64,000 nt of DNA from Desulfomonile tiedjei DSM 6799. GTDB taxonomy: Bacteria > Desulfobacterota > Desulfomonilia > Desulfomonilales > Desulfomonilaceae. The stretch lies in assembly GCF_000266945.1 (NCBI RefSeq), contig NC_018025.1, positions 5,026,001 to 5,090,000 on the forward strand, read 5' to 3'. The notes below the pieces were generated by a model, which made no database searches, was not told the DNA's origin, and saw only the letters and a program-made list of their open reading frames with translations. The translations under genes were made by a program, and so were the position numbers. The number at the start of each line of letters is the position of its first letter. The stretch's first letter is position 1. Positions 1 through 64,000 of the stretch are shown in pieces.

Positions 1-1989
1 CAGGAATTTCTCCTGATATCCAATACTGCGGACCAATTGGCTTCTGCACTGGAAATAGGAGCATGGAGCGAAGAAGCCTTGCTCGATCAACTGAAAACAA
101 CGGTAAGCCGGAATGACAAAATGTACGGTTCCGCCGTCGCATTTCCTCCGTTCATGTTCAACTCGACACTGGAACGCTTTGCACCCTACTATTATCGGTC
201 CGGGGACGAGATCGTTTTTGTACAGCTCGGCACGGAGTCTTACAACTATTTCCACAAGGATTGGTATCGCCTCCCCGCGAGGGAAAAGAAACCAGTCTGG
301 ACCGAACCGTATTTCGATGCCGGCGGAGGCAACGTTTCCATGGCGACCTATGCCCGCCCGATTCTGCAAGATCCTACATCGCTCAAAGGTGCAGAGTTGA
401 AGTACGTCGTTACTGCGGACATTTCTCTCGAGAATCTGAATCGACTGGTGAGCAGCAAGAAAGTCTATTCTACGGGTTTCTGCTTCGTGATCTCGAATAA
501 CGGTACCTTCGTCACGCACCGTAATCCCGACCTGATGCTGAAAAAAACCATCTTCGATATAGCTAATCTTTACCCGGATTCTAATGCGCATAAGATAGCT
601 CGTGCGATGATCGGGGAGCAAGAGGGATTCTACGATGTCGGGAACGGGTTGACGGGTGTGGATTCGTACATCGCGTTCAGCCGAATGGACCCTCCGGGGT
701 GGACTCTGGCGACTATGATACCCAAGCATGAACTCTTTGCAAAAGTCGACGACATGAGGCGGGACACTTTGCTTCTGGGAGGACTGGGGGCCGTTCTTCT
801 CATCATTGCGTCTCTTTTCGTGGCACGCTCGCTGAGCCGTCCTGTTCGTCAAATGGCTGGAGAAACTCTTAAAATAGCTGAAGGGAACCTCGACATTAAT
901 CTATCGAACATACGTTCCCATGATGAAATAGGCCAGCTTGCTCGAGCCTTTACCCGCATGACTGAGGGTCTTAAGGAACGTGAGCGCATTAAGGACACCT
1001 TTGGGCGTTACCTGACACAGGAAGTGGTAAAGCGTCTCCTGGAATCCAAAGACGGACTCAAGCTTGGAGGGGAAATACGTGAAATCTCCATTCTCATGTC
1101 CGACCTCAGAGGTTTTACCGCACTCTCTTCGACCATGAGCCCGGAACAGATCATTCGATTCCTGAATCGCTATTTAGGGAAAATGGTGGAAATTATTCTG
1201 GATCATCGAGGGATTATCGATGAAATAATCGGTGACGGAATCCTGGCATTTTTCGGTGCACCGGAAACACTGGAAAATCATCCTGAATTGGCTGTTGCGT
1301 GTGCAATCAAAATGCAGTTGGCAATGGAAGAAATAAATGCTCAAAACGAAGCTGACGGACTTCCTCATCTTGAAATGGGCGTGGCCGTGAATACAGGCGA
1401 GGTAGTGGTCGGCAACATAGGATCCGAAAAAAGAGCCAAATATGGAGCAGTAGGAGCTCAGGTGAACTTTACCGGCAGAGTCGAATCCTTTACAGTAGGA
1501 GGCCAGGTACTGATAAGTAGCAGCACATATGAGAAGCTCTCTGACAATTTGGTTATTAGCAATGTAATAAGTGTTGCAATGAAAGGAGTCCCCGGACAGG
1601 TTCAAGTGTACGATGTCCTGGGGATAAAGGGAGCAGAAGAGGCATCTCTGCAGAAACGAAATGATTCGTTGTTATCGCTTGAGTCACCTTTGACTGCCCG
1701 AATTTTCAGTATGGATCAGAAGATTCTGGAAAGCAGCGGCAAAGAGGCCACGATCACCGACGTATCCCTCAAGTCGGTTCGCCTTGTTTCTCATGCTGAA
1801 ATCCTACAGTGGGACGATCTCAGAATCGTTCTCAAGAGCGAACCCAAGGACCTGGAGATGTACGGAAAAGCCATTTCCGTCCAACCGATAGATGGAGCCA
1901 CTGCAGCAACAATTCGTCTTACATCGGTGTCTCCCGACGGTTACAGGCTTCTTCGCCACATCTTGTCTTCCAAGTCCGAACCGGCATGA
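1..1989 (+). CDS. Membrane class III adenylate/guanylate cyclase with Cache sensor (5' end outside window)
   Basis: The frame is open from base 1, so the gene begins upstream; the first visible start-like codon (TTG at 37) is probably internal. The visible protein has an extracytoplasmic Cache-like region (roughly residues 1-245), a membrane segment (about 255-280), a HAMP domain (to about 325) and a class III nucleotide cyclase domain (about 360-535). Metal-binding motifs SDLRGFT and IGDGILAFFG are present, as is a purine-site lysine in KRAKYG. The position that is usually Asp in GDTVN reads GAQVN, so base specificity is unclear. The last 100 residues, with TDVSLKSVRLVS, resemble a PilZ-type beta barrel. 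The expected role is to couple an external ligand to cyclic nucleotide synthesis. Cyclase assignment is secure; product (cAMP or cGMP) and the PilZ-like tail are inference. Confidence 0.9.
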   Translation, partial: QEFLLISNTADQLASALEIGAWSEEALLDQLKTTVSRNDKMYGSAVAFPPFMFNSTLERFAPYYYRSGDEIVFVQLGTESYNYFHKDWYRLPAREKKPVWTEPYFDAGGGNVSMATYARPILQDPTSLKGAELKYVVTADISLENLNRLVSSKKVYSTGFCFVISNNGTFVTHRNPDLMLKKTIFDIANLYPDSNAHKIARAMIGEQEGFYDVGNGLTGVDSYIAFSRMDPPGWTLATMIPKHELFAKVDDMRRDTLLLGGLGAVLLIIASLFVARSLSRPVRQMAGETLKIAEGNLDINLSNIRSHDEIGQLARAFTRMTEGLKERERIKDTFGRYLTQEVVKRLLESKDGLKLGGEIREISILMSDLRGFTALSSTMSPEQIIRFLNRYLGKMVEIILDHRGIIDEIIGDGILAFFGAPETLENHPELAVACAIKMQLAMEEINAQNEADGLPHLEMGVAVNTGEVVVGNIGSEKRAKYGAVGAQVNFTGRVESFTVGGQVLISSSTYEKLSDNLVISNVISVAMKGVPGQVQVYDVLGIKGAEEASLQKRNDSLLSLESPLTARIFSMDQKILESSGKEATITDVSLKSVRLVSHAEILQWDDLRIVLKSEPKDLEMYGKAISVQPIDGATAATIRLTSVSPDGYRLLRHILSSKSEPA

Positions 1990-2033
1990 GACGATCTTCC
2001 TGTAACTGGAATGATGATTGACGGAACACCCTC

Positions 2034-2083
2034 TACCCTTTTGTTAAAGGGGGGCATAGGGGGATTTTGAATGCAAATCGGTA
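2034..2083. repeat. G-run/C-run palindromic repeat, partial copy
   Basis: The sequence has a CCCTTTTGTTAAAGGGG hairpin followed by GGGGGATTTTGAATGCAAAT, which matches the right half of the 92-bp element at 58821-58912. The left terminal repeat is missing. It lies in the 417-bp space between the cyclase and livM. I see no gene in the rest of that space; a TTGACA hexamer at 2278-2283 has no convincing -10 partner. Confidence 0.6.
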
Positions 2084-2535
2084 ACCTGCTTCAAATTACT
2101 GTCTACTCGGTCAAGTACATTTTGAGCTTACAACCAGGCCACTTTCGCGAAGCACTCGAACACAAAACCGAGCGCCCCCAGGGCTACACGCCTGTCGAAT
2201 GTCCTGACTCAGGATACGGCAAGTGTGGTAAGGATTCTTAGGGAAACTGGCGTCCCGGATGTTTGTTGATTACCTGATTGACAGAATACGTGAAAACGTG
2301 CTAGGGAAGTCATTTATTTCCATCAGCAGTTAACAGTAAACCGGTCGGCTAACAGTTGAGGCTTTCAGGAGATTCGCGGGCCGCGGTTTCTTCCAGGGCA
2401 TGCCATATGGATATGAAGCGGGACTATTATGAGGATATCCAGCTATGCAGGTCGTGGACCGTTCGCGTGGCCACGATTCTCTTGCTGGCTCTCTTGGCCG
2501 CAATTCCCTTTCTTGTGGGGAATTACACGCTGTAT

Positions 2536-2543
2536 ATACTTAA
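2536..2543. repeat. Left target-site duplication (ATACTTAA) of the livM insertion
   Basis: ATACTTAA directly precedes the left end of the element and is repeated exactly at 4023-4030. Deleting one copy plus the element restores the livM frame. Confidence 0.92.
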
Positions 2544-4022
2544 CTATAGTTTCGCCCTTTTTGTATTCTGGACGGTTAGATGGTGAGATAATCCTTGAAA
2601 AAATAAGGCGTTCCGCACATACCCGGTTTTGTGAAAGATTCTGGGAAGGAGGAACGCCAGTTGAAGAGATCTATACCAGATCCGTTCGGGATTGACGAGA
2701 TTCATTTCAGAGCGTGTTTCAGCGCACCGAGTTTCCGTATCTTCGTTGCGCTGGTGGTCGGTTGGGTGCTCACTATGGGCAAGCACACTATCAGCCAGGT
2801 GATTCTGACCATGAGACTCCATGAATCCAAGCACTTCGCCAGCATCTACCGATTCCTCGGCAAGGGACGATGGGAGACTGACTTTGTCTCCTATTTCGTC
2901 TTCAGAATGTTGGTAGAAACGCTGATTGCAGAAGGGATCGAGATCCTTGTGGTGATTGACGACACCTTGAACAAGCACACTGGCAAGAAGATCTGTGGCG
3001 CGGGCTGGCAGCATGATGGTTCACTCCCAAAGCATACTAAGCAAAAGGGGTATGGAGTGTGCTTTGTCATCATAGGACTGGCGATTCGCCTTCCCGGCAT
3101 CAGCGATCGCATGTTTTGTCTGCCATACGCTGCCCGCCTTTGGTGGCCGCCAAAGGCCAAGTTTAATCCCAAGAGCCTGCCCTACAAGACAAAACCCGAA
3201 CTTGGATTGGATCTTATAAATCTGACTCATTCATGGCTCCAAGAGGGAGAAAGACTGAGAATTGTGTTCGACCTGGGATACTGCTGCGATACCATCCTCA
3301 AAGCACGACCCAAGAATGTGCACATTACAGGGAGGCTGAGAAAGGATGCAGCTTTGTTCGCTGTGCTGGAACCTGCTCCATTTACAGTGATGGGCAGACC
3401 TCGCAAGAGAGGCGCTCGACTGCCCTCCCTGGAAACGATGTTCCAGGACCCCAATCTGGGGTGGAATGAGATTAGGGTCTTCTGCTATGGAAAACAAACT
3501 AAGCTCCTGATACATCAGTTCACGGCGCTATGGTATCATAGCGCAGGGCAACAGCCTCTTTCGATCGTGTTGTGCCATGACCCGGCCGGCCACCATGCCA
3601 ATATGGTGTTTTTCGATACGGACCCTCAGGCTGCACCACAGCAGATTATCGAGCGCTACGCTGCACGCTTTAGCATTGAGATGACCAATCGAGAGACCAA
3701 GAACCTCCTGGGTGCGGCTGAACCTCAGTGTCGGAAAGAGACCTCGGTAACCCGTGCCCCTATGTTTGCTTACTGGGCCTACTGCTTTGTAGTGCTTTGG
3801 TTCGTTGGGCAATTCGTCACTGCAAAGAACCTCGTTGCCGACCCGGCTCCCTGGTACTGCCGGAAAAAGTCGTTCACCTTTTCAGACATGCTGGCAGCAG
3901 CTCGAAGGAGTCATTTCTCGCTGAGAATTTATTCGAAAGCCAGCCGAATCAATAAGTTCGAAAAACTCAACGGCCCGCGCTCCACGCGCGGACTCGACCA
4001 TGCAAGAATCGCGAAACTATAG
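2544..4022. mobile_element. 1,479-bp insertion sequence, IS4-superfamily-like DDE type, inserted in livM
   Basis: The left end reads CTATAGTTTCGC and the right end is its exact reverse complement, GCGAAACTATAG: 12 bp perfect, then a partly matching extension. Both ends abut identical ATACTTAA duplications. The element holds one transposase gene whose TAG stop lies inside the right inverted repeat. Perfect ends, perfect duplication and an intact transposase point to a recent insertion. I cannot assign the family with certainty: the transposase motifs look like the IS4/IS701-type DDE superfamily, but an 8-bp duplication is not the usual length for IS701. Confidence 0.92.
2661..4022 (+). CDS. 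DDE transposase of the livM insertion sequence
   Basis: The protein is about 453 aa. A TTG start at 2661 has a GGAGG box 8 bases upstream; a GTG at 2631 in the same frame is an alternative without a good box. Candidate acidic residues are the first Asp in VVIDDTLNKH near residue 105, the Asp in IVFDLGYCCD, and the Glu in MTNRETKNLLGAAEP, the usual D-D-E arrangement of an RNase H-fold transposase with an insertion between the second Asp and Glu. GAGWQHDGS is typical of this group. The stop overlaps the terminal inverted repeat. It should act on its own ends by cut-and-paste transposition. Nothing suggests decay. Confidence 0.9.
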   Translation: MKRSIPDPFGIDEIHFRACFSAPSFRIFVALVVGWVLTMGKHTISQVILTMRLHESKHFASIYRFLGKGRWETDFVSYFVFRMLVETLIAEGIEILVVIDDTLNKHTGKKICGAGWQHDGSLPKHTKQKGYGVCFVIIGLAIRLPGISDRMFCLPYAARLWWPPKAKFNPKSLPYKTKPELGLDLINLTHSWLQEGERLRIVFDLGYCCDTILKARPKNVHITGRLRKDAALFAVLEPAPFTVMGRPRKRGARLPSLETMFQDPNLGWNEIRVFCYGKQTKLLIHQFTALWYHSAGQQPLSIVLCHDPAGHHANMVFFDTDPQAAPQQIIERYAARFSIEMTNRETKNLLGAAEPQCRKETSVTRAPMFAYWAYCFVVLWFVGQFVTAKNLVADPAPWYCRKKSFTFSDMLAAARRSHFSLRIYSKASRINKFEKLNGPRSTRGLDHARIAKL

Positions 4023-4030
4023 ATACTTAA
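4023..4030. repeat. Right target-site duplication (ATACTTAA)
   Basis: This is an exact copy of 2536-2543, and livM coding sequence resumes at 4031. Confidence 0.92.
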
Positions 4031-4954
4031 TCTGATTGCCATAAATACGATCGTGGCCATCGGTTTGAATATTCTCGTGGGCTACACAGGCCAGATTTCG
4101 TTGGGGCATGCCGGATTTTTTGCCACAGGCGCTTACTCCTGCGTTCTGCTTATGGTGAAAGCTCAAGTTCCGTTTATCATTGCACTGCCTGCAGCAGGTT
4201 TGATTTCAGCTCTCTTCGGTTTTCTTGTCGGCCTGCCTTCCTTAAGGTTGGAGGGCCCATATCTTGCCATTGCCACCCTGGGTTTCGGTATGGCTATTAC
4301 CCAGATCATTAGCCACTCGAGTTTTACCGGCGGTCACATGGGGATTGAAGCTCCGAAAATGTCTGTTGGATCGTTTGTTATCGATACTCCTGCAGAACAG
4401 TACGCGGTGATAACCATCATTGCAGTAATACTGACTGTTGCAGCATTGAACCTGATGAAAACCCGTGTCGGAAGAGCATTCGTGGCAATAAGGGACAGTG
4501 AAATAGCTGCAGAGGCAATGGGTATCAACATTACCTGGTTTAAAACACTGTCATTTGCAGTAAGCGCATTCTATACGGGCATTGGCGGAGCGCTCATGGC
4601 CTTTGCCCTGGAACATGTGAGCGCATCGAGCTTCAATCTCATCTTATCTATCACATTCCTGGCCATGATAGTTGTGGGGGGATTGGGATCGATCATGGGA
4701 TCTATTTTGGGGGCTGCACTCCTTACCTACCTGCAAATTAAACTGCAGATTATCCAGGAAGCACCTGTTATAGGACCGCTTCTTCTGGACATCTCCAACA
4801 TGTTTTTCACTCCCGAAGGTTTGCCGAATATCCAGAGCATCGTTTTCGGTGCCATCATGATTGCAATCGTCATTTTCGAGCCGCTCGGAATGAGGGGCAT
4901 CTACTTGAGAATCAAGCGTTATTGGAAAATGTGGCCTTTTTAGGTGGTGCACGT

Positions 4955-5833
4955 ATGCAGTTTTTCTTCGATCTGCTTGTAGGTGGCTTGTCCATGGGCG
5001 CATGTTATGCGCTTGTGGCGCTCGCGATGGTCATCATATACAAAACCTCCGAGGTCCCCAATTTTGCCCAGGGCGAAATGGCCATGTTATCCACATTTGT
5101 GGCTTACTCGCTCATGTCGAGTTATCACGTGGGCTTTTGGACTGCCATCATTGCGACATTGCTGTTTGCGCTTGTCTTAGGATTCCTTTTGGAAATAGCT
5201 TTCCTTCGACCAGCAAAGGACCCGACGGTTCTCAGTCTCATCGTCATTACCCTGGGAGCGGAGATGATCCTGTACGGGCTGGCGGGTTGGAAATGGGGAG
5301 CGAACCAGAATCCTTTTCAGGTTCCGTTCTCGGAGTATTCCGGCTTCAGGATTGGTGGAGTACTCATAACCGAAATCAATCTTTGGACCTTCGTAACGAG
5401 TCTCGTGATTATGCTCCTTCTGTTTTTATTCTTTCGCTATACAAAGGTGGGAGTAGCCATGAAAGCGGTGCAGCAAAACGCCTTTGCAGCGAAAGCCATG
5501 GGGATCCCAACCCGAAGAATCTTGACGTTTACCTGGGGACTGAGTTCGGTTACTGGTGCTGTTGCGGGAGTCTTGATTGCTCCCATTGCGACCCTGGATA
5601 CCAATATGATGATGGACCCTATGCTCAAGGGCTTTGCCGGCGCGGTTCTGGGTGGAATGACAAGTCTTCCCGGTGCGGCTCTTGGTGGATATCTCCTGGG
5701 AATAATCGAAAACTGTTTTGGCGGTTACGTATCTCTTGAATTCAAATCCGTTGTAGCTTTCGGGCTCATCGTTTTAATTCTCTGCCTGAAACCGACGGGG
5801 TTGTTTGTGAAGCATTTTGAAAGAAAAGTATGA
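4955..5833 (+). CDS. livH: livH: branched-chain amino acid type ABC transporter permease
   Basis: The protein has 292 aa and about eight hydrophobic segments. The LivH pattern is clear: GGLSMGACYALVALAMVIIY near the N-terminus, PNFAQGEMAML and the coupling region MKAVQQNAFAAKAMGI. The ATG at 4955 follows GGTGG and starts 11 bases after the livM stop; a TTG at 4922 would extend into livM and is less likely. The subunit pairs with LivM in the inner membrane and contacts the LivG and LivF ATPases. Because livM is broken, this permease lacks its partner in the sequenced strain unless another livM exists elsewhere in the genome. Confidence 0.94.
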   Translation: MQFFFDLLVGGLSMGACYALVALAMVIIYKTSEVPNFAQGEMAMLSTFVAYSLMSSYHVGFWTAIIATLLFALVLGFLLEIAFLRPAKDPTVLSLIVITLGAEMILYGLAGWKWGANQNPFQVPFSEYSGFRIGGVLITEINLWTFVTSLVIMLLLFLFFRYTKVGVAMKAVQQNAFAAKAMGIPTRRILTFTWGLSSVTGAVAGVLIAPIATLDTNMMMDPMLKGFAGAVLGGMTSLPGAALGGYLLGIIENCFGGYVSLEFKSVVAFGLIVLILCLKPTGLFVKHFERKV

Positions 5834-5897
5834 ATCGGTTCTTTCGCTCTCAAGAGAGAACCACAACGTCAACGTGCTCGATTACGGAGGTGTAACC

Positions 5898-7082
5898 ATG
5901 AAGAGAGGCATCGCTATCATCAGTGCCGTTGTCTGTCTGTTGCTCTTGGGAATGGCTGTTATGGCAACGGCAGCGGATAAAGTCCGGGGTGTGACGGACA
6001 CGGAAATATTTATCGGTCAGTGGGGTCCTCAAACCGGGCCTGCCGCTCTGTGGGGAGCAGTGGCACGCGGCTCGGGTGTATATTTTGACCTGATCAATGA
6101 AGAGGGCGGCATCCACGGGCGAAAAATCAAATACTTCCTCAGGGATGACTCGTACAATCCCATGAAGACCAAGGCCATTGCAAAAGAATTCCTGGAGGAG
6201 ATCGGTATTTTCGCTGTGGTCGGCGGTGTAGGCACCTCAACGGGAATGGCCGTAAGGGATTACCTCATGGAGAATAAAGTGCCCTGGGTTGGACCTCCTA
6301 CCGGTTCCACCAACTGGACCGTGCCCATGCAGAAATACTTGTTCGCCCTATATCCCCGGTACACTGATGAAGCCTATGTGCTTACGCAGTATGCCGTTGA
6401 GAAGATGGGCAAGAAGAATATAGCTTTCTTCTATCAAAACGACGATTACGGCAAGGAAGGTCTCAAAGGCGCAAAAGATTACCTTGAGAAGAAAGGTATG
6501 AAAATCGCAGCGGAAGTCCCGGTCGAACCTCAGGATACCGACCTGAAATCCCACGTGCTCAAGTTGAAGGAGAGCAATGCGGATGCGGTCATACTCTGGG
6601 TGCTTCCGAAGCATGCGGCGATTGTCCTGGGCACCTCCATGGCCGCAGGTTTCAAACCTCAGTGGATAGCCTGTTCCACGCTGTCCGATTCAACCCTGAT
6701 GCACAAGGTTACCAAGGGCCTGTGGGAAGGTGTGGTGTACGCAAACTTCCTGGATATGGAGAGCCCACTTGTGAAAAAGTACCTGGAGGCGCAGAAGAAG
6801 TTCGCTCCGAAAGAGCAAGAGACCGGGGTCTTCTTCGTAGCTGGATTTTTGTTTGCCGAACCGCTGGTGGAAGGGCTCAGGAGAGCAGGCAAGGATCTCA
6901 ATCCCGACAGTTTCGTCAAGGCAATGGAGAGCATCCAGCACTGGAACGACTGGCTGGGATACGATTGCACCTTCGGCCCCAACGAGCGGCAGGGCATGAA
7001 AGCAGTGTACCTGAGCAAGTGCGGTCAAGGTGGCAAACCCGAGAAGATTTCCGACTGGCTCAAGTTCGATACGGCAAAATGA
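5898..7082 (+). CDS. livJ: livJ: periplasmic substrate-binding protein of the LIV-type transporter
   Basis: The protein has 394 aa and a Sec signal peptide (MKRGIAIISAVVCLLLLGMA, cleaved near ATA-AD). The mature part has the type I periplasmic binding fold: IFIGQWGPQTGPAA at the start, INEEGGIHGRK, a VVGGVGTSTG hinge-side loop and FFYQNDDYGKEG. The ATG at 5898 has CGGAGGTG upstream. It delivers ligand to LivH/LivM. These proteins bind amino acids but also aromatic or fatty acids and amides, and the acyl-CoA synthetase downstream makes a carboxylic acid ligand plausible. Ligand identity is inference. Confidence 0.93.
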   Translation: MKRGIAIISAVVCLLLLGMAVMATAADKVRGVTDTEIFIGQWGPQTGPAALWGAVARGSGVYFDLINEEGGIHGRKIKYFLRDDSYNPMKTKAIAKEFLEEIGIFAVVGGVGTSTGMAVRDYLMENKVPWVGPPTGSTNWTVPMQKYLFALYPRYTDEAYVLTQYAVEKMGKKNIAFFYQNDDYGKEGLKGAKDYLEKKGMKIAAEVPVEPQDTDLKSHVLKLKESNADAVILWVLPKHAAIVLGTSMAAGFKPQWIACSTLSDSTLMHKVTKGLWEGVVYANFLDMESPLVKKYLEAQKKFAPKEQETGVFFVAGFLFAEPLVEGLRRAGKDLNPDSFVKAMESIQHWNDWLGYDCTFGPNERQGMKAVYLSKCGQGGKPEKISDWLKFDTAK

Positions 7083-7190
7083 GACGATATATTTACGTTT
7101 TCAAAGCACTAAGATCTGGAGATATAGTCGCCAATTCGAGGGCAAGTCGGTTTAAGAAGAGCATACCAGAGAGTCGGGTGTGATCAAAGT

Positions 7191-7250
7191 CCCCCTTTCG
7201 TAAAGGGGGATTCAGGGGGATTTTCAATGTTTCGATCAAAATCCCCCCGG
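7191..7250. repeat. G-run palindromic repeat, left copy in the livJ-livG gap
   Basis: CCCCCTTTCGTAAAGGGGG forms a hairpin. It is followed by GGGGGATTTTCAATG and then TTTCGATCAAAATCCCCCC. The TCGATCAAAATCCCCCC stretch recurs at about 7487-7506, so the 203-bp element at 7257-7459 lies between two related G-run units. Confidence 0.65.
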
Positions 7251-7256
7251 CCCTAC

Positions 7257-7459
7257 AGGCGTTAACTTAGCGTGTTTTGGATCGTTTGTTCCGAAGGAAT
7301 AGTTGATAATAGGCCGGTGATTCATCGCCGGTTAAGGAAAAACCTAATGATTTTCGAGTCCCGGAGGGACGGCTGATACATAAATTCCCGGCAATGAATT
7401 ACCGGGCTATTTTCTTTCGTCCCCCTAGGGACTAAGAGATTGGAACAAAGTTGATGCCT
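7257..7459. repeat. MITE-like repeat family B, copy 1
   Basis: The ends are imperfect inverted repeats (AGGCGTTAACTT at the left, AAGTTGATGCCT at the right). Inside are hairpins CCGGTGATTCATCGCCGG, GTCCCGGAGGGAC and CCCGGCAATGAATTACCGGG. Related copies lie at 30790-31005 and 59554-59758, in the opposite orientation. No coding sequence is present. Confidence 0.72.
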
Positions 7460-7477
7460 ATGGAGATTTAGAGGGAT

Positions 7478-7530
7478 CTTCAACGTTTTCGATCAAAATC
7501 CCCCCAGCCCCCTTTACAAAAGGGGGTGAA
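7478..7530. repeat. G-run palindromic repeat, right copy in the livJ-livG gap
   Basis: ATCAAAATCCCCCC is followed by the hairpin CCCCTTTACAAAAGGGGG. It matches the copy at 7191-7250. The remaining bases up to livG (7531-7674) show no gene. Confidence 0.6.
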
Positions 7531-7674
7531 TCAGCACCTATGAGACCTGAGGAACCTGTATGTAAAAAGTGTTTCCCCCCAATCTGCTTGTTTGGTTGGA
7601 AACGATTATGCTGTGTTTCCCGCATACTCTGCAGGAAGGCCTTCTAAAATCGATACCTTGGAACATTGTGCAAC

Positions 7675-8445
7675 ATGTCTTTCTTGGCGATAAAAGATCT
7701 CGGGATATCATTCGGCGGGCTTACCGCTCTGAGTTCGGTTTCCATGAATGTGGAGAAAGGTCAGATATTCTCCATTATCGGTCCTAATGGAGCAGGTAAG
7801 ACTACTATCTTCAACTGCATCAGCGGAATCTACCGCCCGAAGCGGGGAAGCATCCTCTTTCAAGGTCAGGAAATGGTGGGAAAGAAGCCCTATCAGGCTG
7901 CGAAGATGGGTATAGCCCGGACATTCCAGAACATAGAGCTTTTCAGTCACCTGAGCACGATGGACAATCTTCTCCTGGGCCGTCACATGCACATGAAATC
8001 CGGAATACTGGCAGGCTCCACGTTCCTGGGGAGAAACTTTCCCGCTGCACGCGAGGAATGCCTCCACAGAGAGCGAGTGGAAAGAATTATCGAGTTTCTC
8101 GAAATCGAATCGGCCAGAGACATGCCTGTATCCGCGCTTCCGTACGGCACAAGAAAACTCGTCGAACTTGGACGGGCCCTGGCAATGGAGCCTTCGCTTT
8201 TGCTTCTCGACGAACCCACCGCAGGGATGAATCAGGAAGAAAAACGAGATATGATGTTTTGGATCAGAGATATCCGAGACGACTTCGATGTAACCATCCT
8301 GATGGTGGAACACGATATGAATCTCGTTATGGAAGTGTCTGACGAGATTTTCGCACTTAACTTCGGAATAAAGCTGGTCCAGGGACCACCTCACGTGGTC
8401 AGGAACGACCCGGGAGTCCTGGAAGCATATCTCGGGCGTGATTGA
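7675..8445 (+). CDS. livG: livG: ABC transporter ATP-binding protein
   Basis: The 256-aa ATPase has Walker A GPNGAGKTT, the LivG-type signature ALPYGTRKLVELGRALA, Walker B LLLLDEPTAGMN and H-loop VEHDMN. The conserved ARTFQNIELF after the Q-loop is typical of LivG. The ATG at 7675 gives MSFLAIKDL; the ribosome-binding site is weak, and a TTG at 7666 is possible. The 592-bp gap from livJ is filled largely by repeats, so expression with the upstream genes may be reduced or independent. It powers uptake together with LivF. Confidence 0.93.
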   Translation: MSFLAIKDLGISFGGLTALSSVSMNVEKGQIFSIIGPNGAGKTTIFNCISGIYRPKRGSILFQGQEMVGKKPYQAAKMGIARTFQNIELFSHLSTMDNLLLGRHMHMKSGILAGSTFLGRNFPAAREECLHRERVERIIEFLEIESARDMPVSALPYGTRKLVELGRALAMEPSLLLLDEPTAGMNQEEKRDMMFWIRDIRDDFDVTILMVEHDMNLVMEVSDEIFALNFGIKLVQGPPHVVRNDPGVLEAYLGRD

Positions 8446-8497
8446 GCCCGGCGATTGGATCCCTCAAACCTTTTCGGTAGGAATAAAGCAGAATCAA

Positions 8498-9259
8498 ATG
8501 CTGGAAACCAGAAACATCGAAATATATTACGGTAAGATAATGGTTGTCCGCGGGCTCTCTATCAAGGTTCAGAAGGGAGAGATCCGTGCTATTCTCGGTG
8601 CGAACGGAGCAGGTAAATCCACCACACTGAAAACCATCATGGGATACCTGGACGATCAGCCCGAAAAGGGTACTATTTGGTTCAATGACAAACGTATCGA
8701 CCGTCTCAAAACCGAACAGATAGTCCCGCTCGGAATCGCTTACGTACCGGAAGGCCGCGAGGTCTTTCCTGAACTGACGATTCGTGAAAACCTCATAATG
8801 GGGGCATACACAAGATCGGGTGATTGCAGTGCTGAAATAGACCGGGTGTTCAACTACTTCCCTGTGTTGAAAGACAGGCTGAAGCAGCAAGCAGGTACTC
8901 TTTCCGGCGGTGAGCAGCAGATGCTTGCCATCGGAAGAGCTCTGATGTCCAAACCGGCTCTCATGATTCTTGACGAGCCTTCTTTGGGCCTTTCCCCCCT
9001 ACTGGTGACCGAGATTTTCGACATCATACGAACAATAAATCAGGAAGGCATGACGATCCTGCTGGTGGAACAGAATGCGCGAAAAGCTCTTTCGGTCGCT
9101 CACCATGCCTTCATCATGGAGACAGGTCGGATCGTGCTCGAAGGTCCCCCGGATAAGCTCATGAAGAATGAGGACGTTCAGGAGTTTTATCTGGGAATGC
9201 AACAGGAAGAGTCAATCAAAGGTTATCAGCGATATAAACGGAAGAAACGATGGCGCTAG
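8498..9259 (+). CDS. livF: livF: ABC transporter ATP-binding protein
   Basis: The 253-aa ATPase carries Walker A GANGAGKSTT, signature TLSGGEQQMLAIGRALM, Walker B LMILDEPSLGLSP and H-loop VEQNA. The LivF-specific YVPEGREVFPELT is present. The ATG at 8498 starts MLETRNIEIYYG, 52 bases after the livG stop; an in-frame extension to 8438 adds residues unlike the family. The C-terminus has a basic tail (KRYKRKKRWR pattern), and the stop overlaps the start of the acyl-CoA synthetase, indicating one transcript. Confidence 0.93.
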   Translation: MLETRNIEIYYGKIMVVRGLSIKVQKGEIRAILGANGAGKSTTLKTIMGYLDDQPEKGTIWFNDKRIDRLKTEQIVPLGIAYVPEGREVFPELTIRENLIMGAYTRSGDCSAEIDRVFNYFPVLKDRLKQQAGTLSGGEQQMLAIGRALMSKPALMILDEPSLGLSPLLVTEIFDIIRTINQEGMTILLVEQNARKALSVAHHAFIMETGRIVLEGPPDKLMKNEDVQEFYLGMQQEESIKGYQRYKRKKRWR

Positions 9260-11109
9260 GCTTGGAGCGTCGAATGAACGGTAACATGCATAAGACAGAG
9301 ATGAATCAGGAACAACATACCATAATCTCGATGTTTTTGGACAGAGCTGAATCTAGCCCGCAGAAAGTCGCACTGAGGTACAAGTATCTCGGCATATGGA
9401 GGGATATCACGTGGGCCGAGTACCGACAGAAAGTCAGACATACGTGCCTCGGTCTGGTAGCTCTCGGATTGGAACATGGAGATCGAGCCGCCGTAATAGG
9501 CGAGAACCGTCCTGAGTGGCTTTATGCGGACTTGGGCACCGTGGCTGCCGGAGGCGTAACTGTTGGGATCTATACTACCAGTGCTGCCCAACAGTGCGAA
9601 TACGTGACGGTTCACTCGTCTTCCAAGTTTTTCATTGCTGAGGACGAAGAGCAACTGGACAAGGTGCTCTTTTTCCGGGATCGGGCCCCGGATCTCAAGA
9701 AGATCGTGGTTATCGATCCCAAAGGCTTGAAGCGCTTTTCCGATCCCATGGTTATCACTTTCGAGGAACTCCTGGAAATCGGGCGATCCCTTGACGAAAA
9801 GGAACCAACTCGTTTTGACGATCTGGTTCGTGCCACTCGTCCTGATGAACTCGCGCTCATCATTTACACATCAGGAACAACAGGTCCTCCCAAAGGCGCC
9901 ATGTTGTCCCACAGTAATATTGTGTGGACGTCATGGTCCATCGGTGAAGCAATTCCCATGTTTCCCGACGATGAGATGGTATCCTTTCTGCCGTTGAGTC
10001 ATATTGCCGAAAGGATGTTCACGGTTTTCCTGCCGCTCCGTTTCGGATACACCGTAAACTTTGTCGAAAGTCCCGATACTGTAACGGACAACTTTCGCGA
10101 AATCTCTCCGACGGTCATTTTCGCGGTTCCCCGAATCTGGGAGAAATACTATTCCAGCGTCCGCATCAGAGTGGCAAATGCTACCTGGTTCAAGAGGGTA
10201 GCTTATGCTTTTGCGGAACGCGTAGGATTGGAATACGCGAACAGGAAATTCTCCGCTCAGAGCATTTCGCTCTGGCTGAGACTACTCAGAGCTGTTGCAC
10301 AGCTTGCGGTCTTCTATAAATTACGCGAACGACTCGGGTTCGAGCGCGTCAGGATGGCAGTGTCCGGAGCGGCACCCATCTCTCCGGACGTGTTGAGATA
10401 TTTCCACAGCATAGGCGTGCCGATGCGTGAAGTGTACGGGCAAACTGAAGGTTCCGGTCCCACTTGCATACACCAGGGAGGAGTCATCGAGTTAGGCAAT
10501 GTAGGCCCTCCCCTGCCTGGAGTTGAAGTTCGTATCGACGAGGATGGAGAGATTCTCGTGAAGGGTGGCAACATCTTCATGGGATATTTCCGAAATCCCG
10601 AAGCTACTGCCGAGACCCTTACAGAAGGCTGGCTCCGGTCAGGAGATGTGGGAGTGATCGACGAAAGAGGATTTCTCCGAATTACCGATCGGAAGAAAGA
10701 CCTGATTATCACTGCCGGCGGCAAAAACATAGCTCCGCAGAACATCGAAAACCAGCTCAAATTCAGCCCGTACATCAATGATGCCATCGTGATCGGCGAT
10801 CGGCTCAAATTCCTTTCCGTTCTCATAGTCATCGATGAGGAAAATGTTGTTCAATACGCTCAAGACAATAAGATACCCTTTACCACTTATGAAACTCTCA
10901 CAAAGGCGCCTGAAATTGTTGAGTTGATTCACCGAGAGGTGCAACAGGTAAACAAGGCCCTTTCCAAGGTGGAAAAAGTAAAGAAATTCACCATCGTTCC
11001 CAAAAAATTGTACGAAGAAGACGGTGAAGTGACTCCCACTATGAAAGTGAAACGGAAGTATATTAACGAAATATACGCTGACCTCATAAAAGCGATGTAC
11101 AAATCGTAG
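9250..11109 (+). CDS. Long-chain-type acyl-CoA synthetase (AMP-forming)
   Basis: The protein has 619 aa and belongs to the ANL adenylate-forming superfamily. It has the P-loop IIYTSGTTGPPKGAMLSH, the A5 motif VYGQTEGSG, the A7-A8 region GWLRSGDVG and FLRITDRKKDLIITAGGKN, and a C-terminal lysine in TPTMKVKRKY. Length and the bacterial FadD15-like layout fit activation of fatty or aryl carboxylic acids to CoA thioesters with release of AMP. It overlaps livF by 10 bases (ATG at 9250; ATG 9274 is an alternative). Placement after a LIV transporter suggests uptake and immediate CoA activation of an organic acid. The true substrate cannot be read from sequence alone. Confidence 0.92.
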   Translation: MALGLERRMNGNMHKTEMNQEQHTIISMFLDRAESSPQKVALRYKYLGIWRDITWAEYRQKVRHTCLGLVALGLEHGDRAAVIGENRPEWLYADLGTVAAGGVTVGIYTTSAAQQCEYVTVHSSSKFFIAEDEEQLDKVLFFRDRAPDLKKIVVIDPKGLKRFSDPMVITFEELLEIGRSLDEKEPTRFDDLVRATRPDELALIIYTSGTTGPPKGAMLSHSNIVWTSWSIGEAIPMFPDDEMVSFLPLSHIAERMFTVFLPLRFGYTVNFVESPDTVTDNFREISPTVIFAVPRIWEKYYSSVRIRVANATWFKRVAYAFAERVGLEYANRKFSAQSISLWLRLLRAVAQLAVFYKLRERLGFERVRMAVSGAAPISPDVLRYFHSIGVPMREVYGQTEGSGPTCIHQGGVIELGNVGPPLPGVEVRIDEDGEILVKGGNIFMGYFRNPEATAETLTEGWLRSGDVGVIDERGFLRITDRKKDLIITAGGKNIAPQNIENQLKFSPYINDAIVIGDRLKFLSVLIVIDEENVVQYAQDNKIPFTTYETLTKAPEIVELIHREVQQVNKALSKVEKVKKFTIVPKKLYEEDGEVTPTMKVKRKYINEIYADLIKAMYKS

Positions 11110-11134
11110 ACTTAGTTCTGATTAGGAGCATGCC

Positions 11135-12265
11135 ATGTCAGGGAAGAAGGATGATTTGGCAGGGCCGGGAATTGGCGACTACAGTGAGTTGGAGAAAATT
11201 CTTCCGCAGCATTACTCTTCGTTATTATCGCCGAAAGAGACTCAGCTCGCGATCTTTGCACTCAAGGATCATATCGAATCCGGTCTTTGTAGAGAATTAA
11301 ATCTGATCAGAGTGACTGTCCCGTTAATTGTGGATATTGAAAGCGGAGTGAACGATTATCTCGATCGAGACGGTTCCAGGACGCCGGTTGGCTTTCACAT
11401 TTCTAACGATCATGCGAGAAATCCTGTTGATGCTCAGGTGGTTCAGGCTGCTACGAAGTGGAAGCGAGTAGCTCTTAAGCAGTTCGGTATGCAAGTTGGC
11501 GAGGGCTTGCTCACTGACATGCGTGCCGTACGAAAAGACTATTTTCTCGATCACGATCACAGCGCTTATGTGGATCAATGGGACTGGGAGAAGGTTATAT
11601 CTGCGCAGGATCGCAATCTTGCCTATCTGAAGCAGGTGGTAACAAGGATATGGAAGGTGCTGAAGGGTGCCGAAACGCTGATCCTCGAGATGTTTCCACA
11701 ACTAAAGACATCTAAATATCCTGACCTTCCCGAAGAACTCACTTTCATTCATGCTGAAGACATTTTGGATCGGTATCCCGATCTACCCAGAAAACAGCGA
11801 GAAACGGCTATATTACAGGATTTCCCTGCGGTCTTCATCTATGGGATCGGTTGGACGCTTGCTGATGGTTATCCCCACGAACTTCGAGCAGCAGACTACG
11901 ATGATTGGGTTACGGAAACGTTTTCGGAAGATGGCAGGCCTATGCACGGTTTGAACGGAGATATTCTCGTGTGGAATCCCGTCACAAAGCGGCGTCACGA
12001 GCTCACCTCCATGGGAATCCGTGTCAACGCCGAGACGCTCCTGCAGCAACTGGAGATTACGGGCCAGCTCGATTTCCTGAACATGCCATATCATCAGGCA
12101 ATAGTCAATGACGAGTTGCCTCTGAGCATCGGCGGAGGAATAGGCCAATCGAGGACTTTTATGCTGTTACTCAAGAAGGCGCATTTGGGAGAAGTAAGCG
12201 TCACCGTATGGCCCAAGATCCTCAAGGAAATGTGCGCAAAGAAGAACATTCACGTACTGGATTAG
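11135..12265 (+). CDS. asnA: asnA: aspartate-ammonia ligase (asparagine synthetase A)
   Basis: The 376-aa protein is slightly longer than the roughly 330-aa E. coli enzyme. It shows the AsnA pattern throughout: LNLIRVTVPLIVDIESGVND, HSLAKWKR-like AATKWKRVALKQF, GLLTDMRAVRKDYFLDHDHS, VDQWDWEKVI and the C-terminal SIGGGIGQSRTFMLLLKKAH. The fold is that of class II aminoacyl-tRNA synthetases. It makes asparagine from aspartate, ammonia and ATP in the cytoplasm, via aspartyl-AMP. The ATG at 11135 follows TTAGGAGCATGCC. It starts 25 bases after the synthetase stop and may be read from the same transcript, though function is unrelated. Confidence 0.95.
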   Translation: MSGKKDDLAGPGIGDYSELEKILPQHYSSLLSPKETQLAIFALKDHIESGLCRELNLIRVTVPLIVDIESGVNDYLDRDGSRTPVGFHISNDHARNPVDAQVVQAATKWKRVALKQFGMQVGEGLLTDMRAVRKDYFLDHDHSAYVDQWDWEKVISAQDRNLAYLKQVVTRIWKVLKGAETLILEMFPQLKTSKYPDLPEELTFIHAEDILDRYPDLPRKQRETAILQDFPAVFIYGIGWTLADGYPHELRAADYDDWVTETFSEDGRPMHGLNGDILVWNPVTKRRHELTSMGIRVNAETLLQQLEITGQLDFLNMPYHQAIVNDELPLSIGGGIGQSRTFMLLLKKAHLGEVSVTVWPKILKEMCAKKNIHVLD

Positions 12266-12329
12266 TATCCTTTCGGCATTGCCGCGGATCGGTTGTTGGC
12301 GCGAATTGTAGCAGTTGCCGAAATTAATG

Positions 12330-12395
12330 ACCGGTTGAAGGTTAGAAATATTGGTAGGTGCCGTGCCTCCGTGCCGGCACATCTTGGAATATGAT
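12330..12395. repeat. Family C palindromic repeat, truncated copy
   Basis: TATTGGTAGGTGCCG starts the unit, followed by GCCTCCGTGCCGGCACATCTT. It equals the left half of the 95-bp unit at 31045-31139; the second hairpin and right end are absent. Upstream AATTAATGACCGGTTGAAG also matches the flank of the 31045 copy. The whole 12266-12584 gap otherwise shows no gene. Confidence 0.65.
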
Positions 12396-12584
12396 CTATT
12401 ATCATAATCTGGAAGGCTGGAGGTATCTTTCGCTCCGGACGACGCAAAGCCGTCTAATCACTCCGCTCAGAACACTTCAGCCTGTGCCATCTTGTATGCA
12501 TAATTGCGAAATGGTACCAAGTGTCTCCCCCCGGCCACTCCGCTCAATATTCGTGGGGTAAGTAGGTCATTTCTCTTTTGAATC

Positions 12585-14234
12585 CTAGGTCAAAGGAAGT
12601 GTTATGGTAAAGGTCGTCCCGCTCCCCTCTTCACTCGCGACCCGGATATGTCCTCCCAATCTCTCGATGATGCTGTAGCTTACCGACAGACCGAGACCTT
12701 TTGCTTCTCCGCCCTTCTTTGTGGTAAAAAACGGCTCAAAAATGTGGCGAAGCACAGATTGCGGAATGCCTGGTCCCGTGTCAGAGATTTCTATCACTAT
12801 TTCGTGGGATATATCCGGATTCTTCCTCGTTTTGACTCCGATAGTTCCTGAATTTCCTACTGCATCCAATGCATTGTCAATAATGTTAAGAAATACTTGT
12901 TGAAGCTGGGTCGGGTCCGTACTTATCCGCGGCAAGAGAGGATCGTAGTCCTTCTTAAATTGGATTTCTCTGAAATATGCCTCACTCTCGAACAGGGCAA
13001 CGGTATCTATGAGAATCTGATTGACGTCCACCGTTTCATGGATCGGCGCTATGCGACGTCCAAAACGAAGCAAATGGTGGGTGACAATTTTGCAGCGCTC
13101 CACTTGATCTCGTATCTTGATGACACAATCCTGGAGATCTTTGAAGTGAGCGCTCTGAGAGAGTTCCTCTTCCTCAAGAAGGTCCTTCATCCACCCTGCT
13201 TTTTCAGCAATTATTGCGAGCGGATTGTTAATCTCATGAGCAATTCCCGCGGCCATTTTTCCGAGAGCAGCCATTTTACTCCACTGAATTACGGCGTCCT
13301 GTTCAGAAGTCGATTCAGCAGAAACAGGGCTCTGGTGTTCGACAAACCAGCCGCTCGCGAGCATGGCTCCAACAAGAACAAGCACTGATATCAACGCAAG
13401 GATAGCGCCAATGTACCATCGCAATCCGAGAAGACTGCCCATTCTGTCGCGAAGATCTTCTTTGATTACGAGGATCCATTTGGGGGAACCCAGTGATGCT
13501 TCCGCATAAAGCTTGGTCTCTCCATTTTCGGACAACTCTCTAACGCTCACGCCTGCATCTGAAGAGAAATCAGGTACTGTCGATTTTCCCAGTAATTGTC
13601 CACTAAATCGGGAGCCGGATTGCAGTATTTTGTCGGTATTCACGACAAAAGCGTCATCCCGAGGTCCGGAGCGAGCAGAATCGATGATCTCGTCGATGAA
13701 GTCGGCACGCAGAGTAGCTCGCACGATCCAGTTGCCTGCCTCTTCCCGTTTGTTCACCGCAATGAACATGTATGGGACATGGTCAGCATCAACAAAAACA
13801 TCCCCGATATAAGTGCCTGACGAGATCACGGATTTCAGCCATCCGTCCCGATTTGCGGGCTGAGCCGTTTGCGGAGTGTCGCCAACGTACGCGAGTCGAT
13901 TTCCGTTCTCATCCGTCACTTCAATTGCCACGAAGTATTTCGACTGGAGTCTCACGAGATTGAGAACAGAGGTCGAATGAGAAGAATCTGCCATACCCTG
14001 CCGTGACTGAGTATCTGTGACACTCTTCAGATTGATGATTCGGTCATCAAAGAATCTTTGAAGAAGGCTACGTTTCGCCTCTGCCAGGACACGCAACTCT
14101 TCCTGTGCCTTGTCTCTGGCAGCCTCACCGATGAAGAAATAGAGTGTGAAGCCCAGCATAAACATCGGAATTAACGCTAGAAGCACTGCTCCAAGCACAA
14201 CTCCGAGTCTGGTCATCTCACCTCGGCCGGCCAT
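12585..14234 (-). CDS. Sensor histidine kinase with extracytoplasmic Cache domain
   Basis: The protein has 549 aa. The ATG at 14234 follows AAGAAGGAGG with 5 bases spacing; in-frame codons further upstream would run into the receiver gene and are unlikely. A membrane helix (about 8-30) and a second one near residue 285-305 flank a Cache-type sensor (about 35-280). The kinase core follows: H-box AAGIAHEINNPLAI, N-box IIDNALDAVG, G1 DTGPGIP, and G2 GGEAKGLGLSVSYSI. It resembles the kinase at 20324-22003 in layout and in the H-box. The single-domain receiver upstream (14356-14721) is the obvious phosphorylation partner. Its ligand is unknown. Confidence 0.92.
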   Translation of the reverse strand: MAGRGEMTRLGVVLGAVLLALIPMFMLGFTLYFFIGEAARDKAQEELRVLAEAKRSLLQRFFDDRIINLKSVTDTQSRQGMADSSHSTSVLNLVRLQSKYFVAIEVTDENGNRLAYVGDTPQTAQPANRDGWLKSVISSGTYIGDVFVDADHVPYMFIAVNKREEAGNWIVRATLRADFIDEIIDSARSGPRDDAFVVNTDKILQSGSRFSGQLLGKSTVPDFSSDAGVSVRELSENGETKLYAEASLGSPKWILVIKEDLRDRMGSLLGLRWYIGAILALISVLVLVGAMLASGWFVEHQSPVSAESTSEQDAVIQWSKMAALGKMAAGIAHEINNPLAIIAEKAGWMKDLLEEEELSQSAHFKDLQDCVIKIRDQVERCKIVTHHLLRFGRRIAPIHETVDVNQILIDTVALFESEAYFREIQFKKDYDPLLPRISTDPTQLQQVFLNIIDNALDAVGNSGTIGVKTRKNPDISHEIVIEISDTGPGIPQSVLRHIFEPFFTTKKGGEAKGLGLSVSYSIIERLGGHIRVASEEGSGTTFTITLPLT

Positions 14235-14355
14235 CGATGCCTCCTTCTTGAATTTGAGGTCATTCGCCCGAAAATGGCACCGAGATGACCGCCGCAGCGG
14301 AAATCGGGAATGGGCCTTTTGAAAGTCAACAACTCTCTTACGCAGCCGGGTGGAT

Positions 14356-14721
14356 TCACAAAGACTCTTTTCCGATGGCTCGCCCAATTCTTTCCAAGAG
14401 CAAGTCGAGGTCCACGGGTTTCAGGAGATAGTCGAAGGCACCCAGTTCTACTCCTCCCGGCGAAGTACCGAGACCTGTCAAAACAATGACTGGTAAATTG
14501 GGCAATTCTGCCTTAATGCGTTTCAGGATTTGGTACCCGCTCGCACCGGGCAAAACAATGTCGAGTACAATCAGTTGAGGCATGCAGATGTGGATCTGGT
14601 CAAAAGCTTCTTTCTCGTCGCCGGCCTCACATACAATAAAACCTCTGTAACGCAAACGTTCTGCAAGCGTATAGCGAAAATCGACTTCGTCATCCACGAG
14701 AAGAATTATTTCCCCTGACAT
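14356..14721 (-). CDS. Stand-alone receiver (CheY-like) response regulator
   Basis: The 121-aa protein has acidic pocket LVDDE, phosphoacceptor Asp in LIVLDIVLPG, Thr in IVLTGLG, and Lys in YLLKPVDLD. It has no output domain. The ATG at 14721 has AGGGG 9 bases upstream; GTG 14727 is an alternative. It lies just upstream of the Cache kinase and is probably co-transcribed with it. It may pass phosphate on or act through protein contact. It lacks the C-terminal Lys-rich tail seen in the receivers at 22051 and 23109. Confidence 0.9.
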   Translation of the reverse strand: MSGEIILLVDDEVDFRYTLAERLRYRGFIVCEAGDEKEAFDQIHICMPQLIVLDIVLPGASGYQILKRIKAELPNLPVIVLTGLGTSPGGVELGAFDYLLKPVDLDLLLERIGRAIGKESL

Positions 14722-14806
14722 ATTCACCGGCCCCTACCGTATTTTATTCCGCAGTGCCTGAATCTGTGCGTACATTCCACTCCTCCAGTATTCCTACCCG
14801 AAAGTT

Positions 14807-15931
14807 TCAGCGTCCTATTACACCTGGTGCAAGAGGTTTCGTACGGAGCACGTAAAACGGAGGTTTGGCTTGATTCTTCCCTTCATTTAGCGGGGCGGAT
14901 AAATGGAGCTGGCTCGAAACAAAGTAGAGAAATCCATCGGGACCATAGCTAAAGGATTCAAGCCAGGAGATCCGAGGATCGGTCACGAGTTGTTTAAACT
15001 CCCGATTGGGGGAGATCACGCTCAGTGTACTAGACTGTAGATCGCTGATATAAATATTACCGGCATTGTCTATCGAAAGACCGTCACAGATCGGTTTATC
15101 GCTGAAACGCTCGACCTTTTGGCCAAGTTGCTGATCTGCGAACTGAGAATTCAAGAGGTCTGCCGTACGGATTCTGTACATTGATTTCCCGTTCATAGGA
15201 CCGAAATAGAGCCATTCATCCTTTGAATCCAATGCAATCGGATTCACGCCGACAAGAAGATTGAACCGGCCCGAGTCGGGCAATGTATAATCAAGAGAAC
15301 GACCGTTTATCCTTAGCTGGACCTTTTCAGGCTTAACACTTGGGTGAGCCCGCAACACGCGGCGAACTCGGGCGGTTTCCAAATCAACGACAACAATAGC
15401 TGACTCTTCCGCTCCCGCACTATGCGAAATATAGATCGCATCATGCGTCCGATCCACAGCCAGATCATTCACGAATACGCTATCGGGGAGTACAGTCGGC
15501 AGAACAATCGCGGGCGGCGTTAGATGAATTACTTTGTACATCCGATCCCGGACAGTATCCCAAGCCACTAACTTTGGAATCGATCCTTCTTCGCTCCCGC
15601 TGTCCAATACCCATACGATACCCCGTTTGTCGCATTGGATACCCAGTACCGTATCCCAAGCGAAAGTTGTCTTTGGATCGTGTCTATTCCAGTCGGCGTC
15701 AGGAAAGGGGATCAAACTTCCATCTTTTGCCAGTTCAACCACCTTCAATTTAGGAGAATAAAACGGATGAAGCGTAAGGATGATCCGATTTGAGGGAGTG
15801 ACAGTTATGTTACCAGGAGCAACAGGCAATTGAGCAACGACCTCTAATTCGGACGCAAAGCCCGCACCCGCAAAAAAAGCAGCCATAAGGATCAAGGAAA
15901 TTCCTGCGAATTTCCGACCGAATTTCATCAT
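14807..15931 (-). CDS. Major royal jelly/Yellow-type beta-propeller protein, secreted
   Basis: The protein has 374 aa. The start is ATG 15931 (MMKFGRKFAG), preceded by CGGAGG at suitable distance. A Sec signal peptide (hydrophobic ISLILMAAFFAGAGFAS) predicts export. The body matches the MRJP/Yellow family in pattern: AQLPVAPGNITVTPSNRI, a repeated blade motif ending in VVVDL, VFVNDLAVD and DGLSIDNAGNIYISDL. Bacterial members have no settled activity; insect Yellow proteins include dopachrome-conversion enzymes and ligand carriers. Neighbours give no clear hint. Family assignment is likely; function is unknown. Confidence 0.8.
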   Translation of the reverse strand: MMKFGRKFAGISLILMAAFFAGAGFASELEVVAQLPVAPGNITVTPSNRIILTLHPFYSPKLKVVELAKDGSLIPFPDADWNRHDPKTTFAWDTVLGIQCDKRGIVWVLDSGSEEGSIPKLVAWDTVRDRMYKVIHLTPPAIVLPTVLPDSVFVNDLAVDRTHDAIYISHSAGAEESAIVVVDLETARVRRVLRAHPSVKPEKVQLRINGRSLDYTLPDSGRFNLLVGVNPIALDSKDEWLYFGPMNGKSMYRIRTADLLNSQFADQQLGQKVERFSDKPICDGLSIDNAGNIYISDLQSSTLSVISPNREFKQLVTDPRISWLESFSYGPDGFLYFVSSQLHLSAPLNEGKNQAKPPFYVLRTKPLAPGVIGR

Positions 15932-16131
15932 CTTGTCAAGCCTCCGATTGGGCAACCAGCCAGTTTTGATGTGGATGACACATTGATCGCTCCACGTATT
16001 AGTGTAGAGTCTCGTCCAACGAGAGCGGGACTGCTTTCGCGGTTCAGGAAAATCGAAATAATTCTGACTGAATGTTCGCCTATTTGTTTGTGAACAAGAT
16101 TATACAATTTTCATTCATCCGATCAAGTATC

Positions 16132-16286
16132 ATACCAATGCGCTTTCATACGAGTAATATCGGGAAGCCGATCAGTTGCCGGCTCCCGCAGATCTCCTCC
16201 GCTACGGACGGCGCAGCCTGACTTCGCTTCGGAGACCCACCGGAGCCGGCTTCAGCATTGTCACTTCTTTGATAGCGCATTGGTAT
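16132..16286. repeat. MITE-like repeat family A, copy 1 (155 bp)
   Basis: ATACCAATGCGCT at the left is an exact inverted repeat of AGCGCATTGGTAT at the right. A copy of the same length and nearly the same sequence lies at 27673-27827. Internal palindromic stretches include GCCGGCTCCCG and GGAGCCGGC. No coding capacity is present. The shorter element at 58821-58912 shares the ATACCAAT...GCTTTCA terminus. Confidence 0.85.
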
Positions 16287-16381
16287 CAGCTATCCGTCCT
16301 GCGCAAGGGCAATTTTATCAACGATAACGGTCAAAGATAGAGAATTGTATGGTTTGCTTGTACGTTTTGTCTCGATGAAAT

Positions 16382-16414
16382 GTCGACCTCCACGCTAAAG
16401 GATGGGAGGTCGAC
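16382..16414. other. Perfect 10-bp inverted repeat between genes
   Basis: GTCGACCTCC and GGAGGTCGAC are separated by 13 bases. There is no T-run after it on either strand, so it is not a clear intrinsic terminator; it could be an operator or part of a repeat. The rest of 15932-16564, apart from the 155-bp repeat, shows nothing I recognise. Confidence 0.5.
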
Positions 16415-16564
16415 GGTGAAATGGGAGCGAAGCAGAAGCCATTGAAATGGTAACATCAAGATGGCCTTAGTTGTAACAGTTTATCCGCTCAATGGTGACT
16501 CTCGACAATATGCTTGATTTCTCAAGGGAATGATGCAGCCTAGAACCTTTACAGACAACCTGCC

Positions 16565-16798
16565 TTATATCGGCAAGTCTCTCTGCGCTTCATGCCGAAA
16601 ATCCAGATCTCCGGCTCTTAACGGACGGTCCACGGTAACGTAATCTCCCTTTGAATCCTGGACCTCTATGCGACTTACGGTTTCCACTTCGAGGCAAAGT
16701 CCTTGCCGCTTCATCTGATTAAACGATTGAATGGCTTCTTCCAGATTGTCAGCGGCGACTTCATAACGTGTCACAGTGACAAATCGGTACTTTTTCAT
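16565..16798 (-). CDS. Small hypothetical protein, 77 aa
   Basis: The ATG at 16798 has a strong GGAGGTGG box upstream, which supports translation from MKKYRFVTVTRYEVAAD. The protein is soluble, mixed alpha/beta and charged, with no Cys, no signal peptide and no membrane segment. The central EEAIQSFNQMKRQG looks like an amphipathic helix. I do not recognise the family. It is flanked by repeats on both sides. Confidence 0.6.
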   Translation of the reverse strand: MKKYRFVTVTRYEVAADNLEEAIQSFNQMKRQGLCLEVETVSRIEVQDSKGDYVTVDRPLRAGDLDFRHEAQRDLPI

Positions 16799-16885
16799 GG
16801 CGCCACCTCCGTACCTATTGGACAATTGCGGCCGATCCATGTTTCGTTCATCAACTTTGTCAGAATTCGGCAACACGATTCATGA

Positions 16886-16977
16886 TTGTCATTGCGAGGA
16901 GCGCAGCGACGTGGCAATCGCCTGGGATCCGGTGCTTAATTTCAGGCGATTGCTTCGCTTCGCTCGCAATGACAGTC
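16886..16977. repeat. TGTCATTGCGAG palindromic repeat
   Basis: The left arm TGTCATTGCGAGGAGCGCAG and the right arm CGCTCGCAATGACA are inverted, with inner GGCAATCGCCTG and CAGGCGATTGC also paired. The unit would fold into one long hairpin. Sequences of this type are widespread short repeats in environmental bacteria. Only one copy is in this window. The bases from here to 17203 contain no gene I can support. Confidence 0.8.
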
Positions 16978-17203
16978 ATTCAGACAACTCTGGCAAAAAT
17001 AACGCGATTTGCTTTCGTCATCACATCGTACGCCGGGTTCTTATTTTAACGCCTGTGAGGTCAGAGGAGATCTTCAACAATTTTTGAAAGCAAATTGGCA
17101 TGAGCAAAGCAAACCACATCGTGAAGTATTGCTTGACGGCAACACAGTCGTCATGGGAGGTGGCGAATTGAGGTTATTACATTCTACAATCGCTGTAAGG
17201 CAT

Positions 17204-18043
17204 TTAATGTATTTGATTATGCTGTCTCCATTCTTGCAGGTATCGAAAGGCTTCTCGCGCTGCTGCGTCGGCGGCATGTTCGTACGTATAGAGCTCCACT
17301 GTCACGAATCCATTGTAATCGATATCATCAAGACTTTTCAGTACATTATGGATATCGATTGCTCCTTCCCCAAGCATTAGATGATGATGTACCCGGCTGG
17401 GTGCGATATCTTCCAGATGGAAATGATGAGCCACATGAGCCATGCTTTTTATCAGAAATGAGGGATCTTCCCCCACACAGTAGAAGTGGCCCACATCGAA
17501 ATTCAGTCCGAATACTTCCGGATTCAGATCCGCTAAAAATTCGAGAAATTGGCTGCTCGTCTCAATGAGAAGACCCGGCTCTGGTTCGATCAGGATGCGG
17601 ATTCCATTGTCCGCGGCTTTCTTCTCTACTGCAGACAGTCCGCGTCTGAACAGGTCCAGCGCTTTCTCTCGTGTCATGTCTTCCAACGGTCCGCCAGGTT
17701 CGGTGGAAATATTCCGTGCGCCGAGTTTCGCTGCCAGCTCGATGCACCGCAATGTATAATTCACCCGTTTTTCCCTGAGTTTCGGTTCGTTTTCTATCCA
17801 GGAAGGATGATAGGTGTCCCCATCAGCATGGTGCATAAAGGCATTTACATTGGAAATCTCCAAACCGTTGTCCTGAAGGGTTGTTCGAATTTCGCGGATG
17901 TTCTGTTCCGTGAGCTGGTCCGGGTACGCATGGGGAACGTCCGCCATGATCTCGATTCCCTGATAGCCGGTGTCTGCTATGATTTTGATAGATTCCAATA
18001 AGTTGAATCGCAGAAAAGCATTTGAACTGAATGCAAATTTCAT
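17204..18043 (-). CDS. Sugar phosphate isomerase/epimerase-like TIM barrel, paralog 1
   Basis: The 279-aa protein starts at ATG 18043 (MKFAFSSNAFLRF) behind AAGAAAGG. It has the xylose isomerase-like barrel pattern (AP endonuclease 2 family): GYQGIEIMADVPHA, a run ending LEISNVNAF, RNISTEPGGP, IRILIEPEPGLL with the metal Glu, LNFDVGHFYC with Asp and His, HFHLEDIAP, and GFVTVELYTY. These are the metal-site positions of the family. The substrate is unknown. It is in tandem with a close paralog (18170-19018) that shares the KLSFSTNAF-like start and the TVELYTY end. Confidence 0.85.
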   Translation of the reverse strand: MKFAFSSNAFLRFNLLESIKIIADTGYQGIEIMADVPHAYPDQLTEQNIREIRTTLQDNGLEISNVNAFMHHADGDTYHPSWIENEPKLREKRVNYTLRCIELAAKLGARNISTEPGGPLEDMTREKALDLFRRGLSAVEKKAADNGIRILIEPEPGLLIETSSQFLEFLADLNPEVFGLNFDVGHFYCVGEDPSFLIKSMAHVAHHFHLEDIAPSRVHHHLMLGEGAIDIHNVLKSLDDIDYNGFVTVELYTYEHAADAAAREAFRYLQEWRQHNQIH

Positions 18044-18169
18044 ACAGAGACCTTTCTTCTTTGCCTTGTTCGGGTTTCCTTCAAGCGCAATCACCGAGCA
18101 TTGTCTCATATATCGTCAGAAAACAGGTTATATTCGGATAGCTTTTTCGGTTGTTTTTTTTCGAATGGA

Positions 18170-19018
18170 TCATGTTGTACGATCGAGAATGGGGAATAAA
18201 TAACGAAAAGCCTGTTCAGCCGCGGTTTCCGGTTCATGAGGGTACGTGTACAATTCGACCGTTGTGAATCCCGTGTACCCGATTGATCGAAGACCTGCGA
18301 ACAGGTTCGGAAAATCAATGTCTCCAGTGCCCGGGATTAAATGGTAATGTTTTCGCTTGCGAATATCTTCAATATGCACGTGAAACACTCGTTTGCCCAG
18401 GGTGCGCAGCACGGCTCGGGAGTCTTCCTTCAGCACATGGCTATGTCCCAGATCGAGGTTTGCGCCTAAGTACGGGGAATCAATGCGATCCAGCAGTTCA
18501 GCCAATTCTTCACAGCATTCCACGATTAAGCCCGGCTCGTACTCGATGCCGATTCGGATGGCCTTCTTCTCAGCATAAGTGACGAGTTCTTCCAGGGAAG
18601 CGATAAGCAAACCAAGGGATTCGTCGGGGGGAGTTCCAGGAACCAGCTTTCCGGAGGTTAAGCTGACGCACCGAGCATTCAGCACTTGGGCCATGTCGAT
18701 ACATTTCTTGGAATAATCCAGTCTCCATCGCCGCAAGTCAGGGTCGGGGTTTGCTATGGAAGGCTCGAATAGAGGTTCCCAGAAATCTCTCCCGTAATAT
18801 CCCACAGCGGTATTGGCGTTGATATTGGCGACTTCCAGACCGGTTCGATCCAGAACGGATGCGAGCTTACTCAGTTCCGATTCCGATACCGAATCCGCAT
18901 AGAGATGCGGGCTGTCTGCAAGCAGTTCGATACCCGGGTATCCTATTGCCGCTATGGATTCAACAGCCTGGACAATTGACCGGCGAACGAATGCATTTGT
19001 GCTGAACGACAATTTCAT
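18170..19018 (-). CDS. Sugar phosphate isomerase/epimerase-like TIM barrel, paralog 2
   Basis: The 282-aa protein starts at ATG 19018 (MKLSFSTNAFVRR); an ATG at 19036 adds six residues and neither start has a strong ribosome-binding site. It shares with paralog 1 the pattern GYPGIELLADSPH, ANINANTA, CVSLTSGKL, IRIGIEYEPGLI, LGANLDLGHSHV, FHVHIEDI and FTTVELYTYPHEP. The metal-binding Glu, Asp and His positions are kept. The pair probably arose by duplication and may act on related substrates or successive steps. No pathway partners are adjacent except a carbonic anhydrase upstream. Confidence 0.85.
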   Translation of the reverse strand: MKLSFSTNAFVRRSIVQAVESIAAIGYPGIELLADSPHLYADSVSESELSKLASVLDRTGLEVANINANTAVGYYGRDFWEPLFEPSIANPDPDLRRWRLDYSKKCIDMAQVLNARCVSLTSGKLVPGTPPDESLGLLIASLEELVTYAEKKAIRIGIEYEPGLIVECCEELAELLDRIDSPYLGANLDLGHSHVLKEDSRAVLRTLGKRVFHVHIEDIRKRKHYHLIPGTGDIDFPNLFAGLRSIGYTGFTTVELYTYPHEPETAAEQAFRYLFPILDRTT

Positions 19019-19042
19019 GCCAAAAAGTACGGGCATCAGGGT

Positions 19043-19678
19043 TCATAGGATATCAGGATGAAGAGGGTGCTGTCCCATCCATTCCACGTGACCGGTTGCA
19101 ATGTCATAGTATGCGCCGACAACGCCTATATGTGAGGATTTCAGATGCTCCCTCAGTACTGCGCTGTGCGAGAGCAGATCCTCTATTGATTGCCATATGT
19201 TATTCCGTTCGATAGCCTGCAGCAACTCATTTTCTGCAAGATCCGGGTTTTCCTCTTTTGTCTTTTGCACGACAGGGATAATTTTCCGCACAATGCTGCC
19301 CACACTGCCCTGGTGCTCTACGGCCTGTGCCGACGCTCGAACGGCTCCACAGCCGGAATGTCCGAGCACCACGATCAACCGTACGCCCAGATGTTCCACT
19401 GCATATTCGAGTGAGCCGGTTTCCGTGGGACCTGCAATATTCCCGGCAACTCGTACGACGAAAATGTCTCCGATTCCCCGATCGAAGATAAGTTCAACAG
19501 GTACTCTCGAATCCGCGCACGCCAGTACGGCTGCGAAAGGCTTTTGGCCCTTTTCGGATGTCACCATTCTTCTGATTCTGCACTGGTTAGGTCTCTCAAC
19601 GCTTTCGCACGCAAACTTCGCATTACCTTCGGTAAGGGTTTGCAGAGCTTCATGAGCAGTCATCGCGAGGTCGGTCAT
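19043..19678 (-). CDS. Beta-class carbonic anhydrase
   Basis: The 211-aa protein has the zinc-site pattern of beta enzymes: Cys and Asp-Arg in ACADSRVP, and His-x2-Cys in GHSGCGAVRA. FVVRVAGNI and SLEYAVEHLGV are also typical. ATG 19678 has GGAG upstream (ATGGAGAACGACC). It interconverts CO2 and bicarbonate, useful in an anaerobe that fixes or releases CO2 or exports bicarbonate in exchange for anions. It lies next to the isomerase pair and upstream of a large carrier block; a link to anion transport is only a suggestion. Confidence 0.93.
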   Translation of the reverse strand: MTDLAMTAHEALQTLTEGNAKFACESVERPNQCRIRRMVTSEKGQKPFAAVLACADSRVPVELIFDRGIGDIFVVRVAGNIAGPTETGSLEYAVEHLGVRLIVVLGHSGCGAVRASAQAVEHQGSVGSIVRKIIPVVQKTKEENPDLAENELLQAIERNNIWQSIEDLLSHSAVLREHLKSSHIGVVGAYYDIATGHVEWMGQHPLHPDIL

Positions 19679-19835
19679 GGTCGTTCTCCATTAAAAGGAA
19701 TTGGCACACGGCCGAGATACAAGAATTTTCAAAATAGTCAGTACATCTGGTAGGATCGAACAGATCTGGGGGCCGTAACTGAGAAATTCGAAATCGGCCC
19801 ATTTACATAAGAATGGCAGAGTCCCCGTCTGGCCT

Positions 19836-20240
19836 CTATTCGCTACTCTGTCTGTGCTTGCCGGAGGCTTCATTGATCTTCATAATCAGATCCTCCAGTT
19901 CGCAGGGTTTAGTCAGATAATCGAAGGCTCCGAATTGTATACCTTCTCTGGCCGCCTGTTCAGAGCCGTGACCGGTCAGCATGATTACTTCCATATCCGG
20001 AGCCATCCGCTTGAATACCTTGAGCACTTCGATTCCGTCTACATCCTCCATCTTGAGATCCAGGACAGCGACATCAAAGTCTTCCTTACGAGCGGCTTGA
20101 ATTCCTGCAACACCGCTGAATGCGGTGGTGACTTCAAAATTTCTTCGTGTAAGTCGCTTCGCAAGTATCCTGACGTACGCTTCTTCATCGTCAACGAGAA
20201 GCAATTTTATGCGACTACTTGATTCCCCGTCATTCGTCAT
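19836..20240 (-). CDS. Stand-alone receiver response regulator
   Basis: The 134-aa protein has acidic pair LLVDDEEAYV, phosphoacceptor in VAVLDLKMED, Thr in IMLTGHGSEQ, and Lys in GAFDYLTKPCELEDL. The ATG at 20240 follows TGAGGATA. It has no DNA-binding or enzyme domain. It lies directly downstream of the Cache kinase 20324-22003 on the same strand and is a likely partner. The KPCELE stretch and short helical tail are shared with the receivers at 22051 and 23109. Confidence 0.92.
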   Translation of the reverse strand: MTNDGESSSRIKLLLVDDEEAYVRILAKRLTRRNFEVTTAFSGVAGIQAARKEDFDVAVLDLKMEDVDGIEVLKVFKRMAPDMEVIMLTGHGSEQAAREGIQFGAFDYLTKPCELEDLIMKINEASGKHRQSSE

Positions 20241-20323
20241 AATGTATCCTCACAATGAAGTCTCGTCTCGCACTCTGTCGCATCGGAACGGATCCTTAGA
20301 CAATGAAGTGAATGTGCTTCCGA

Positions 20324-22003
20324 TCAGCCATGTATCGGTATCCTAATGTGAAAAGTGGTCCCCATTTCTATTGCGCTGCTTACGCTGATCTTCCCTCCCA
20401 TTTTGGTAATAATTCCGTAACATATTGACAGTCCCAATCCTGTTCCCTTTCCTACCGGCTTGGTGGTGAAGAAGGGATCGAATATTCTCGGAAGATAGGC
20501 TTCGGGGATACCCGGTCCGTTGTCAGCCACCTCCAGGACCACGTAGTCGTCTTTTGTACTGGTCTTTACCTCTACAACCCCTCCCCTGCCGTCGATAGCA
20601 TCCAGGCTGTTGTTGATAAGGTTCATGATAACCTGCTGCATCTCCGTGGGTGAGGCATGCACCTGAGGTAATTGGGGATCGAGCTCTGTGTTAATCTTTA
20701 CGGTTGCATAGCGAGCCCTCTGCTGACAGAGATTCACGACTTCGTCAACAAGCTCGTTTAACTGCACGTCTCTGGGGCGGGGATCGGTCTTTCTCGCAAA
20801 GCTCAGGAGCTTATGAGTGATCTCCTTGCATCTGACTCCCTGTACCCGAATCTGTTTCAAGGATTGCTTGAATTCCTCGAGGTTCTTACTATCCTTGAGA
20901 TCCTCTTCTTCCAGTAAATCCTGAATCCAGCCTGCTTCTTCCACCATCACAGCAACCGGATTGTTTATCTCGTGGGCAATTCCTGCGGCAAGTTCTCCAA
21001 GGGATGCCAACTTTCCGGCTTCGATGACCCGCTCGTTAAGCATCTGCTTTTCCTTGTCTGCAGTCATGATGCGCATCACTACACGTCTGGTCAAAATAAC
21101 CGCTACAGCTACGATACAGAGAACGCCAAGAGCGAATATGACCAGGGCTATTCTCCTTGCAGTGTACAAAGCAGAGTATGCATCTTCGGCAGTTTGTTGG
21201 AAAGCAAGTATCCAGTCCCCATTTTTCAACCTGGACAGCACGTAGATCACTTCTTGCCCGGACTTGCCTGGCATTTCAGTCAGGAGGACATCCTCACCGA
21301 CTGCCTCATTTGACGTAAGAAAACTTGCGTACGGCTCGGTAGAGGCCACAATTTCAGTTCGAGGTTTTGTCTGCAGTTCACCCTTTCTGTTCAGGATGAA
21401 TGCGAACCCCGTCTCTCCCATGCGAAGGTTTTCTACCAGCGAGTTAAACGAATCAAAATCCACGGTCGCTCGCAGTATCCATTTTTTTCCGGCATAATTG
21501 TTGAGGACTGTCACGATGAAGTGAGGTATTCCCCTCTTGCCGGGAAAGACGTCACTGATATACGTCTCGTTCTTAAGGGCTGCGTTGAACCATGGAGCTT
21601 TGGAGTAGTCGGCCAATCTCAGCCTGAACGGCCCCGCATAGGCGATTTGAATTCCTTCTTCATTGACTACTCCCAGATCGACAAAGGATCGGCCGTATAC
21701 TTCCTGGAGGACTTTCAGCCGTTCCGCAAGTACAGCTTCGTTACTGAGTTGCTCAAAAGTGTACGACTCACTCAGTTCTTTGATATTTGCCAATTTCTCA
21801 TTGAGAAACGTGTCAATATTCTGTCGGTGTTTTTTGATCAGCACCTTCAGGTGATCCTGGACTTTTTCTTGATAGGAAACCTGGAAGAAGTAGCGTATTG
21901 TCCCCGAAATGAGCAGCAGAGGTATGATAGAGACCACTACCATAGTGACGATGATCCGCCTCGTGAGAGACTTATAATAGTGCTGGTTCTGATCGTCGTT
22001 CAT
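20324..22003 (-). CDS. Sensor histidine kinase with Cache domain
   Basis: The protein has 559 aa from ATG 22003; GTG 22015 adds four residues. Two membrane helices (about 15-38 and 285-308) enclose a Cache sensor with YAGPFRLRLADYSKAPWF and ADYSKA motifs typical of dCache. The kinase core shows H-box AAGIAHEINNPVAV, N-box LINNSLDAID, G1 VADNGPGIP, and G2 GKGTGLGLSICYGI. It is paralogous to 12585-14234. It is flanked by receivers at 19836 and 22051, so one kinase may serve several receivers. The ligand is unknown. Confidence 0.93.
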   Translation of the reverse strand: MNDDQNQHYYKSLTRRIIVTMVVVSIIPLLLISGTIRYFFQVSYQEKVQDHLKVLIKKHRQNIDTFLNEKLANIKELSESYTFEQLSNEAVLAERLKVLQEVYGRSFVDLGVVNEEGIQIAYAGPFRLRLADYSKAPWFNAALKNETYISDVFPGKRGIPHFIVTVLNNYAGKKWILRATVDFDSFNSLVENLRMGETGFAFILNRKGELQTKPRTEIVASTEPYASFLTSNEAVGEDVLLTEMPGKSGQEVIYVLSRLKNGDWILAFQQTAEDAYSALYTARRIALVIFALGVLCIVAVAVILTRRVVMRIMTADKEKQMLNERVIEAGKLASLGELAAGIAHEINNPVAVMVEEAGWIQDLLEEEDLKDSKNLEEFKQSLKQIRVQGVRCKEITHKLLSFARKTDPRPRDVQLNELVDEVVNLCQQRARYATVKINTELDPQLPQVHASPTEMQQVIMNLINNSLDAIDGRGGVVEVKTSTKDDYVVLEVADNGPGIPEAYLPRIFDPFFTTKPVGKGTGLGLSICYGIITKMGGKISVSSAIEMGTTFHIRIPIHG

Positions 22004-22050
22004 GAGGATTCCCACGTCTCAGGACATTGGCTGCAAGTCTATTCAGACTT

Positions 22051-22491
22051 CTAAGCCCCTCTCTGCTTCCGCAGCTCTTTCCCGGTCGCTTCCAGTATTT
22101 TCGCCTGATGAGCCGTTTTCTTTGCTTTTGCCTGAGCTAGTTTGCTCGCCAATTCTTCCAATTCGCAGGGCTTCATGAGGTAGTCGAAAGCACCGAGCTT
22201 CATTCCGTCGATAGCGGATTCGACTGTCGCATGTCCCGTAAGCATGATGACTTCTACGAGAGGATGCGTGCGTTTAATCTGCCTGAGCGTTTCAATGCCG
22301 TCTATTCCCGGCATTTTGACGTCCAGGAGGACAATATCGATCTCAGGATGATCGCTTAGTCTGGTCAGACCTTCTTCGCCGTTGGATGCAGAATAAACGT
22401 CAATTCCTCTGGCAGATAGTCTCCTGGAAAGCGCGGAGACAAATCCTTCTTCGTCATCCACGATAAGGAGCCTGGTATCTACTATGTCCAT
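22051..22491 (-). CDS. Stand-alone receiver response regulator with Lys-rich tail
   Basis: The 146-aa protein starts at ATG 22491 after a strong AGGAGGTGAG box. Key residues are LIVDDEEG, LLDVKMPGIDG with the phosphoacceptor, IMLTGHATVESA and FDYLMKPCELEEL. A C-terminal tail of about 25 residues (KAKKTAHQAKILEA) is predicted helical and resembles that of the receiver at 23109. No output domain follows. It is just upstream of the kinase gene at 20324-22003. Confidence 0.92.
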   Translation of the reverse strand: MDIVDTRLLIVDDEEGFVSALSRRLSARGIDVYSASNGEEGLTRLSDHPEIDIVLLDVKMPGIDGIETLRQIKRTHPLVEVIMLTGHATVESAIDGMKLGAFDYLMKPCELEELASKLAQAKAKKTAHQAKILEATGKELRKQRGA

Positions 22492-22524
22492 AAGATCTCA
22501 CCTCCTGGAACCCCGAAGTAGCTT

Positions 22525-23025
22525 TTAGAAGCGATAATCCCGCATGAGAGTATGCCGTTCCTGGGGATCGGGTGCGTCGAAGAGCAATGCTGCTACAAGA
22601 TTAAAAATATCCGAGAGTTTGACTACTCCCTCAAGCTTTCCGTTCTCAAGCACCGGCACAAGGGATATACGATTATCCATCATAATATCCAGGGCTTTTA
22701 AGATGCTGTCATTTGGAGCAACCGAGCCCGCAAAGGGTGTTACCAGATCTTTCACCGGAGTCGTCGCTCTATCCAGGTCACAGGGCTCGTTGGCCTTCTC
22801 GCAGAGATGTCTCACACTTTTCAGGAGGTCCACTAGATGAACGAATCCAAGCAGGTTGAAGTTTTCGTCCAGGACCAGGGGAGTCGTTTGTCCGTGCTCC
22901 AGCTTTTCCTCTTCAGATATAATCCTCAGTAGTTTTATCGCTATGGCCACCTCAGCTTCTGCACGTATTTGCGGCCATTGGTTACGGGGAATCATGAGTT
23001 CTGAAACAGGTCTCGAATGCGGCAT
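22525..23025 (-). CDS. CBS-domain pair protein
   Basis: The 166-aa protein is built of two CBS motifs: the first ends near LGFVHLVDLLKS, the second contains ATTPVKDLVTP, ALDIMMDNRISLVPV and LEGVVKLSDIFN. ATG 23025 follows GAAAGGATT. CBS pairs bind adenine nucleotides and usually regulate a transporter or enzyme. It lies between two nearly identical receivers and near two anion carriers; a second CBS pair protein is at 26980-27534. A regulatory role on transport is inferred from position only. Confidence 0.88.
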   Translation of the reverse strand: MPHSRPVSELMIPRNQWPQIRAEAEVAIAIKLLRIISEEEKLEHGQTTPLVLDENFNLLGFVHLVDLLKSVRHLCEKANEPCDLDRATTPVKDLVTPFAGSVAPNDSILKALDIMMDNRISLVPVLENGKLEGVVKLSDIFNLVAALLFDAPDPQERHTLMRDYRF

Positions 23026-23108
23026 GCTGTAATCCTTTCTTAAATCATTGAATCGGTGCCCCTGGGAATCAGCAGCAGGAAATTAACCACGGTTCGAAAA
23101 TGAACAGT

Positions 23109-23540
23109 CTAATCGCCACGCCTCAGGGCGATATTCATGGCGCGGGCTTCAGCGATTTTGTCTTCCTGCCGGGTCTTCTTTGCTTTGGCTTCCTGAAGCT
23201 TGGCCATAAGTATTTCCATTTCACAAGGTTTCATCAGGTAATCGAGGGCCCCGAGCTTCATTCCCTCAATTGCGGACTCGACCGTTGCATGGCCGGTCAG
23301 CATGATAACTTCAACCATGGGACGTTCCGCCTTGATTGCCTTCAAGGTGTCGATACCATCCATTCCCGGCATCTTCACGTCCAGGACCACGATGTCGAGA
23401 TTCGGTTTTTCTTTCAGCTTCTCCAAAGCCTCGGGTCCGCTCATTGCGGTAGAAATCGTTACACCTCTTTTTTCAAGCCTTTTTGCAAGGGCCTCTACGA
23501 AAGGGGCCTCGTCATCTACAAGCAGCACATTAGCGATCAT
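23109..23540 (-). CDS. Stand-alone receiver response regulator with Lys-rich tail
   Basis: The 143-aa protein starts at ATG 23540 behind ACAGGAGAC. Motifs: LLVDDEAPFVEALA, VVLDVKMPGMDG, IMLTGHATVESAIEGMKL and LDYLMKPCEMEIL, with a tail EAKAKKTRQEDKIAEA. It is a close paralog of 22051-22491 and probably a duplicate. It lies directly downstream of the ArsB/NhaD-like carrier gene on the same strand, separated by 123 bases. Confidence 0.92.
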   Translation of the reverse strand: MIANVLLVDDEAPFVEALAKRLEKRGVTISTAMSGPEALEKLKEKPNLDIVVLDVKMPGMDGIDTLKAIKAERPMVEVIMLTGHATVESAIEGMKLGALDYLMKPCEMEILMAKLQEAKAKKTRQEDKIAEARAMNIALRRGD

Positions 23541-23663
23541 GGTTTAGTCTCCTGTCGCATATTTTCACGAAGCGTTGATTCCGATTGTCAGCAGTAAGCA
23601 CCATGGCTCTTGCACGTTTAACATGAGCTCTTTTAATATTGTACACCTTCCTTCGGTTAAATG

Positions 23664-25403
23664 CTAATAGAAGAGCAAAAGGTACACTGACGAAATGACC
23701 AAGCTGGCGATCGTTACGGGAGCAGCTTCTTTCACGAACCCCATAAAGGTTATCTTATATCCCGCCCTTTCGGCTATACCGGTGGTTACGACGTTTGCAG
23801 AAGCACCAATAACGGTTCCGTTACCACCGAAGCATGCCCCGAGAGCCAGTGCCCACCAGAGCACCCCTGTTTCGGCTCCCGGAATCGTTTTATTCAGAAA
23901 TGCTATGATCGGCAGCATGGTGGCAGTGTACGGAATGTTGTCCACGATCGCAGATGCTATTCCAGAGACCCAGAGAACCACGAGTACCGCAATCCATAAT
24001 TTGCCCTGGCAGACGTTTTGAATCCAATCGGCAATCGCCTGGAGAATGCCGGTCTGTTCCGCTCCGCCCACCACGATGAACAACATGATGAAGAATACCA
24101 GAGACGGCCATTCGATCTCTTTTTCCAACATTTCAACAATATCCGTCTTGGTGAGCAAGACTATTAAGGCTGCGCCGAAAAGCGCTGCGACACTTACTTC
24201 CATGTGGAAGAGACCGTGAAGCACAAAGAGCAGTATGACTCCGAGAAGAACAATTCCTCCCAAGGTGAGTACTTTTTTATCGGTGATACGATATTTTTCC
24301 TTAAGGAAGAGCATCATCTTGGGAACGTCTTCCACCTTGGCCTTTTCATAGGACTTGCCGTACAGAAACTTGTTGTAAAGAATCTGAGTGATCATGACGA
24401 CGATTACTACGGGCGTCAAATTGATGACAAAGTGGTTGAACGTCAGCCCTGCATAGGAACCGATCATGATATTTGGCGGATCGCCGATGAGCGTGGCAGT
24501 ACCACCAAAGTTCGAGGCTAAGATGAGCGGCATAAGGAATACAAAAGGCGAGACTCCCAAAACCACTGCAATCTCCAGTGTTACCGGAGTGAGCAGGAGC
24601 ATTGTTGTCACGTTATCGAGAAATGCGCTTGTTACGGCAGTAACGATGCACAACGCGGAAGAGAGTAGGAAAATCTTCCCTCTCGCAACCTGGAAGGATT
24701 TGTATGCAAGCCACTGAAATACGCCGGAAACTTTGAGCACCCCGACAATAATCATCATGCCCATCAGAAGAAAAACCACGTTCCAGTCTACTGCATGGAG
24801 CGCCTGCTCATACGTGAGTATGGCATACGCCTCATTGAAGTGACCGAAAGTGTGAGTGATTACAAGGAGCATGGCAGCCCCGAGAAATGCAGCGAGAGTC
24901 CTGTGCAAAATCTCGAATGCAATGAGCACATATACCGCCAGAAAAACAACCAGAGCTATCCAGAATGCGGCACCCTGAAAACGCTGCATAGGAACGGTAA
25001 TCGATGATACGAACTTCTGAGAGCCCGTTTCGGTGACTCCCTGGTCAAAAACCTTGGTGACCGGCAGTACCTGAGACGGCTTGAAACTTGGTCGTGTAAC
25101 CTTAACCGCCCACTTGCCGTTCGTGATCTGATCGGGCGATGCAGAAATTTCTGCCATGAAAAGCCCGTTTCGACCCGTCACGATTTCCTTCGCATGGGTA
25201 GCGTCTGATTTTGGTATGAAAGGTTTTCCATTCAAATAAGGGACAATAGTCGCGTCCGCAAGAGGATTACCCGTTGAATCCAGAACATTTCCCTGGATCA
25301 CGAGAACCGACTGGTTGGCAGGTGTTTTATCGCCATAACTCACGCTGATGCTGCATAGTATAGCGAGCACTACAAAGGTGATTATTAATCCGTTACGCTT
25401 CAT
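23664..25403 (-). CDS. ArsB/NhaD-type (SLC13-like) permease with N-terminal periplasmic domain
   Basis: The protein has 579 aa. A signal peptide (MKRNGLIITFVVLAILCSIS) is followed by a soluble segment of about 120 residues that looks like a carboxypeptidase regulatory-like beta sandwich (VLVIQGNVLDSTGNPLADAT). The transporter part starts near residue 145 and has about 11-12 helices, with SAFLDNVTTMLLLTPV, NFGGTATLIGDPPNIMIGS and ACFGGNGTVIGASANVV, the paired GGT/GGNGT...PN/SAN signatures of the ion transporter superfamily. The family moves sodium, protons, arsenite or dicarboxylates; the substrate here is unknown. The periplasmic domain is an uncommon addition. ATG 25403 has AGAGGAATT upstream. 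Confidence 0.9.
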   Translation of the reverse strand: MKRNGLIITFVVLAILCSISVSYGDKTPANQSVLVIQGNVLDSTGNPLADATIVPYLNGKPFIPKSDATHAKEIVTGRNGLFMAEISASPDQITNGKWAVKVTRPSFKPSQVLPVTKVFDQGVTETGSQKFVSSITVPMQRFQGAAFWIALVVFLAVYVLIAFEILHRTLAAFLGAAMLLVITHTFGHFNEAYAILTYEQALHAVDWNVVFLLMGMMIIVGVLKVSGVFQWLAYKSFQVARGKIFLLSSALCIVTAVTSAFLDNVTTMLLLTPVTLEIAVVLGVSPFVFLMPLILASNFGGTATLIGDPPNIMIGSYAGLTFNHFVINLTPVVIVVMITQILYNKFLYGKSYEKAKVEDVPKMMLFLKEKYRITDKKVLTLGGIVLLGVILLFVLHGLFHMEVSVAALFGAALIVLLTKTDIVEMLEKEIEWPSLVFFIMLFIVVGGAEQTGILQAIADWIQNVCQGKLWIAVLVVLWVSGIASAIVDNIPYTATMLPIIAFLNKTIPGAETGVLWWALALGACFGGNGTVIGASANVVTTGIAERAGYKITFMGFVKEAAPVTIASLVISSVYLLLFY

Positions 25404-25466
25404 TCTGGAATTCCTCTATCTCAAATCCGTAAACTGAAGCATCCGCAAGAACGGGCTCCTACCGAA

Positions 25467-26942
25467 TTATTGCGTTGTCACGGGCATTCCCATGAGCGGC
25501 CAAATAACCGCGGCCGCAACACCAACGACCACCATGAGAATAACACTGGCGAACAATCCCCAGGTAAAGAATTCTCCACTGGTGAACTGTTTCGAATCAT
25601 AAGCTATGGCATTAGGCGCAGCTCCCACCAGCAAGATGAAAGGCATGCCCGCTGTCGCCAAAGACGCAAATAGCACAACTTCCGGAGCAACATGGAGATA
25701 TTTGGCTATTACCAGTGCTACTGGGAGAGAAATGGCTATTGCCGCGACATTCATGATGAAATTGGTCATAACCATGACAAAGAATGCTATGCTCATAACG
25801 AATACAAACCAGTTCGCCTCCTTGAACATGGCGAGCCAGTTCACGGCCATCCACTGAGCGGCTCCCGTCTGCCAAAGGCAAAAGCCGATGCTCATGGCTC
25901 CGGAAAAAAGCAATATAATATTCCACGGTATCAGCTCAAGATCCTCAATGTCCAGAATTCTCAGGATGAAGAACATAACAGTGGAAACGAGGAATATGGC
26001 TGATTTATCCAAGGCTCTCAAAGGGGGCACCATGACCTGAAGCGACATCACTAAAATCGCACTCACAATAATTATCAGAGCAATTATCTCATTGCGCTTC
26101 ATAGGGCCAAGAGCTGCACTCAGCTCAGTGACGCGCTCCTTTAATCCGGGGATAACACTCTTTTCAGGTTTGAAAAAGATGATGAAGAAAACCCAGAGCA
26201 GACCAACCATGAGCCACCCGACAGGGGCCATGTAGTAGCTCAACTCGAAAAAGCTAATTTCCTTGCCTACCATCTCGTGAAAGAAACCAACCGCCACGAT
26301 ACCTCTTGCAGCACCGAGGAGCGTGATGATACTTCCTGCACCGCAGACGTACGCCATACCGATAAATAAACCTTTTCCGAATTTTGTAGGTTTATCGCCC
26401 TCACCGTACAATGCGTAGATGGCAAGGAGCAGCGGGTACACAGTGGCCGCCACCCCCGTATGCGCCATGATATGGGTGAGCAGCGCAATCAGTACGAACA
26501 CCCCCAAGTATATCGTCGTAGTCTTTTCTCCTACGACCGCGAGCATCTTATATGCCATTCTCTTGGTCAGCCCGGTCTTGTTGAATACCAGCCCGATGAC
26601 CAGGGACGCAAAAATGAACAGCACGGATGGGTCCATAAAATCCTTGAAGGCCTCTTTAGCCGGTCGGATCATGAAAAGGGCCTGCATGATACCAATTACC
26701 AGACTGGTCACTCCAATGGGGATGACTTCAAACACCCACCACAACCCTGCCAGGAGAAATACGGCGATTGCCCCCTTTCCTTCAGGAGACAGGGGAAAAT
26801 GTTTGCCCACCGGATCCACCGCATCGGGCCAGGCGGGAGAATAATACACAACAAAAAACAAGCCTAATCCTGTGAATAAGGCTATGAGCCTAGTCCAATC
26901 TATCTGTGTTTTCGCCGGAGCGATTGCTGCATCCGCGGTCAT
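25467..26942 (-). CDS. SLC13/DASS-family sodium-anion symporter
   Basis: The 491-aa membrane protein has about 11-12 helices. Diagnostic patterns are WWVFEVIPIGVTSLVIGI near the N-terminus, AHTGVAATVYPLLLAI, CGAGSIITLLGAARGI, a helix ending NFIMNVAAIAISLPVAL, and MPFILLVGAAPNAIAYDS with the second substrate-loop motif. DASS carriers take up sulfate, di- or tricarboxylates with sodium. In a sulfate reducer sulfate is an attractive substrate, but the sequence does not settle it. ATG 26942 follows CAAGGAGGGC, a strong site. It is in line with the ArsB-like carrier 63 bases downstream, so the two are likely co-transcribed. Confidence 0.92.
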   Translation of the reverse strand: MTADAAIAPAKTQIDWTRLIALFTGLGLFFVVYYSPAWPDAVDPVGKHFPLSPEGKGAIAVFLLAGLWWVFEVIPIGVTSLVIGIMQALFMIRPAKEAFKDFMDPSVLFIFASLVIGLVFNKTGLTKRMAYKMLAVVGEKTTTIYLGVFVLIALLTHIMAHTGVAATVYPLLLAIYALYGEGDKPTKFGKGLFIGMAYVCGAGSIITLLGAARGIVAVGFFHEMVGKEISFFELSYYMAPVGWLMVGLLWVFFIIFFKPEKSVIPGLKERVTELSAALGPMKRNEIIALIIIVSAILVMSLQVMVPPLRALDKSAIFLVSTVMFFILRILDIEDLELIPWNIILLFSGAMSIGFCLWQTGAAQWMAVNWLAMFKEANWFVFVMSIAFFVMVMTNFIMNVAAIAISLPVALVIAKYLHVAPEVVLFASLATAGMPFILLVGAAPNAIAYDSKQFTSGEFFTWGLFASVILMVVVGVAAAVIWPLMGMPVTTQ

Positions 26943-26979
26943 GAAAGGGCCCTCCTTGAATACGCGTGAGCGTGAACAC

Positions 26980-27534
26980 TCAAATCTTGCAAGCTTTTAC
27001 CCTGTTACCGATTTCTTTGAACACGTCGGTAAGCCTGAGAATGCCGACAATACGATCCTTGGAAGTCGCCAGGAGCGACTGATGATGTCCCATGATCATC
27101 TGATGAACAGCCTTGTCCAGAGTAGCTTCCTGATCGATGAACTCTCCTTCGAGCGGAGCTGCCACAATGCTGGACAGCTTGACAGTCGCAGCTTTGCGGC
27201 AAAGGTCTTCTAAAGGAGTTTTCCACAAATCGTACTCATCCATGGTGGATTTCATGAATTCCGCGCTGAGACCGAATCCCGAAACCTTTTTCAAGTCACT
27301 GATTTCCGAATATTTCGGTTCAAGGGCTCTGAGAAAATCCAGTTGGCTGAGCTTGCCGATGACGTTCCCATCAGCATCGCATACGAGAACCGCCCTGTGC
27401 GGATGTCTGCCGGGAACCACCTTTGATTGGGCCGCCTCCAGTTCTGCAACTGCGTTTGCAAGAGTCTCGTTCTCGGACACGCAAATGTACTGATCCAGCG
27501 GCAACATCAAATCTTTGACCCTCATTTTGTCCAT
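26980..27534 (-). CDS. CBS-domain pair protein
   Basis: The 184-aa protein has CBS 1 (MRVKDLMLPLDQYICV to GKLSQLDFLRAL) and CBS 2 (VKLSSIVAAP to VGILRLTDVFKEIGN). ATG 27534 has TGGAGG. It lies 37 bases upstream of the DASS carrier and reads in the same direction, so the two probably share a transcript. Adenine-nucleotide control of the carrier is possible. Similar in plan to 22525-23025 but with a longer linker between the motifs. Confidence 0.9.
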   Translation of the reverse strand: MDKMRVKDLMLPLDQYICVSENETLANAVAELEAAQSKVVPGRHPHRAVLVCDADGNVIGKLSQLDFLRALEPKYSEISDLKKVSGFGLSAEFMKSTMDEYDLWKTPLEDLCRKAATVKLSSIVAAPLEGEFIDQEATLDKAVHQMIMGHHQSLLATSKDRIVGILRLTDVFKEIGNRVKACKI

Positions 27535-27672
27535 AAAAGACCTCCATATGACAGACCTGCATCGAAGCGATCTCCAGTCTTCCGGTCGTCTGTCGCCTCA
27601 ATAAGGACTGCAATCAGAAAACTGTCTCGTATTATGATCCGGATTACAGGGATAAAGGAGACGGGTCACCTC

Positions 27673-27827
27673 ATACCAATGCGCTTTCATACGAGTAATA
27701 TCGGAAAGCCGATCGGTTGCCGGCTCCGGCGGATCTCCTGCGCTACGGGCGGCGCAGCCTGATTTCGCTTCGGAGACTCACCGGGGCCGGCTTCAACACT
27801 GTCACTTTGATGATAGCGCATTGGTAT
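27673..27827. repeat. MITE-like repeat family A, copy 2 (155 bp)
   Basis: It has the same 13-bp terminal inverted repeats as the copy at 16132-16286 (ATACCAATGCGCT and AGCGCATTGGTAT), the same length and nearly identical sequence. It separates the CBS/carrier transcript from the receiver at 27885. Confidence 0.85.
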
Positions 27828-27884
27828 CACGTTCCCTTCCATCCAAATCCGGGCCTTATACCGTCACCCTGCCGGATGATGAAG

Positions 27885-28313
27885 TCACCATCCTCTTGTC
27901 TTCACGAGGCGATCTACTTCCGCCTGGCGAATACGTTCTTCCTGCTCCGTCTTGCGCTGAAACGATTTTGTGATCTTCTCTACAAGTTCGGTCGTATCTG
28001 TGGGTTTCATGAGATAATCGTACGCACCTAATTTCATACCGGAAATAGCGGTATCCACCGTTCCGTGCCCTGTCAGCATGATCACTTCGATGAGAGGTTT
28101 TATGCGTTTTATCTCTCTGAGCACCTCTATCCCATCTCTCCCGGGCATGAGAACGTCGAGAATGACCACATCCACGTCGCGCTGACCGATCAACTGGATG
28201 GCATCATCTCCGTTGAATGTCGTCTCCACATGAAAGCCGCGGGTTTGCAGGCGCTGAGCCAGAACTTCCACGAACTGTTCCTCATCATCAACCAAGAGCA
28301 CTTTTGCATTCAT
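27885..28313 (-). CDS. Stand-alone receiver response regulator
   Basis: The 142-aa protein starts at ATG 28313 behind GGGAGATATATTG; the longer frame to 28343 lacks a ribosome-binding site. Motifs are LLVDDEEQFV, VVILDVLMPGRDG, IMLTGHGTVDTA and YDYLMKPTDTTEL. A tail of about 25 charged residues follows (QRKTEQEERIRQAEVD). It has no output domain. Like the receivers at 22051 and 23109 it lies beside the carrier block. The 354-bp gap upstream (28314-28667) shows no gene. Confidence 0.92.
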   Translation of the reverse strand: MNAKVLLVDDEEQFVEVLAQRLQTRGFHVETTFNGDDAIQLIGQRDVDVVILDVLMPGRDGIEVLREIKRIKPLIEVIMLTGHGTVDTAISGMKLGAYDYLMKPTDTTELVEKITKSFQRKTEQEERIRQAEVDRLVKTRGW

Positions 28314-28667
28314 CAATATATCTCCCGTTAAGCTACTCTCCACGACATTCGGTCCTTACGGCTGTTCATATTTCGAATGCACCTCCAGTGCGTTCGCTCG
28401 TAAAACGCGCGAAAAAGGACGAAGCGAGAGGGAACAATCTAGCTGATTTGGCGGCACCCGAATCCGTGCATTCGGATAGAGATTGTCAGCGTAAAGAGCA
28501 AGGATTGTACCAGAAGAGAATTATTGCCAAACGGCGGGATCTCAGGGCAATTTGCGGAGATGATGTTGCATCGGAAATGCAACAAAATGCGACGATGGCG
28601 AGAGACAAAATGAAACATATCGCGACATAGAGGCCAGGCACCACTACATGCCGCAGGTCAGTAACCT

Positions 28668-29009
28668 TTAGTCATCCAGAAGAACTTCGCCGCTAGAAAT
28701 GCTTCCGGTGCTGAGTTTGTCGAGAACCCGGTCAAAGGGTCCGATAACGGAATCCACAACGTGGATCTTCTTCCAGGCAAGATATTGATAGTACTCCTCT
28801 TCTATTGCGCAGCAAATCACCATATCGATCTTCTCGGACATGATGAGCCTGCAGAGTGTTTCCGCGGATGCTTGGGGGAGTACTATCGATTTTTCGAATG
28901 CAACCCTTCCCTCGGAATCCACCGTTGCAATAAGGGCTTCCGGAGCCAAATCGAATCGCGGAGCCACATCGTCCCCGAGCAGTGGAACGAGAACTCTCTT
29001 CACGTTCAT
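28668..29009 (-). CDS. NifX/NifB-type (dinitrogenase cofactor-binding fold) protein
   Basis: The protein is about 113 aa from ATG 29009 (MNVKRVLVPLLGDDVAPRFD). The pattern VAPRFD near the start, TLCRLIMSEKIDMVICCAI and the C-terminal GPFDRVLDKL are those of the NifX-NafY/MTH1175 fold. An ATG at 29093 would add 28 basic residues and overlap the upstream gene; I prefer 29009. Such proteins bind metal clusters, and in sulfate reducers one (orange protein) binds a Mo-Cu cluster and sits beside a sigma-54 activator, as here. Whether this one binds a cluster is unknown. No nitrogenase genes are in the window. Confidence 0.8.
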   Translation of the reverse strand: MNVKRVLVPLLGDDVAPRFDLAPEALIATVDSEGRVAFEKSIVLPQASAETLCRLIMSEKIDMVICCAIEEEYYQYLAWKKIHVVDSVIGPFDRVLDKLSTGSISSGEVLLDD

Positions 29010-29056
29010 AACACCACTCGGAGCATTACTCGCAAGTTTCGTTTTCTTTGATTTCT

Positions 29057-30571
29057 TCACGAGACCAATCCGTGGCGCTTGAGCTTTCTCCATAACGTGC
29101 TGCGGCAGCATCCGAGGATTCTGGCAGCCTCCCCTTTTCTGCCGCGGGCTTTTGTCATGGCGTCCAGGAGCAGATTGCGTTCGGCGTCCGACCACTTGAT
29201 ATCCGTACGATTGTCCGACAAAGCCGGAGTATTCGGAATCGAGACGTTTTCAATGTGGTTTTCCGCATCGGGAGGCATGGCCGGCCCCTCGCGGAGGTAA
29301 GCAGGCAAATGTTCGGCATGAATAGTATTCCGTTCGCACACATTGACGGAATACTCCACGATATTACGCAATTCGCGCACATTGCCCGGGAAACGATACG
29401 TGAGAAGGATCTTTCTTGCGTCATCCGAAAAGCTGGAAATATTTTTATTGAACCGGGCATTGAACGTCTGCACAAAATGGTCGAGAAGCATTTTCAAGTC
29501 GTCTCCGCGCTTGCTCAACGGCGGAAGATGCAATCGAATGACATTTAGCCTGAAGAGGAGATCTTCTCGGAACAGGCCGTCACGCACCATTTTCTCGAGA
29601 TTTCGATGGGTGGCGGCAATGACGCGCACATCGACATGATGTCCTTTTGTGCTGCCGAGAGGATACACGACTTTGTCGTCGAGAAATGACAGGAGCTTCA
29701 CCTGAAGATTGAGCGGCAAGTCACCGATCTCGGTTAAGTATACGCTCCCGGAATGAGCGAGACGAAAGCGGCCGGGCTTGTTTTCTATGGCTCCGGTGAA
29801 AGCTCCTTTTTGATGCCCGAAGAGTTCGGATTCAAGGAGGGCTTCGGGTAGAGCGCCGCAGTTAATTTTGATGAACGGTCCTTTTGCCCGTTCGGATGCA
29901 TGGTGAATTGCTTCTGCAACCACGTCTTTTCCTGTTCCCGTTTCACCGGTAATAAGGACCGACGAATCAGTCTGGGCAATTACCGGGATTATCTTGAAAA
30001 TGCGTTGCATTTCGCCGCTGACACCGACAAGTCTCCCCTGGAGAAGCGATTGAACCGCATCATCCAATGATGATTCCTGAGACCGCAAATCTTCGACTGA
30101 CTCGATAAAGGCGATCACGTTGCCATCATTGTCAAAGAGAGGGGAGACGGTCAGGCGAACGGGAATTTTCTGGCGATTGCGGTTAACGATATTGGCTTCG
30201 GAACAGAACTGCTCGCCGGTTTTCGCCACGTCTTTTATCGGGCAACCGTGTCCGCACAAATTGCCGCGAAGAATGTAGTGGCAAGGTATGCCGTACGATT
30301 CAGGATTGGGGAATCCTGTTACAGCTTCGAGACCTCTGTTGACCAGGATTACCTTCCGATCGGCATTCAACACCATTACGCCCACAGGAATTTCATCCAG
30401 AACCTGTGCAAGAAGCACCGGAAGCCGAGAAAGTCCTTTTATCTGCAATTGCCGAAATGGTGACAAGAAGTGAGCCTTTCTGCATGAGAAACATCGTATT
30501 TTTGTATAATAGTTTAGATTTACCCGTAGATCAACTCGTCGGCTCTTGCGGCAAACGAGGATCGGGGTCAA
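29057..30571 (-). CDS. PAS-domain sigma-54-dependent transcriptional activator
   Basis: The frame codes for up to 504 aa, but the first 50 residues do not look like protein and have no ribosome-binding site; the real start may be a TTG around 30444. Domains: PAS (about 55-165) with an unusual Cys-rich loop (CHYILRGNLCGHGCPI), sigma-54 AAA+ (about 190-415) with Walker A GETGTGKD, GAFTGA loop and Walker B-like GSVYLTEIGDL, and a Fis-type helix-turn-helix at the end (AARILGCCRSTLWRKLKRHG). It activates RpoN promoters, probably that of the adjacent NifX-like gene. Walker B has Thr in place of the first usual acidic residue. Confidence 0.9.
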   Translation of the reverse strand: MTPILVCRKSRRVDLRVNLNYYTKIRCFSCRKAHFLSPFRQLQIKGLSRLPVLLAQVLDEIPVGVMVLNADRKVILVNRGLEAVTGFPNPESYGIPCHYILRGNLCGHGCPIKDVAKTGEQFCSEANIVNRNRQKIPVRLTVSPLFDNDGNVIAFIESVEDLRSQESSLDDAVQSLLQGRLVGVSGEMQRIFKIIPVIAQTDSSVLITGETGTGKDVVAEAIHHASERAKGPFIKINCGALPEALLESELFGHQKGAFTGAIENKPGRFRLAHSGSVYLTEIGDLPLNLQVKLLSFLDDKVVYPLGSTKGHHVDVRVIAATHRNLEKMVRDGLFREDLLFRLNVIRLHLPPLSKRGDDLKMLLDHFVQTFNARFNKNISSFSDDARKILLTYRFPGNVRELRNIVEYSVNVCERNTIHAEHLPAYLREGPAMPPDAENHIENVSIPNTPALSDNRTDIKWSDAERNLLLDAMTKARGRKGEAARILGCCRSTLWRKLKRHGLVS

Positions 30572-30689
30572 TTGTCCTCCAATACGAAGGCGTTTTCAAA
30601 GCAGCAATATCGGGGGAACTTTATTTGTAGATGAATTATTTCCTCAGCTCAGATGATTACATAGCCAATTGGCGTCAATTTCTTGCCAA

Positions 30690-30789
30690 GTCTCTGACGT
30701 CCTGAAAGGACGGACCACGAGTAGCCACCGGGTGCAAACCCGTGGTACCAGCCGTGAACAAAACGAAGGAACGTGGCCCCTGAAGGGGC
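30690..30789. repeat. Short palindromic repeats upstream of family B copy 2
   Basis: GTCCTGAAAGGAC, CCACCGGGTGCAAACCCGTGG and GGCCCCTGAAGGGGC are small hairpins in a row. Related palindromes (CCGTGGGTTGCACCCACGG, GCCCCTCCGGGGC) lie at 31218-31275. There is no coding sequence in the whole of 30572-31366. Confidence 0.55.
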
Positions 30790-31005
30790 ATATGCGCTAA
30801 CTTTGTTCCAATTCTATGTCCCAAAGGGACAGAAGAAAATAGCCCGGTAATTCATTGCCGGGAATCTGTGAATCAATCGTCCCTCCGGGACTCGAAAATC
30901 ATTATATTTTTCCGTAACCGGCGATGAATCGCCGGCCTATTGGTCCCGCGTCTCGCGGGATTCCTCCGGAACAAACGACCAAGAAACACCTAAGTTGGCG
31001 CATAT
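30790..31005. repeat. MITE-like repeat family B, copy 2 (216 bp)
   Basis: Ends are ATATGCGCTAACTT and AAGTTGGCGCATAT, inverted with one mismatch. Interior hairpins: CCCGGTAATTCATTGCCGGG, GTCCCTCCGGGAC and CCGGCGATGAATCGCCGG. It is the most complete of three copies. Confidence 0.8.
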
Positions 31006-31044
31006 AGCACTTGCCCAAATTAGTGACCGATTGAAGATTAGGGA

Positions 31045-31139
31045 TATTGGTGGGTGCCGTGCCTCCGTGCCGGCACATCTTCAATATGATCAATGATATC
31101 GACAGAATGGACCGGCAGGGACGCCGGCCCCTACCAATA
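31045..31139. repeat. Family C two-hairpin repeat (95 bp)
   Basis: TATTGGTGGG and CCTACCAATA are terminal inverted repeats. Inside are two stems: GTGCCG...CGGCAC and CCGGC-AGGGAC-GCCGG. Copies or parts occur at 12330, 38239, 53496 and 55855. Confidence 0.8.
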
Positions 31140-31366
31140 TCTTGTAATTCACACGAGGGATAAACGACAGAATTTTTGGCACTGACTATACGCCCCGCCA
31201 GGGTCCGCAGGGCTGCTTTGTTACAATTCTTCCGTGGGTTGCACCCACGGCTACGATTGGATCGCCCCTCCGGGGCTGCTGAAGTCCGTATCACCCTCCT
31301 CATGCATATGGCTGAGCTAAAGGCATAATCAAGTTCGCGCAGATGACTCTAACTCCACCGTATAGT

Positions 31367-32872
31367 CTATTTCGTCCCCTTCTTCTGGAGCGCGGTACTG
31401 TCGCCGATGTTTTCCGACTGAGTGGCCCGCCCGAGAAACTCAGGCAGTTCCAGGCCTACAGTTTTTGCCAGGTCGTGCATGGGAGGAAGAACTCCCAGTA
31501 GCCGTCGTCCCAGGTCGGAAAGTCCGCCATTGCCACCGCCGTCCCATACGACCATCTTTTCGATGGGCAGCTTCTGTATGGCCTCGGCCTGAATGTGCGT
31601 GAGGTCGACCAGTTTCTCAATGAGCAGCAGTGCAGCGGTAAGGGAAGGATCTGCTGCGCAGGATTCGATCAGCGCCTTGTATCCGGCGGCGCGGGCATCC
31701 AATTGTGATTGGGCTCCCTGTGCCTCTGCTTGCATGCGTGCGAGAACTGCTTCAGCTTCTCCTTTCGCAATCAAAACTCTTTTTTGGCGCTCTGCTTCTG
31801 CGTTGACCACTGCTTTCTTGCGCTCCGCTTCTGCCGGGACAATCATTTCGGCATTCAAACGGGCTTCTTCTCTATGAGATCGGGCTTCTTCCGCCAGCTT
31901 CTGGGCTTCTTCCTGAGCTACCCGCACAGTGGCATCTGCCTGAACCGCTGCACTCTGGGATTTGGCTCTGGCCTCTTCTTCCGCCACTCTCTGCATCGCG
32001 TTGAATCCGGCTTTACTCGCGTTGGCCTTGGACTCGGTTTCCACCGCCTGGGCATCGAGCACGGACGTCTTCTGCCGGCGTTCACGGGCAGCATCCGCTT
32101 CTCCAACAGCAGCGGAAGCTTCGGCAGAAGCTACGGCTTTACGTTTGTCTCTCTCGGCTTCGGCCTCACCGACCGAAGCTTCGGAATTTGCTACGGCCAC
32201 AGCCCGCCGCTGATCGCGTTCTCGTTCCGCAACTCCGATTTTTCCCAACTTTTCCTGTTCGGCAACGTCGATTATGGCCTGGTTCACCGCTTCCGCTGCG
32301 GCCTTTCGTCCAAGTGCCTTGATATAACCGCTGTCGTCTTCAATATCTTTGATGTTGACGTTGATTACGCTCAGACCAATCTTTTCGAGCTCCACGGAAA
32401 CCGCGTCGTTCACCTTGGCCATGAAGGCTTGGCGATCTCTGTTGATCTCTTCGATGCGCATGGTAGCGATTACTGCCCGCATCTGACCGAGGATGATATC
32501 CTGTGCCTGCTTGCGTACGTCGTCGATGGTCTGGCCGAGAAGTCGTATCGCAGCATTCTGCATGATACCCTGCTCAGTGCTGATTGCCGCTGTAACAGTA
32601 GTTGGGACGGAAACCCGAATATTTTCTTGAGAAAGCGCATTGGTCAGCTCGATGGGAACGACAAACGGTTCAAGCTCCAACCATTCAAAGGACTGGAGAA
32701 CAGGCCACACGAAAGCAGCCCCTCCATGCACGCATTTTGCCGCTCCTTCTCCGGTTTTTCCGTAGATTACCAGGATGCGGTTTGACGGGCATCGCTTATA
32801 ACGTCCGATGAACACCCATATGAGTCCACACAACAGAACCGCCAACAGCACGGTTAACTCGAGAGCAATCAT
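31367..32872 (-). CDS. Flotillin-like SPFH-domain membrane protein
   Basis: The 501-aa protein has one N-terminal membrane helix (ELTVLLAVLLCGLIWVF), an SPFH/band 7 domain (about 30-210: VHGGAAFVWPVLQSFEWL, QENIRVSVPTTVTAAIS) and a long Ala/Glu-rich coiled coil (about 215-400) with repeats such as EAEAVLARMQAEAQGAQ. This is the flotillin (YuaG/FloT) layout. It scaffolds membrane microdomains. The ATG at 32872 overlaps the stop of the NfeD-like gene in ATGA, so the pair is translationally coupled, as in the yuaF-floT operon of Bacillus. Confidence 0.93.
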   Translation of the reverse strand: MIALELTVLLAVLLCGLIWVFIGRYKRCPSNRILVIYGKTGEGAAKCVHGGAAFVWPVLQSFEWLELEPFVVPIELTNALSQENIRVSVPTTVTAAISTEQGIMQNAAIRLLGQTIDDVRKQAQDIILGQMRAVIATMRIEEINRDRQAFMAKVNDAVSVELEKIGLSVINVNIKDIEDDSGYIKALGRKAAAEAVNQAIIDVAEQEKLGKIGVAERERDQRRAVAVANSEASVGEAEAERDKRKAVASAEASAAVGEADAARERRQKTSVLDAQAVETESKANASKAGFNAMQRVAEEEARAKSQSAAVQADATVRVAQEEAQKLAEEARSHREEARLNAEMIVPAEAERKKAVVNAEAERQKRVLIAKGEAEAVLARMQAEAQGAQSQLDARAAGYKALIESCAADPSLTAALLLIEKLVDLTHIQAEAIQKLPIEKMVVWDGGGNGGLSDLGRRLLGVLPPMHDLAKTVGLELPEFLGRATQSENIGDSTALQKKGTK

Positions 32873-33486
32873 ATCGATATCTCCTCATTCAATGGCTTGA
32901 CTTCGAGTACGTTGTTATCGCCGATTCCCACCACCAGGACTTTGGTTCCGGCAGGCATAGACACACCCTCCACTGACCGGGCTTTCAGAAAGCTGATAAC
33001 ACCGCCGATGGAGACTCGTACCTGCCCGATTCCCTGCTCCGGGACGTCCAGATACACCGTGGCCTCCGTTCCTACGGCAGTCCATAAATCCAAATTGCCT
33101 CTCTCCTGTAACCGCAGCAGTGTATACAGGAGATAGGATACTGACATCATTGCAAGAACACCCCAGAGACAGCTATACAGGATAGCGAGCACGGGAGAAG
33201 TTCCCGCAGCCAAATACAGTGCCCCGGACCAACTGAATAGAGTGCCGAATGCAATGACCGACCGAACTGAAATCAGAGTGAAGGTGACTGCGGCATCAGA
33301 GCCGTGTATATGATCGTGGGTATCCAGACTATGATCGACTCCCACATCGCCGTCATGCATGTGGGAATCGGTATCCACTCCGAGCAATGCAGCAATTATC
33401 TGCCAGACGAAAAGAATACTGAACACGAGCGCGGATAGCACAAAGATCTTGTTCAGTACGGATAGACCTTCCCACCATGCTTCCAT
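32869..33486 (-). CDS. NfeD-like (YuaF-type) membrane protein partner of flotillin
   Basis: The 205-aa protein has three or four membrane helices in its first 125 residues and a C-terminal OB-fold-like NfeD domain (about 135-200: EATVYLDVPEQGIGQVRVSI, GTKVLVVGIGDNNVLEV). A His/Asp-rich loop between helices (DSHMHDGDVGVDHSLDTHDH) is unusual and may bind metal. It shares a transcript with the flotillin gene. In Bacillus such partners affect membrane fluidity; the same pairing supports that role here. Confidence 0.88.
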   Translation of the reverse strand: MEAWWEGLSVLNKIFVLSALVFSILFVWQIIAALLGVDTDSHMHDGDVGVDHSLDTHDHIHGSDAAVTFTLISVRSVIAFGTLFSWSGALYLAAGTSPVLAILYSCLWGVLAMMSVSYLLYTLLRLQERGNLDLWTAVGTEATVYLDVPEQGIGQVRVSIGGVISFLKARSVEGVSMPAGTKVLVVGIGDNNVLEVKPLNEEISI

Positions 33487-33821
33487 AGTTCCGCCTCGGG
33501 CTGGATAATGCGGGCACGCCAGGCACCGATTGTCGGGTGTGCAGCCTCAACACACGACTCGACACTACCTGTGAAGGACCGTATATCGTCTTGCATTCAA
33601 AAAGAACGTCGGGAGGACTTTCGTTGTAAAGAACGCCACCCGATCCTTCTCAAGTACTTTTATCATCCCCCTGATGAGATCCGGTTCAGGGGAATGGCAA
33701 AAGTTCTTGAGGCGGAGTTCGCGGAATCCGGCTAAAGGCGGGATCAGGGACCGGGCCGGACTCCACGATTTTCCTTCTTCGATTGCGAACCCGTTTTACA
33801 GGGCAACAAAACAGACAAGAC
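33487..33821. other. Intergenic stretch, no gene seen
   Basis: The 335 bases between the NfeD-like gene and the CGGC protein gene contain no convincing coding frame, repeat copy or terminator. The promoter of the NfeD/flotillin pair should lie near its right-hand side of the start at 33486. Confidence 0.4.
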
Positions 33822-34166
33822 TCAATGATAATCGTGAGTGCCCAATACGACCTTCAGGCCGGTTTTGCTCTCAATGAGTTTTGCCATGTCCTCGGGCTTT
33901 GTGTACGGACAGTCCGGTTTGGCCGCGGCCATACATGAACTGAGATGGATGACATCGGGTTTCATCTCGGACAGTTTGGCGGCCATTCCGAGGGTTGGAA
34001 CCACAGCCCGCCCCGGGCATTCGCAAGCAACGAATGCCACAACTGCTGAAGGTTCGCCAAACTTTCCTTCTCCCTGGGAAGCCGCTTTCAGGCATCTCCA
34101 TTCTCCCGGGCAGCCATAGCCGCTTTCCATGTATGCCCCGCATCCTACAATCGCCACTTTTTTCAT
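33822..34166 (-). CDS. CGGC-domain (putative metal-binding) protein
   Basis: The 114-aa protein begins MKKVAIVGCGAYMESGYGC and has Cys residues at conserved positions: VGCGAYM, GYGCPGEWRC, FVACECPGRAV, LSSCMAAAKPDC. This matches the CGGC family, thought to bind metal or iron-sulfur. ATG 34166 follows TGAGGATTAATC. It is the first of four small Cys-containing proteins in a row. Role unknown. Confidence 0.85.
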   Translation of the reverse strand: MKKVAIVGCGAYMESGYGCPGEWRCLKAASQGEGKFGEPSAVVAFVACECPGRAVVPTLGMAAKLSEMKPDVIHLSSCMAAAKPDCPYTKPEDMAKLIESKTGLKVVLGTHDYH

Positions 34167-34270
34167 GATTAATCCTCATTGATGATCGAAAGGGTTAGTA
34201 CCCATCCTATAAAAGGATTGTCTCGAATTCAATCGGTTTTTCTCCGCTGTCACGATGAAGAAAGGTGAGA

Positions 34271-34675
34271 TCAACTATCTTGGCTTTTCTTATCTCTATT
34301 TTCGAGAATGTACCTGTTGCATTGTTCGCGAAATTCTCCGACCACTTCTCGAACAGGCCTCCTGGTTTCTTTGGATTCCTTGCCTATCATTTCCCAGAAA
34401 CTATCGAGCAACGGATAGTCTTCCTTGGTGAAAAGTATCGCAAGGGTGCTCCCACACGAGCACTGTCGGTATTGCATAGTATGCTGAATGTTCAAAGAAT
34501 TGGTGAATTCCTCAAGACCGTGAGCCAAGGGAGACGTATTATGAAGGTAGTCAGGAAAATTTTCGTAGACTTTTCCGCATGTCCGGCATTTCTTGGGAAA
34601 CAATCTGCGATTATCGCCGATCTGAGCGAACAATTCGATATACTTAAGGAATTTAGGATTGTAGGCGTCTTTCAT
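34271..34675 (-). CDS. Hypothetical zinc-ribbon-like protein, 134 aa
   Basis: The protein has two Cys pairs, KKCRTCGKVYENF and YRQCSCGSTLAI, spaced as in a zinc ribbon, followed by a helical C-terminal half (EMIGKESKETRRPVREVV). ATG 34675 has only a weak ribosome-binding site. It could be a small regulator or rubredoxin-like protein. I do not recognise the family. Confidence 0.65.
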   Translation of the reverse strand: MKDAYNPKFLKYIELFAQIGDNRRLFPKKCRTCGKVYENFPDYLHNTSPLAHGLEEFTNSLNIQHTMQYRQCSCGSTLAILFTKEDYPLLDSFWEMIGKESKETRRPVREVVGEFREQCNRYILENRDKKSQDS

Positions 34676-34775
34676 TGTTTCGATATCGATAGATTCTATG
34701 AAATCAATATACGTACATTAAAACCTGGCGTCCAGTAATCACCGTATGATTTCCATGTCTTCTTCTGTGAAAAGT

Positions 34776-35159
34776 TCACGAATTCTTCTTTTGATCCAAC
34801 AAGTCTTTAAGCGCGGCAAAAGGCCTGTAACTTGCGTCCGGACCTGATTCCGCAGCACCCGTTTCATCATGAGCTTCTTCTGAATAACGTCCATGTTCCT
34901 TGTCGTGACAATAGACGCACAGGAGTTCCCAGTTGGTTCCATCAAGAGGATTGTTCTCGTGGTTGTGGTCCTTGTGATGAACAGTAAGATCGCGAAGTCC
35001 TTTGCCTGAAAATTCGCGACCGCATCGACCGCAAACATGGGGAAACAGTTTGAGTGCGCGGTCCCGATATCCGGCATTGCGGAGTTCCTGGTTCCGCTTT
35101 GCTTCTGCAACGATCTCATCCAGTCTCCCGCTTTTCTTGGGGGATTTCTTCTGGTTCAT
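34776..35159 (-). CDS. YajD-type HNH nuclease
   Basis: The 127-aa protein has CGRCGREFSGKGLRDLTVHH, DHNHENNPLDGTNWELLC and CVYCHDKEH, giving the HNH core plus zinc Cys pairs CxxC and CxxC. ATG 35159 follows CCTGGAGGCC. Small free-standing HNH proteins of the YajD family are common in bacteria and may act in nucleic acid metabolism. There are no phage genes here, so it is likely a housekeeping-type protein. Confidence 0.88.
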   Translation of the reverse strand: MNQKKSPKKSGRLDEIVAEAKRNQELRNAGYRDRALKLFPHVCGRCGREFSGKGLRDLTVHHKDHNHENNPLDGTNWELLCVYCHDKEHGRYSEEAHDETGAAESGPDASYRPFAALKDLLDQKKNS

Positions 35160-35213
35160 TCAGGCCTCCAGGATATTGTCTACCGCGACAGGTTCGGAGC
35201 GCGATGACAACTC

Positions 35214-35621
35214 TTACAATCTCCATTTCTCACATGAATATGCACGAAGCACACGTTCTGCTTTGGTTTTTGCCCAGTGCTCCAATCCCATTTTCTTGAT
35301 GAGACACAGATTGAACACTTTGGTGTTGTGCCAGAGTTTTGCATTATCCGCATACGGTTGCAAGAAATCACAAGGAAATTCGGGACAATCACAACAAAAG
35401 CTTATTCCTCTCCGGTCGGCACAGGGATAAACACGACAATTCATGGGAAGATGGGAGCATTTCCCGCCTTCATCGCGACAGCCCTTGCACACTGCTTTTT
35501 CGGGAGGAATCCCCAACTCTTTGGAAACTAATGCTCTCATGTCCGGATCTTCATTCGCGAGATAGAGATAACACGCGAAACACGGAAGGCCGCATGGAGC
35601 CGTCATACGAATATAATCCAT
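35214..35621 (-). CDS. DUF3795-type Cys-rich protein
   Basis: The 135-aa protein has 12-14 Cys, including APCGLPCFACYLY, VCKGCRDEGGKC, NCRVYPCAD and FCCDCPEFPCDFL, the pattern of DUF3795. ATG 35621 has GAGGAAAAACG. These proteins probably bind zinc or iron-sulfur clusters; function is unknown. It completes a run of four small Cys-containing proteins. Confidence 0.85.
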   Translation of the reverse strand: MDYIRMTAPCGLPCFACYLYLANEDPDMRALVSKELGIPPEKAVCKGCRDEGGKCSHLPMNCRVYPCADRRGISFCCDCPEFPCDFLQPYADNAKLWHNTKVFNLCLIKKMGLEHWAKTKAERVLRAYSCEKWRL

Positions 35622-36099
35622 CGTTTTTCCTCGCTATTAATGAAACGTATTTCTACCCTTTAAAAATGTATTGCGAAACATCCCTCATCGATTGCGGTCT
35701 GTTCAAGCTCATGCACTCTCGGTTCGTTCTTCGGCAGGAAAACTCTTGAGAATTGACCCTGCCGGAAATTGTTTCTCAGGTACCGATCCAGTAAAAACAC
35801 CTCTATTATTAGCGTTGCGTTAGATTTTCGTTGACCGAAAAGATCGCATGAAGTATCCTCCACGGTTCGCGAACTGCAAAAACTGCAATCATCACAATAT
35901 GTTTCTCCGAGTTTTGGTGTGATGAACAGTCGGCGCTCATGTCCCGGTAATCTATGAGGTGTTTTGCATTCACGCCTTCGACCATCGCGCGGTTTCGAGG
36001 ATGAATGATCTCATACTATTTCGCAATCAAAAAGGGAATCGACGAGGAACTCTTCACAAAACGTTCCTCAAATGCGTTTTGAAGGCTAGACGGCACTAA
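35622..36099. other. Intergenic stretch, no gene seen
   Basis: Divergent promoters for the DUF3795 gene (minus) and the phosphate transporter (plus) should lie here. A 67-codon frame on the minus strand (35660-35863) has a GTG start without a ribosome-binding site and is not supported. No repeat family of this window is present. Confidence 0.4.
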
Positions 36100-37347
36100 A
36101 TGGTGAATTCTGAATTTGTTCTTCTCATTCTGAGTGTTGTGGCCGGCGCGTACATGGCGTGGAATATTGGCGCTAATGACTGCTCGAATGCGATGGCATC
36201 TGCAGTCGGTGCCAAAGTAATCACACTGAGACAAGCTCTTGTTCTGGCCACGGTCCTGACTTTCTTGGGTGCAACGTTCGTCGGGTCGCACGTAGCAAGG
36301 ACCATACTGAATGATATCGTGAATCAGGAGACAATCAAGAATCCTGTCCTCGTCTGGTTGGGGCTCTTGTCGGCATTGTTCTCGGCTTCACTTTGGGTAT
36401 GTCTGTCGACGTACAAGAATCTTCCCGTTTCCACTACTCACTCCATCATCGGAGCAATGATCGGAGTTGGACTGGTGGCAGGCGGTCCCAGCGTGGTCCA
36501 TTGGAGCAAGGTGGGGTTCATCTTCTTGTCCTGGATTCTCTCCCCTATCTTGAGCGGAGTGGCTGCTTTTTTCATTTTCAAATTTATAGACCGGACAATT
36601 CTTTCACGTTTGGATACTGCACGCGGTGCTGTATTTGTGAGTCCAATCCTGGTAGCTGCAACAGTATTCATCGTAACACTTTCTCTGGTCTCCAAAACAC
36701 CGTTGGGAGACAAATTACAGATTAACGGTTCGGAAGCCCTCCTCATCGCGATGATAGCCGCTCTAGTCAGCCATGTTGCGAGCTTCAGTATTCTCAAGTA
36801 CAAACTCAATCAGGGTGAGTTTGCGGTAGCAGAACAAATCTTTCGATATTTGCAGGTTATGACTTCGTGTTATGTTTCTTTCGGAACCGGAGCAAATGAT
36901 GTGGCAAATGCTATGGGACCGCTTGCCGGCATTTACTACATTTACTGCCATGGTGCGATCGCTGAACAAACCCCGATTGCACCGGTGCTTCTGGCTTTTG
37001 GAGGCGTCATGATCTGTATTGGGGTCTGGACCTGGGGCTATCGCGTCATCGAGACGATGGGTTCAAAAATTACCGAATTGACCAGCGTACGTGGGTTCAC
37101 TGTGGAATTTTCCGCGGCAACGGTAATTCTGGTGGCGAGCATGATGGGTCTTCCGGTATCAACCACCCATGCAGCGGTGGGTGCATTTGTCGGAGTGGGT
37201 CTGGCAAGAGGGTTGCAAGGTCTGCTGGACCTGGGAACACTGGCTCAGATTATGGTCTACTGGTTGATAACGGTTCCTGTTGCGGCAATTACCTCGGCGC
37301 TCATATACATGGGGTTGATTCTTCTCTTTATGGGAAGCAGTCTATAG
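36100..37347 (+). CDS. pit: Pit-type inorganic phosphate transporter
   Basis: The 415-aa inner-membrane protein has about 10-11 helices in two halves. The duplicated Pit signatures are present: NIGANDCSNAMASAVGAKVI and GTGANDVANAMGPLAG, each with the GANDxxNA core, and matching STTHSIIGAMIGVGL and STTHAAVGAFVGVGL. ATG 36100 is chosen; GAAGG is rather far upstream. It takes up phosphate with a cation (proton or sodium). The PhoU-like partner starts 10 bases downstream. Confidence 0.94.
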   Translation: MVNSEFVLLILSVVAGAYMAWNIGANDCSNAMASAVGAKVITLRQALVLATVLTFLGATFVGSHVARTILNDIVNQETIKNPVLVWLGLLSALFSASLWVCLSTYKNLPVSTTHSIIGAMIGVGLVAGGPSVVHWSKVGFIFLSWILSPILSGVAAFFIFKFIDRTILSRLDTARGAVFVSPILVAATVFIVTLSLVSKTPLGDKLQINGSEALLIAMIAALVSHVASFSILKYKLNQGEFAVAEQIFRYLQVMTSCYVSFGTGANDVANAMGPLAGIYYIYCHGAIAEQTPIAPVLLAFGGVMICIGVWTWGYRVIETMGSKITELTSVRGFTVEFSAATVILVASMMGLPVSTTHAAVGAFVGVGLARGLQGLLDLGTLAQIMVYWLITVPVAAITSALIYMGLILLFMGSSL

Positions 37348-37357
37348 GTGGTGAATA

Positions 37358-38026
37358 ATGAGACTCGTCCTCGGCAACTTGTTTCGAAGATCCCCTTTTG
37401 AAAACACGCTCCGTCATGCAGAAAAAGTGGCCCAATGCGGTCCTTTGTTCGTCAGAGCAATCCAGTCTTATTTTGTGGCAGATCGCCATCAGTTCGAGCT
37501 TCTCAAGGAAGACATCCGGGAAATAGAAGCAGAAGCGGACAGAATGAAAAGGAACATTCGCGGGCACTTACCGGCAGCCATTCTCATGCCCGTGGATAAA
37601 TCCGTCTTTTTCTCATTTCTTCGCGAGGCTGATAAGGTAGTGGATTCAATAAAGGATGCTCTATACTGGATGTCATATTATCGTCTGGAACTTCCGGAAG
37701 ACATTCAGAATGACTATATCTTGCTTGCCAAGGAGGTCGGCGACTATCTGGGTTTCCTGCCGGAGATGGTGAAGCGCAGTCACACGTTCTTTTCCACTCG
37801 AATGGAACAGGACAGGGAGGCGGTAAAGGAGATTATCCGCGAGATTCGATTTCGGGAAAAGGAATCCGACGATCTCGAGAAGACAATGTTCATTCGACTC
37901 TGTGCAGACGAAACAATTCCTCCGAAAACGTTCTTCATAATGATACGCCTGGTGGAGACCACGGGAGATATTGCAGACCATCTCGAGAATTCAGCGGACA
38001 TGATGCGCATCATGATTGCCCGGTAA
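37358..38026 (+). CDS. DUF47/PhoU-like regulator of the Pit transporter
   Basis: The 222-aa helical protein belongs to the DUF47 (TIGR00153-type) family. It has LEEDIREIEAEADRMKRNI-like LKEDIREIEAEADRMKRNI, PVDKSVFFSFLREADKVVDS and IADHLENSADMM, the two-fold helical repeats of PhoU proteins. ATG 37358 follows TAGGTGGTGAATA. The pit-DUF47 pair is a standard arrangement; the partner is thought to control the transporter. Metal-binding acidic repeats (EADKVVD, DIADHLENS) are kept. Confidence 0.92.
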   Translation: MRLVLGNLFRRSPFENTLRHAEKVAQCGPLFVRAIQSYFVADRHQFELLKEDIREIEAEADRMKRNIRGHLPAAILMPVDKSVFFSFLREADKVVDSIKDALYWMSYYRLELPEDIQNDYILLAKEVGDYLGFLPEMVKRSHTFFSTRMEQDREAVKEIIREIRFREKESDDLEKTMFIRLCADETIPPKTFFIMIRLVETTGDIADHLENSADMMRIMIAR

Positions 38027-38189
38027 TTCATGATCTCCGGGGAGAATCTCTCTCGAATCGGGGCTGGTGTTTCTTGCGGAGAGTCGAGATTTAAGGTGTG
38101 ACGTTGAGCGGAACTCTTCCAGAGAGTTCCTGCCCAACTTTAATTATATTTGCATAACCGTGTTGCACGGTTGACAAATCATCCGATTA

Positions 38190-38377
38190 TAACGAATGTC
38201 AAAATTCTTGTCCGATTGCGAAAAGCGATTCTCGAAAATCGGTGGGTGCCGTGCCTCCGTGCCGGCACATTTTTCTTAACAAATCAACCAGTTCAGCCCG
38301 GCAGAGACGCCGGGCCCTACCATTCCTTATAAGGATGGGATGTTCAAAACGTCAGAAATTATGTCAACTGCTATAAC
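38190..38377. repeat. Family C repeat with extended flanks, copy 3
   Basis: The central 38239-38324 has GGTGGGTGCCG, GTGCCGGCAC and CCCGGCAGAGACGCCGGG hairpins. The outer parts, ATTATAACGAATGTCAAAATTC on the left and GAAATTATGTCAACTGCTATAA on the right, form imperfect inverted repeats. The right end runs into the DUF1269 gene and supplies its last codons and stop. Confidence 0.72.
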
Positions 38378-38897
38378 AGGTTATCGCTTTCTGGAGGGCG
38401 AGGGCTTCATCCCTCGGAAGAGTAGTCTGCACCAGGCAACCATTGTTCTCCCGAAAGACATCGAGGACCTTTTCAGCATTCATATCGCCTCTCACCGCAA
38501 GAATCAGTGTAGATGTGCCGGGATTCATAGTGCTTGCCACTTCGTTGACAACATTTTTGGGAACACCGGCATCGGAATATTTTGCGGCCACGGTACCCGC
38601 CAACCAACCGAGAATGAGTCCTGCCTGTATTCCAAGAAGTGCTCCCATAAATGAAGCTCCCGAGAAGATCCATGCTACCAATCCGCCCAAGAATCCGAAG
38701 TACAAAGCCCCTGTCGTGGGAATCTGGGAGAATAGATCGAACGATTGTTCCGTGATCGTTTCACCGTCAGGCGTTTTTTCGAGAAGAACAGAATCCTCCA
38801 GTTCGATGACCGCTGCCTTTTCGAGTTCTTTCATTTCAGTTAAAAGAGCGTCCGCCTGGTACCTGTCCTTGAATCCAACAACCAGAAGTTCATGCAT
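38364..38897 (-). CDS. DUF1269-type membrane protein
   Basis: The 177-aa protein starts at ATG 38897 (MHELLVVGFKDRYQAD) behind GGAGAGAAATA. The N-terminal alpha/beta part (about 1-70) is followed by a Gly-rich membrane hairpin (ALYFGFLGGLVAWIFSGASF, LLGIQAGLILGWLAGTVA) and a C-terminal alpha/beta part ending LQKAITCYSS. This is the DUF1269 layout. Function is unknown. The last five codons and stop lie in a repeat end, so the original C-terminus may have been changed by insertion. Confidence 0.8.
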   Translation of the reverse strand: MHELLVVGFKDRYQADALLTEMKELEKAAVIELEDSVLLEKTPDGETITEQSFDLFSQIPTTGALYFGFLGGLVAWIFSGASFMGALLGIQAGLILGWLAGTVAAKYSDAGVPKNVVNEVASTMNPGTSTLILAVRGDMNAEKVLDVFRENNGCLVQTTLPRDEALALQKAITCYSS

Positions 38898-38918
38898 TAT
38901 TTCTCTCCAGAAGTACAT

Positions 38919-39234
38919 AGGGATTCTGCATTATGAAAATGTCGCGGAACAGGAAGATACCTCTATCTCTGTCCGGGCGTCAATGAGAAATTGTGCGAGG
39001 CAGTGATAACACAATGCGAGGCATTCTTATGCCGAAGTGGAGCCTCGGCGGCGGCACAAAGCAGAATTGTGTCGTTGTGTGCCGAACAATCGTCGCGAAT
39101 GATTGGATGTTTCCTGTCTCTTGTCAGTGATGAGGTACCTGCAAACACTTTGGCAAACAATAGCCATATTTTTCCTGAATTTGGCATGCGTACATCGGCA
39201 GCAGCAATCAAGAATCGGCACAGGCCGATGATCT
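38919..39234. other. Intergenic stretch, no gene seen
   Basis: A direct repeat TGCGAGGCA occurs twice within 30 bases (about 38995-39025). No coding frame on either strand has a ribosome-binding site. It presumably holds the promoter of the DUF1269 gene and the end of the receiver transcript. Confidence 0.4.
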
Positions 39235-39789
39235 TCAAATCCCTTTGCTGCTGATGCGGTCGTCGTGCTTTATCCGTTCCTGAATACCTTTTCCGATCTG
39301 GTACGTACGATCGAATTCCGACCAGAAGGCTTTCTCTTTGTCTTTCCACCCGGGCCCGAAACGCTCGTCAAAGAAATCCCCCAGTTTGTCAAATAACAGT
39401 TTCCAGGGAGGCTCACCTTGCTCATGAGCCTTGAACAGAGCGGTGAGCAGTTGGTCGAGCTCGGGCAGAGTCTCCTTGGGGAGATAGGAAATGGCTCCCT
39501 TGCGAACACAGGCCAACAGCGTGTCAGGATCGATGGCATGGGCTGTAAGCATAACTGTAGGAAAATTTCTTGCAACGGACTCTTCCAACAGTTTCAAACC
39601 GTCAACGCCCATGATGTCGAGAATCACCAAATCATAGCGATTGTTTTTCAATTTTTCGGACGCGCTACGATAGTCACCCGCACAATCAATCACAGAATCC
39701 TCAAGGACGTCCTGTATCGATTCGAGTACGTCGGGTTCGTCATCGACCGCCAGAATATGCTTACCTGCCAAATACGATTTATTCTTCAT
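39235..39789 (-). CDS. Receiver response regulator with C-terminal helical extension
   Basis: The 184-aa protein starts at ATG 39789 behind CGGAGAAAAAAC. The receiver (about 10-125) has ILAVDDEPDVLE, phosphoacceptor in LVILDIMGVDG, VMLTAHAI and YLPKETLPE. About 60 residues follow (PPWKLLFDKLGDFFDERFGP, KEKAFWSEFDRTYQIG) that are charged and helical and not a known DNA-binding domain. No kinase gene is adjacent. It differs from the other receivers in the window in both sequence and tail. Confidence 0.88.
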   Translation of the reverse strand: MKNKSYLAGKHILAVDDEPDVLESIQDVLEDSVIDCAGDYRSASEKLKNNRYDLVILDIMGVDGLKLLEESVARNFPTVMLTAHAIDPDTLLACVRKGAISYLPKETLPELDQLLTALFKAHEQGEPPWKLLFDKLGDFFDERFGPGWKDKEKAFWSEFDRTYQIGKGIQERIKHDDRISSKGI

Positions 39790-39858
39790 AGTTTTTTCTC
39801 CGAACAGTAAGCTTGCAATCGCTCCCATGAACTTAGAAAGTTCAAGGACAAAAGTCAA

Positions 39859-40285
39859 GCTCGATTGCTAAAGGCGTTTTGATTGCCAGGTACTCGCTAG
39901 TTCTACAAAAGCTTTAGAGACTTAGTCATGTCTTCAACACTATAAAGCTGAGACAGAAGTTTCGTATAATGAACTGCAGCCTCATTGGAATGGCTCCGTT
40001 TAGACAACTTCTTACTCGTCCATATCACTGATTTTGAACAGATCGAGTAGGCTTTTTGCCGATGAATTCTATCAAAAAGTTTTACGATTCAGATTTGGAC
40101 GAATGTCTCACACAGCGTCTTCGTTACTTACATCATGAATTATGTGCCAGAAGGAATATACGAATGTTCGCATATTGGAACGGTTTTGCTTGACTTGCAA
40201 TTGGACGTACCGGTAATTTGGTTAGAATCTTACATCACATGTCGAATGGGCTTGGTCGGGATTCGCACAACAAAAGGAGGTTGCG
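39859..40285. promoter_or_regulatory. Regulatory region upstream of the TRAP operon
   Basis: The 427-bp space contains no gene. TTGGAC at about 40201-40206 with TAGAAT at 40223-40228 (16-base spacing) is a weak sigma-70 candidate. TGGAACGGTTTTGCT at 40176-40190 resembles a -24/-12 element but its GG-to-GC spacing is 9, one short of the RpoN rule. AAAGGAGG at 40273-40280 is the dctP ribosome-binding site. Confidence 0.35.
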
Positions 40286-41368
40286 GTGAAGGTAGAGAAA
40301 TTGGCAATCGTCGTCATGGTCTGCTTGATGAGCTTCGGTTTACTCGTCGGCCCCTCCATGGGACAGGCTCCATCTCTGGACAAATGGAAGCCGGCCTTCG
40401 ATCCGTCGAAAGCCAAGTACAAATGCGTTGTATCCAATGTCTCTCACCCGGTACTCAAGGGAGTTTATGCCGGATTCGCTATCAGAGATGAACTCTGGAA
40501 GCGAACCAATGGTCAGATTTACCTCGATTACAAGCCGTTCTCCATGTTGGGGGGAGAGGTAGAAGTCCTCAACCAACTTCAAATGGGCGCCATCCAGGGC
40601 ATGGGATGCAGTTCAGTGGCAGCCACCAACCTGGGGCCTCGATTCGGGCTCGTTAACTTGCCGTTTCTCATCGATTCTTTTGAAAAACTCGACAAATTCG
40701 TCGGCAGTGGACAGCTTTTCGATCACTTTATGAATGCCATGGACCATCAAGGGATTATTGGGCTGGACATAACGGGGTACGGCAATTACGGCTGGGCCAC
40801 AATCGATCCGGTCCGCTCCTATGATGATGCCAAAAAGGTGAAGTTCCGCACCGCAGAAGCTGCAGTAAACCAGTTGCTTTATCAGGAGTGGGGATTCAAT
40901 CCGGTAGTCATGCCGTGGCCTGATGTACCCGTTGCTCTGAAGCAGGGGGTCATTACGGGCTTGGATCACACCCCTTCAGTCTGCAATATTACCAAGAAAT
41001 TTGAAGACGCCAAATACTTCACGTACGTTAACTATGCCCAGGGGCTATTTATCTGGATCTTTAACAAGGGCTGGTTCAATTCGTTGCCGCCGGACCTGCA
41101 GAAGACCTTTAGAGAGGTGGTCCGCGAGGTCTGCGCAAAGATCCGCGCAGAGGTTGTGCAGCAGGAATTCGATCAGATAGAGGCCGCAAAGAAATCAGGA
41201 GTCGAGTTTATAACCCTTCCCGATGGAGACATGAGCGCCCTGCGGAAAAAGTCAGTGCCGGTTCTGGACAAGTACGCACCGGAAATCAACAAACTTTATC
41301 CAGGAGACAAGTACAGACCATCCAATTACCTGGAAGAGGTTAAAGGCTACATAGGCTATAAGCCATAA
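40286..41368 (+). CDS. dctP: TRAP transporter substrate-binding protein, DctP type
   Basis: The 360-aa protein uses a GTG start (40286) with AAAGGAGG 5 bases upstream. A signal peptide (LAIVVMVCLMSFGLLVGPSMG) is followed by a mature DctP fold: LWKRTNGQIYLDYKP, LNQLQMGAIQGMGCSS, the conserved Arg in KKVKFRTAEAAVNQL that pairs with a ligand carboxylate, and the GVITGLDHT region. It binds an organic acid in the periplasm and hands it to DctQ/DctM. The exact ligand is not readable. An 11-bp hairpin follows the stop. Confidence 0.93.
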   Translation: MKVEKLAIVVMVCLMSFGLLVGPSMGQAPSLDKWKPAFDPSKAKYKCVVSNVSHPVLKGVYAGFAIRDELWKRTNGQIYLDYKPFSMLGGEVEVLNQLQMGAIQGMGCSSVAATNLGPRFGLVNLPFLIDSFEKLDKFVGSGQLFDHFMNAMDHQGIIGLDITGYGNYGWATIDPVRSYDDAKKVKFRTAEAAVNQLLYQEWGFNPVVMPWPDVPVALKQGVITGLDHTPSVCNITKKFEDAKYFTYVNYAQGLFIWIFNKGWFNSLPPDLQKTFREVVREVCAKIRAEVVQQEFDQIEAAKKSGVEFITLPDGDMSALRKKSVPVLDKYAPEINKLYPGDKYRPSNYLEEVKGYIGYKP

Positions 41369-41377
41369 CACTTTCAA

Positions 41378-41404
41378 ATAGAGAGCCTCCCTGAGGCTCT
41401 CTAT
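41378..41404 (+). terminator. Hairpin between dctP and dctQ (attenuator-like)
   Basis: ATAGAGAGCCT and AGGCTCTCTAT form a perfect 11-bp stem with a 5-base loop. There is no T-run after it, so it more likely stabilises dctP mRNA or partly stops transcription, giving more binding protein than permease. Confidence 0.65.
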
Positions 41405-41542
41405 CACGTACCAAGCATTATGTATTGGGGTGAAGGGGCCTATCTTTCCTCTCGCCCTCTGGTTGCAGTTGCAGGCTCCTTTCCTGTCACCGGATTGCAG
41501 TCTTCCGGATCTCAGTTAGTACACATCCAAAGGAATAGCTCT

Positions 41543-42037
41543 ATGTTTGGAAAAGTCCTCAATGGAATCGACAAGATCCTTACGTTTCTGGAGAATTGGA
41601 CGCTGTTCATCAGTGTCATGGCAGCCCTTTTGGCACTCTTTTTTAATGTGGTTCTTCGCTACACCATAAATTATACCCTGGCATGGTCCGAAGAACTGGT
41701 TCGTGAAGTTATCATCTTCACAACTTTTATAGGGTGCGGTGCTGCAGTCAAGTACCGTTCCATGATCAAGATCGACGCCTTGGTTCAATTAGTTCCCAAA
41801 CTAAAGCTTCCCTTGACGTATTTCAGTCATTTGGCAACAATCGTTTTCTCCCTCATGATGCTTTATTATGGCTGGAAAATCGCTGCGTTACAGGTGATGA
41901 CCAATCAAAAGACCATCATTATGGAGATTCCTCTGGTGTATCTCTATTCCTTCCTTCCTATTATGGGAGCGACTATGCTCATTCGAACCATCCAGGTCAT
42001 ATACCAGGACCTTCAAGAGCAGCGCACCTCCAAATAA
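41543..42037 (+). CDS. dctQ: TRAP transporter small permease, DctQ type
   Basis: The 164-aa protein starts at ATG 41543 (MFGKVLNGIDKILTFL) behind AAAGGAATAGC; a longer frame from 41420 would begin with unlikely sequence. Four membrane helices are seen (TLFISVMAALLALFFNVVLR, LVREVIIFTTFIGCGAAVKY, HLATIVFSLMMLYYGWK, LYSFLPIMGATMLI). The RYTINYTLAWSEEL stretch is typical of DctQ. It pairs with the large permease DctM encoded downstream. Confidence 0.9.
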   Translation: MFGKVLNGIDKILTFLENWTLFISVMAALLALFFNVVLRYTINYTLAWSEELVREVIIFTTFIGCGAAVKYRSMIKIDALVQLVPKLKLPLTYFSHLATIVFSLMMLYYGWKIAALQVMTNQKTIIMEIPLVYLYSFLPIMGATMLIRTIQVIYQDLQEQRTSK

Positions 42038-42114
42038 AAGAAACAACGTGGTCGAGTGGAAAAACCATACTTTTCGTCACCCTGGGACTGATACTGATTA
42101 GGAGATACATCTTC

Positions 42115-43410
42115 ATGGAATCGAGTCACATAATCATCCTTCTGCTTCTTTTGGGTTTTTTGGCGAGCTATGTTCCTGTTTTTATGTGTCTGTTTTTTAC
42201 CGCAGTCCTCGGATTCATACTATTTACCGATCTACCCCTTCTATTACTCGCTCAAACGCTTTTCCGCAGCCTGGACAACTTTTCCCTCGTAGTAGTGCTC
42301 TTTTTCATTCTTTGCGGCAATATTATGACTACCGGTTCCATAGTCGAGAAGCTCATCAAGATGGCGAATGCCGTGGTGAGCTGGCTTCCCGGCGGACTGG
42401 GAATGGCGGGAGTAATTGCATGCGCCCTTTTCGGCGCTATCTCCGGATCTACTGTGGCTACGGTTGTGGCTCTGGGAGGATTCATGATCCCGGCGCTCAT
42501 CGAAAAGGGGTATCCGAAGAATTATGCCGTGGGGTTAATGACCACCTCAGGGAATCTCGGTGTGGTCATCCCGCCAAGCATCTCCATGATTCTCTACTGC
42601 ATGATCAGTAACGTGTCTCTGCAGGGCCTATTCTTGACCGGCTATCTTCCAGGTATTGCAATAACCCTGCTCATTTGCATTTATACCTTCTTCCTATTCC
42701 GCAACAACAAGGATCTCGTGCGCACGCCGATTTCAAGCGCGCGAGAATTTTTTGCCATTTTCAAAGAAGGCTTCTGGTCTTTGATGCTCCCGGTTATTAT
42801 TTTCGGCGGAATTTTTTCGGGGGCTTTTACGGCGAATGAAGCTGCCGTGATTGCATGCGTGTATGCAGTCATCGTGGAGCTGTTCATTCACCGATCCATG
42901 AACCTGGGGCAACTTAAGCAGGTGACCGTCTCCTCAGCTATCACTTCCGCAACTCTGTTGATCATCGTGGCAGGCGCGAGCTGCTTTGGCCGATTGCTTA
43001 CTCTGGAAAACATTCCGGGGAAGATTACGGAAACGGTTTTGTCCACCATTCAGTCTCCTTGGGTTTTTCTGCTTGTGATGAATGGTCTTCTGCTTGTAGT
43101 GGGAATGTTCATGGACATCATTTCGGCAACCCTTATTCTCGGACCTGTTTTTCTTCCTATGCTGAGCGCATTCCATATCGATGCAATGCATTTCGGACTT
43201 TTAATGACCGTCAATCTCGCGATCGGGTATTGCACTCCACCTGTAGGGGTCAGTCTTTACATCACGGGAGCTATGGTCAACAAAGACTTGGTCTGGGTGA
43301 CGAAAGCGTGTTTGCCGTTCTTGATCATACAAATAGGTGTTCTTCTGGTAATGACGTATATCCCAAACGCAGTTCTTTGGCTGCCCAGGCTCATGGGCTA
43401 TATACAATAG
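42115..43410 (+). CDS. dctM: TRAP transporter large permease, DctM type
   Basis: The 431-aa protein starts at ATG 42115 (MESSHIIILLLLLGF) with GGAG upstream. It has about 12 helices and DctM signatures: FFILCGNIMTTGSI, GAISGSTVATVVALGGFMIP, GNLGVVIPPSISMILY and a C-terminal TVNLAIGYCTPPVGVSLY. It forms the sodium-driven transport path for the DctP ligand. It ends the operon; a hairpin at 43508-43535 separates it from the convergent activator gene. Confidence 0.93.
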   Translation: MESSHIIILLLLLGFLASYVPVFMCLFFTAVLGFILFTDLPLLLLAQTLFRSLDNFSLVVVLFFILCGNIMTTGSIVEKLIKMANAVVSWLPGGLGMAGVIACALFGAISGSTVATVVALGGFMIPALIEKGYPKNYAVGLMTTSGNLGVVIPPSISMILYCMISNVSLQGLFLTGYLPGIAITLLICIYTFFLFRNNKDLVRTPISSAREFFAIFKEGFWSLMLPVIIFGGIFSGAFTANEAAVIACVYAVIVELFIHRSMNLGQLKQVTVSSAITSATLLIIVAGASCFGRLLTLENIPGKITETVLSTIQSPWVFLLVMNGLLLVVGMFMDIISATLILGPVFLPMLSAFHIDAMHFGLLMTVNLAIGYCTPPVGVSLYITGAMVNKDLVWVTKACLPFLIIQIGVLLVMTYIPNAVLWLPRLMGYIQ

Positions 43411-43507
43411 AAGACGGAGAGTTGCACTCAGGCATAGCCGAATTCCAATGCCCGCTTTCTGAACACTTGTTCGAGGGGGCCCGAGAGGAACTTCTTCCAA
43501 GGAGTCA

Positions 43508-43535
43508 GCACTGACCTGCACAGTCAGGTCAGTGC
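43508..43535. terminator. Hairpin in the convergent dctM/activator gap
   Basis: GCACTGACCT and AGGTCAGTGC make a perfect 10-bp stem with an 8-base loop. It lies between two convergent genes and could serve both; T-rich tract CATCTTTTG follows on the plus strand. Confidence 0.65.
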
Positions 43536-43572
43536 AGTTAGCATCTTTTGAATGCAAAATCGTATCAGAGAG

Positions 43573-45351
43573 CTATTCTTCCTGTAATCCGAACTTGTAG
43601 ATCTTGTTGATCAGTCCCTGTCTCGATAACCCAAGTTTCTTTGCCGCCATGCTCCTGTTCCCATTGCATTCGTGAAGTGCGGAGACGATCATTGAACGTT
43701 CGAGATCGTCAATTGCATCCTTCATAAGCGGCGAATGCTTGGGTCTGTTCTGGGCAAGTTTTTCCAGAGATTTCGTGATCCTCGGAGAAAGGCTCCGCAC
43801 AGATATATGAGCTCCATCCGCGGTCATGATGTGCGCACGTTCGATCTCGTTCTCCAATTCTCTCACGTTTCCCGGCCATGCATATTTCATGAGCAGGTCC
43901 ATTGCAGCAGGATCGATACCCCGAACCGGTTTGCCTGTTTGTGAGGATAATTTCGCGAGAAGGTGATGAATCAGCACCGGAATATCTTCAATCCGTTCGC
44001 GCAGAGGAGAAATGATCACCGGAAATACGTTAATCCGGTAAAAAAGATCCTCTCTGAATTTTCCCTCTTGAACCAGTACGTGCAGATCTCGATTTGTGGC
44101 TGCTACAAGTCGGACATCCACTGTTTGCGTTACTGTATCTCCAACTGGCTTGATCTCTCCCACCTGGATAGCTCTGAGGAGCTTGACCTGCATTGCAGGT
44201 GAAGTCGCTTCAATTTCATCGAGAAAGATGGTTCCGGTATGAGCGGCCTGGAACACCCCTTCGTGATCGGAAATAGCTCCGGTGAAAGACCCCTTTTTGT
44301 GACCGAATAACTCGCTTTCTATGAGTTCGGACGGAATCGCGGCACAATTCAGGGATACCATGGGCTTGTCCGCGCGGGAGCTCAAAAGGTGTATTGCTCT
44401 TGCAATAAGCTCTTTTCCTGTTCCGGATTCACCCTGGATGAGGACTGTGGTGCTGCTCGGCGCTACTTTTCGTACGAGGGATCTGACTTCTCGAATCTGG
44501 TGGCTCGTACCAAGGAAATCTTCCAGTGGATCGACATTCTGATACGAAGTTGTTATCTGGGGGGGTCTAGCCTGAAGTGGAGTCGAGACCTGAGGGGTCG
44601 AAAAATCCGATTCCAGCGCATGTTGCATGAAACGTGCCGCCTGGGAGGCAAGTATCTCCAGAATCTCCTGATCGGTCGGAGTGAACACACCGGCGCGCTT
44701 GTTCAAAACCTGGAACACACCGATGATCACCCCGTCCGGAGCTTTCAGAGGTACGCAGAGAAGATTCTTTGTCGTGTAACCGGTTCTCAGGTCGACGGAT
44801 TTTTGGAATCTCGAATCGTGGTATGGATCGATAATATTAAGTGACTTTCCATGAGTAAAAACCCAACCGGCAATCCCTGTATCCCACGGAATCCTGATTT
44901 GATCGTGCATGAGACCGACTCCCATATGAGAGTACAGCTCCTGCGTTTTCGGATCGGCCAGAAAAATAGTTGCTCGCTCGGCATTCATAACAGTCGGGGC
45001 TTCTTTGATGAGTATCTCCACGAGGGAACTCATGTTGGTCTCGCTACTCATGACGATTCCCATCTTGAAAAGGAGTGAAATCCGTTCAAGATAGGATCCC
45101 AACGGCCTCACCTGCCGCTGAGGCTGGATAGAGCCTTTTTCCATGCCCAGAGCCTCTTTGAGCAAGGTCATATCCATATGAATGATGATGGATTGTACCA
45201 ACTCATCAACAGAGACTTTTCCGTTGAGCAATAGGATTTCGTATGGAGATTTCCCGGTCTTCCTGAACTCCCCTACGGCATCCATGTAATCCTTCTTGCT
45301 TATTATTCCTGCTTCGAGCAGGAGTCTGCCGATGGCTTGATGATCGATCAC
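43573..45351 (-). CDS. GAF-domain sigma-54-dependent activator with N-terminal MshEN-like domain
   Basis: The 592-aa protein has an N-terminal segment (about 1-62: IGRLLLEAGIISKKDYMDAV, then KTGKSPYEILLLNGKVSVDE) that looks like the GspE/MshE N-terminal domain, a GAF domain (about 100-250: NLLCVPLKAPDGVIIGVFQV), a sigma-54 AAA+ domain (about 280-510) with GESGTGKE and Walker B GTIFLDEIEA, and a Fis-type helix-turn-helix ending KKLGLSRQGLINKIYK. The usual GAFTGA loop reads GSFTGA. Its start overlaps the upstream dikinase-like gene in ATGA. It should activate an RpoN promoter, perhaps that of the convergent TRAP operon or of its own transcript; the target is not proven. Confidence 0.9.
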   Translation of the reverse strand: MIDHQAIGRLLLEAGIISKKDYMDAVGEFRKTGKSPYEILLLNGKVSVDELVQSIIIHMDMTLLKEALGMEKGSIQPQRQVRPLGSYLERISLLFKMGIVMSSETNMSSLVEILIKEAPTVMNAERATIFLADPKTQELYSHMGVGLMHDQIRIPWDTGIAGWVFTHGKSLNIIDPYHDSRFQKSVDLRTGYTTKNLLCVPLKAPDGVIIGVFQVLNKRAGVFTPTDQEILEILASQAARFMQHALESDFSTPQVSTPLQARPPQITTSYQNVDPLEDFLGTSHQIREVRSLVRKVAPSSTTVLIQGESGTGKELIARAIHLLSSRADKPMVSLNCAAIPSELIESELFGHKKGSFTGAISDHEGVFQAAHTGTIFLDEIEATSPAMQVKLLRAIQVGEIKPVGDTVTQTVDVRLVAATNRDLHVLVQEGKFREDLFYRINVFPVIISPLRERIEDIPVLIHHLLAKLSSQTGKPVRGIDPAAMDLLMKYAWPGNVRELENEIERAHIMTADGAHISVRSLSPRITKSLEKLAQNRPKHSPLMKDAIDDLERSMIVSALHECNGNRSMAAKKLGLSRQGLINKIYKFGLQEE

Positions 45352-48300
45352 CCGTGTTCTCCGGTTTTCCCGTACAGGGCAATTTCTCCGGTCTGGCCGT
45401 GGATTATCATCTTGCTTCCTACAACCACCCGAAGATCATTAAATAAAACCGACTCCGACCGGCCCATGAATTTTTGGATCTGACTCACCTGACCCACATA
45501 AACTCTGCCCAATGACTTGGAAATATCCGCTGCATGAGCTCCTCTCCCTCCCAGTCGGCTCACCAGGGCTGTCGCAACGGGCAGCGAAAAGACGCCTTCC
45601 ATGATCTCTTCAGGGATGGGATCGTTCACAACAAATATAAAGCCGTCAAGCTTTTCCGATTCGGGCAGACGTTCATTCATCGCATCTATGATGGATTGAG
45701 CTTTGTTAATGTGCCGAAACGGAGCAATCTGATTCCTGTCCGTAACCATGATACCGCGGAATATTTTCCCTGAGACGCCGGTTCCCTGAGCTATCACCGT
45801 GTATCCGGATACGCTGAGCGGCGGAACGTGTTCCTTTCGTTCCCTGTCCTTACGGATCTGTAGAATGAACACCTTACCTTTTTCAATAGTGTATTCCAGT
45901 CTTGTATCAAAGTGGAGACGCTCGGCTGTCCGAAAGAGTATCCTCGAGAGCTGGGACCATGCTTCAGGCATCTGGGAGGCGAGGGATTCCCGGGTTTTCC
46001 ACAGATCGTAAACCGGCATTGTCGAGACCTTTCCGTTTACCACGTCCGTTCCCTGGTCTCCCTGCGCAAAATCTCCTCGGAGTTCCATTGTAAGCGGATT
46101 GTAAGAAACTACGCCTGTACCTGACGATTCCAATTCCATGTTCCCGTACACCATGGACTGAACGATCACGGGGGTTCGCCATACTCCGTGAATTGCCGCG
46201 GCTTGTCGGAACTTGGTAGCAGCCGGGCTCTGGTATGAATGAAGCACCACGCCTGCACAATAGATAAGAATGTCCAGAAGCTTACCTTCATCCAGGAGCT
46301 GCACGAGTTTGGGCGCTAATTCTGCTACTCGCTTCTTATACTCGAAGGCGAGTTCCTTCATCTGTTGGGCGCTCATGTGAGCCTTTCGTATAACGCGAAA
46401 CTCGTTCTTGTGCTTGTCCATTATTTCCTGGAATTCTTCCCGCTCCACCCCGAAAACCGATTGGCTGAATTCCTGAAGAAATCGTCGATAACAGTCGTAC
46501 GCAAACCATGGGCCCTCTGTTCGGGCAAGGCTTTCGGCAATCTCGTCGTTAATGCCTACGTTCGTGATGGTGGTCATCATTCCGGGCATACTGATGCGGG
46601 CTCCCGAACGAACCGAATACAGAGCCGGATTCGCGGGATCCCCAAAGGATCTCCCTGACACTTTGCCGAGTTTGCCGACTGATTCGGCAAGGCCTGCACG
46701 AAATCCTTCATCGAGAAGCAGTTCCTCTGTCCGCTTGATTTGCAGATCTGTGGTTATCACGAAGTAAGGAGGCGTGTTCTCTGCAAATCGTAATAAAGAG
46801 GCCTTGAGCCCGATTCTGCATGGAGAAATTTCCTGTGGATCGGGAAAGTAAAAGGGTCCCGGTCCAGTCTCGGTTTTGTTTCTTTTATTTACTCGTCGTT
46901 GGGAATCCGCAAGGCGCTGATTCAAGAACAATTCAACTTTGTCAATAAAGGTTTCTAATACCCTGAGATTACCATCACGTGCTTGCAAGTCCGAAATATA
47001 TAACGTTTTCAAGTAATTCTTGAAGAAATCCGTATCGGGAATATCTTTCAGAGTCGTCAGATCTTTGAGTTTTCTCGGGAGCCGTTCCATAGGCATATGG
47101 GAAAGAAACGTATCGAAAGGTTCCTCGAACCAGATCCGGTACATGGAATAGATGTCGTCAATCTCTTTCTTGACGATGTTCACGAGATCCCGAACCTTGT
47201 CGTACGTGAGACCCAGCGGTCCCGCCCTGAGCAGATCCCGTCCGGCTTGCTGCATGTAGTAGCTGGAATGCCCGTTCACACCTATCCCGATGACGAGGTA
47301 ATCCAAAAACGCAAGGGCCTGTGCGAGATTCTCCGGAGAAATCTTATCGAAATGCGTATTATTGATGCTCGTGGCGAGGGTCTCCTGAAGCGCCTCCAGC
47401 GAAAGGTCTTTTGTGAATGCTTCGAATCGCGGCTCAAGATAAGTGGCCTTTTGGGCATACGCGTGTCCGGCTTTCTTGGCTCGGAGAATTATGGGTATGT
47501 CGGGTTGTTCCTGCCTGAGCCGGTCCATTTCACGAATGTACTCTTCCGAGCCTTCGGTCAGGGTGACAGCCGGTGGAAGCGGCTCATGATTGTCCGGCAT
47601 CAGCAAATTGTCATTGATCGCTTTTCTTTCCTGGAGAGTTTTACTCAATATTTCGAGGCTCTCCCGGACAGTCGATCCCGTTTCCGATCGTCGGACGATA
47701 AAGTACTTGGCATGGAGACCCTTTACGAGTTCCATGACACCCAGAACCATTCGTCTGGAGAATTCCGATATACTCGTATCTTCCTGATATCGGGAAAGAT
47801 CCACTGAAATCAATGCCAAAAGGCTTTCTTTGTCACCGGGATCGATTCCCGCATCTTTGAAAATGCGGCCGCTGAGAATCCTTATTCCTGAAGCTTCTTC
47901 CGGGGAGCACCAGTTTTCCAATTTTAGATAGGGCATGGATTCGGGCGGCATCCATTCGCTTATTGCCGCGGGGTCTCCATTCACGAAATATCTCATTATG
48001 CCCTGACAAAAATAGAAATTTTCAATACTTCCGCGCCAGTGGATGTCTCCGCGGAGTTTTCCGAGAAAGTTCCCGATGGGCTTCACGCCTCTATTCGCTA
48101 GTTCTTTGGCCAGGCTTGCGGCAGTGAGCCTGAGGGTGTCCAGCGGACCGATATCTTTGAACGAGTACGGAATCGCTTTTATCAGGGTTCGAATGAGAAA
48201 GTGCGTAACAGAGCTGTTTGTTCTGAGCAGTTGCGAGATCCAATACTGTATGAGGTCTTCGTCACATACCCGGGTACGGCCGATCTCTACCTGAACGATA

Positions 48301-49829
48301 AGATACGGGATCAGCCTGTGCATGATACGAGGGTTTGAAGCCACGATCGTAAGGAGCGTCTTCATGTGCTGAACGTGGGCTTGATTTGCTCCGGTGTCCT
48401 CTGCCAATACCAGAGGCTCACCTGTGTCATCGTCTTCAATCGCAAACTTCGCTTTTATCGGTTGAATAAGAGGTCGCTTGACCAGACCGTCGATAAGCAC
48501 CTGGGCCATGAAAAAGTATCGAGCTTTGCCCAGTGTTACACCAAGTGCTTCCAAAGCTCGCAATGAGGAGATGATTTCTTTGAGGTCCTCTGAGGCGTAT
48601 GCCCGATCGAGCATAAGTCCGGCAAATTTATGAATGAGATCCCGTGATGCTTGCTTGCGGGTTTTCTCCAGGCGGACGACAATCTCGCAGATACCCTGTA
48701 TAAGAAGATCTTTCACTGCCGGTTGATCGAGAATCAAAATCTCAACAGCCAGGATTTCAGAGAATACTTCCTGGATCCGCAGCGGAATGGTATCGATGAT
48801 TTCCTGAAAAATGGAAAATATTCTTCTCCACGTATCAGCGACATCACGGATGAATGCAACACCTGAGACAATTTCTTCTTCTGTCGCAGGACTCTGCTCC
48901 TGAGAGACGGCCGCATGAAAAAACGCTCTTCTGTCCTCAATTGCCGCTGCAGAATAGCTTTTTATTCTGCCTGAAATTTCAGTTCTAAACCTTTCACTGC
49001 TCTCGAATTGCTCCTCTGCTACCGCAGTCTCGAGTCTGTCAACGAGCTGCGAAGGACAGGGCTTTATCTCGTCAAGCGCTGTCACGAGCGCTTGCGCGGC
49101 CATTCGGTTGACCTTGGGCATGAGATGACTCTTGGTGTTGTCATCACGTTTCTTGAGCGCAGAACGGATCCCGGAAATTTCGACCATCCGCCGGTCCAAT
49201 GAATTTGCTGAATATGTGAAAGGCCCGGAGATCAGGAATTCCAGTATCCGTTCGATGTAGACCATGTACCCGGTCAGATACTTGTCATCGGTGAGCTTCA
49301 GAATACTCTCCACCAGGCGGGCCAAAGCGTATTCCGCCTCGGAACTCGCTTCGGAATCGAACGGCTGGCGAATCGCAGCAAAGAGATAGCTGAGTATCAT
49401 TTCCATGACAGATGAGACGTGATCGCGGAAAGATTCGTCATCTCGCTCCATGGAGTATCTGGCAAGCAATTGCACCACATCGAGCCAATTGGGAATTTCG
49501 TAAAGTACAGGAATGAGATTTTCGCGGATAGCGTCTCGTCGTCCTTCAAATCGGGTGATAAACGTGAATTCTTCCAGGTCAGTCCGTGAGAATCTTGGAA
49601 ACAGCGCGACAGTAGAGTTATCCTGCCGCAAGGCAATCAGATATGTCGCCGCATTCTCCCCTGTTCGATCCAGTATCGTCAGTACATCACCAAGAGAATC
49701 GATCTGCAGCGTGGTTGACTCAGAAAAACCGGTCTTACAGCCTTTGAGCACTGCCGCCATCCCCGCGATCTGAAAAGGATTCAGCGGTTCCCGCTCGGTT
49801 ATCTGCCTGATAATGTCCTTGATTTCCAT
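45348..49829 (-). CDS. Large PPDK/PEP-synthase-like protein, 1,493 aa, lacking the PEP-binding barrel
   Basis: The first roughly 1,000 residues are helical and charged and match nothing I recognise. Residues about 1000-1370 resemble the ATP-grasp nucleotide-binding part of pyruvate phosphate dikinase: RIGLKASLLRFAE, RSGARISMPGMMTTITNVG and YTIEKGKVFILQIRKD. Residues about 1380-1480 match the phosphohistidine (swivelling) domain: SRLGGRGAHAADISKSLG with a candidate His. The usual C-terminal PEP/pyruvate barrel is missing. So it may phosphorylate something other than pyruvate, or be a regulator, as in rifampicin phosphotransferases with an ATP and His domain. ATG 49829 is chosen; the stop overlaps the activator start (ATGA). 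Confidence 0.85.
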   Translation of the reverse strand: MEIKDIIRQITEREPLNPFQIAGMAAVLKGCKTGFSESTTLQIDSLGDVLTILDRTGENAATYLIALRQDNSTVALFPRFSRTDLEEFTFITRFEGRRDAIRENLIPVLYEIPNWLDVVQLLARYSMERDDESFRDHVSSVMEMILSYLFAAIRQPFDSEASSEAEYALARLVESILKLTDDKYLTGYMVYIERILEFLISGPFTYSANSLDRRMVEISGIRSALKKRDDNTKSHLMPKVNRMAAQALVTALDEIKPCPSQLVDRLETAVAEEQFESSERFRTEISGRIKSYSAAAIEDRRAFFHAAVSQEQSPATEEEIVSGVAFIRDVADTWRRIFSIFQEIIDTIPLRIQEVFSEILAVEILILDQPAVKDLLIQGICEIVVRLEKTRKQASRDLIHKFAGLMLDRAYASEDLKEIISSLRALEALGVTLGKARYFFMAQVLIDGLVKRPLIQPIKAKFAIEDDDTGEPLVLAEDTGANQAHVQHMKTLLTIVASNPRIMHRLIPYLIVQVEIGRTRVCDEDLIQYWISQLLRTNSSVTHFLIRTLIKAIPYSFKDIGPLDTLRLTAASLAKELANRGVKPIGNFLGKLRGDIHWRGSIENFYFCQGIMRYFVNGDPAAISEWMPPESMPYLKLENWCSPEEASGIRILSGRIFKDAGIDPGDKESLLALISVDLSRYQEDTSISEFSRRMVLGVMELVKGLHAKYFIVRRSETGSTVRESLEILSKTLQERKAINDNLLMPDNHEPLPPAVTLTEGSEEYIREMDRLRQEQPDIPIILRAKKAGHAYAQKATYLEPRFEAFTKDLSLEALQETLATSINNTHFDKISPENLAQALAFLDYLVIGIGVNGHSSYYMQQAGRDLLRAGPLGLTYDKVRDLVNIVKKEIDDIYSMYRIWFEEPFDTFLSHMPMERLPRKLKDLTTLKDIPDTDFFKNYLKTLYISDLQARDGNLRVLETFIDKVELFLNQRLADSQRRVNKRNKTETGPGPFYFPDPQEISPCRIGLKASLLRFAENTPPYFVITTDLQIKRTEELLLDEGFRAGLAESVGKLGKVSGRSFGDPANPALYSVRSGARISMPGMMTTITNVGINDEIAESLARTEGPWFAYDCYRRFLQEFSQSVFGVEREEFQEIMDKHKNEFRVIRKAHMSAQQMKELAFEYKKRVAELAPKLVQLLDEGKLLDILIYCAGVVLHSYQSPAATKFRQAAAIHGVWRTPVIVQSMVYGNMELESSGTGVVSYNPLTMELRGDFAQGDQGTDVVNGKVSTMPVYDLWKTRESLASQMPEAWSQLSRILFRTAERLHFDTRLEYTIEKGKVFILQIRKDRERKEHVPPLSVSGYTVIAQGTGVSGKIFRGIMVTDRNQIAPFRHINKAQSIIDAMNERLPESEKLDGFIFVVNDPIPEEIMEGVFSLPVATALVSRLGGRGAHAADISKSLGRVYVGQVSQIQKFMGRSESVLFNDLRVVVGSKMIIHGQTGEIALYGKTGEHG

Positions 49830-49958
49830 GGAGACCTACGGATACAGGAGATGCGAATACCTATGCCTTATCGTTCCACACAAAAGACCGGCAATCAGGA
49901 AACGGCTCGACAACCGAAGCTGCAGAGAACAGACCCGTTCGGCATTCCCGAAAAAGGT

Positions 49959-51290
49959 TTAATTGCTCATGAATCGCGTCACCACTAGAGACAAGTTCTC
50001 CATACGTAAGACCCTGATCCGTTCACCTTTCGGAATGTGCGTATCTGATCTGGCATTCCAGTATTCGCCGTGGACGGCTACTTTGCCCTGACCGTTCACA
50101 TCTGAAATTGCGTACCCGATCTCTCCGACAATTCCCTGTTCTCCGGTGCGCGGCTTTCTCATCCATGCTCTCATGGCCAATCCCAGGGCAAAGATAAAAA
50201 ACGCGGAGACTATGAAAACGGTCGGTATAATCACCGACCAGGACACCCGCATGGCGGATTCTCCCGTCTCGAAGAGCATTACCGACCCCAGCGTTAGGCT
50301 TATTATGCCTCCCACGGAGAGCAGTCCGAATGAAGTGACCTTTAGCTCGAGTATGAACAGAATCACTGCCAGAATGATCAGCATGATGCCCACATAGTTC
50401 ACGGGGAGCACCTGAAGCGCAAAGAATGCCAGGAGTAGAGAGATTCCACCGACTACTCCGGGAAAGATCAGTCCCGGATTATAGAGTTCCATCATGATGC
50501 CGAGACCGCCTATCATAAGTAGCACGTAGGCAACATTCGGGTTCGCTATTACATCGAGGATCTTGAATCGAGTTCCGGTGGGCACTCTCACGATTTTCGC
50601 ATTCTTGGTGTGAAGAACGTAGCTGCGCCCGTCCTTCTCCACTGTCCTGCCATCAATTTTTTCGAGCAGGTCGGGGACCGAATCTGCCACAACGTCGATA
50701 ACATTACTTTCAAGAGCTTCCTTTGCAGTGATCGAAACGCTTTCTCGGATAGAACGCTCCGCCCATTCTGCATTTCTGCCCTTCTTGGCGACAATTCCTC
50801 GCATATACGCGCTGAGATCGTTGACGACCTTCTCAGACATTGTCTCGTCAATTTTCTGCCCCCCACCCCCCACTGGATGAGCTGCGCCGATATTCGTGCC
50901 CGGAGCCATCGCGGCAATGTCTGCGGCCATGGTGATCAATGCTCCTGCCGAGCTTGCAGAAGAGCCGCTCGGAGACACGTAAACCACTATCGGAATTTTG
51001 GCATTCAGGATATCTTTTATAATGCTCTTCGTGGTGGTTACCACTCCGCCGGGAGTATCCATAGTTATCACTACCGCATTTGCGTTGGCTTCCTCGGCTT
51101 TTTCTATTCCCTTGACGATGTAGTCCGCCAAAGCAGGATTTATCGTGCCGTCCACATTCAACTGATACACAAGGGGCTGTTTTTCTTCAGTTCGAGCGGC
51201 AATGGAGCCTGGAAATCCGTTCACGAACAGAGATACGGTTCCCAATACCATGAGCATTACATAAAACAACTCTCGGTTTTTACTCATCAT
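49959..51290 (-). CDS. Long NfeD-family membrane serine protease
   Basis: The 443-aa protein has a signal-anchor (MLMVLGTVSLFVNGFPGSI), a ClpP-like protease domain (about 40-235) with the catalytic Ser in SGSSASSAGALI and the Lys in VAKKGRNAEWAERSI, then four to five membrane helices and a C-terminal OB-like NfeD domain (TGEQGIVGEIGYAIS). This is the NfeD1b/1510-N layout of stomatin-cleaving proteases. It overlaps the upstream glycosylase gene by 11 bases. No stomatin gene is adjacent, but the window has an SPFH flotillin at 31367. Confidence 0.92.
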   Translation of the reverse strand: MMSKNRELFYVMLMVLGTVSLFVNGFPGSIAARTEEKQPLVYQLNVDGTINPALADYIVKGIEKAEEANANAVVITMDTPGGVVTTTKSIIKDILNAKIPIVVYVSPSGSSASSAGALITMAADIAAMAPGTNIGAAHPVGGGGQKIDETMSEKVVNDLSAYMRGIVAKKGRNAEWAERSIRESVSITAKEALESNVIDVVADSVPDLLEKIDGRTVEKDGRSYVLHTKNAKIVRVPTGTRFKILDVIANPNVAYVLLMIGGLGIMMELYNPGLIFPGVVGGISLLLAFFALQVLPVNYVGIMLIILAVILFILELKVTSFGLLSVGGIISLTLGSVMLFETGESAMRVSWSVIIPTVFIVSAFFIFALGLAMRAWMRKPRTGEQGIVGEIGYAISDVNGQGKVAVHGEYWNARSDTHIPKGERIRVLRMENLSLVVTRFMSN

Positions 51291-52002
51291 AATGATACTC
51301 CGTACGAGACCTCCTCGATTCGAGCAAAGCCATAGCCTTCTGTAGATCTTCCCATGCCATTGCTTTGAACCGTTTATCCGATTCCTCCCTGAGAAGAAAT
51401 GAGGGATGATAGGTAGGAATCACGGGAATGCCTTCCACTTCGTATACTCTTCCCCTTATGACATTCAGGGGATCGCTCGTCTTAAGCAGTGCCTTTGCAG
51501 CTATTCTTCCCAAGGTAACAATCACATCCGGTTCGATCGCGCGAATTTGAGATTTGAGAAAGGGGAGGCATGTGTCAATCTCATCCTGTTCCGGATCCCG
51601 GTTAGCCGGAGGACGGCATTTCACTATGTTCGCTATGTACACGTCCTCGCGCTGGAACTTCATAGCCTGAATCATCCTTGTCAGCAACTGGCCCGCTTTG
51701 CCGACGAAAGGCCTTCCCTGGGCATCCTCATCTGCGCCCGGGCCTTCTCCCACGAACATGAGCCTCGCGTCAGGTTTTCCTTCGCCGAAGACTATAGTGT
51801 GCCTCTTTTCGTGCAAACGACATCGTTTGCAGTCCCCCAACTCGGTTCTGATCGACTCAAGCGAGAGACGATTCTCTTTGTCGGAAGTGGTTCCGAAATC
51901 CTTCTCGGGAATCATCACGGGGTTCAGTCCTATGCGCACCATATATTCAAGATAGTTCTTGATCGAATGTGCATAAGAATCCTGCGCTTCGCGTTCAGTC
52001 AT
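51280..52002 (-). CDS. Type 4 (iron-sulfur) uracil-DNA glycosylase
   Basis: The protein has 240 aa from ATG 52002; TTG 52008 is possible. Motif 1 GEGPGADEDAQGRPFVG and motif 3 HPSFLLR are those of family 4 enzymes. The four iron-sulfur Cys are visible: CKRCRLHEKR (two), KCRPP and CLPFL. It removes uracil from deaminated DNA. It lies between coaBC and the NfeD protease gene on the same strand, with an 11-base overlap to the latter. Confidence 0.92.
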   Translation of the reverse strand: MTEREAQDSYAHSIKNYLEYMVRIGLNPVMIPEKDFGTTSDKENRLSLESIRTELGDCKRCRLHEKRHTIVFGEGKPDARLMFVGEGPGADEDAQGRPFVGKAGQLLTRMIQAMKFQREDVYIANIVKCRPPANRDPEQDEIDTCLPFLKSQIRAIEPDVIVTLGRIAAKALLKTSDPLNVIRGRVYEVEGIPVIPTYHPSFLLREESDKRFKAMAWEDLQKAMALLESRRSRTEYHYDE

Positions 52003-52088
52003 GGACAACCTTCAGATAGCGGGTACCTCCCTGGATTCCAGAAATTCCCAATGAAAGTCCAAGGAAGGCAGGCCTGCGATTTGGGTCG

Positions 52089-53285
52089 CTATTCTGTCTT
52101 CGACCTCAGTCTTATTACTCGATCCAGAATCAAATCCGCAACCTTCTCTTTAGACATTATATCCATTTGCTCTTCCTCACCGGAACGAAAGAGAAATCTC
52201 ACGATATTGGTGTCGCAATCAAATCCTGCTCCTGGTTTCGATACATCGTTGAGCACCAGCATGTCCAGGTTCTTGTTTTTCAGCTTTGAGCGCCCGTTTT
52301 CGAGAACGTCTCTGGTTTCTGCGGCAAATCCCACCAGGATCTGATCCGGCCGTTTTGTCCGACCCAACTCCGCCAGAATGTCCGGATTTTTTGTGAGTAC
52401 AATGGTGGGTTCCATTCCATCTTTCTTGATCTTATCTCTTTCCAGCGATGCAGGTCTAAAGTCTGCCACTGCAGCAGCTTTGATGACAGCAGATGCACGG
52501 GGAAATTCTTCCAATACTCTGTCACGCATTTCGAGTGCGGTTCGGATTCTGATGTGCCGTATCCCGTTCGGCGGCTCTGCTTTGAGCGGACCGGAAATCA
52601 GCGTGACCTCGGCCCCCCTGATTTGAGCACGTTTACAGATGGCCAGGCCCATTTTCCCGGAAGACCTGTTTGTTATGAATCGCACAGGATCGAGCGGCTC
52701 TTCCGTGGGACCCGCAGTCACCAGGATGTGCTCCCCTTGAAGGTCGCGCGGCATGAGGAGAGAATATATCTCCTGTGCAATTGCTTCCGGTTCGGGCATT
52801 CGGCCTTCCGCATCCCAGCCGCAGGCGAGATAACCGCTTTCAGGCTGCATGACATGGTATCCCAGATTCCGTAATTTATTAATGTTTTCCTGCACGATGG
52901 GATTGCGGAACATATTCACGTTCATTGCCGGACAAACCAGCACTGGACATTGAAGCGCCATAAATACCGTCGTCAGCATGTCATCGGCAATGCCGGATGC
53001 GATCTTCCCGATGACATTGGCCGTAGCCGGAGCTATGACTGCAAGGTCCGCATCGTCTGCGAGAGAAATGTGTTCCACAGAAGGCCGATCTCTGTCTCCC
53101 CACATATCACGATGTACTGGGTTCCCGGTTAAAGTCGCAAGAGTAAGAGGTGTAACGAAATTCGTTGCCGCATCGGTCATTACCACCCGCACAGATAGAT
53201 TGTTGCGGATGAGCATTCGGACGAGCAACGGTATCTTATACGCGGCTATTCCACCTGAAATCCCGACCAAGACTGACTGATTCAT
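52089..53285 (-). CDS. coaBC: coaBC: bifunctional phosphopantothenoylcysteine decarboxylase/synthetase
   Basis: The 398-aa protein has the CoaC flavoprotein part (about 1-185: GISGGIAAYKIP, His in RPSVEHISLADDADL, PAMNVNMF substrate loop, catalytic Cys in GYLACGWDAEGRMPEP) and the CoaB synthetase part (about 190-398: ITAGPTEEPLDPVRFITN-like pattern, NRSSGKMGLAI, LTKNPDIL, VGFAAET). It makes 4'-phosphopantetheine for CoA. ATG 53285 follows AAGGTAATCGC. Housekeeping gene; its transcription start should be in the repeat-containing space to the right. Confidence 0.95.
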   Translation of the reverse strand: MNQSVLVGISGGIAAYKIPLLVRMLIRNNLSVRVVMTDAATNFVTPLTLATLTGNPVHRDMWGDRDRPSVEHISLADDADLAVIAPATANVIGKIASGIADDMLTTVFMALQCPVLVCPAMNVNMFRNPIVQENINKLRNLGYHVMQPESGYLACGWDAEGRMPEPEAIAQEIYSLLMPRDLQGEHILVTAGPTEEPLDPVRFITNRSSGKMGLAICKRAQIRGAEVTLISGPLKAEPPNGIRHIRIRTALEMRDRVLEEFPRASAVIKAAAVADFRPASLERDKIKKDGMEPTIVLTKNPDILAELGRTKRPDQILVGFAAETRDVLENGRSKLKNKNLDMLVLNDVSKPGAGFDCDTNIVRFLFRSGEEEQMDIMSKEKVADLILDRVIRLRSKTE

Positions 53286-53440
53286 GCGATTACCTTAATT
53301 CTTGGCATTTCGGATGCAATTCCGGTACCGAATTATTTCAGGATTCCGACGAGTTTACAAGTGCAGGATTAGCCATCAAAAATCAGACTATCCGATCGGA
53401 GCTAAGCGGGTATTATTTCCACACAATTCGACAACGCTTC

Positions 53441-53573
53441 AGTCTATAGCAAATGTCAGAATTTTTGTACCATTGCGAAAAGCGCTTCTCGAAAATCGGT
53501 GGGTGCCGTGCCCTACCGTTCCTTATAAAAGATCCGGTGTTCAAAAGGTTAGAAATTATGTCAACCGCTATAT
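53441..53573. repeat. Family C repeat, internally deleted copy
   Basis: The outer parts match 38190-38377 closely: CAAATGTCAGAATTTTTGT at left and GTTAGAAATTATGTCAACCG at right. In the centre GTGGGTGCCGTGCC is joined directly to CCTACCGTTCCTTATAA, so both hairpins are missing. The ends TATAGC and GCTATA are inverted. Confidence 0.7.
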
Positions 53574-53625
53574 GACGGATCCGGAGAGATTGCGCTTGAA
53601 CCATGAAAGTTCTTTCCGTCCATTG

Positions 53626-53654
53626 TTGACAGATAGTCCCTGCATGTGTATGAA
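53626..53654 (+). promoter_or_regulatory. Probable sigma-70 promoter of tRNA-Arg
   Basis: A perfect -35 TTGACA (53626-53631) and TATGAA (53649-53654), 4 of 6 to TATAAT, are 17 bases apart. The expected transcription start is near 53661, 18 bases before the tRNA. Confidence 0.6.
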
Positions 53655-53678
53655 TAATCATGCCCATTTATTGACAGT

Positions 53679-53755
<77 letters not shown>

Positions 53756-53766
53756 GAAATCATTGA

Positions 53767-53796
53767 GGATCCAGGACGAGCTCCGGGTCCTTTTTT
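53767..53796 (+). terminator. Intrinsic terminator of tRNA-Arg
   Basis: GGATCC and GGGTCC pair (one G-T) around a 12-base loop and are followed at once by TTTTTT (53791-53796). Confidence 0.75.
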
Positions 53797-53861
53797 ATTC
53801 AGGAATAACCCAGGGATAGCAAATATGGGGGAGAAGAATGGGCATGCTTTATAAGATCGGT

Positions 53862-54161
53862 CTACGGCATATTCAGGATTCGTTCACTGCGCCAAACCCT
53901 AACAATTCTGATACGAGGTTTATCAAGACGGTAAACTATACGGAAGGGTGGATGAACAATCTCCCGCAGAGTGGCAATGCCAAACTCAGGTACAATCCGA
54001 CCAATTTCGGGAAAATCGGTGAGCCTTTCCACCGCCGAGAGTACCTGCTCCAAAAAACGTTCGCCAGTCTCGGGATTCTGCTGGTTAGCGTACCACCTGC
54101 GGATTGCCTCAAGATCCTGCACAGCCGAGGCAGCGAAGGTGATCTTATATTTCCGAGGCAT
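53862..54161 (-). CDS. ParE/RelE-type toxin
   Basis: The 99-aa basic protein has the ParE fold pattern: KYKITFAASAVQDLEAI, YANQQNPETGERFLEQV, LTDFPEIGRIVPEFG and the C-terminal PPFRIVYRLDKPRIRIVRVW. It starts 4 bases after the antitoxin stop. Such toxins act on gyrase or on ribosome-bound mRNA; which applies cannot be told from the sequence. It is adjacent to a tRNA gene, a common spot for mobile additions. Confidence 0.92.
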   Translation of the reverse strand: MPRKYKITFAASAVQDLEAIRRWYANQQNPETGERFLEQVLSAVERLTDFPEIGRIVPEFGIATLREIVHPPFRIVYRLDKPRIRIVRVWRSERILNMP

Positions 54162-54165
54162 TTCT

Positions 54166-54441
54166 TCAAGTCAATCCGAGACGTTTCTTCACGTCTGCGA
54201 GACTCATTTCCCTTCCCTCTTCCAGATCCACTATACCTTGAACCACACCACGTAAAAAGGCCAACTCTTCCGTTTGAGTTTCGTAATCCTTGAGTGATTG
54301 AACAACAGCCACTCCACGTCCTCTATTGGTCAAAAGGACCGGCCTACGGGTCTTGTCGACTTGGTTAACAACTCGGCCTGGGTTAATTTTCATATCGCTC
54401 AGCGGGACGATATCCTCCGAGAATTTTGTAGTCATCGCCAT
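54166..54441 (-). CDS. Phd/YefM-type antitoxin
   Basis: The 91-aa protein starts at ATG 54441 (MAMTTKFSEDIVPLSDMK) with AGGAG upstream. It has the Phd/YefM DNA-binding N-terminus: PLSDMKINPGRVVNQVDKTR, RPVLLTNRGRGVAVVQS, and a C-terminal toxin-binding helix (EEGREMSLADVKKRLG). It binds and blocks the toxin encoded directly downstream and should repress its own promoter in the gap up to 54679. Confidence 0.9.
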   Translation of the reverse strand: MAMTTKFSEDIVPLSDMKINPGRVVNQVDKTRRPVLLTNRGRGVAVVQSLKDYETQTEELAFLRGVVQGIVDLEEGREMSLADVKKRLGLT

Positions 54442-54679
54442 ATCTTCTCCTCTCATGATCTACTAATAGTACTGATAATAACACCAATTAAATGACCAAG
54501 CAAACTGGATCTAGGATTGGGAACCCGAACTCACGCCTCCGTAGTTATTCGGGGTGAATAGCAGAAGTGATTGGAATGATGAATCTTCCCATCTCCCGCG
54601 TTCAGACCAACCCGACTCGGACATCGATTTAGGTTTCAGGGATAACTGATGAGGAATAATTCTTTGGGGCGCTGGAAGC

Positions 54680-55435
54680 TCAGATCACACCTGGGCGCAA
54701 AGAAACCGAATAGGTGAACAGGTCGGATCGATACAACGAACAGCCCGCCATGATGGGGCGAGCAGGAGCAGCATAAATGACCAATCTTCTTGCCAAAAGC
54801 GGGCTCCCACGCTTGATTTTCAGCACAGAGGCCTGTTCTGCCGAAGCTACAGTGGCACTTATCTGGTAGTCGGCCTTCTCTATAATCATCTTCCCCCTGC
54901 GAGCCAGTGTTATGAAAATGGGTTCTCTTACGATGTCGGCATGTTTCACGAGGCTCATAAACTCTGCTGGTAAATAACGGTCATCCAACGCCACAGGGCA
55001 ACCATCCGCGTATCGAATGCGTCTGATATAGAAAACGGGTGTTCCTGCCGGCAGCCCAAGGTCGGATAGCCATTGTTCGGAACAGACTTTGGTCTCGTAG
55101 GCTGCGACTACAACTTCAATTTGCTTGCTCTGGAGAGTCCATTCTTCGATGAAGGTCTCTATTTGGTCGAGCTGTCCGCTGATCCGACGGGGAGTTATGA
55201 ATGTTCCGACCCCTCTCACTCTGTACAGGTGCCCTTCATTAACGAGGTCTCTCACTGCTTGTCGCACGGTTAATCGACTTACGCCGAATATCCGGGTAAG
55301 TGCTTCTTCGGGCAATAATTTGAGTTGCTCTTTGTTGCCGCCTTGTTCCCTTTTTTCATCGATAAAGCGCAGCAGTTGATCCTTGATTTGACTGTGCAAG
55401 GGCAACGCAGAGTTTCTGTCGATGCTTTTGAGCAC
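54680..55435 (-). CDS. GntR-family regulator with UTRA ligand domain
   Basis: The 251-aa protein uses a GTG start (55435) after GAGGAGAG. The N-terminal winged helix-turn-helix (about 1-80) has LPEEALTRIFGVSRLTVRQA and GVGTFITP; the C-terminal UTRA domain (about 100-245) has VFYIRRIRYADGCPVALDDR and LYRSDLFTYSVSLRP. The family senses small molecules and represses nearby genes. It is downstream of grdD in the same direction, 673 bases away, and could control the glycine reductase genes; this is inference from position only. Confidence 0.92.
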   Translation of the reverse strand: MLKSIDRNSALPLHSQIKDQLLRFIDEKREQGGNKEQLKLLPEEALTRIFGVSRLTVRQAVRDLVNEGHLYRVRGVGTFITPRRISGQLDQIETFIEEWTLQSKQIEVVVAAYETKVCSEQWLSDLGLPAGTPVFYIRRIRYADGCPVALDDRYLPAEFMSLVKHADIVREPIFITLARRGKMIIEKADYQISATVASAEQASVLKIKRGSPLLARRLVIYAAPARPIMAGCSLYRSDLFTYSVSLRPGVI

Positions 55436-55850
55436 CTGACTCTCCTCGAGGGCCGTAAGACCATCAGACCGGTGGTATCATGGTGCGCGAGTCCTTTTGG
55501 GTGTACCCACGATCGGCGATTCCGTCTCTGGACGGCCCGATTGCACCAGGATCGATTGTTATTATACCCGTCCGGTCCCCAATGGCAAAGCCTGTGACAT
55601 TCGTTCAGTGAGCATTTGCTCTTGTGCCCGGGCTCAGGCCCGGTCAGCGTGCCGGCAACGAACCTGCAGCACCGCACAGACAAATCTTTTCTCTCCTTAT
55701 ACCATATCTTTCCCATTGTCATCTCCAATTTAACCGCAACACGGTTCCATGAACTGCCCGGGAGTCACACACGCCGGATCGACTGATTTTCTGATGTCTC
55801 AAGAGAATATGTCAGGCTTCCGAAGCCTGGAGGAATCGCCAAAACCGTGA
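55436..55850. other. Gap between grdD and gntR: left part
   Basis: No gene is seen. The hairpin CCGGG-CTCAGG-CCCGG lies at about 55628-55643. GGTGGTATCATGGTGCG near 55472 could be part of an operator, but there is no matching second half. The regulator promoter should be in this area. Confidence 0.35.
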
Positions 55851-55854
55851 CCGA

Positions 55855-55948
55855 TATTGGTAGGTGTCGGCCTCCGTACCGGCACATCTTCAATATGATC
55901 AATGATATCGGTAGAATGGACCGGCAGGGACGCCGGTCCCCACCAATA
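55855..55948. repeat. Family C two-hairpin repeat, copy 5 (94 bp)
   Basis: TATTGGTAGG at left and CACCAATA at right are inverted; inside are GGCCTCCGTACCGGCACATCTT and CCGGCAGGGACGCCGG. It matches 31045-31139 almost base for base over the middle section. Confidence 0.78.
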
Positions 55949-56108
55949 CCTTCTATTCGAGCGTAGGATAAACGTCAGAATTTTGGGCAATCGCTCTAAA
56001 AGAATGCGGAGTACGGGAAAAGCTCACGCCAGGCCTCTCTCGCGACAGCTTTCCCCAGACTGCATCTCGGAACCGGCCGAGATGGGCGCATTGCCCAGTC
56101 TCAACCTC

Positions 56109-57257
56109 CTAAAGCGTTAGCATGCTGTTCTTTTGCAGGACATCCAGCGCAAGAGGCCTGTCCTCGAGTGCCACCAGAATGACCGGCCCCACGCAGCCCA
56201 TACCGGTCTCAGCGTAAATTCCCCTTGAACGCAGGAGTTCCTGAGCCGATTCCAGGAGCAGGACGTCGATGCCGGCGATCTGTTCGGTGACCACCTTTTT
56301 CTCGGGAGCCGGCGCCTGAGGAGCAGTGGCTCGCTTCCGCGTCTTGCACAGTGTGCTCAATCCTGCTCGGTGGGCCCGCTGCCACTCCTCGCGAAAGACT
56401 TCCGTGACCTTTCCCCTGACCATAGCGGCCGCGTAAGAGATCGAACCGGCTATTACCGGTGCTCCCGAAGCACGTGAGATGATGTGGATGATGCGTTGAT
56501 AACGTTCTCCTATGCCCGGACCATATCCCCAGCCAACGGATTCGTAGCCGCCTCCCGTGGTAAACGCAGAAAAGAGTTTGGTTAGCAGGTTTCCGGTAAG
56601 GCTATCGCAGACCATGACATCCGGGGTTCCTCGCAAAAGATCGTTCCCACGCATGACCACGTCCCGATCGGACCGCCCTGAAACGGCCAGGTTGATACAG
56701 TAGCCGTTGGCCTGGAGTTCACGGAGTATGCGTTCCACCGGTCTGGCTCCGTCGATGTTGAGTACTCCTACGGAGGGGTTGGCGATGCCGTAAGCCTTGG
56801 CGACACTAATGCCGTACAAAGCGTTGTAGGCCATGCCCTGGACTCTTTCAGCGGAAGACATGCCTGTGGTGCAGGCTATAAACATGGGCCTTCCCAGGCC
56901 TGGAGTACTTACAAGACCTACGGTAGCCACACCAAGGGGAAAGGGATAGTGCATGGTCACAGCGGCCTGGAGTTCGCCCGCATCAAGCATACGTTCCATG
57001 ACCGCATGCGCCTCTTCTTCCGTAGATGCAGGAACCGTGCGCAGGTTGGTGGCCATGTCAGCAGGTCCGATCGTCAGAACTTCTATGCCCGGTACATTCC
57101 TTTGAGCCATCTCAGCCCCCGACAGAACTTCGCTGTATCCATGTTCATTGCCGATCGCAGTGAGGCCGATCTTGATTGCCGGTTCGGAATGAGGTGCCAA
57201 CAGATGCTGAGCAGTCTCGTCCAGCACTTCAGCGATCAGATGTCTGATATCACGCAT
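56109..57257 (-). CDS. grdD: grdD: glycine reductase complex component C, alpha subunit
   Basis: The protein has 382 aa. The ATG at 57257 overlaps the grdC stop in TGATG, so the pair is translationally coupled. The fold is phosphate acetyltransferase/PlsX-like (KIGLTAIGNEHGYSE, AVTMHYPFPLGVATVGLVST, GTPDVMVCDSLTGNLLTKLF). A Cys near residue 355 in GMGCVGPVIL corresponds by position to Cys359 of the Eubacterium acidaminophilum subunit, the thiol that carries the acetyl group before acetyl phosphate is released. With GrdC it turns the acetyl thioester into acetyl phosphate, from which acetate kinase makes ATP. Confidence 0.93.
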   Translation of the reverse strand: MRDIRHLIAEVLDETAQHLLAPHSEPAIKIGLTAIGNEHGYSEVLSGAEMAQRNVPGIEVLTIGPADMATNLRTVPASTEEEAHAVMERMLDAGELQAAVTMHYPFPLGVATVGLVSTPGLGRPMFIACTTGMSSAERVQGMAYNALYGISVAKAYGIANPSVGVLNIDGARPVERILRELQANGYCINLAVSGRSDRDVVMRGNDLLRGTPDVMVCDSLTGNLLTKLFSAFTTGGGYESVGWGYGPGIGERYQRIIHIISRASGAPVIAGSISYAAAMVRGKVTEVFREEWQRAHRAGLSTLCKTRKRATAPQAPAPEKKVVTEQIAGIDVLLLESAQELLRSRGIYAETGMGCVGPVILVALEDRPLALDVLQKNSMLTL

Positions 57258-58801
57258 CACGCAGTCCCCGGATTGTTCTTGGACAAAGACATCAACATCT
57301 CGGCCAGGACCTGGCGGATGCTGTCCTTATCCAACGATGAGCTTTTGGCTGTCAGCCCGCGATTCTTCTCTACGATCAGGGACAGCCCATCGAAGAGATT
57401 CGTTATTCTCCCCAGGAACAGACTGCCCTTGCCAATGACCATCGCAGCATTCATATCGCCGGCCAGCAGGCGTTCACGAAAGAAACCGAGACAAGGAACT
57501 CCCGAGGGGATGTGTCCCTGAGTGGGAGCAAATCCTGGGAGACCATGTTTTTTAACAAATGCCGGGATGTCTTCTCTGGCAATCTCCGAAGCCATGACTG
57601 CCAGCGCGGCTATCATCCGGTAATTACTCTCGGGTACATTGCCGGCTCCGGCAGGTTCGGTAAGTTCGGGGTTCTGCATCTCCACTGAATAGCGGTCAAT
57701 GTCAGTAATTTTGAGGCCTAGCTGTGCCAGAGGGGCTGTTACAAGGGCCTGCATCACATGCTGAGGCGAAGAACCGGTCCCGATCGCATGCTTGCCGATC
57801 ACGTCCAATCGAATAACCGGGTTCACTCCATCGTTTTCGGAGATCAGCAGGGCAAAAGTTCCCAACATGTCCTCCAAGACGGGCATGCCCTTGCTCACAT
57901 GGTCTTTGCCATTCATGCCCAGCTTGGCGACCGAGCCTCCGCCAACCACCACCACATTTTTAAACACTCCTGCCTTGACCAAAGAAGCGGCGTGCAACAG
58001 AGCGTGGACAGGCCCCGCGCAAAAACCGCGCACATCGCAGCCGCTCGCATTGACCAGGCCAGTCAACTCTCCGATAGATTTGGCGAAATTGCCGCCGCCC
58101 CGTTGGTTCATGTCTCCGCAGGCCTCTTCGGAACATTCAATGATGTAGTCGACCTCGGCCGGAGGTGTGCCCGTGTTGGCCAGCAAATACAGCAAAGGAA
58201 GAAGAGACGATGCCTTGACTGTAATGTTTTCGAGCATCACGCGGGCAGACAGATTCTCGTCCGTTTCATGGGCCTGCCGCACACACCCCACAAGTTTTTG
58301 TCCCAGGTACAGGCCTTCGGCAGTGTGATTGGCCACAAGCTCTTCAATCACTCTTGAGTCTTCGCCTTTGCTCAAGCGACTCAAGTTAGCCCCTGTCAGG
58401 AGACTATGGGAGCCAAGCGACTCGAGGAGCTCCTGAGAAAAATTACGCTCCAAAACCACCAGGTCGAAGGAATCCGCAATCTTCAGGAGTCCGTACAGCT
58501 CGACTTCCGGCATGATTTCTCCATATGCCCCAAGTCGGCTTCCTCCATCAGTTGATGTTCCGACCGCAGCGTGCCAAGGTCGCTGGATAGCGTCAAGATC
58601 GAGAGGGGAAACGTTGCCGATATAGACCTGGTTCGGAGGATAAGAGACAGCGGACTCAAAATCGCGCAGATGATTCGGGAGCCTGGCAAGGTAATCCGAG
58701 TTCGGGTTCTTTTTCCGCTCTGTGCTCTGCGTTGAGCCGTAATGAAGGAGAAGGTTGGGCGCGTGAACCAGGGAATAGGCCACGCCTTTGAGGACAGCCA
58801 T
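57257..58801 (-). CDS. grdC: grdC: glycine reductase complex component C, beta subunit
   Basis: The 514-aa protein matches the known GrdC length (about 510) and has the FabH/thiolase-like pattern: a segment VDYIIECSEEACGDMNQRGG with a candidate active Cys, VRGFCAGPVHALLHA, KNVVVVGGGSVAKLGMN and FAPTQGHIPSGVPCLGF. ATG 58801 follows GAGGTAGGAAC. It receives the carboxymethyl group from selenoprotein A and forms the acetyl thioester. It is 209 bases downstream of grdA; a 92-bp repeat lies between them. Confidence 0.93.
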   Translation of the reverse strand: MAVLKGVAYSLVHAPNLLLHYGSTQSTERKKNPNSDYLARLPNHLRDFESAVSYPPNQVYIGNVSPLDLDAIQRPWHAAVGTSTDGGSRLGAYGEIMPEVELYGLLKIADSFDLVVLERNFSQELLESLGSHSLLTGANLSRLSKGEDSRVIEELVANHTAEGLYLGQKLVGCVRQAHETDENLSARVMLENITVKASSLLPLLYLLANTGTPPAEVDYIIECSEEACGDMNQRGGGNFAKSIGELTGLVNASGCDVRGFCAGPVHALLHAASLVKAGVFKNVVVVGGGSVAKLGMNGKDHVSKGMPVLEDMLGTFALLISENDGVNPVIRLDVIGKHAIGTGSSPQHVMQALVTAPLAQLGLKITDIDRYSVEMQNPELTEPAGAGNVPESNYRMIAALAVMASEIAREDIPAFVKKHGLPGFAPTQGHIPSGVPCLGFFRERLLAGDMNAAMVIGKGSLFLGRITNLFDGLSLIVEKNRGLTAKSSSLDKDSIRQVLAEMLMSLSKNNPGTA

Positions 58802-58820
58802 GTTCCTACCTCGATGCTTG

Positions 58821-58912
58821 ATACCAATTTGCTTTCAAAGTTAGACGAAAATCCCCTCTAACCCCCCTTTACTAAAGGGGGGAATGGGGGGATTTTGAAT
58901 GCAAATTGATAT
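58821..58912. repeat. MITE-like repeat (92 bp) with family A-like ends and G-run core
   Basis: The ends ATACCAATTTGCTTTCAAA and TTTGAATGCAAATTGATAT are imperfect inverted repeats; the centre has CCCCCCTTTACTAAAGGGGGG. Its terminus resembles that of the 155-bp family A (ATACCAATGCGCTTTCA). It sits between grdA and grdC in one operon. Confidence 0.78.
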
Positions 58913-59010
58913 GATATGGGTCCGGCAGTTGCTACGCCAGCCCCAGGAAAAAGGGAGTTGGCACTTCCCGGCCATAGCCCGTCCGGCGATCACCGGGAAG
59001 CCGGAGGTCT

Positions 59011-59472
59011 CTAGACCTGTTTCCGCATGCTGGCGACTTCAGAGGTCAATTTGGCGACGTCAGCCACCATTTCCATCATGGCCACTTGTTCCTGATACAC
59101 ATTCGGATCGAACTCGGCTTTAATCTCCTGTTCGAACACATGATACACGGGGAGTCCCAACGAGACCCCTGCCAATGAGCCTGCATAGGTCGGATCGCCG
59201 ACCGTGACCGTCTCGGCAGCCAGTCCGGCGCTACTCGGTTCGGATGCACCGAGAAGCACCACCACGTTCTCACTACCGTATCGCTCGGCCACTTCTTTGA
59301 TCTTTGCCTGATTTTGCAGGTCCATGGCACCCGCGGCCGTTCAGACGTAGCATTCCGTACTGACGAACACTACTTCACCGCCTGCGCTCATGGCGCACTC
59401 GGCAATAGCTGGGCCCGGTATGCCATCCCGGTCTCCCAGCGCAACGATCTTCTTTCCAGCCAGAATTCCCAA
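59011..59472 (-). CDS. grdA: grdA: glycine reductase selenoprotein A (in-frame TGA = selenocysteine)
   Basis: The full gene is 154 codons from a TTG start at 59472 (box GGAGAG upstream, first residues [20 protein letters not shown]) to the stop at 59011. Codon 44 (59341-59343) is TGA. The reading is [14 protein letters not shown], the known GrdA active site with Cys-x-x-Sec. The downstream part ([32 protein letters not shown]) fits GrdA. A SECIS-like hairpin follows the TGA. The selenol carries the carboxymethyl group from protein B to protein C. A truncated reading starting at 59325 would miss the active site. Confidence 0.95.
59316..59334 (-). promoter_or_regulatory. SECIS-like hairpin of grdA
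   Basis: On the mRNA GCGGGU pairs with ACCUGC (5 pairs plus one G-U) around loop GCCAUGG. It starts 6 bases after the UGA, in the position where bacterial selenocysteine insertion elements lie. Confidence 0.6.
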
Positions 59473-59553
59473 TTCTGCTCTCCTCTCTGTGTATAAGTAG
59501 TTTTCTTACAGTGTTTGCCAAAAGTTTTGTCCGATTCAAATCCCCCAGCCCCG
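59473..59553. promoter_or_regulatory. Upstream region of grdA
   Basis: The grdA ribosome-binding site (GAGGAGAGC on the minus strand) is here. TTATAC on the minus strand is a possible -10 but no good -35 lies 17 bases upstream. With the 449-bp gap to trxA, grdA may have its own promoter. Confidence 0.35.
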
Positions 59554-59758
59554 ATAAGCACTAACTTCGTTCTAATTCTTTGTTCCAGAGGGACTAAAGA
59601 AAATAGCCCGGTAATTCATTGCCGGGAATTTGTGTATCAGCCGTCCCTCCGGGACTCAAAAATCATTAGATTTTTCCTTAACCGGCGATGAATCGCCGGC
59701 CTATTTCCAGTTGTTCCTCCGGAACAACCGACCCAAAGCACCCTGAGTTAGCGCCTAT
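59554..59758. repeat. MITE-like repeat family B, copy 3 (205 bp)
   Basis: Ends ATAAGCACTAACTT and GAGTTAGCGCCTAT are imperfect inverted repeats. The internal hairpins CCCGGTAATTCATTGCCGGG, GTCCCTCCGGGAC and CCGGCGATGAATCGCCGG are the same as in the copy at 30790-31005. It lies between trxA and grdA. Confidence 0.8.
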
Positions 59759-59763
59759 GCCCC

Positions 59764-59843
59764 TTACCCCCCTTTACTAAGGGGGGAATCGTACGTTGCT
59801 TCTTTACTCCCCTTTTACAAAGGGGGGCCGGGGGGATTTTTCC
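59764..59843. repeat. G-run palindromic repeats beside family B copy 3
   Basis: ACCCCCCTTTACTAAGGGGGG and CCCCTTTTACAAAGGGGGG are two hairpins in tandem, followed by GGGGGATTTTTCCC. The same association with family B is seen at 7191-7530. Confidence 0.6.
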
Positions 59844-59921
59844 CACGAATAACTGAACGGATACCTCTATCAGAGCACTTGACCAGTATCTGGTCGCCTG
59901 CATCAGTTACAGAATCGTTTG

Positions 59922-60248
59922 TTACTCCGCCAAGGCCTTAATACAGTCTTCGATTTCCTTTTGCCCGAACTCGCCGGTGAGTTCGGCTACCCTGTCTCCT
60001 GCCTTGAAAAAAAGGAACGTGGGCAGGCTCATCACCTTGAGCCGCACGGCCAGACGCCGGTTCTCTGCGCAGTTGACTTTGCAGAATTTCACCTTTCCGA
60101 GGTAACGTGCAGCGAGCTCTTCTACGATGGGCATGAGCCCAAGACAGGGCCCGCAACGCGGTCCCCAGAAATCCACCAACACGGGCAAATCGCTATCCCT
60201 AACTTCCGTGTCGAAACTGTCCTGGGTCACTTCTAACAAACCAGGCAT
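59922..60248 (-). CDS. trxA: trxA: thioredoxin of the glycine reductase cluster
   Basis: The 108-aa protein starts at ATG 60248 (MPGLLEVTQDSFDTEV) with AAAGGAGT upstream. The active site is WGPRCGPC, with Arg in place of the usual Ala or Pro-Trp context (WAxCGPC). LMPIVEELAARYLGKVKF and SLPTFLFFKAGDRV with cis-Pro are typical. It passes electrons from TrxB to GrdA selenol/disulfide. It is 23 bases downstream of trxB and part of the same transcript. Confidence 0.93.
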   Translation of the reverse strand: MPGLLEVTQDSFDTEVRDSDLPVLVDFWGPRCGPCLGLMPIVEELAARYLGKVKFCKVNCAENRRLAVRLKVMSLPTFLFFKAGDRVAELTGEFGQKEIEDCIKALAE

Positions 60249-60271
60249 TTTGTGTGTTACTCCTTTTGTGA

Positions 60272-61201
60272 TTAGACCTGCCAGAGGCCGGCCTCGATGT
60301 ATTTCTCGGCGTGGAAAGCAGCAATGGCTCCATCCGCCGCCGCGGTCACCACCTGACGGAGCAACTTCCGGCGGACATCCCCTACTGCGTAGACACCCTT
60401 CATGTTTGTGCACATATGTTCATCTGTCGGGATATAGCCTTCCACGTCGGTTTCGACTGTCCCGCCCAACCATTCTGAATTTGGAGTCAGGCCGACATAG
60501 ATGAACACGCCGTCTACGGGTACGACCTGAGTCTCACCACTAACCACGTTTCTTAAAAGCGTCGTTTCTACGGCACTCGAGCCTCTTATTTCTTCCACAA
60601 CCGTGTTCCACATGATCTGAAGTTTTGGATTGGCCAGCGCCCTTTCCTGTACAATGCCTGTTGCCCGCAGACTATCCCTTCGATGCACAAGCGTCACTTT
60701 GTCTGCGAACTTGGTAAGGTACACGGCCTCTTCCACGGCAGCATCTCCTCCTCCCACCACTAGGAGCGATGCCCCTTCGTAGAAGGCTGCATCGCAGGTT
60801 GCGCAGTAGGACACCCCGCGTCCTCTGAACTCCAGTTCCCCGGGGCATTGAAGTGCCTTGGGGTAGGCTCCTGATGCGATTATCACAGCGTGAGCAGCAT
60901 ATTCACACTTCTCTGTACGCAACACCCAAAGGGTTTCATTACTGAAAAGACCCTGTGCCTTGGTTGCTACTTTCTCAACTCCGAATCGTGAAGCTTGCTT
61001 TGCCATGGCTTCCGAAAGGGCCGACCCGGAGATTCCTGTAGCAAAACCGGGGTAATTCTCTATTTCATCTGTAGTGGCAGCCTGCCCCCCTACGGCAAGT
61101 TTTTCGACCAGAAGCGTTTTCAGCTTGCTCCTGCCCGCGTAGATCGCGGCAGTAAGTCCTGCAGGGCCGGCACCGACTATAATAACATCGTGTAGTGACA
61201 T
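60272..61201 (-). CDS. trxB: trxB: thioredoxin reductase of the glycine reductase cluster
   Basis: The 309-aa flavoprotein has FAD motif VGAGPAGLTAAIYA, NADPH motif VVGGGDAAVEEAVYL, redox pair CATCDAAF, and the C-terminal GVYAVGDVRRKLLRQVVTAA FAD contact. ATG 61201 follows AAGGACAAAAC. It reduces the neighbouring thioredoxin for glycine reductase. It lies 43 bases downstream of the grdB stop. GDVRRK in place of the usual GDVRTK or GDCR is a small variation. Confidence 0.94.
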   Translation of the reverse strand: MSLHDVIIVGAGPAGLTAAIYAGRSKLKTLLVEKLAVGGQAATTDEIENYPGFATGISGSALSEAMAKQASRFGVEKVATKAQGLFSNETLWVLRTEKCEYAAHAVIIASGAYPKALQCPGELEFRGRGVSYCATCDAAFYEGASLLVVGGGDAAVEEAVYLTKFADKVTLVHRRDSLRATGIVQERALANPKLQIMWNTVVEEIRGSSAVETTLLRNVVSGETQVVPVDGVFIYVGLTPNSEWLGGTVETDVEGYIPTDEHMCTNMKGVYAVGDVRRKLLRQVVTAAADGAIAAFHAEKYIEAGLWQV

Positions 61202-61244
61202 GTTTTGTCCTTGTTACGCCGCTGATATCAAAGCTTCTTTCCCT

Positions 61245-62555
61245 TTAAGAGTCCGCAGTGAAAACTCTTTGCTCGTCAATGGATGTGTGTAGAGCTGTCA
61301 AGGCTCTATCCACCAGCCTGCTTCGCAGGCTCTTCTCCTGGCCGAGACTTAGTTCAGGGTTACCTAACGGATGAGGTATGGCGTAGCCGGGCACGATGCG
61401 ATTTGCGCCTATTGCCATGGCGATGGACGTGATGGTGCACACTTGTACGGTTGGCAGTCCCGCACGTTCCAGCTCTTTCGTTATCGTTGCACCGCAACGA
61501 GTGCCCGTCCCTCAGGTACTGGTCAGGATCACCGCGTTGACCCCGGAGGCTACGAGGCGCTCGGCTATTTCTCTTCCAAACTTTCGGCTGTTTTCCAGCG
61601 ACGTGCCGTTCCCGGTTGTCGTGAAGAAGCTCGAGAACAGCGCTCCGATCTTTCCTTCTCGCTCGCATTTCCTGAGGATGTCCACGGGCAATACCCGGTC
61701 GGGATCTTGATTGGCAAAAACGCTACTGTAACCCCCGTGCACCGCTTGGAATTCTTCTCCCGAAAGGTCGTCAATGCCTTCAAGGCTATATTCGAGGTAT
61801 TTGGTAGCCCGCGCGGATTCAAGGCGATCGGGGTTTCCTTTAGGAACGATGCCGCCTTCGGTCACAAGGGCAATAGTGGCAACAGCGAGGTCTGATACGG
61901 GAGGTGCCGGGGACACCTTATCAAAGGCAGGCATTGGTAATTCCGTCACAAACGGTGCCCCATCGATCTTCGCCAACAGCATGTCTACAGCGCGGGCGGC
62001 ACCGTTCTTTTCGGTCCATGCCTCTTTTCTAATCCCTCGCGGCAGATAACCTTCCTCCTCGGGAGGGCCTATTTCTGTCCTCTTGACCAGTTTAAGCCCA
62101 AGGTCCGCCATGATTTCAACGGCCTGACGCATCCCCGCTGCTGAGGACTCGGTTCGAACGCAAAAGATGTCTCTCCCGAAGAGCTCCACTCCAGGGTTCT
62201 CGGGGTACATGCCGGTAATGGCCGGAATGTTAAGGTCCGTAGTGACTGCCTTACACACCGCGCCGCACGCGGGTCCGTACCGGCCGGCATTGAATGCAGG
62301 ACCGGCGACGACCAGGTCGGGATTAAAGGTGCGGATAAGATCGATCACTTCTCTGGTCGCCCGGTCGGACTGTTCTGCAAAGAAATTGTCGCCGCAGATG
62401 ACTGTGCCGACGATTGACGCTTCATCACCCAAGGCCGCTTCCAGTGCCTTGCCGGGCCCCAGGGAGCCCTCTCTGATTTGCGGCGGAACATCTGCTTTGT
62501 CCTCGCCGCCGATCTGCCCGAAAAATTGGTTGAGATAGTGGACTACTCTGATCAC
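61245..62555 (-). CDS. grdB: grdB: substrate-specific selenoprotein subunit of component B (in-frame TGA = selenocysteine)
   Basis: The gene has 437 codons from a GTG start (62555) behind AAAGGAGGTG to the stop at 61245. Codon 348 (61512-61514) is TGA. The reading is VILTST-U-GTGTRCGATI, matching the Sec region of GrdB, GrdF and GrdH proteins. The C-terminal part (GLPTVQVCTITSIAM, then IPHPLGNPELSLGQEKSL) is also that of the family and would be lost if the TGA were a stop. The N-terminus is RVVHYLNQFFGQIGGED. With GrdE it forms protein B, which activates glycine (or sarcosine/betaine; specificity not readable). A perfect SECIS-like stem follows the TGA. Confidence 0.95.
61485..61499 (-). promoter_or_regulatory. 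SECIS-like hairpin of grdB
   Basis: On the mRNA CGUUGC-GGU-GCAACG is a perfect 6-bp stem with a GGU loop, starting 12 bases after the UGA. A GGU loop and this distance are typical of bacterial selenocysteine insertion elements. Confidence 0.75.
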
Positions 62556-62568
62556 GTGCGCACCTCCT

Positions 62569-63849
62569 TTAGTAACCCTTGACTGTGAGGCGATAAGCCC
62601 CCAACTGGTTAGTTGCGGTGTATAGGCGTCCCAGGGCAGTAGTGAATGCGCTTTCAGGTGGACCGGATATTCCCGCGATGGAATTACCACCAACAGTACG
62701 GGTCATAGCCGGCAAAGCCACTTGAACGTCGTTATTGCCTGTTGTGACCACCGCATCCGCCTCGGGGATGCTATCGACCAAGGAAGGAAGATCGCCCTTC
62801 GGACCGGCGATCTCGTTGGCAATAATCACTGTCCTGATGCCCACTTTTTCACATTCCTTGCAAGTCAACATCAAATCCGTATCTGAGTGGCCACCGCCCT
62901 CTTGGGTGATGACGGCTCCGGAAGCGCCCAACTGCTTTCCCAGTTTCGCCGCGAATTTGGCAGACCGATCTTTTTCCCTGAGCGTGTTGTGTTCATTGGC
63001 GATGATGACGCCCAAGAACCTGAGGTCTTGTCCGTTACGACGAGCCAATTCCAGGACAACCGGGTTGTTTACGTGGAAATATGAGGGATTCTTTTGACAT
63101 GCAATAATATAGTTGCTGCTGACAATGGCCCCATCCAAAACCTCATTAGGATGGAGTACGGTTGGCAGAAGACTTCTAGCGTTTTCTCCATACACGAACG
63201 TATCGCGAAACAAGCCCTGAGATTGCAGATGGCAGATGTACACAACCCCCGGCAAGTCTTTCCCTTCAGACGTACGTGCGTCAGGGCCGTACAACTCTAT
63301 GTCATCGGGAGCCAGGTTTCGGGTCGGTTCCGCCAGATAGACAGCCGCTTCGAGCCCAGCCTTCCTTGCCGCCAGATCGAATTCCAGGTCAGTCATCTCC
63401 GGAAAGGCAGTACACTCCAGGACGATATTTATGGTACGTGAGAACTGGCTGTAGAGGGCGCCGGGACCGCTCATATCGATGATTCCTTCCTGAATGCCCG
63501 GCCTCTGCCCGGTCTGGATTACAGCCACTCCCTCCAGGACGTTCGTTTCGCCTATGCCCGCAGTCTCCATAGGGCCGAGGGCTCCCGGGAACGGAGTGGT
63601 TCCACCGGAAAGCTTGACGCGAGGCTGAATCGCATCCATGACATGGATGATTCGTGCGGTTTCGCCCGGTGAAACAATCTTGACGTCCACCTCGGAAAAA
63701 AGACCGTCTCGATTCAGGGCTGCCGTCATTTCCTGTTTATCGATCTCCAGAGCACCGTTGCTTATTCGAGTGACAGCCCCGAACATGGCACTGGTAATCT
63801 TGAACTTGCGCAACGCTAACTGCATGAAAGGAAATTCTTTTTGTTCCAT
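62569..63849 (-). CDS. grdE: grdE: component B pyruvoyl-precursor subunit
   Basis: The 426-aa protein starts at ATG 63849 (MEQKEFPFMQLALRKF) with GGAGATTTTCC. It has the GrdE pattern: GGTTPFPGALGPMETAGIGET, GEGKDLPG-like SEGKDLPGVVYICH, and the Cys in IIACQKNPSYFH. Known GrdE is cut to give a pyruvoyl group from Cys242; Cys251 here is in the equivalent place by approximate count. The final part (VTQEGGGHSDTDLMLTCKE-like, NNDVQVALPAMTRTVGGNSI) is typical. It is 13 bases upstream of grdB. The pyruvoyl group forms a Schiff base with the amine substrate. Confidence 0.92.
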   Translation of the reverse strand: MEQKEFPFMQLALRKFKITSAMFGAVTRISNGALEIDKQEMTAALNRDGLFSEVDVKIVSPGETARIIHVMDAIQPRVKLSGGTTPFPGALGPMETAGIGETNVLEGVAVIQTGQRPGIQEGIIDMSGPGALYSQFSRTINIVLECTAFPEMTDLEFDLAARKAGLEAAVYLAEPTRNLAPDDIELYGPDARTSEGKDLPGVVYICHLQSQGLFRDTFVYGENARSLLPTVLHPNEVLDGAIVSSNYIIACQKNPSYFHVNNPVVLELARRNGQDLRFLGVIIANEHNTLREKDRSAKFAAKLGKQLGASGAVITQEGGGHSDTDLMLTCKECEKVGIRTVIIANEIAGPKGDLPSLVDSIPEADAVVTTGNNDVQVALPAMTRTVGGNSIAGISGPPESAFTTALGRLYTATNQLGAYRLTVKGY

Positions 63850-63886
63850 TGGAAAATCTCCGAGACATAAACCGGGCATTTGGTGC

Positions 63887-64000
63887 TTAAACCAGTCCCA
63901 ACCAATGCCAGTAAGTGGTGCTGAAGACGACCATCAGGCCCACGGCTATCAGAACTAGAGGAACCCCTACTTTCAACATTTCGTCCGAGCTGAACGTATT
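63887..64000 (-). CDS. C-terminal end of an SLC13/DASS-like permease (cut by window edge)
   Basis: The last 37 codons of a minus-strand gene are seen; the stop is at 63887-63889. The tail DEMLKVGVPLVLIAVGLMVV ends the final membrane helix and STTYWHWLGLV is the C-terminus, as in anion symporters of the SLC13 group. It reads in the same direction as grdE and ends 37 bases upstream of it, so it may be the first gene of the glycine reductase transcript. Confidence 0.75.
   Translation of the reverse strand, partial: NTFSSDEMLKVGVPLVLIAVGLMVVFSTTYWHWLGLV

Follow-up and report, generated by a model that had tools for sequence, protein, structure and literature searches.

The locus raises two linked questions: whether an in-frame TGA near the 3' end of a grdB-type gene in Desulfomonile tiedjei DSM 6799 ends the protein or is read as selenocysteine, and which compound the enzyme would cleave. 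The window, meaning the whole 64,000-nucleotide stretch of DNA that was analyzed, covers C1:5026001-5090000 of a 6.53 Mb genome in two contigs. The features that bear on both questions, in minus-strand order, are these:

63887..64000, minus strand: 3' end of the gene for a DASS/SLC13 anion symporter of 511 aa (TIGR00785 212 bits, cut-off 198.6; PF00939 234 bits)
62569..63849, minus strand: grdE-type gene, protein B alpha subunit, 426 aa (PF09338 474.9 bits; an ATG at 63879 is also a possible start)
63109..63111, minus strand: GrdE codon 247, TAT, giving Tyr where glycine reductase has the pyruvoyl-forming Cys242
61245..62555, minus strand: grdB-type gene, predicted selenoprotein B, 436 residues, GTG start and TAA stop (61247-61245) (TIGR01918 602 bits; PF07355 538 bits)
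61512..61514, minus strand: UGA codon 348, predicted to be read as selenocysteine, in the motif ILTSTUGTGTRCGAT (UxxGxxC)
61484..61500, minus strand: SECIS-type hairpin, 7-bp stem U-CGUUGC / GCAACG-A with loop GGU, the loop beginning 18 nt past the UGA
60272..61201, minus strand: trxB, thioredoxin reductase (TIGR01292 372 bits, cut-off 343)
59922..60248, minus strand: trxA, thioredoxin of 108 aa, active site CGPC (114 bits with the clostridial TrxA profile, whose cut-off is 140)
59011..59472, minus strand: grdA, a second predicted selenoprotein gene, likely TTG start, TGA codon 44 at 59343-59341 (NF040748 260 bits, cut-off 130)
57257..58801, minus strand: grdC, protein C beta subunit (NF040746 785 bits, cut-off 450)
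56109..57260, minus strand: grdD, protein C alpha subunit (NF040747 530 bits, cut-off 350)
54680..55435, minus strand: GntR/UTRA-family regulator gene

The grdB frame from 62555 to 61245 has the TGA at 61514-61512 as its sole interruption, after which 88 sense codons precede the stop; AAGGAGG lies about 8 bases upstream of the GTG, and 13 bases separate the gene from the grdE stop, which ends at 62569. The original prediction held that grdB is a single gene with selenocysteine at codon 348 and that the frame beyond the TGA keeps the family pattern. Both statements are borne out by the TIGR01918 match, which aligns residues 3-432 with profile positions 1-430 of 431 at 602.3 bits (curated cut-off 65.45 bits), unbroken across the TGA. 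Relatives gathered by tblastn gave 41 aligned loci (30 of GrdB type, 11 PrdB-like) from Desulfobacterota, Bacillota, Pseudomonadota, Synergistota, Chloroflexota and Myxococcota, and the homologous codon is TGA in every one. Because one profile spans both sides of the codon, and because TGA is found at 41 of 41 loci, a readthrough frame arising by chance is unlikely. One additional, truncated copy has Thr at this codon, and the 6 kb read around it holds no GrdE neighbor. A search of solved structures in the PDB found no sequence relative of GrdB.

The hairpin was found exactly as predicted, a perfect stem starting 12 bases after the TGA (CGTTGC at 61499-61494, loop GGT at 61493-61491, GCAACG at 61490-61485), and an extra U-A pair (61500/61484) extends it. 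Published limits for bacterial SECIS elements are a loop of 3-9 nt with a G in the first two places, a stem of 4-16 bp, a distance of 16-37 nt from the UGA and an MFE of -7.5 or lower (PMC13188914); the grdB hairpin, with its GGU loop, 7 bp, 18 nt and -8.3 kcal/mol, lies inside them. Folding energy was nevertheless dropped as evidence, since shuffling the 33 bases gave an equally good or better fold in 829 of 2000 trials and perfect 6-bp/3-nt hairpins are common in the 64-kb window (30 observed against roughly 16 expected). By itself the stem is thus no evidence for selenocysteine, and its weight comes from conservation. Across the GrdB set, synonymous positions of the stem codons are fixed (Arg CGT 27/30 and CGC 3/30, Cys TGC 28/28, Ala GCA 27/27, Thr ACG 25/27), whereas all four Gly codons occur in the loop; PrdB-like genes have another stem sequence at an identical offset from the TGA. 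Over 36 distinct sequences 87.5% of cells are paired, both partners have changed in seven of the eight pairs, and covariation scores 0.444, a value reached in 0 of 500 shuffles; the shuffled control, which kinship inflates, gives 0.121, and a slid control that preserves kinship at most 0.087. The hairpin is conserved beyond chance. For TGA codon 44 of grdA, a single hairpin as clean as this one is not evident.

The rest of the genome supplies what decoding would need. The original prediction had named absence of the sel genes as evidence that would count against it, and profile searches find selA (599 bits), selB (404 bits) and selD (368 bits, itself containing an in-frame TGA), together with a canonical tRNA-Sec with anticodon UCA and G73 at C1:3200382. 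The hairpin would recruit SelB and Sec-tRNA(UCA), and the ribosome would then read UGA348 as selenocysteine; machinery and hairpin are observed, and the decoding itself is deduced from them. Elsewhere in the genome, C1:3748873-3749346 (L013 1225-2097, minus strand) encodes a separate PrdB-like selenoprotein of 290 residues, with TGA and hairpin at the same offset.

Two other readings of the codon can be weighed against this evidence. If the TGA were a genuine stop, or a mutation in a decaying gene, the protein would end at residue 347 and the downstream frame would be a remnant, as one might suppose from the table-11 ORF list, which ends a frame at the TGA, and from the Pfam GRDB model (PF07355, 537.6 bits), which stops at position 347, immediately ahead of the selenocysteine. 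The invariant TGA across several phyla, with downstream frame and hairpin intact, and the profile match that runs on to residue 432 leave this reading with a negligible probability. Decoding of UGA348 as Cys is suggested by a second selB-like gene (291 bits, above the cut-off) that lies 130 bases after a tRNA-Sec-shaped tRNA-Cys(GCA) with U73 (C1:3562734-3564838; L006, L003). The pair bears the marks (GCA, U73) of the selC*/selB* systems known in deltaproteobacteria, some of which have a UCA anticodon (PMC7609411). Here, however, the anticodon GCA pairs with UGC and UGU, not UGA, and the canonical tRNA-Sec(UCA) is present; the second SelB and its tRNA-Cys were dropped as the decoder, which we regard as extremely improbable. 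That UGA348 is read as selenocysteine is, on the sequence evidence, nearly certain, and is ordinary for the GrdB family, as in all known enzymes of the kind. We put at about 95% the probability that grdB is one gene for the selenocysteine-bearing protein B of the glycine/sarcosine/betaine reductase family, a figure that excludes the substrate. The expectation that standard calling would split the gene holds for plain ORF callers, since the table-11 list gives a 393-aa ORF (from an upstream TTG) ending at the TGA plus a 65-aa remnant; annotated plasmid records, by contrast, keep such genes whole across the TGA (grdF of 436 aa, grdH of 439 aa).

The gene lies in a cluster with the minus-strand order DASS symporter, grdE, grdB, trxB, trxA, grdA, grdC, grdD and GntR-type regulator, so that the reductase set (GrdABCDE plus Trx) is complete; from its position, the GntR/UTRA-family gene is possibly the regulator of the cluster. 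The symporter gene extends beyond the window (C1:5089887-5091422), and about 10 kb upstream of it lies one of two acetate kinase genes (C1:5101878-5103071 and C1:6428724-6429917), whose equal scores of 464.1 bits may reflect a recent duplication. Just upstream of the symporter gene, and in the opposite orientation, lies a DDE-superfamily transposase gene (L043 4679-6073; C1:5091678-5093072). Among 42 genomes of the class D. tiedjei alone has a GrdB gene, and this sole occurrence, with the adjoining transposase gene, suggests horizontal acquisition of the cluster. Elsewhere in the window, positions 30817-30862 (minus strand) match the Acido-Lenti-1 RNA at 38.2 bits against a gathering score of 37.

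What the enzyme acts upon is less easily read from its name. As a family name grdB is right, while glycine as the substrate finds no support in the comparison with known reductases. The glycine reductase GrdB/GrdE shares with this locus the selenocysteine in STUGTxTRCGAT, the hairpin CGTTGC-GGN-GCAACG, the GrdE partner and GrdA/C/D plus Trx. The D. tiedjei protein nevertheless scores 576.1 bits with the glycine GrdB equivalog TIGR01917, under its cut-off of 602.2 (799 and 944 bits for the two references of glycine type that were tested), its GrdE has Tyr247 in place of Cys242, its GrdB has UGTGTRC in place of the UxxCxxC described for the family (PMC13188914), and an anion symporter stands in the operon. 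In Clostridium difficile GrdE, Cys242 yields the cysteine-derived pyruvoyl group, and the peptide of aa 242-266 has been mapped (PMC9908766). The sarcosine enzyme provides the top profile for GrdB (GrdF, NF040794) and the top NCBIfam profile for GrdE (GrdG, NF040793), yet both scores fall far under the cut-offs (612.8 vs 800 and 342 vs 780 bits), and GrdG retains Cys242. The betaine enzyme GrdH/GrdI resembles this one in an alpha subunit without Cys242, but it keeps UxxC. D-proline reductase PrdB and the PrdB-like selenoproteins have selenocysteine at the homologous site and the hairpin at the identical offset, and differ in identity (only about 25-30%, over the C-terminal half) and in stem (AGUCC/GGACU).

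Maximum-likelihood trees place the pair in a branch of its own. The D. tiedjei GrdB groups with those of an uncultured deltaproteobacterium (L044), Desulfovibrio piger (L059) and genome G256 (L087) at support 99/98, and the GrdE proteins of the same four genomes group at 100/99; in both trees the glycine, sarcosine and betaine references sit together in a supported group that excludes the branch (group support 99/98 and 98/96). At the site that is Cys242 in the SGNC motif of the glycine and sarcosine enzymes, each of the four GrdE proteins carries Tyr (SxNYIIAC), and all four GrdB proteins have UGTGTRC and so lack the middle Cys of UxxCxxC. That Cys was rejected as a substrate marker among the reference enzymes, since the glycine, sarcosine and betaine types alike keep it. 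In a hand count of sampled GrdEB pairs, whose kin sequences are not independent, the two cysteines nevertheless tend to be lost jointly: UxxC is kept in 14 of 15 pairs with Cys242 against 4 of 17 without (Fisher p 8e-5). Many other GrdEB pairs (L088-L094, L022-L025, L054 and L058) lack Cys242, often also UxxC, and near some of them are TctA- or DctM-type transporter genes. G256 carries, in addition to its DASS-GrdE-GrdB unit (L087 9204-13332), a canonical pair (UxxC, Cys242; L095) on another contig; because it holds both, the two pairs presumably differ in substrate.

The branch also travels with a carrier. A DASS symporter gene stands directly ahead of grdE-grdB in three of the four genomes, the branch DASS proteins being 60-67% identical to that of D. 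tiedjei, and in D. piger a MatC/CitMHS-type carrier gene follows grdB directly. DASS transporters vary widely in substrate. Where VcINDY has its SNT motifs, the two aligned regions of the three DASS proteins are changed, identically, to PAQAANAA and SARSAA; an attempt to derive the substrate from the binding motifs therefore named no compound, and a plain C4-dicarboxylate is not indicated. Beside the D. piger cluster lie a gene with an enolase-superfamily C-terminal domain (MR_MLE_C; L059 16868-17272) and an ORF of 440 residues that matches no Pfam family (L059 15486-16808), both of which may bear on the substrate.

An ordinary glycine reductase, serving for example the reductive glycine pathway of CO2 fixation, would fit the complete GrdABCDE plus Trx set, and Sanchez-Andrea et al. 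name Desulfomonile among the genomes with that pathway through glycine reductase (PMC7547702). Against it stand the residues and the TIGR01917 score given above, the placement of both subunits outside the branch of the glycine references, the presence in G256 of a canonical pair alongside a branch pair with its own DASS gene, and a search of the D. tiedjei genome that found no second full GrdEB pair; we consider it unlikely, with perhaps a quarter of the weight. A betaine reductase of GrdH/GrdI type would explain the missing Cys242, which betaine GrdI also lacks, but the score with the GrdH profile NF040795 is 512.6 bits, short of its cut-off of 775; grdH in the Enterococcus betaine cluster stands next to a BCCT transporter gene, not an anion symporter gene; and in the trees the betaine reference falls in with the glycine references, outside the four-genome branch. 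This alternative is decidedly improbable.

The substrate is thus probably neither glycine nor sarcosine. A non-amine carboxylate is the likeliest candidate, at what we judge to be about even odds, because GrdE lacks the pyruvoyl-forming Cys and the pair travels with an anion carrier. Since the betaine enzyme also lacks Cys242, loss of that residue alone cannot exclude amine-derived substrates; the further argument comes from the anion carrier. In function, the nearest precedent is the fluoroacetate reductase FarE/FarB (farACEB) of Cloacibacillus, in which FarE is reported to lack the processing cysteines and FarB the CxxC residues (PMC10838667). It resembles the D. tiedjei unit in a dedicated transporter within the operon, and its substrate, like the one predicted here, is a non-amine acetate derivative (PMC10838667). 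The far operon, though, includes genes for an MFS antiporter and a radical SAM protein where D. tiedjei has the DASS symporter, and D. tiedjei retains the second Cys of GrdE and, in GrdB, the one at U+6; by profile its GrdE is no FarE (190.7 bits vs a cut-off of 675). A literature search for work linking Grd proteins to sulfoacetate, to chloroacetate or to an anion symporter brought up no further papers.

By analogy with the GrdB family, Sec348 would attack a bound X-CH2-COO- compound at its alpha carbon, the resulting carboxymethyl group would move to Sec44 of GrdA, TrxA/TrxB would furnish the electrons, and GrdC/GrdD would release acetyl phosphate. We tentatively propose, with a little less than even confidence, that DASS-GrdE-GrdB is a distinct branch of the glycine reductase family in sulfate reducers that imports a non-amine anionic acetate derivative (e.g. 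halo- or sulfo-acetate) and cleaves it to acetyl phosphate without a pyruvoyl group; the genome would thus be without a true glycine reductase.

The selenocysteine part of these results is routine, confirming that a member of a known selenoprotein family is correctly annotated in a genome that encodes the full selenocysteine machinery. The substrate question is less expected and is the part worth following. In similarity searches the set comes out as glycine reductase, and it may have been taken to support CO2 fixation through the reductive glycine pathway; because no other full GrdEB pair was found, the published listing of Desulfomonile rests, as far as we have seen, on this set alone, and is doubtful. 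The missing pyruvoyl Cys, the separate branch and the linked anion carrier, with fluoroacetate reductase as precedent, make a substrate other than glycine testable.
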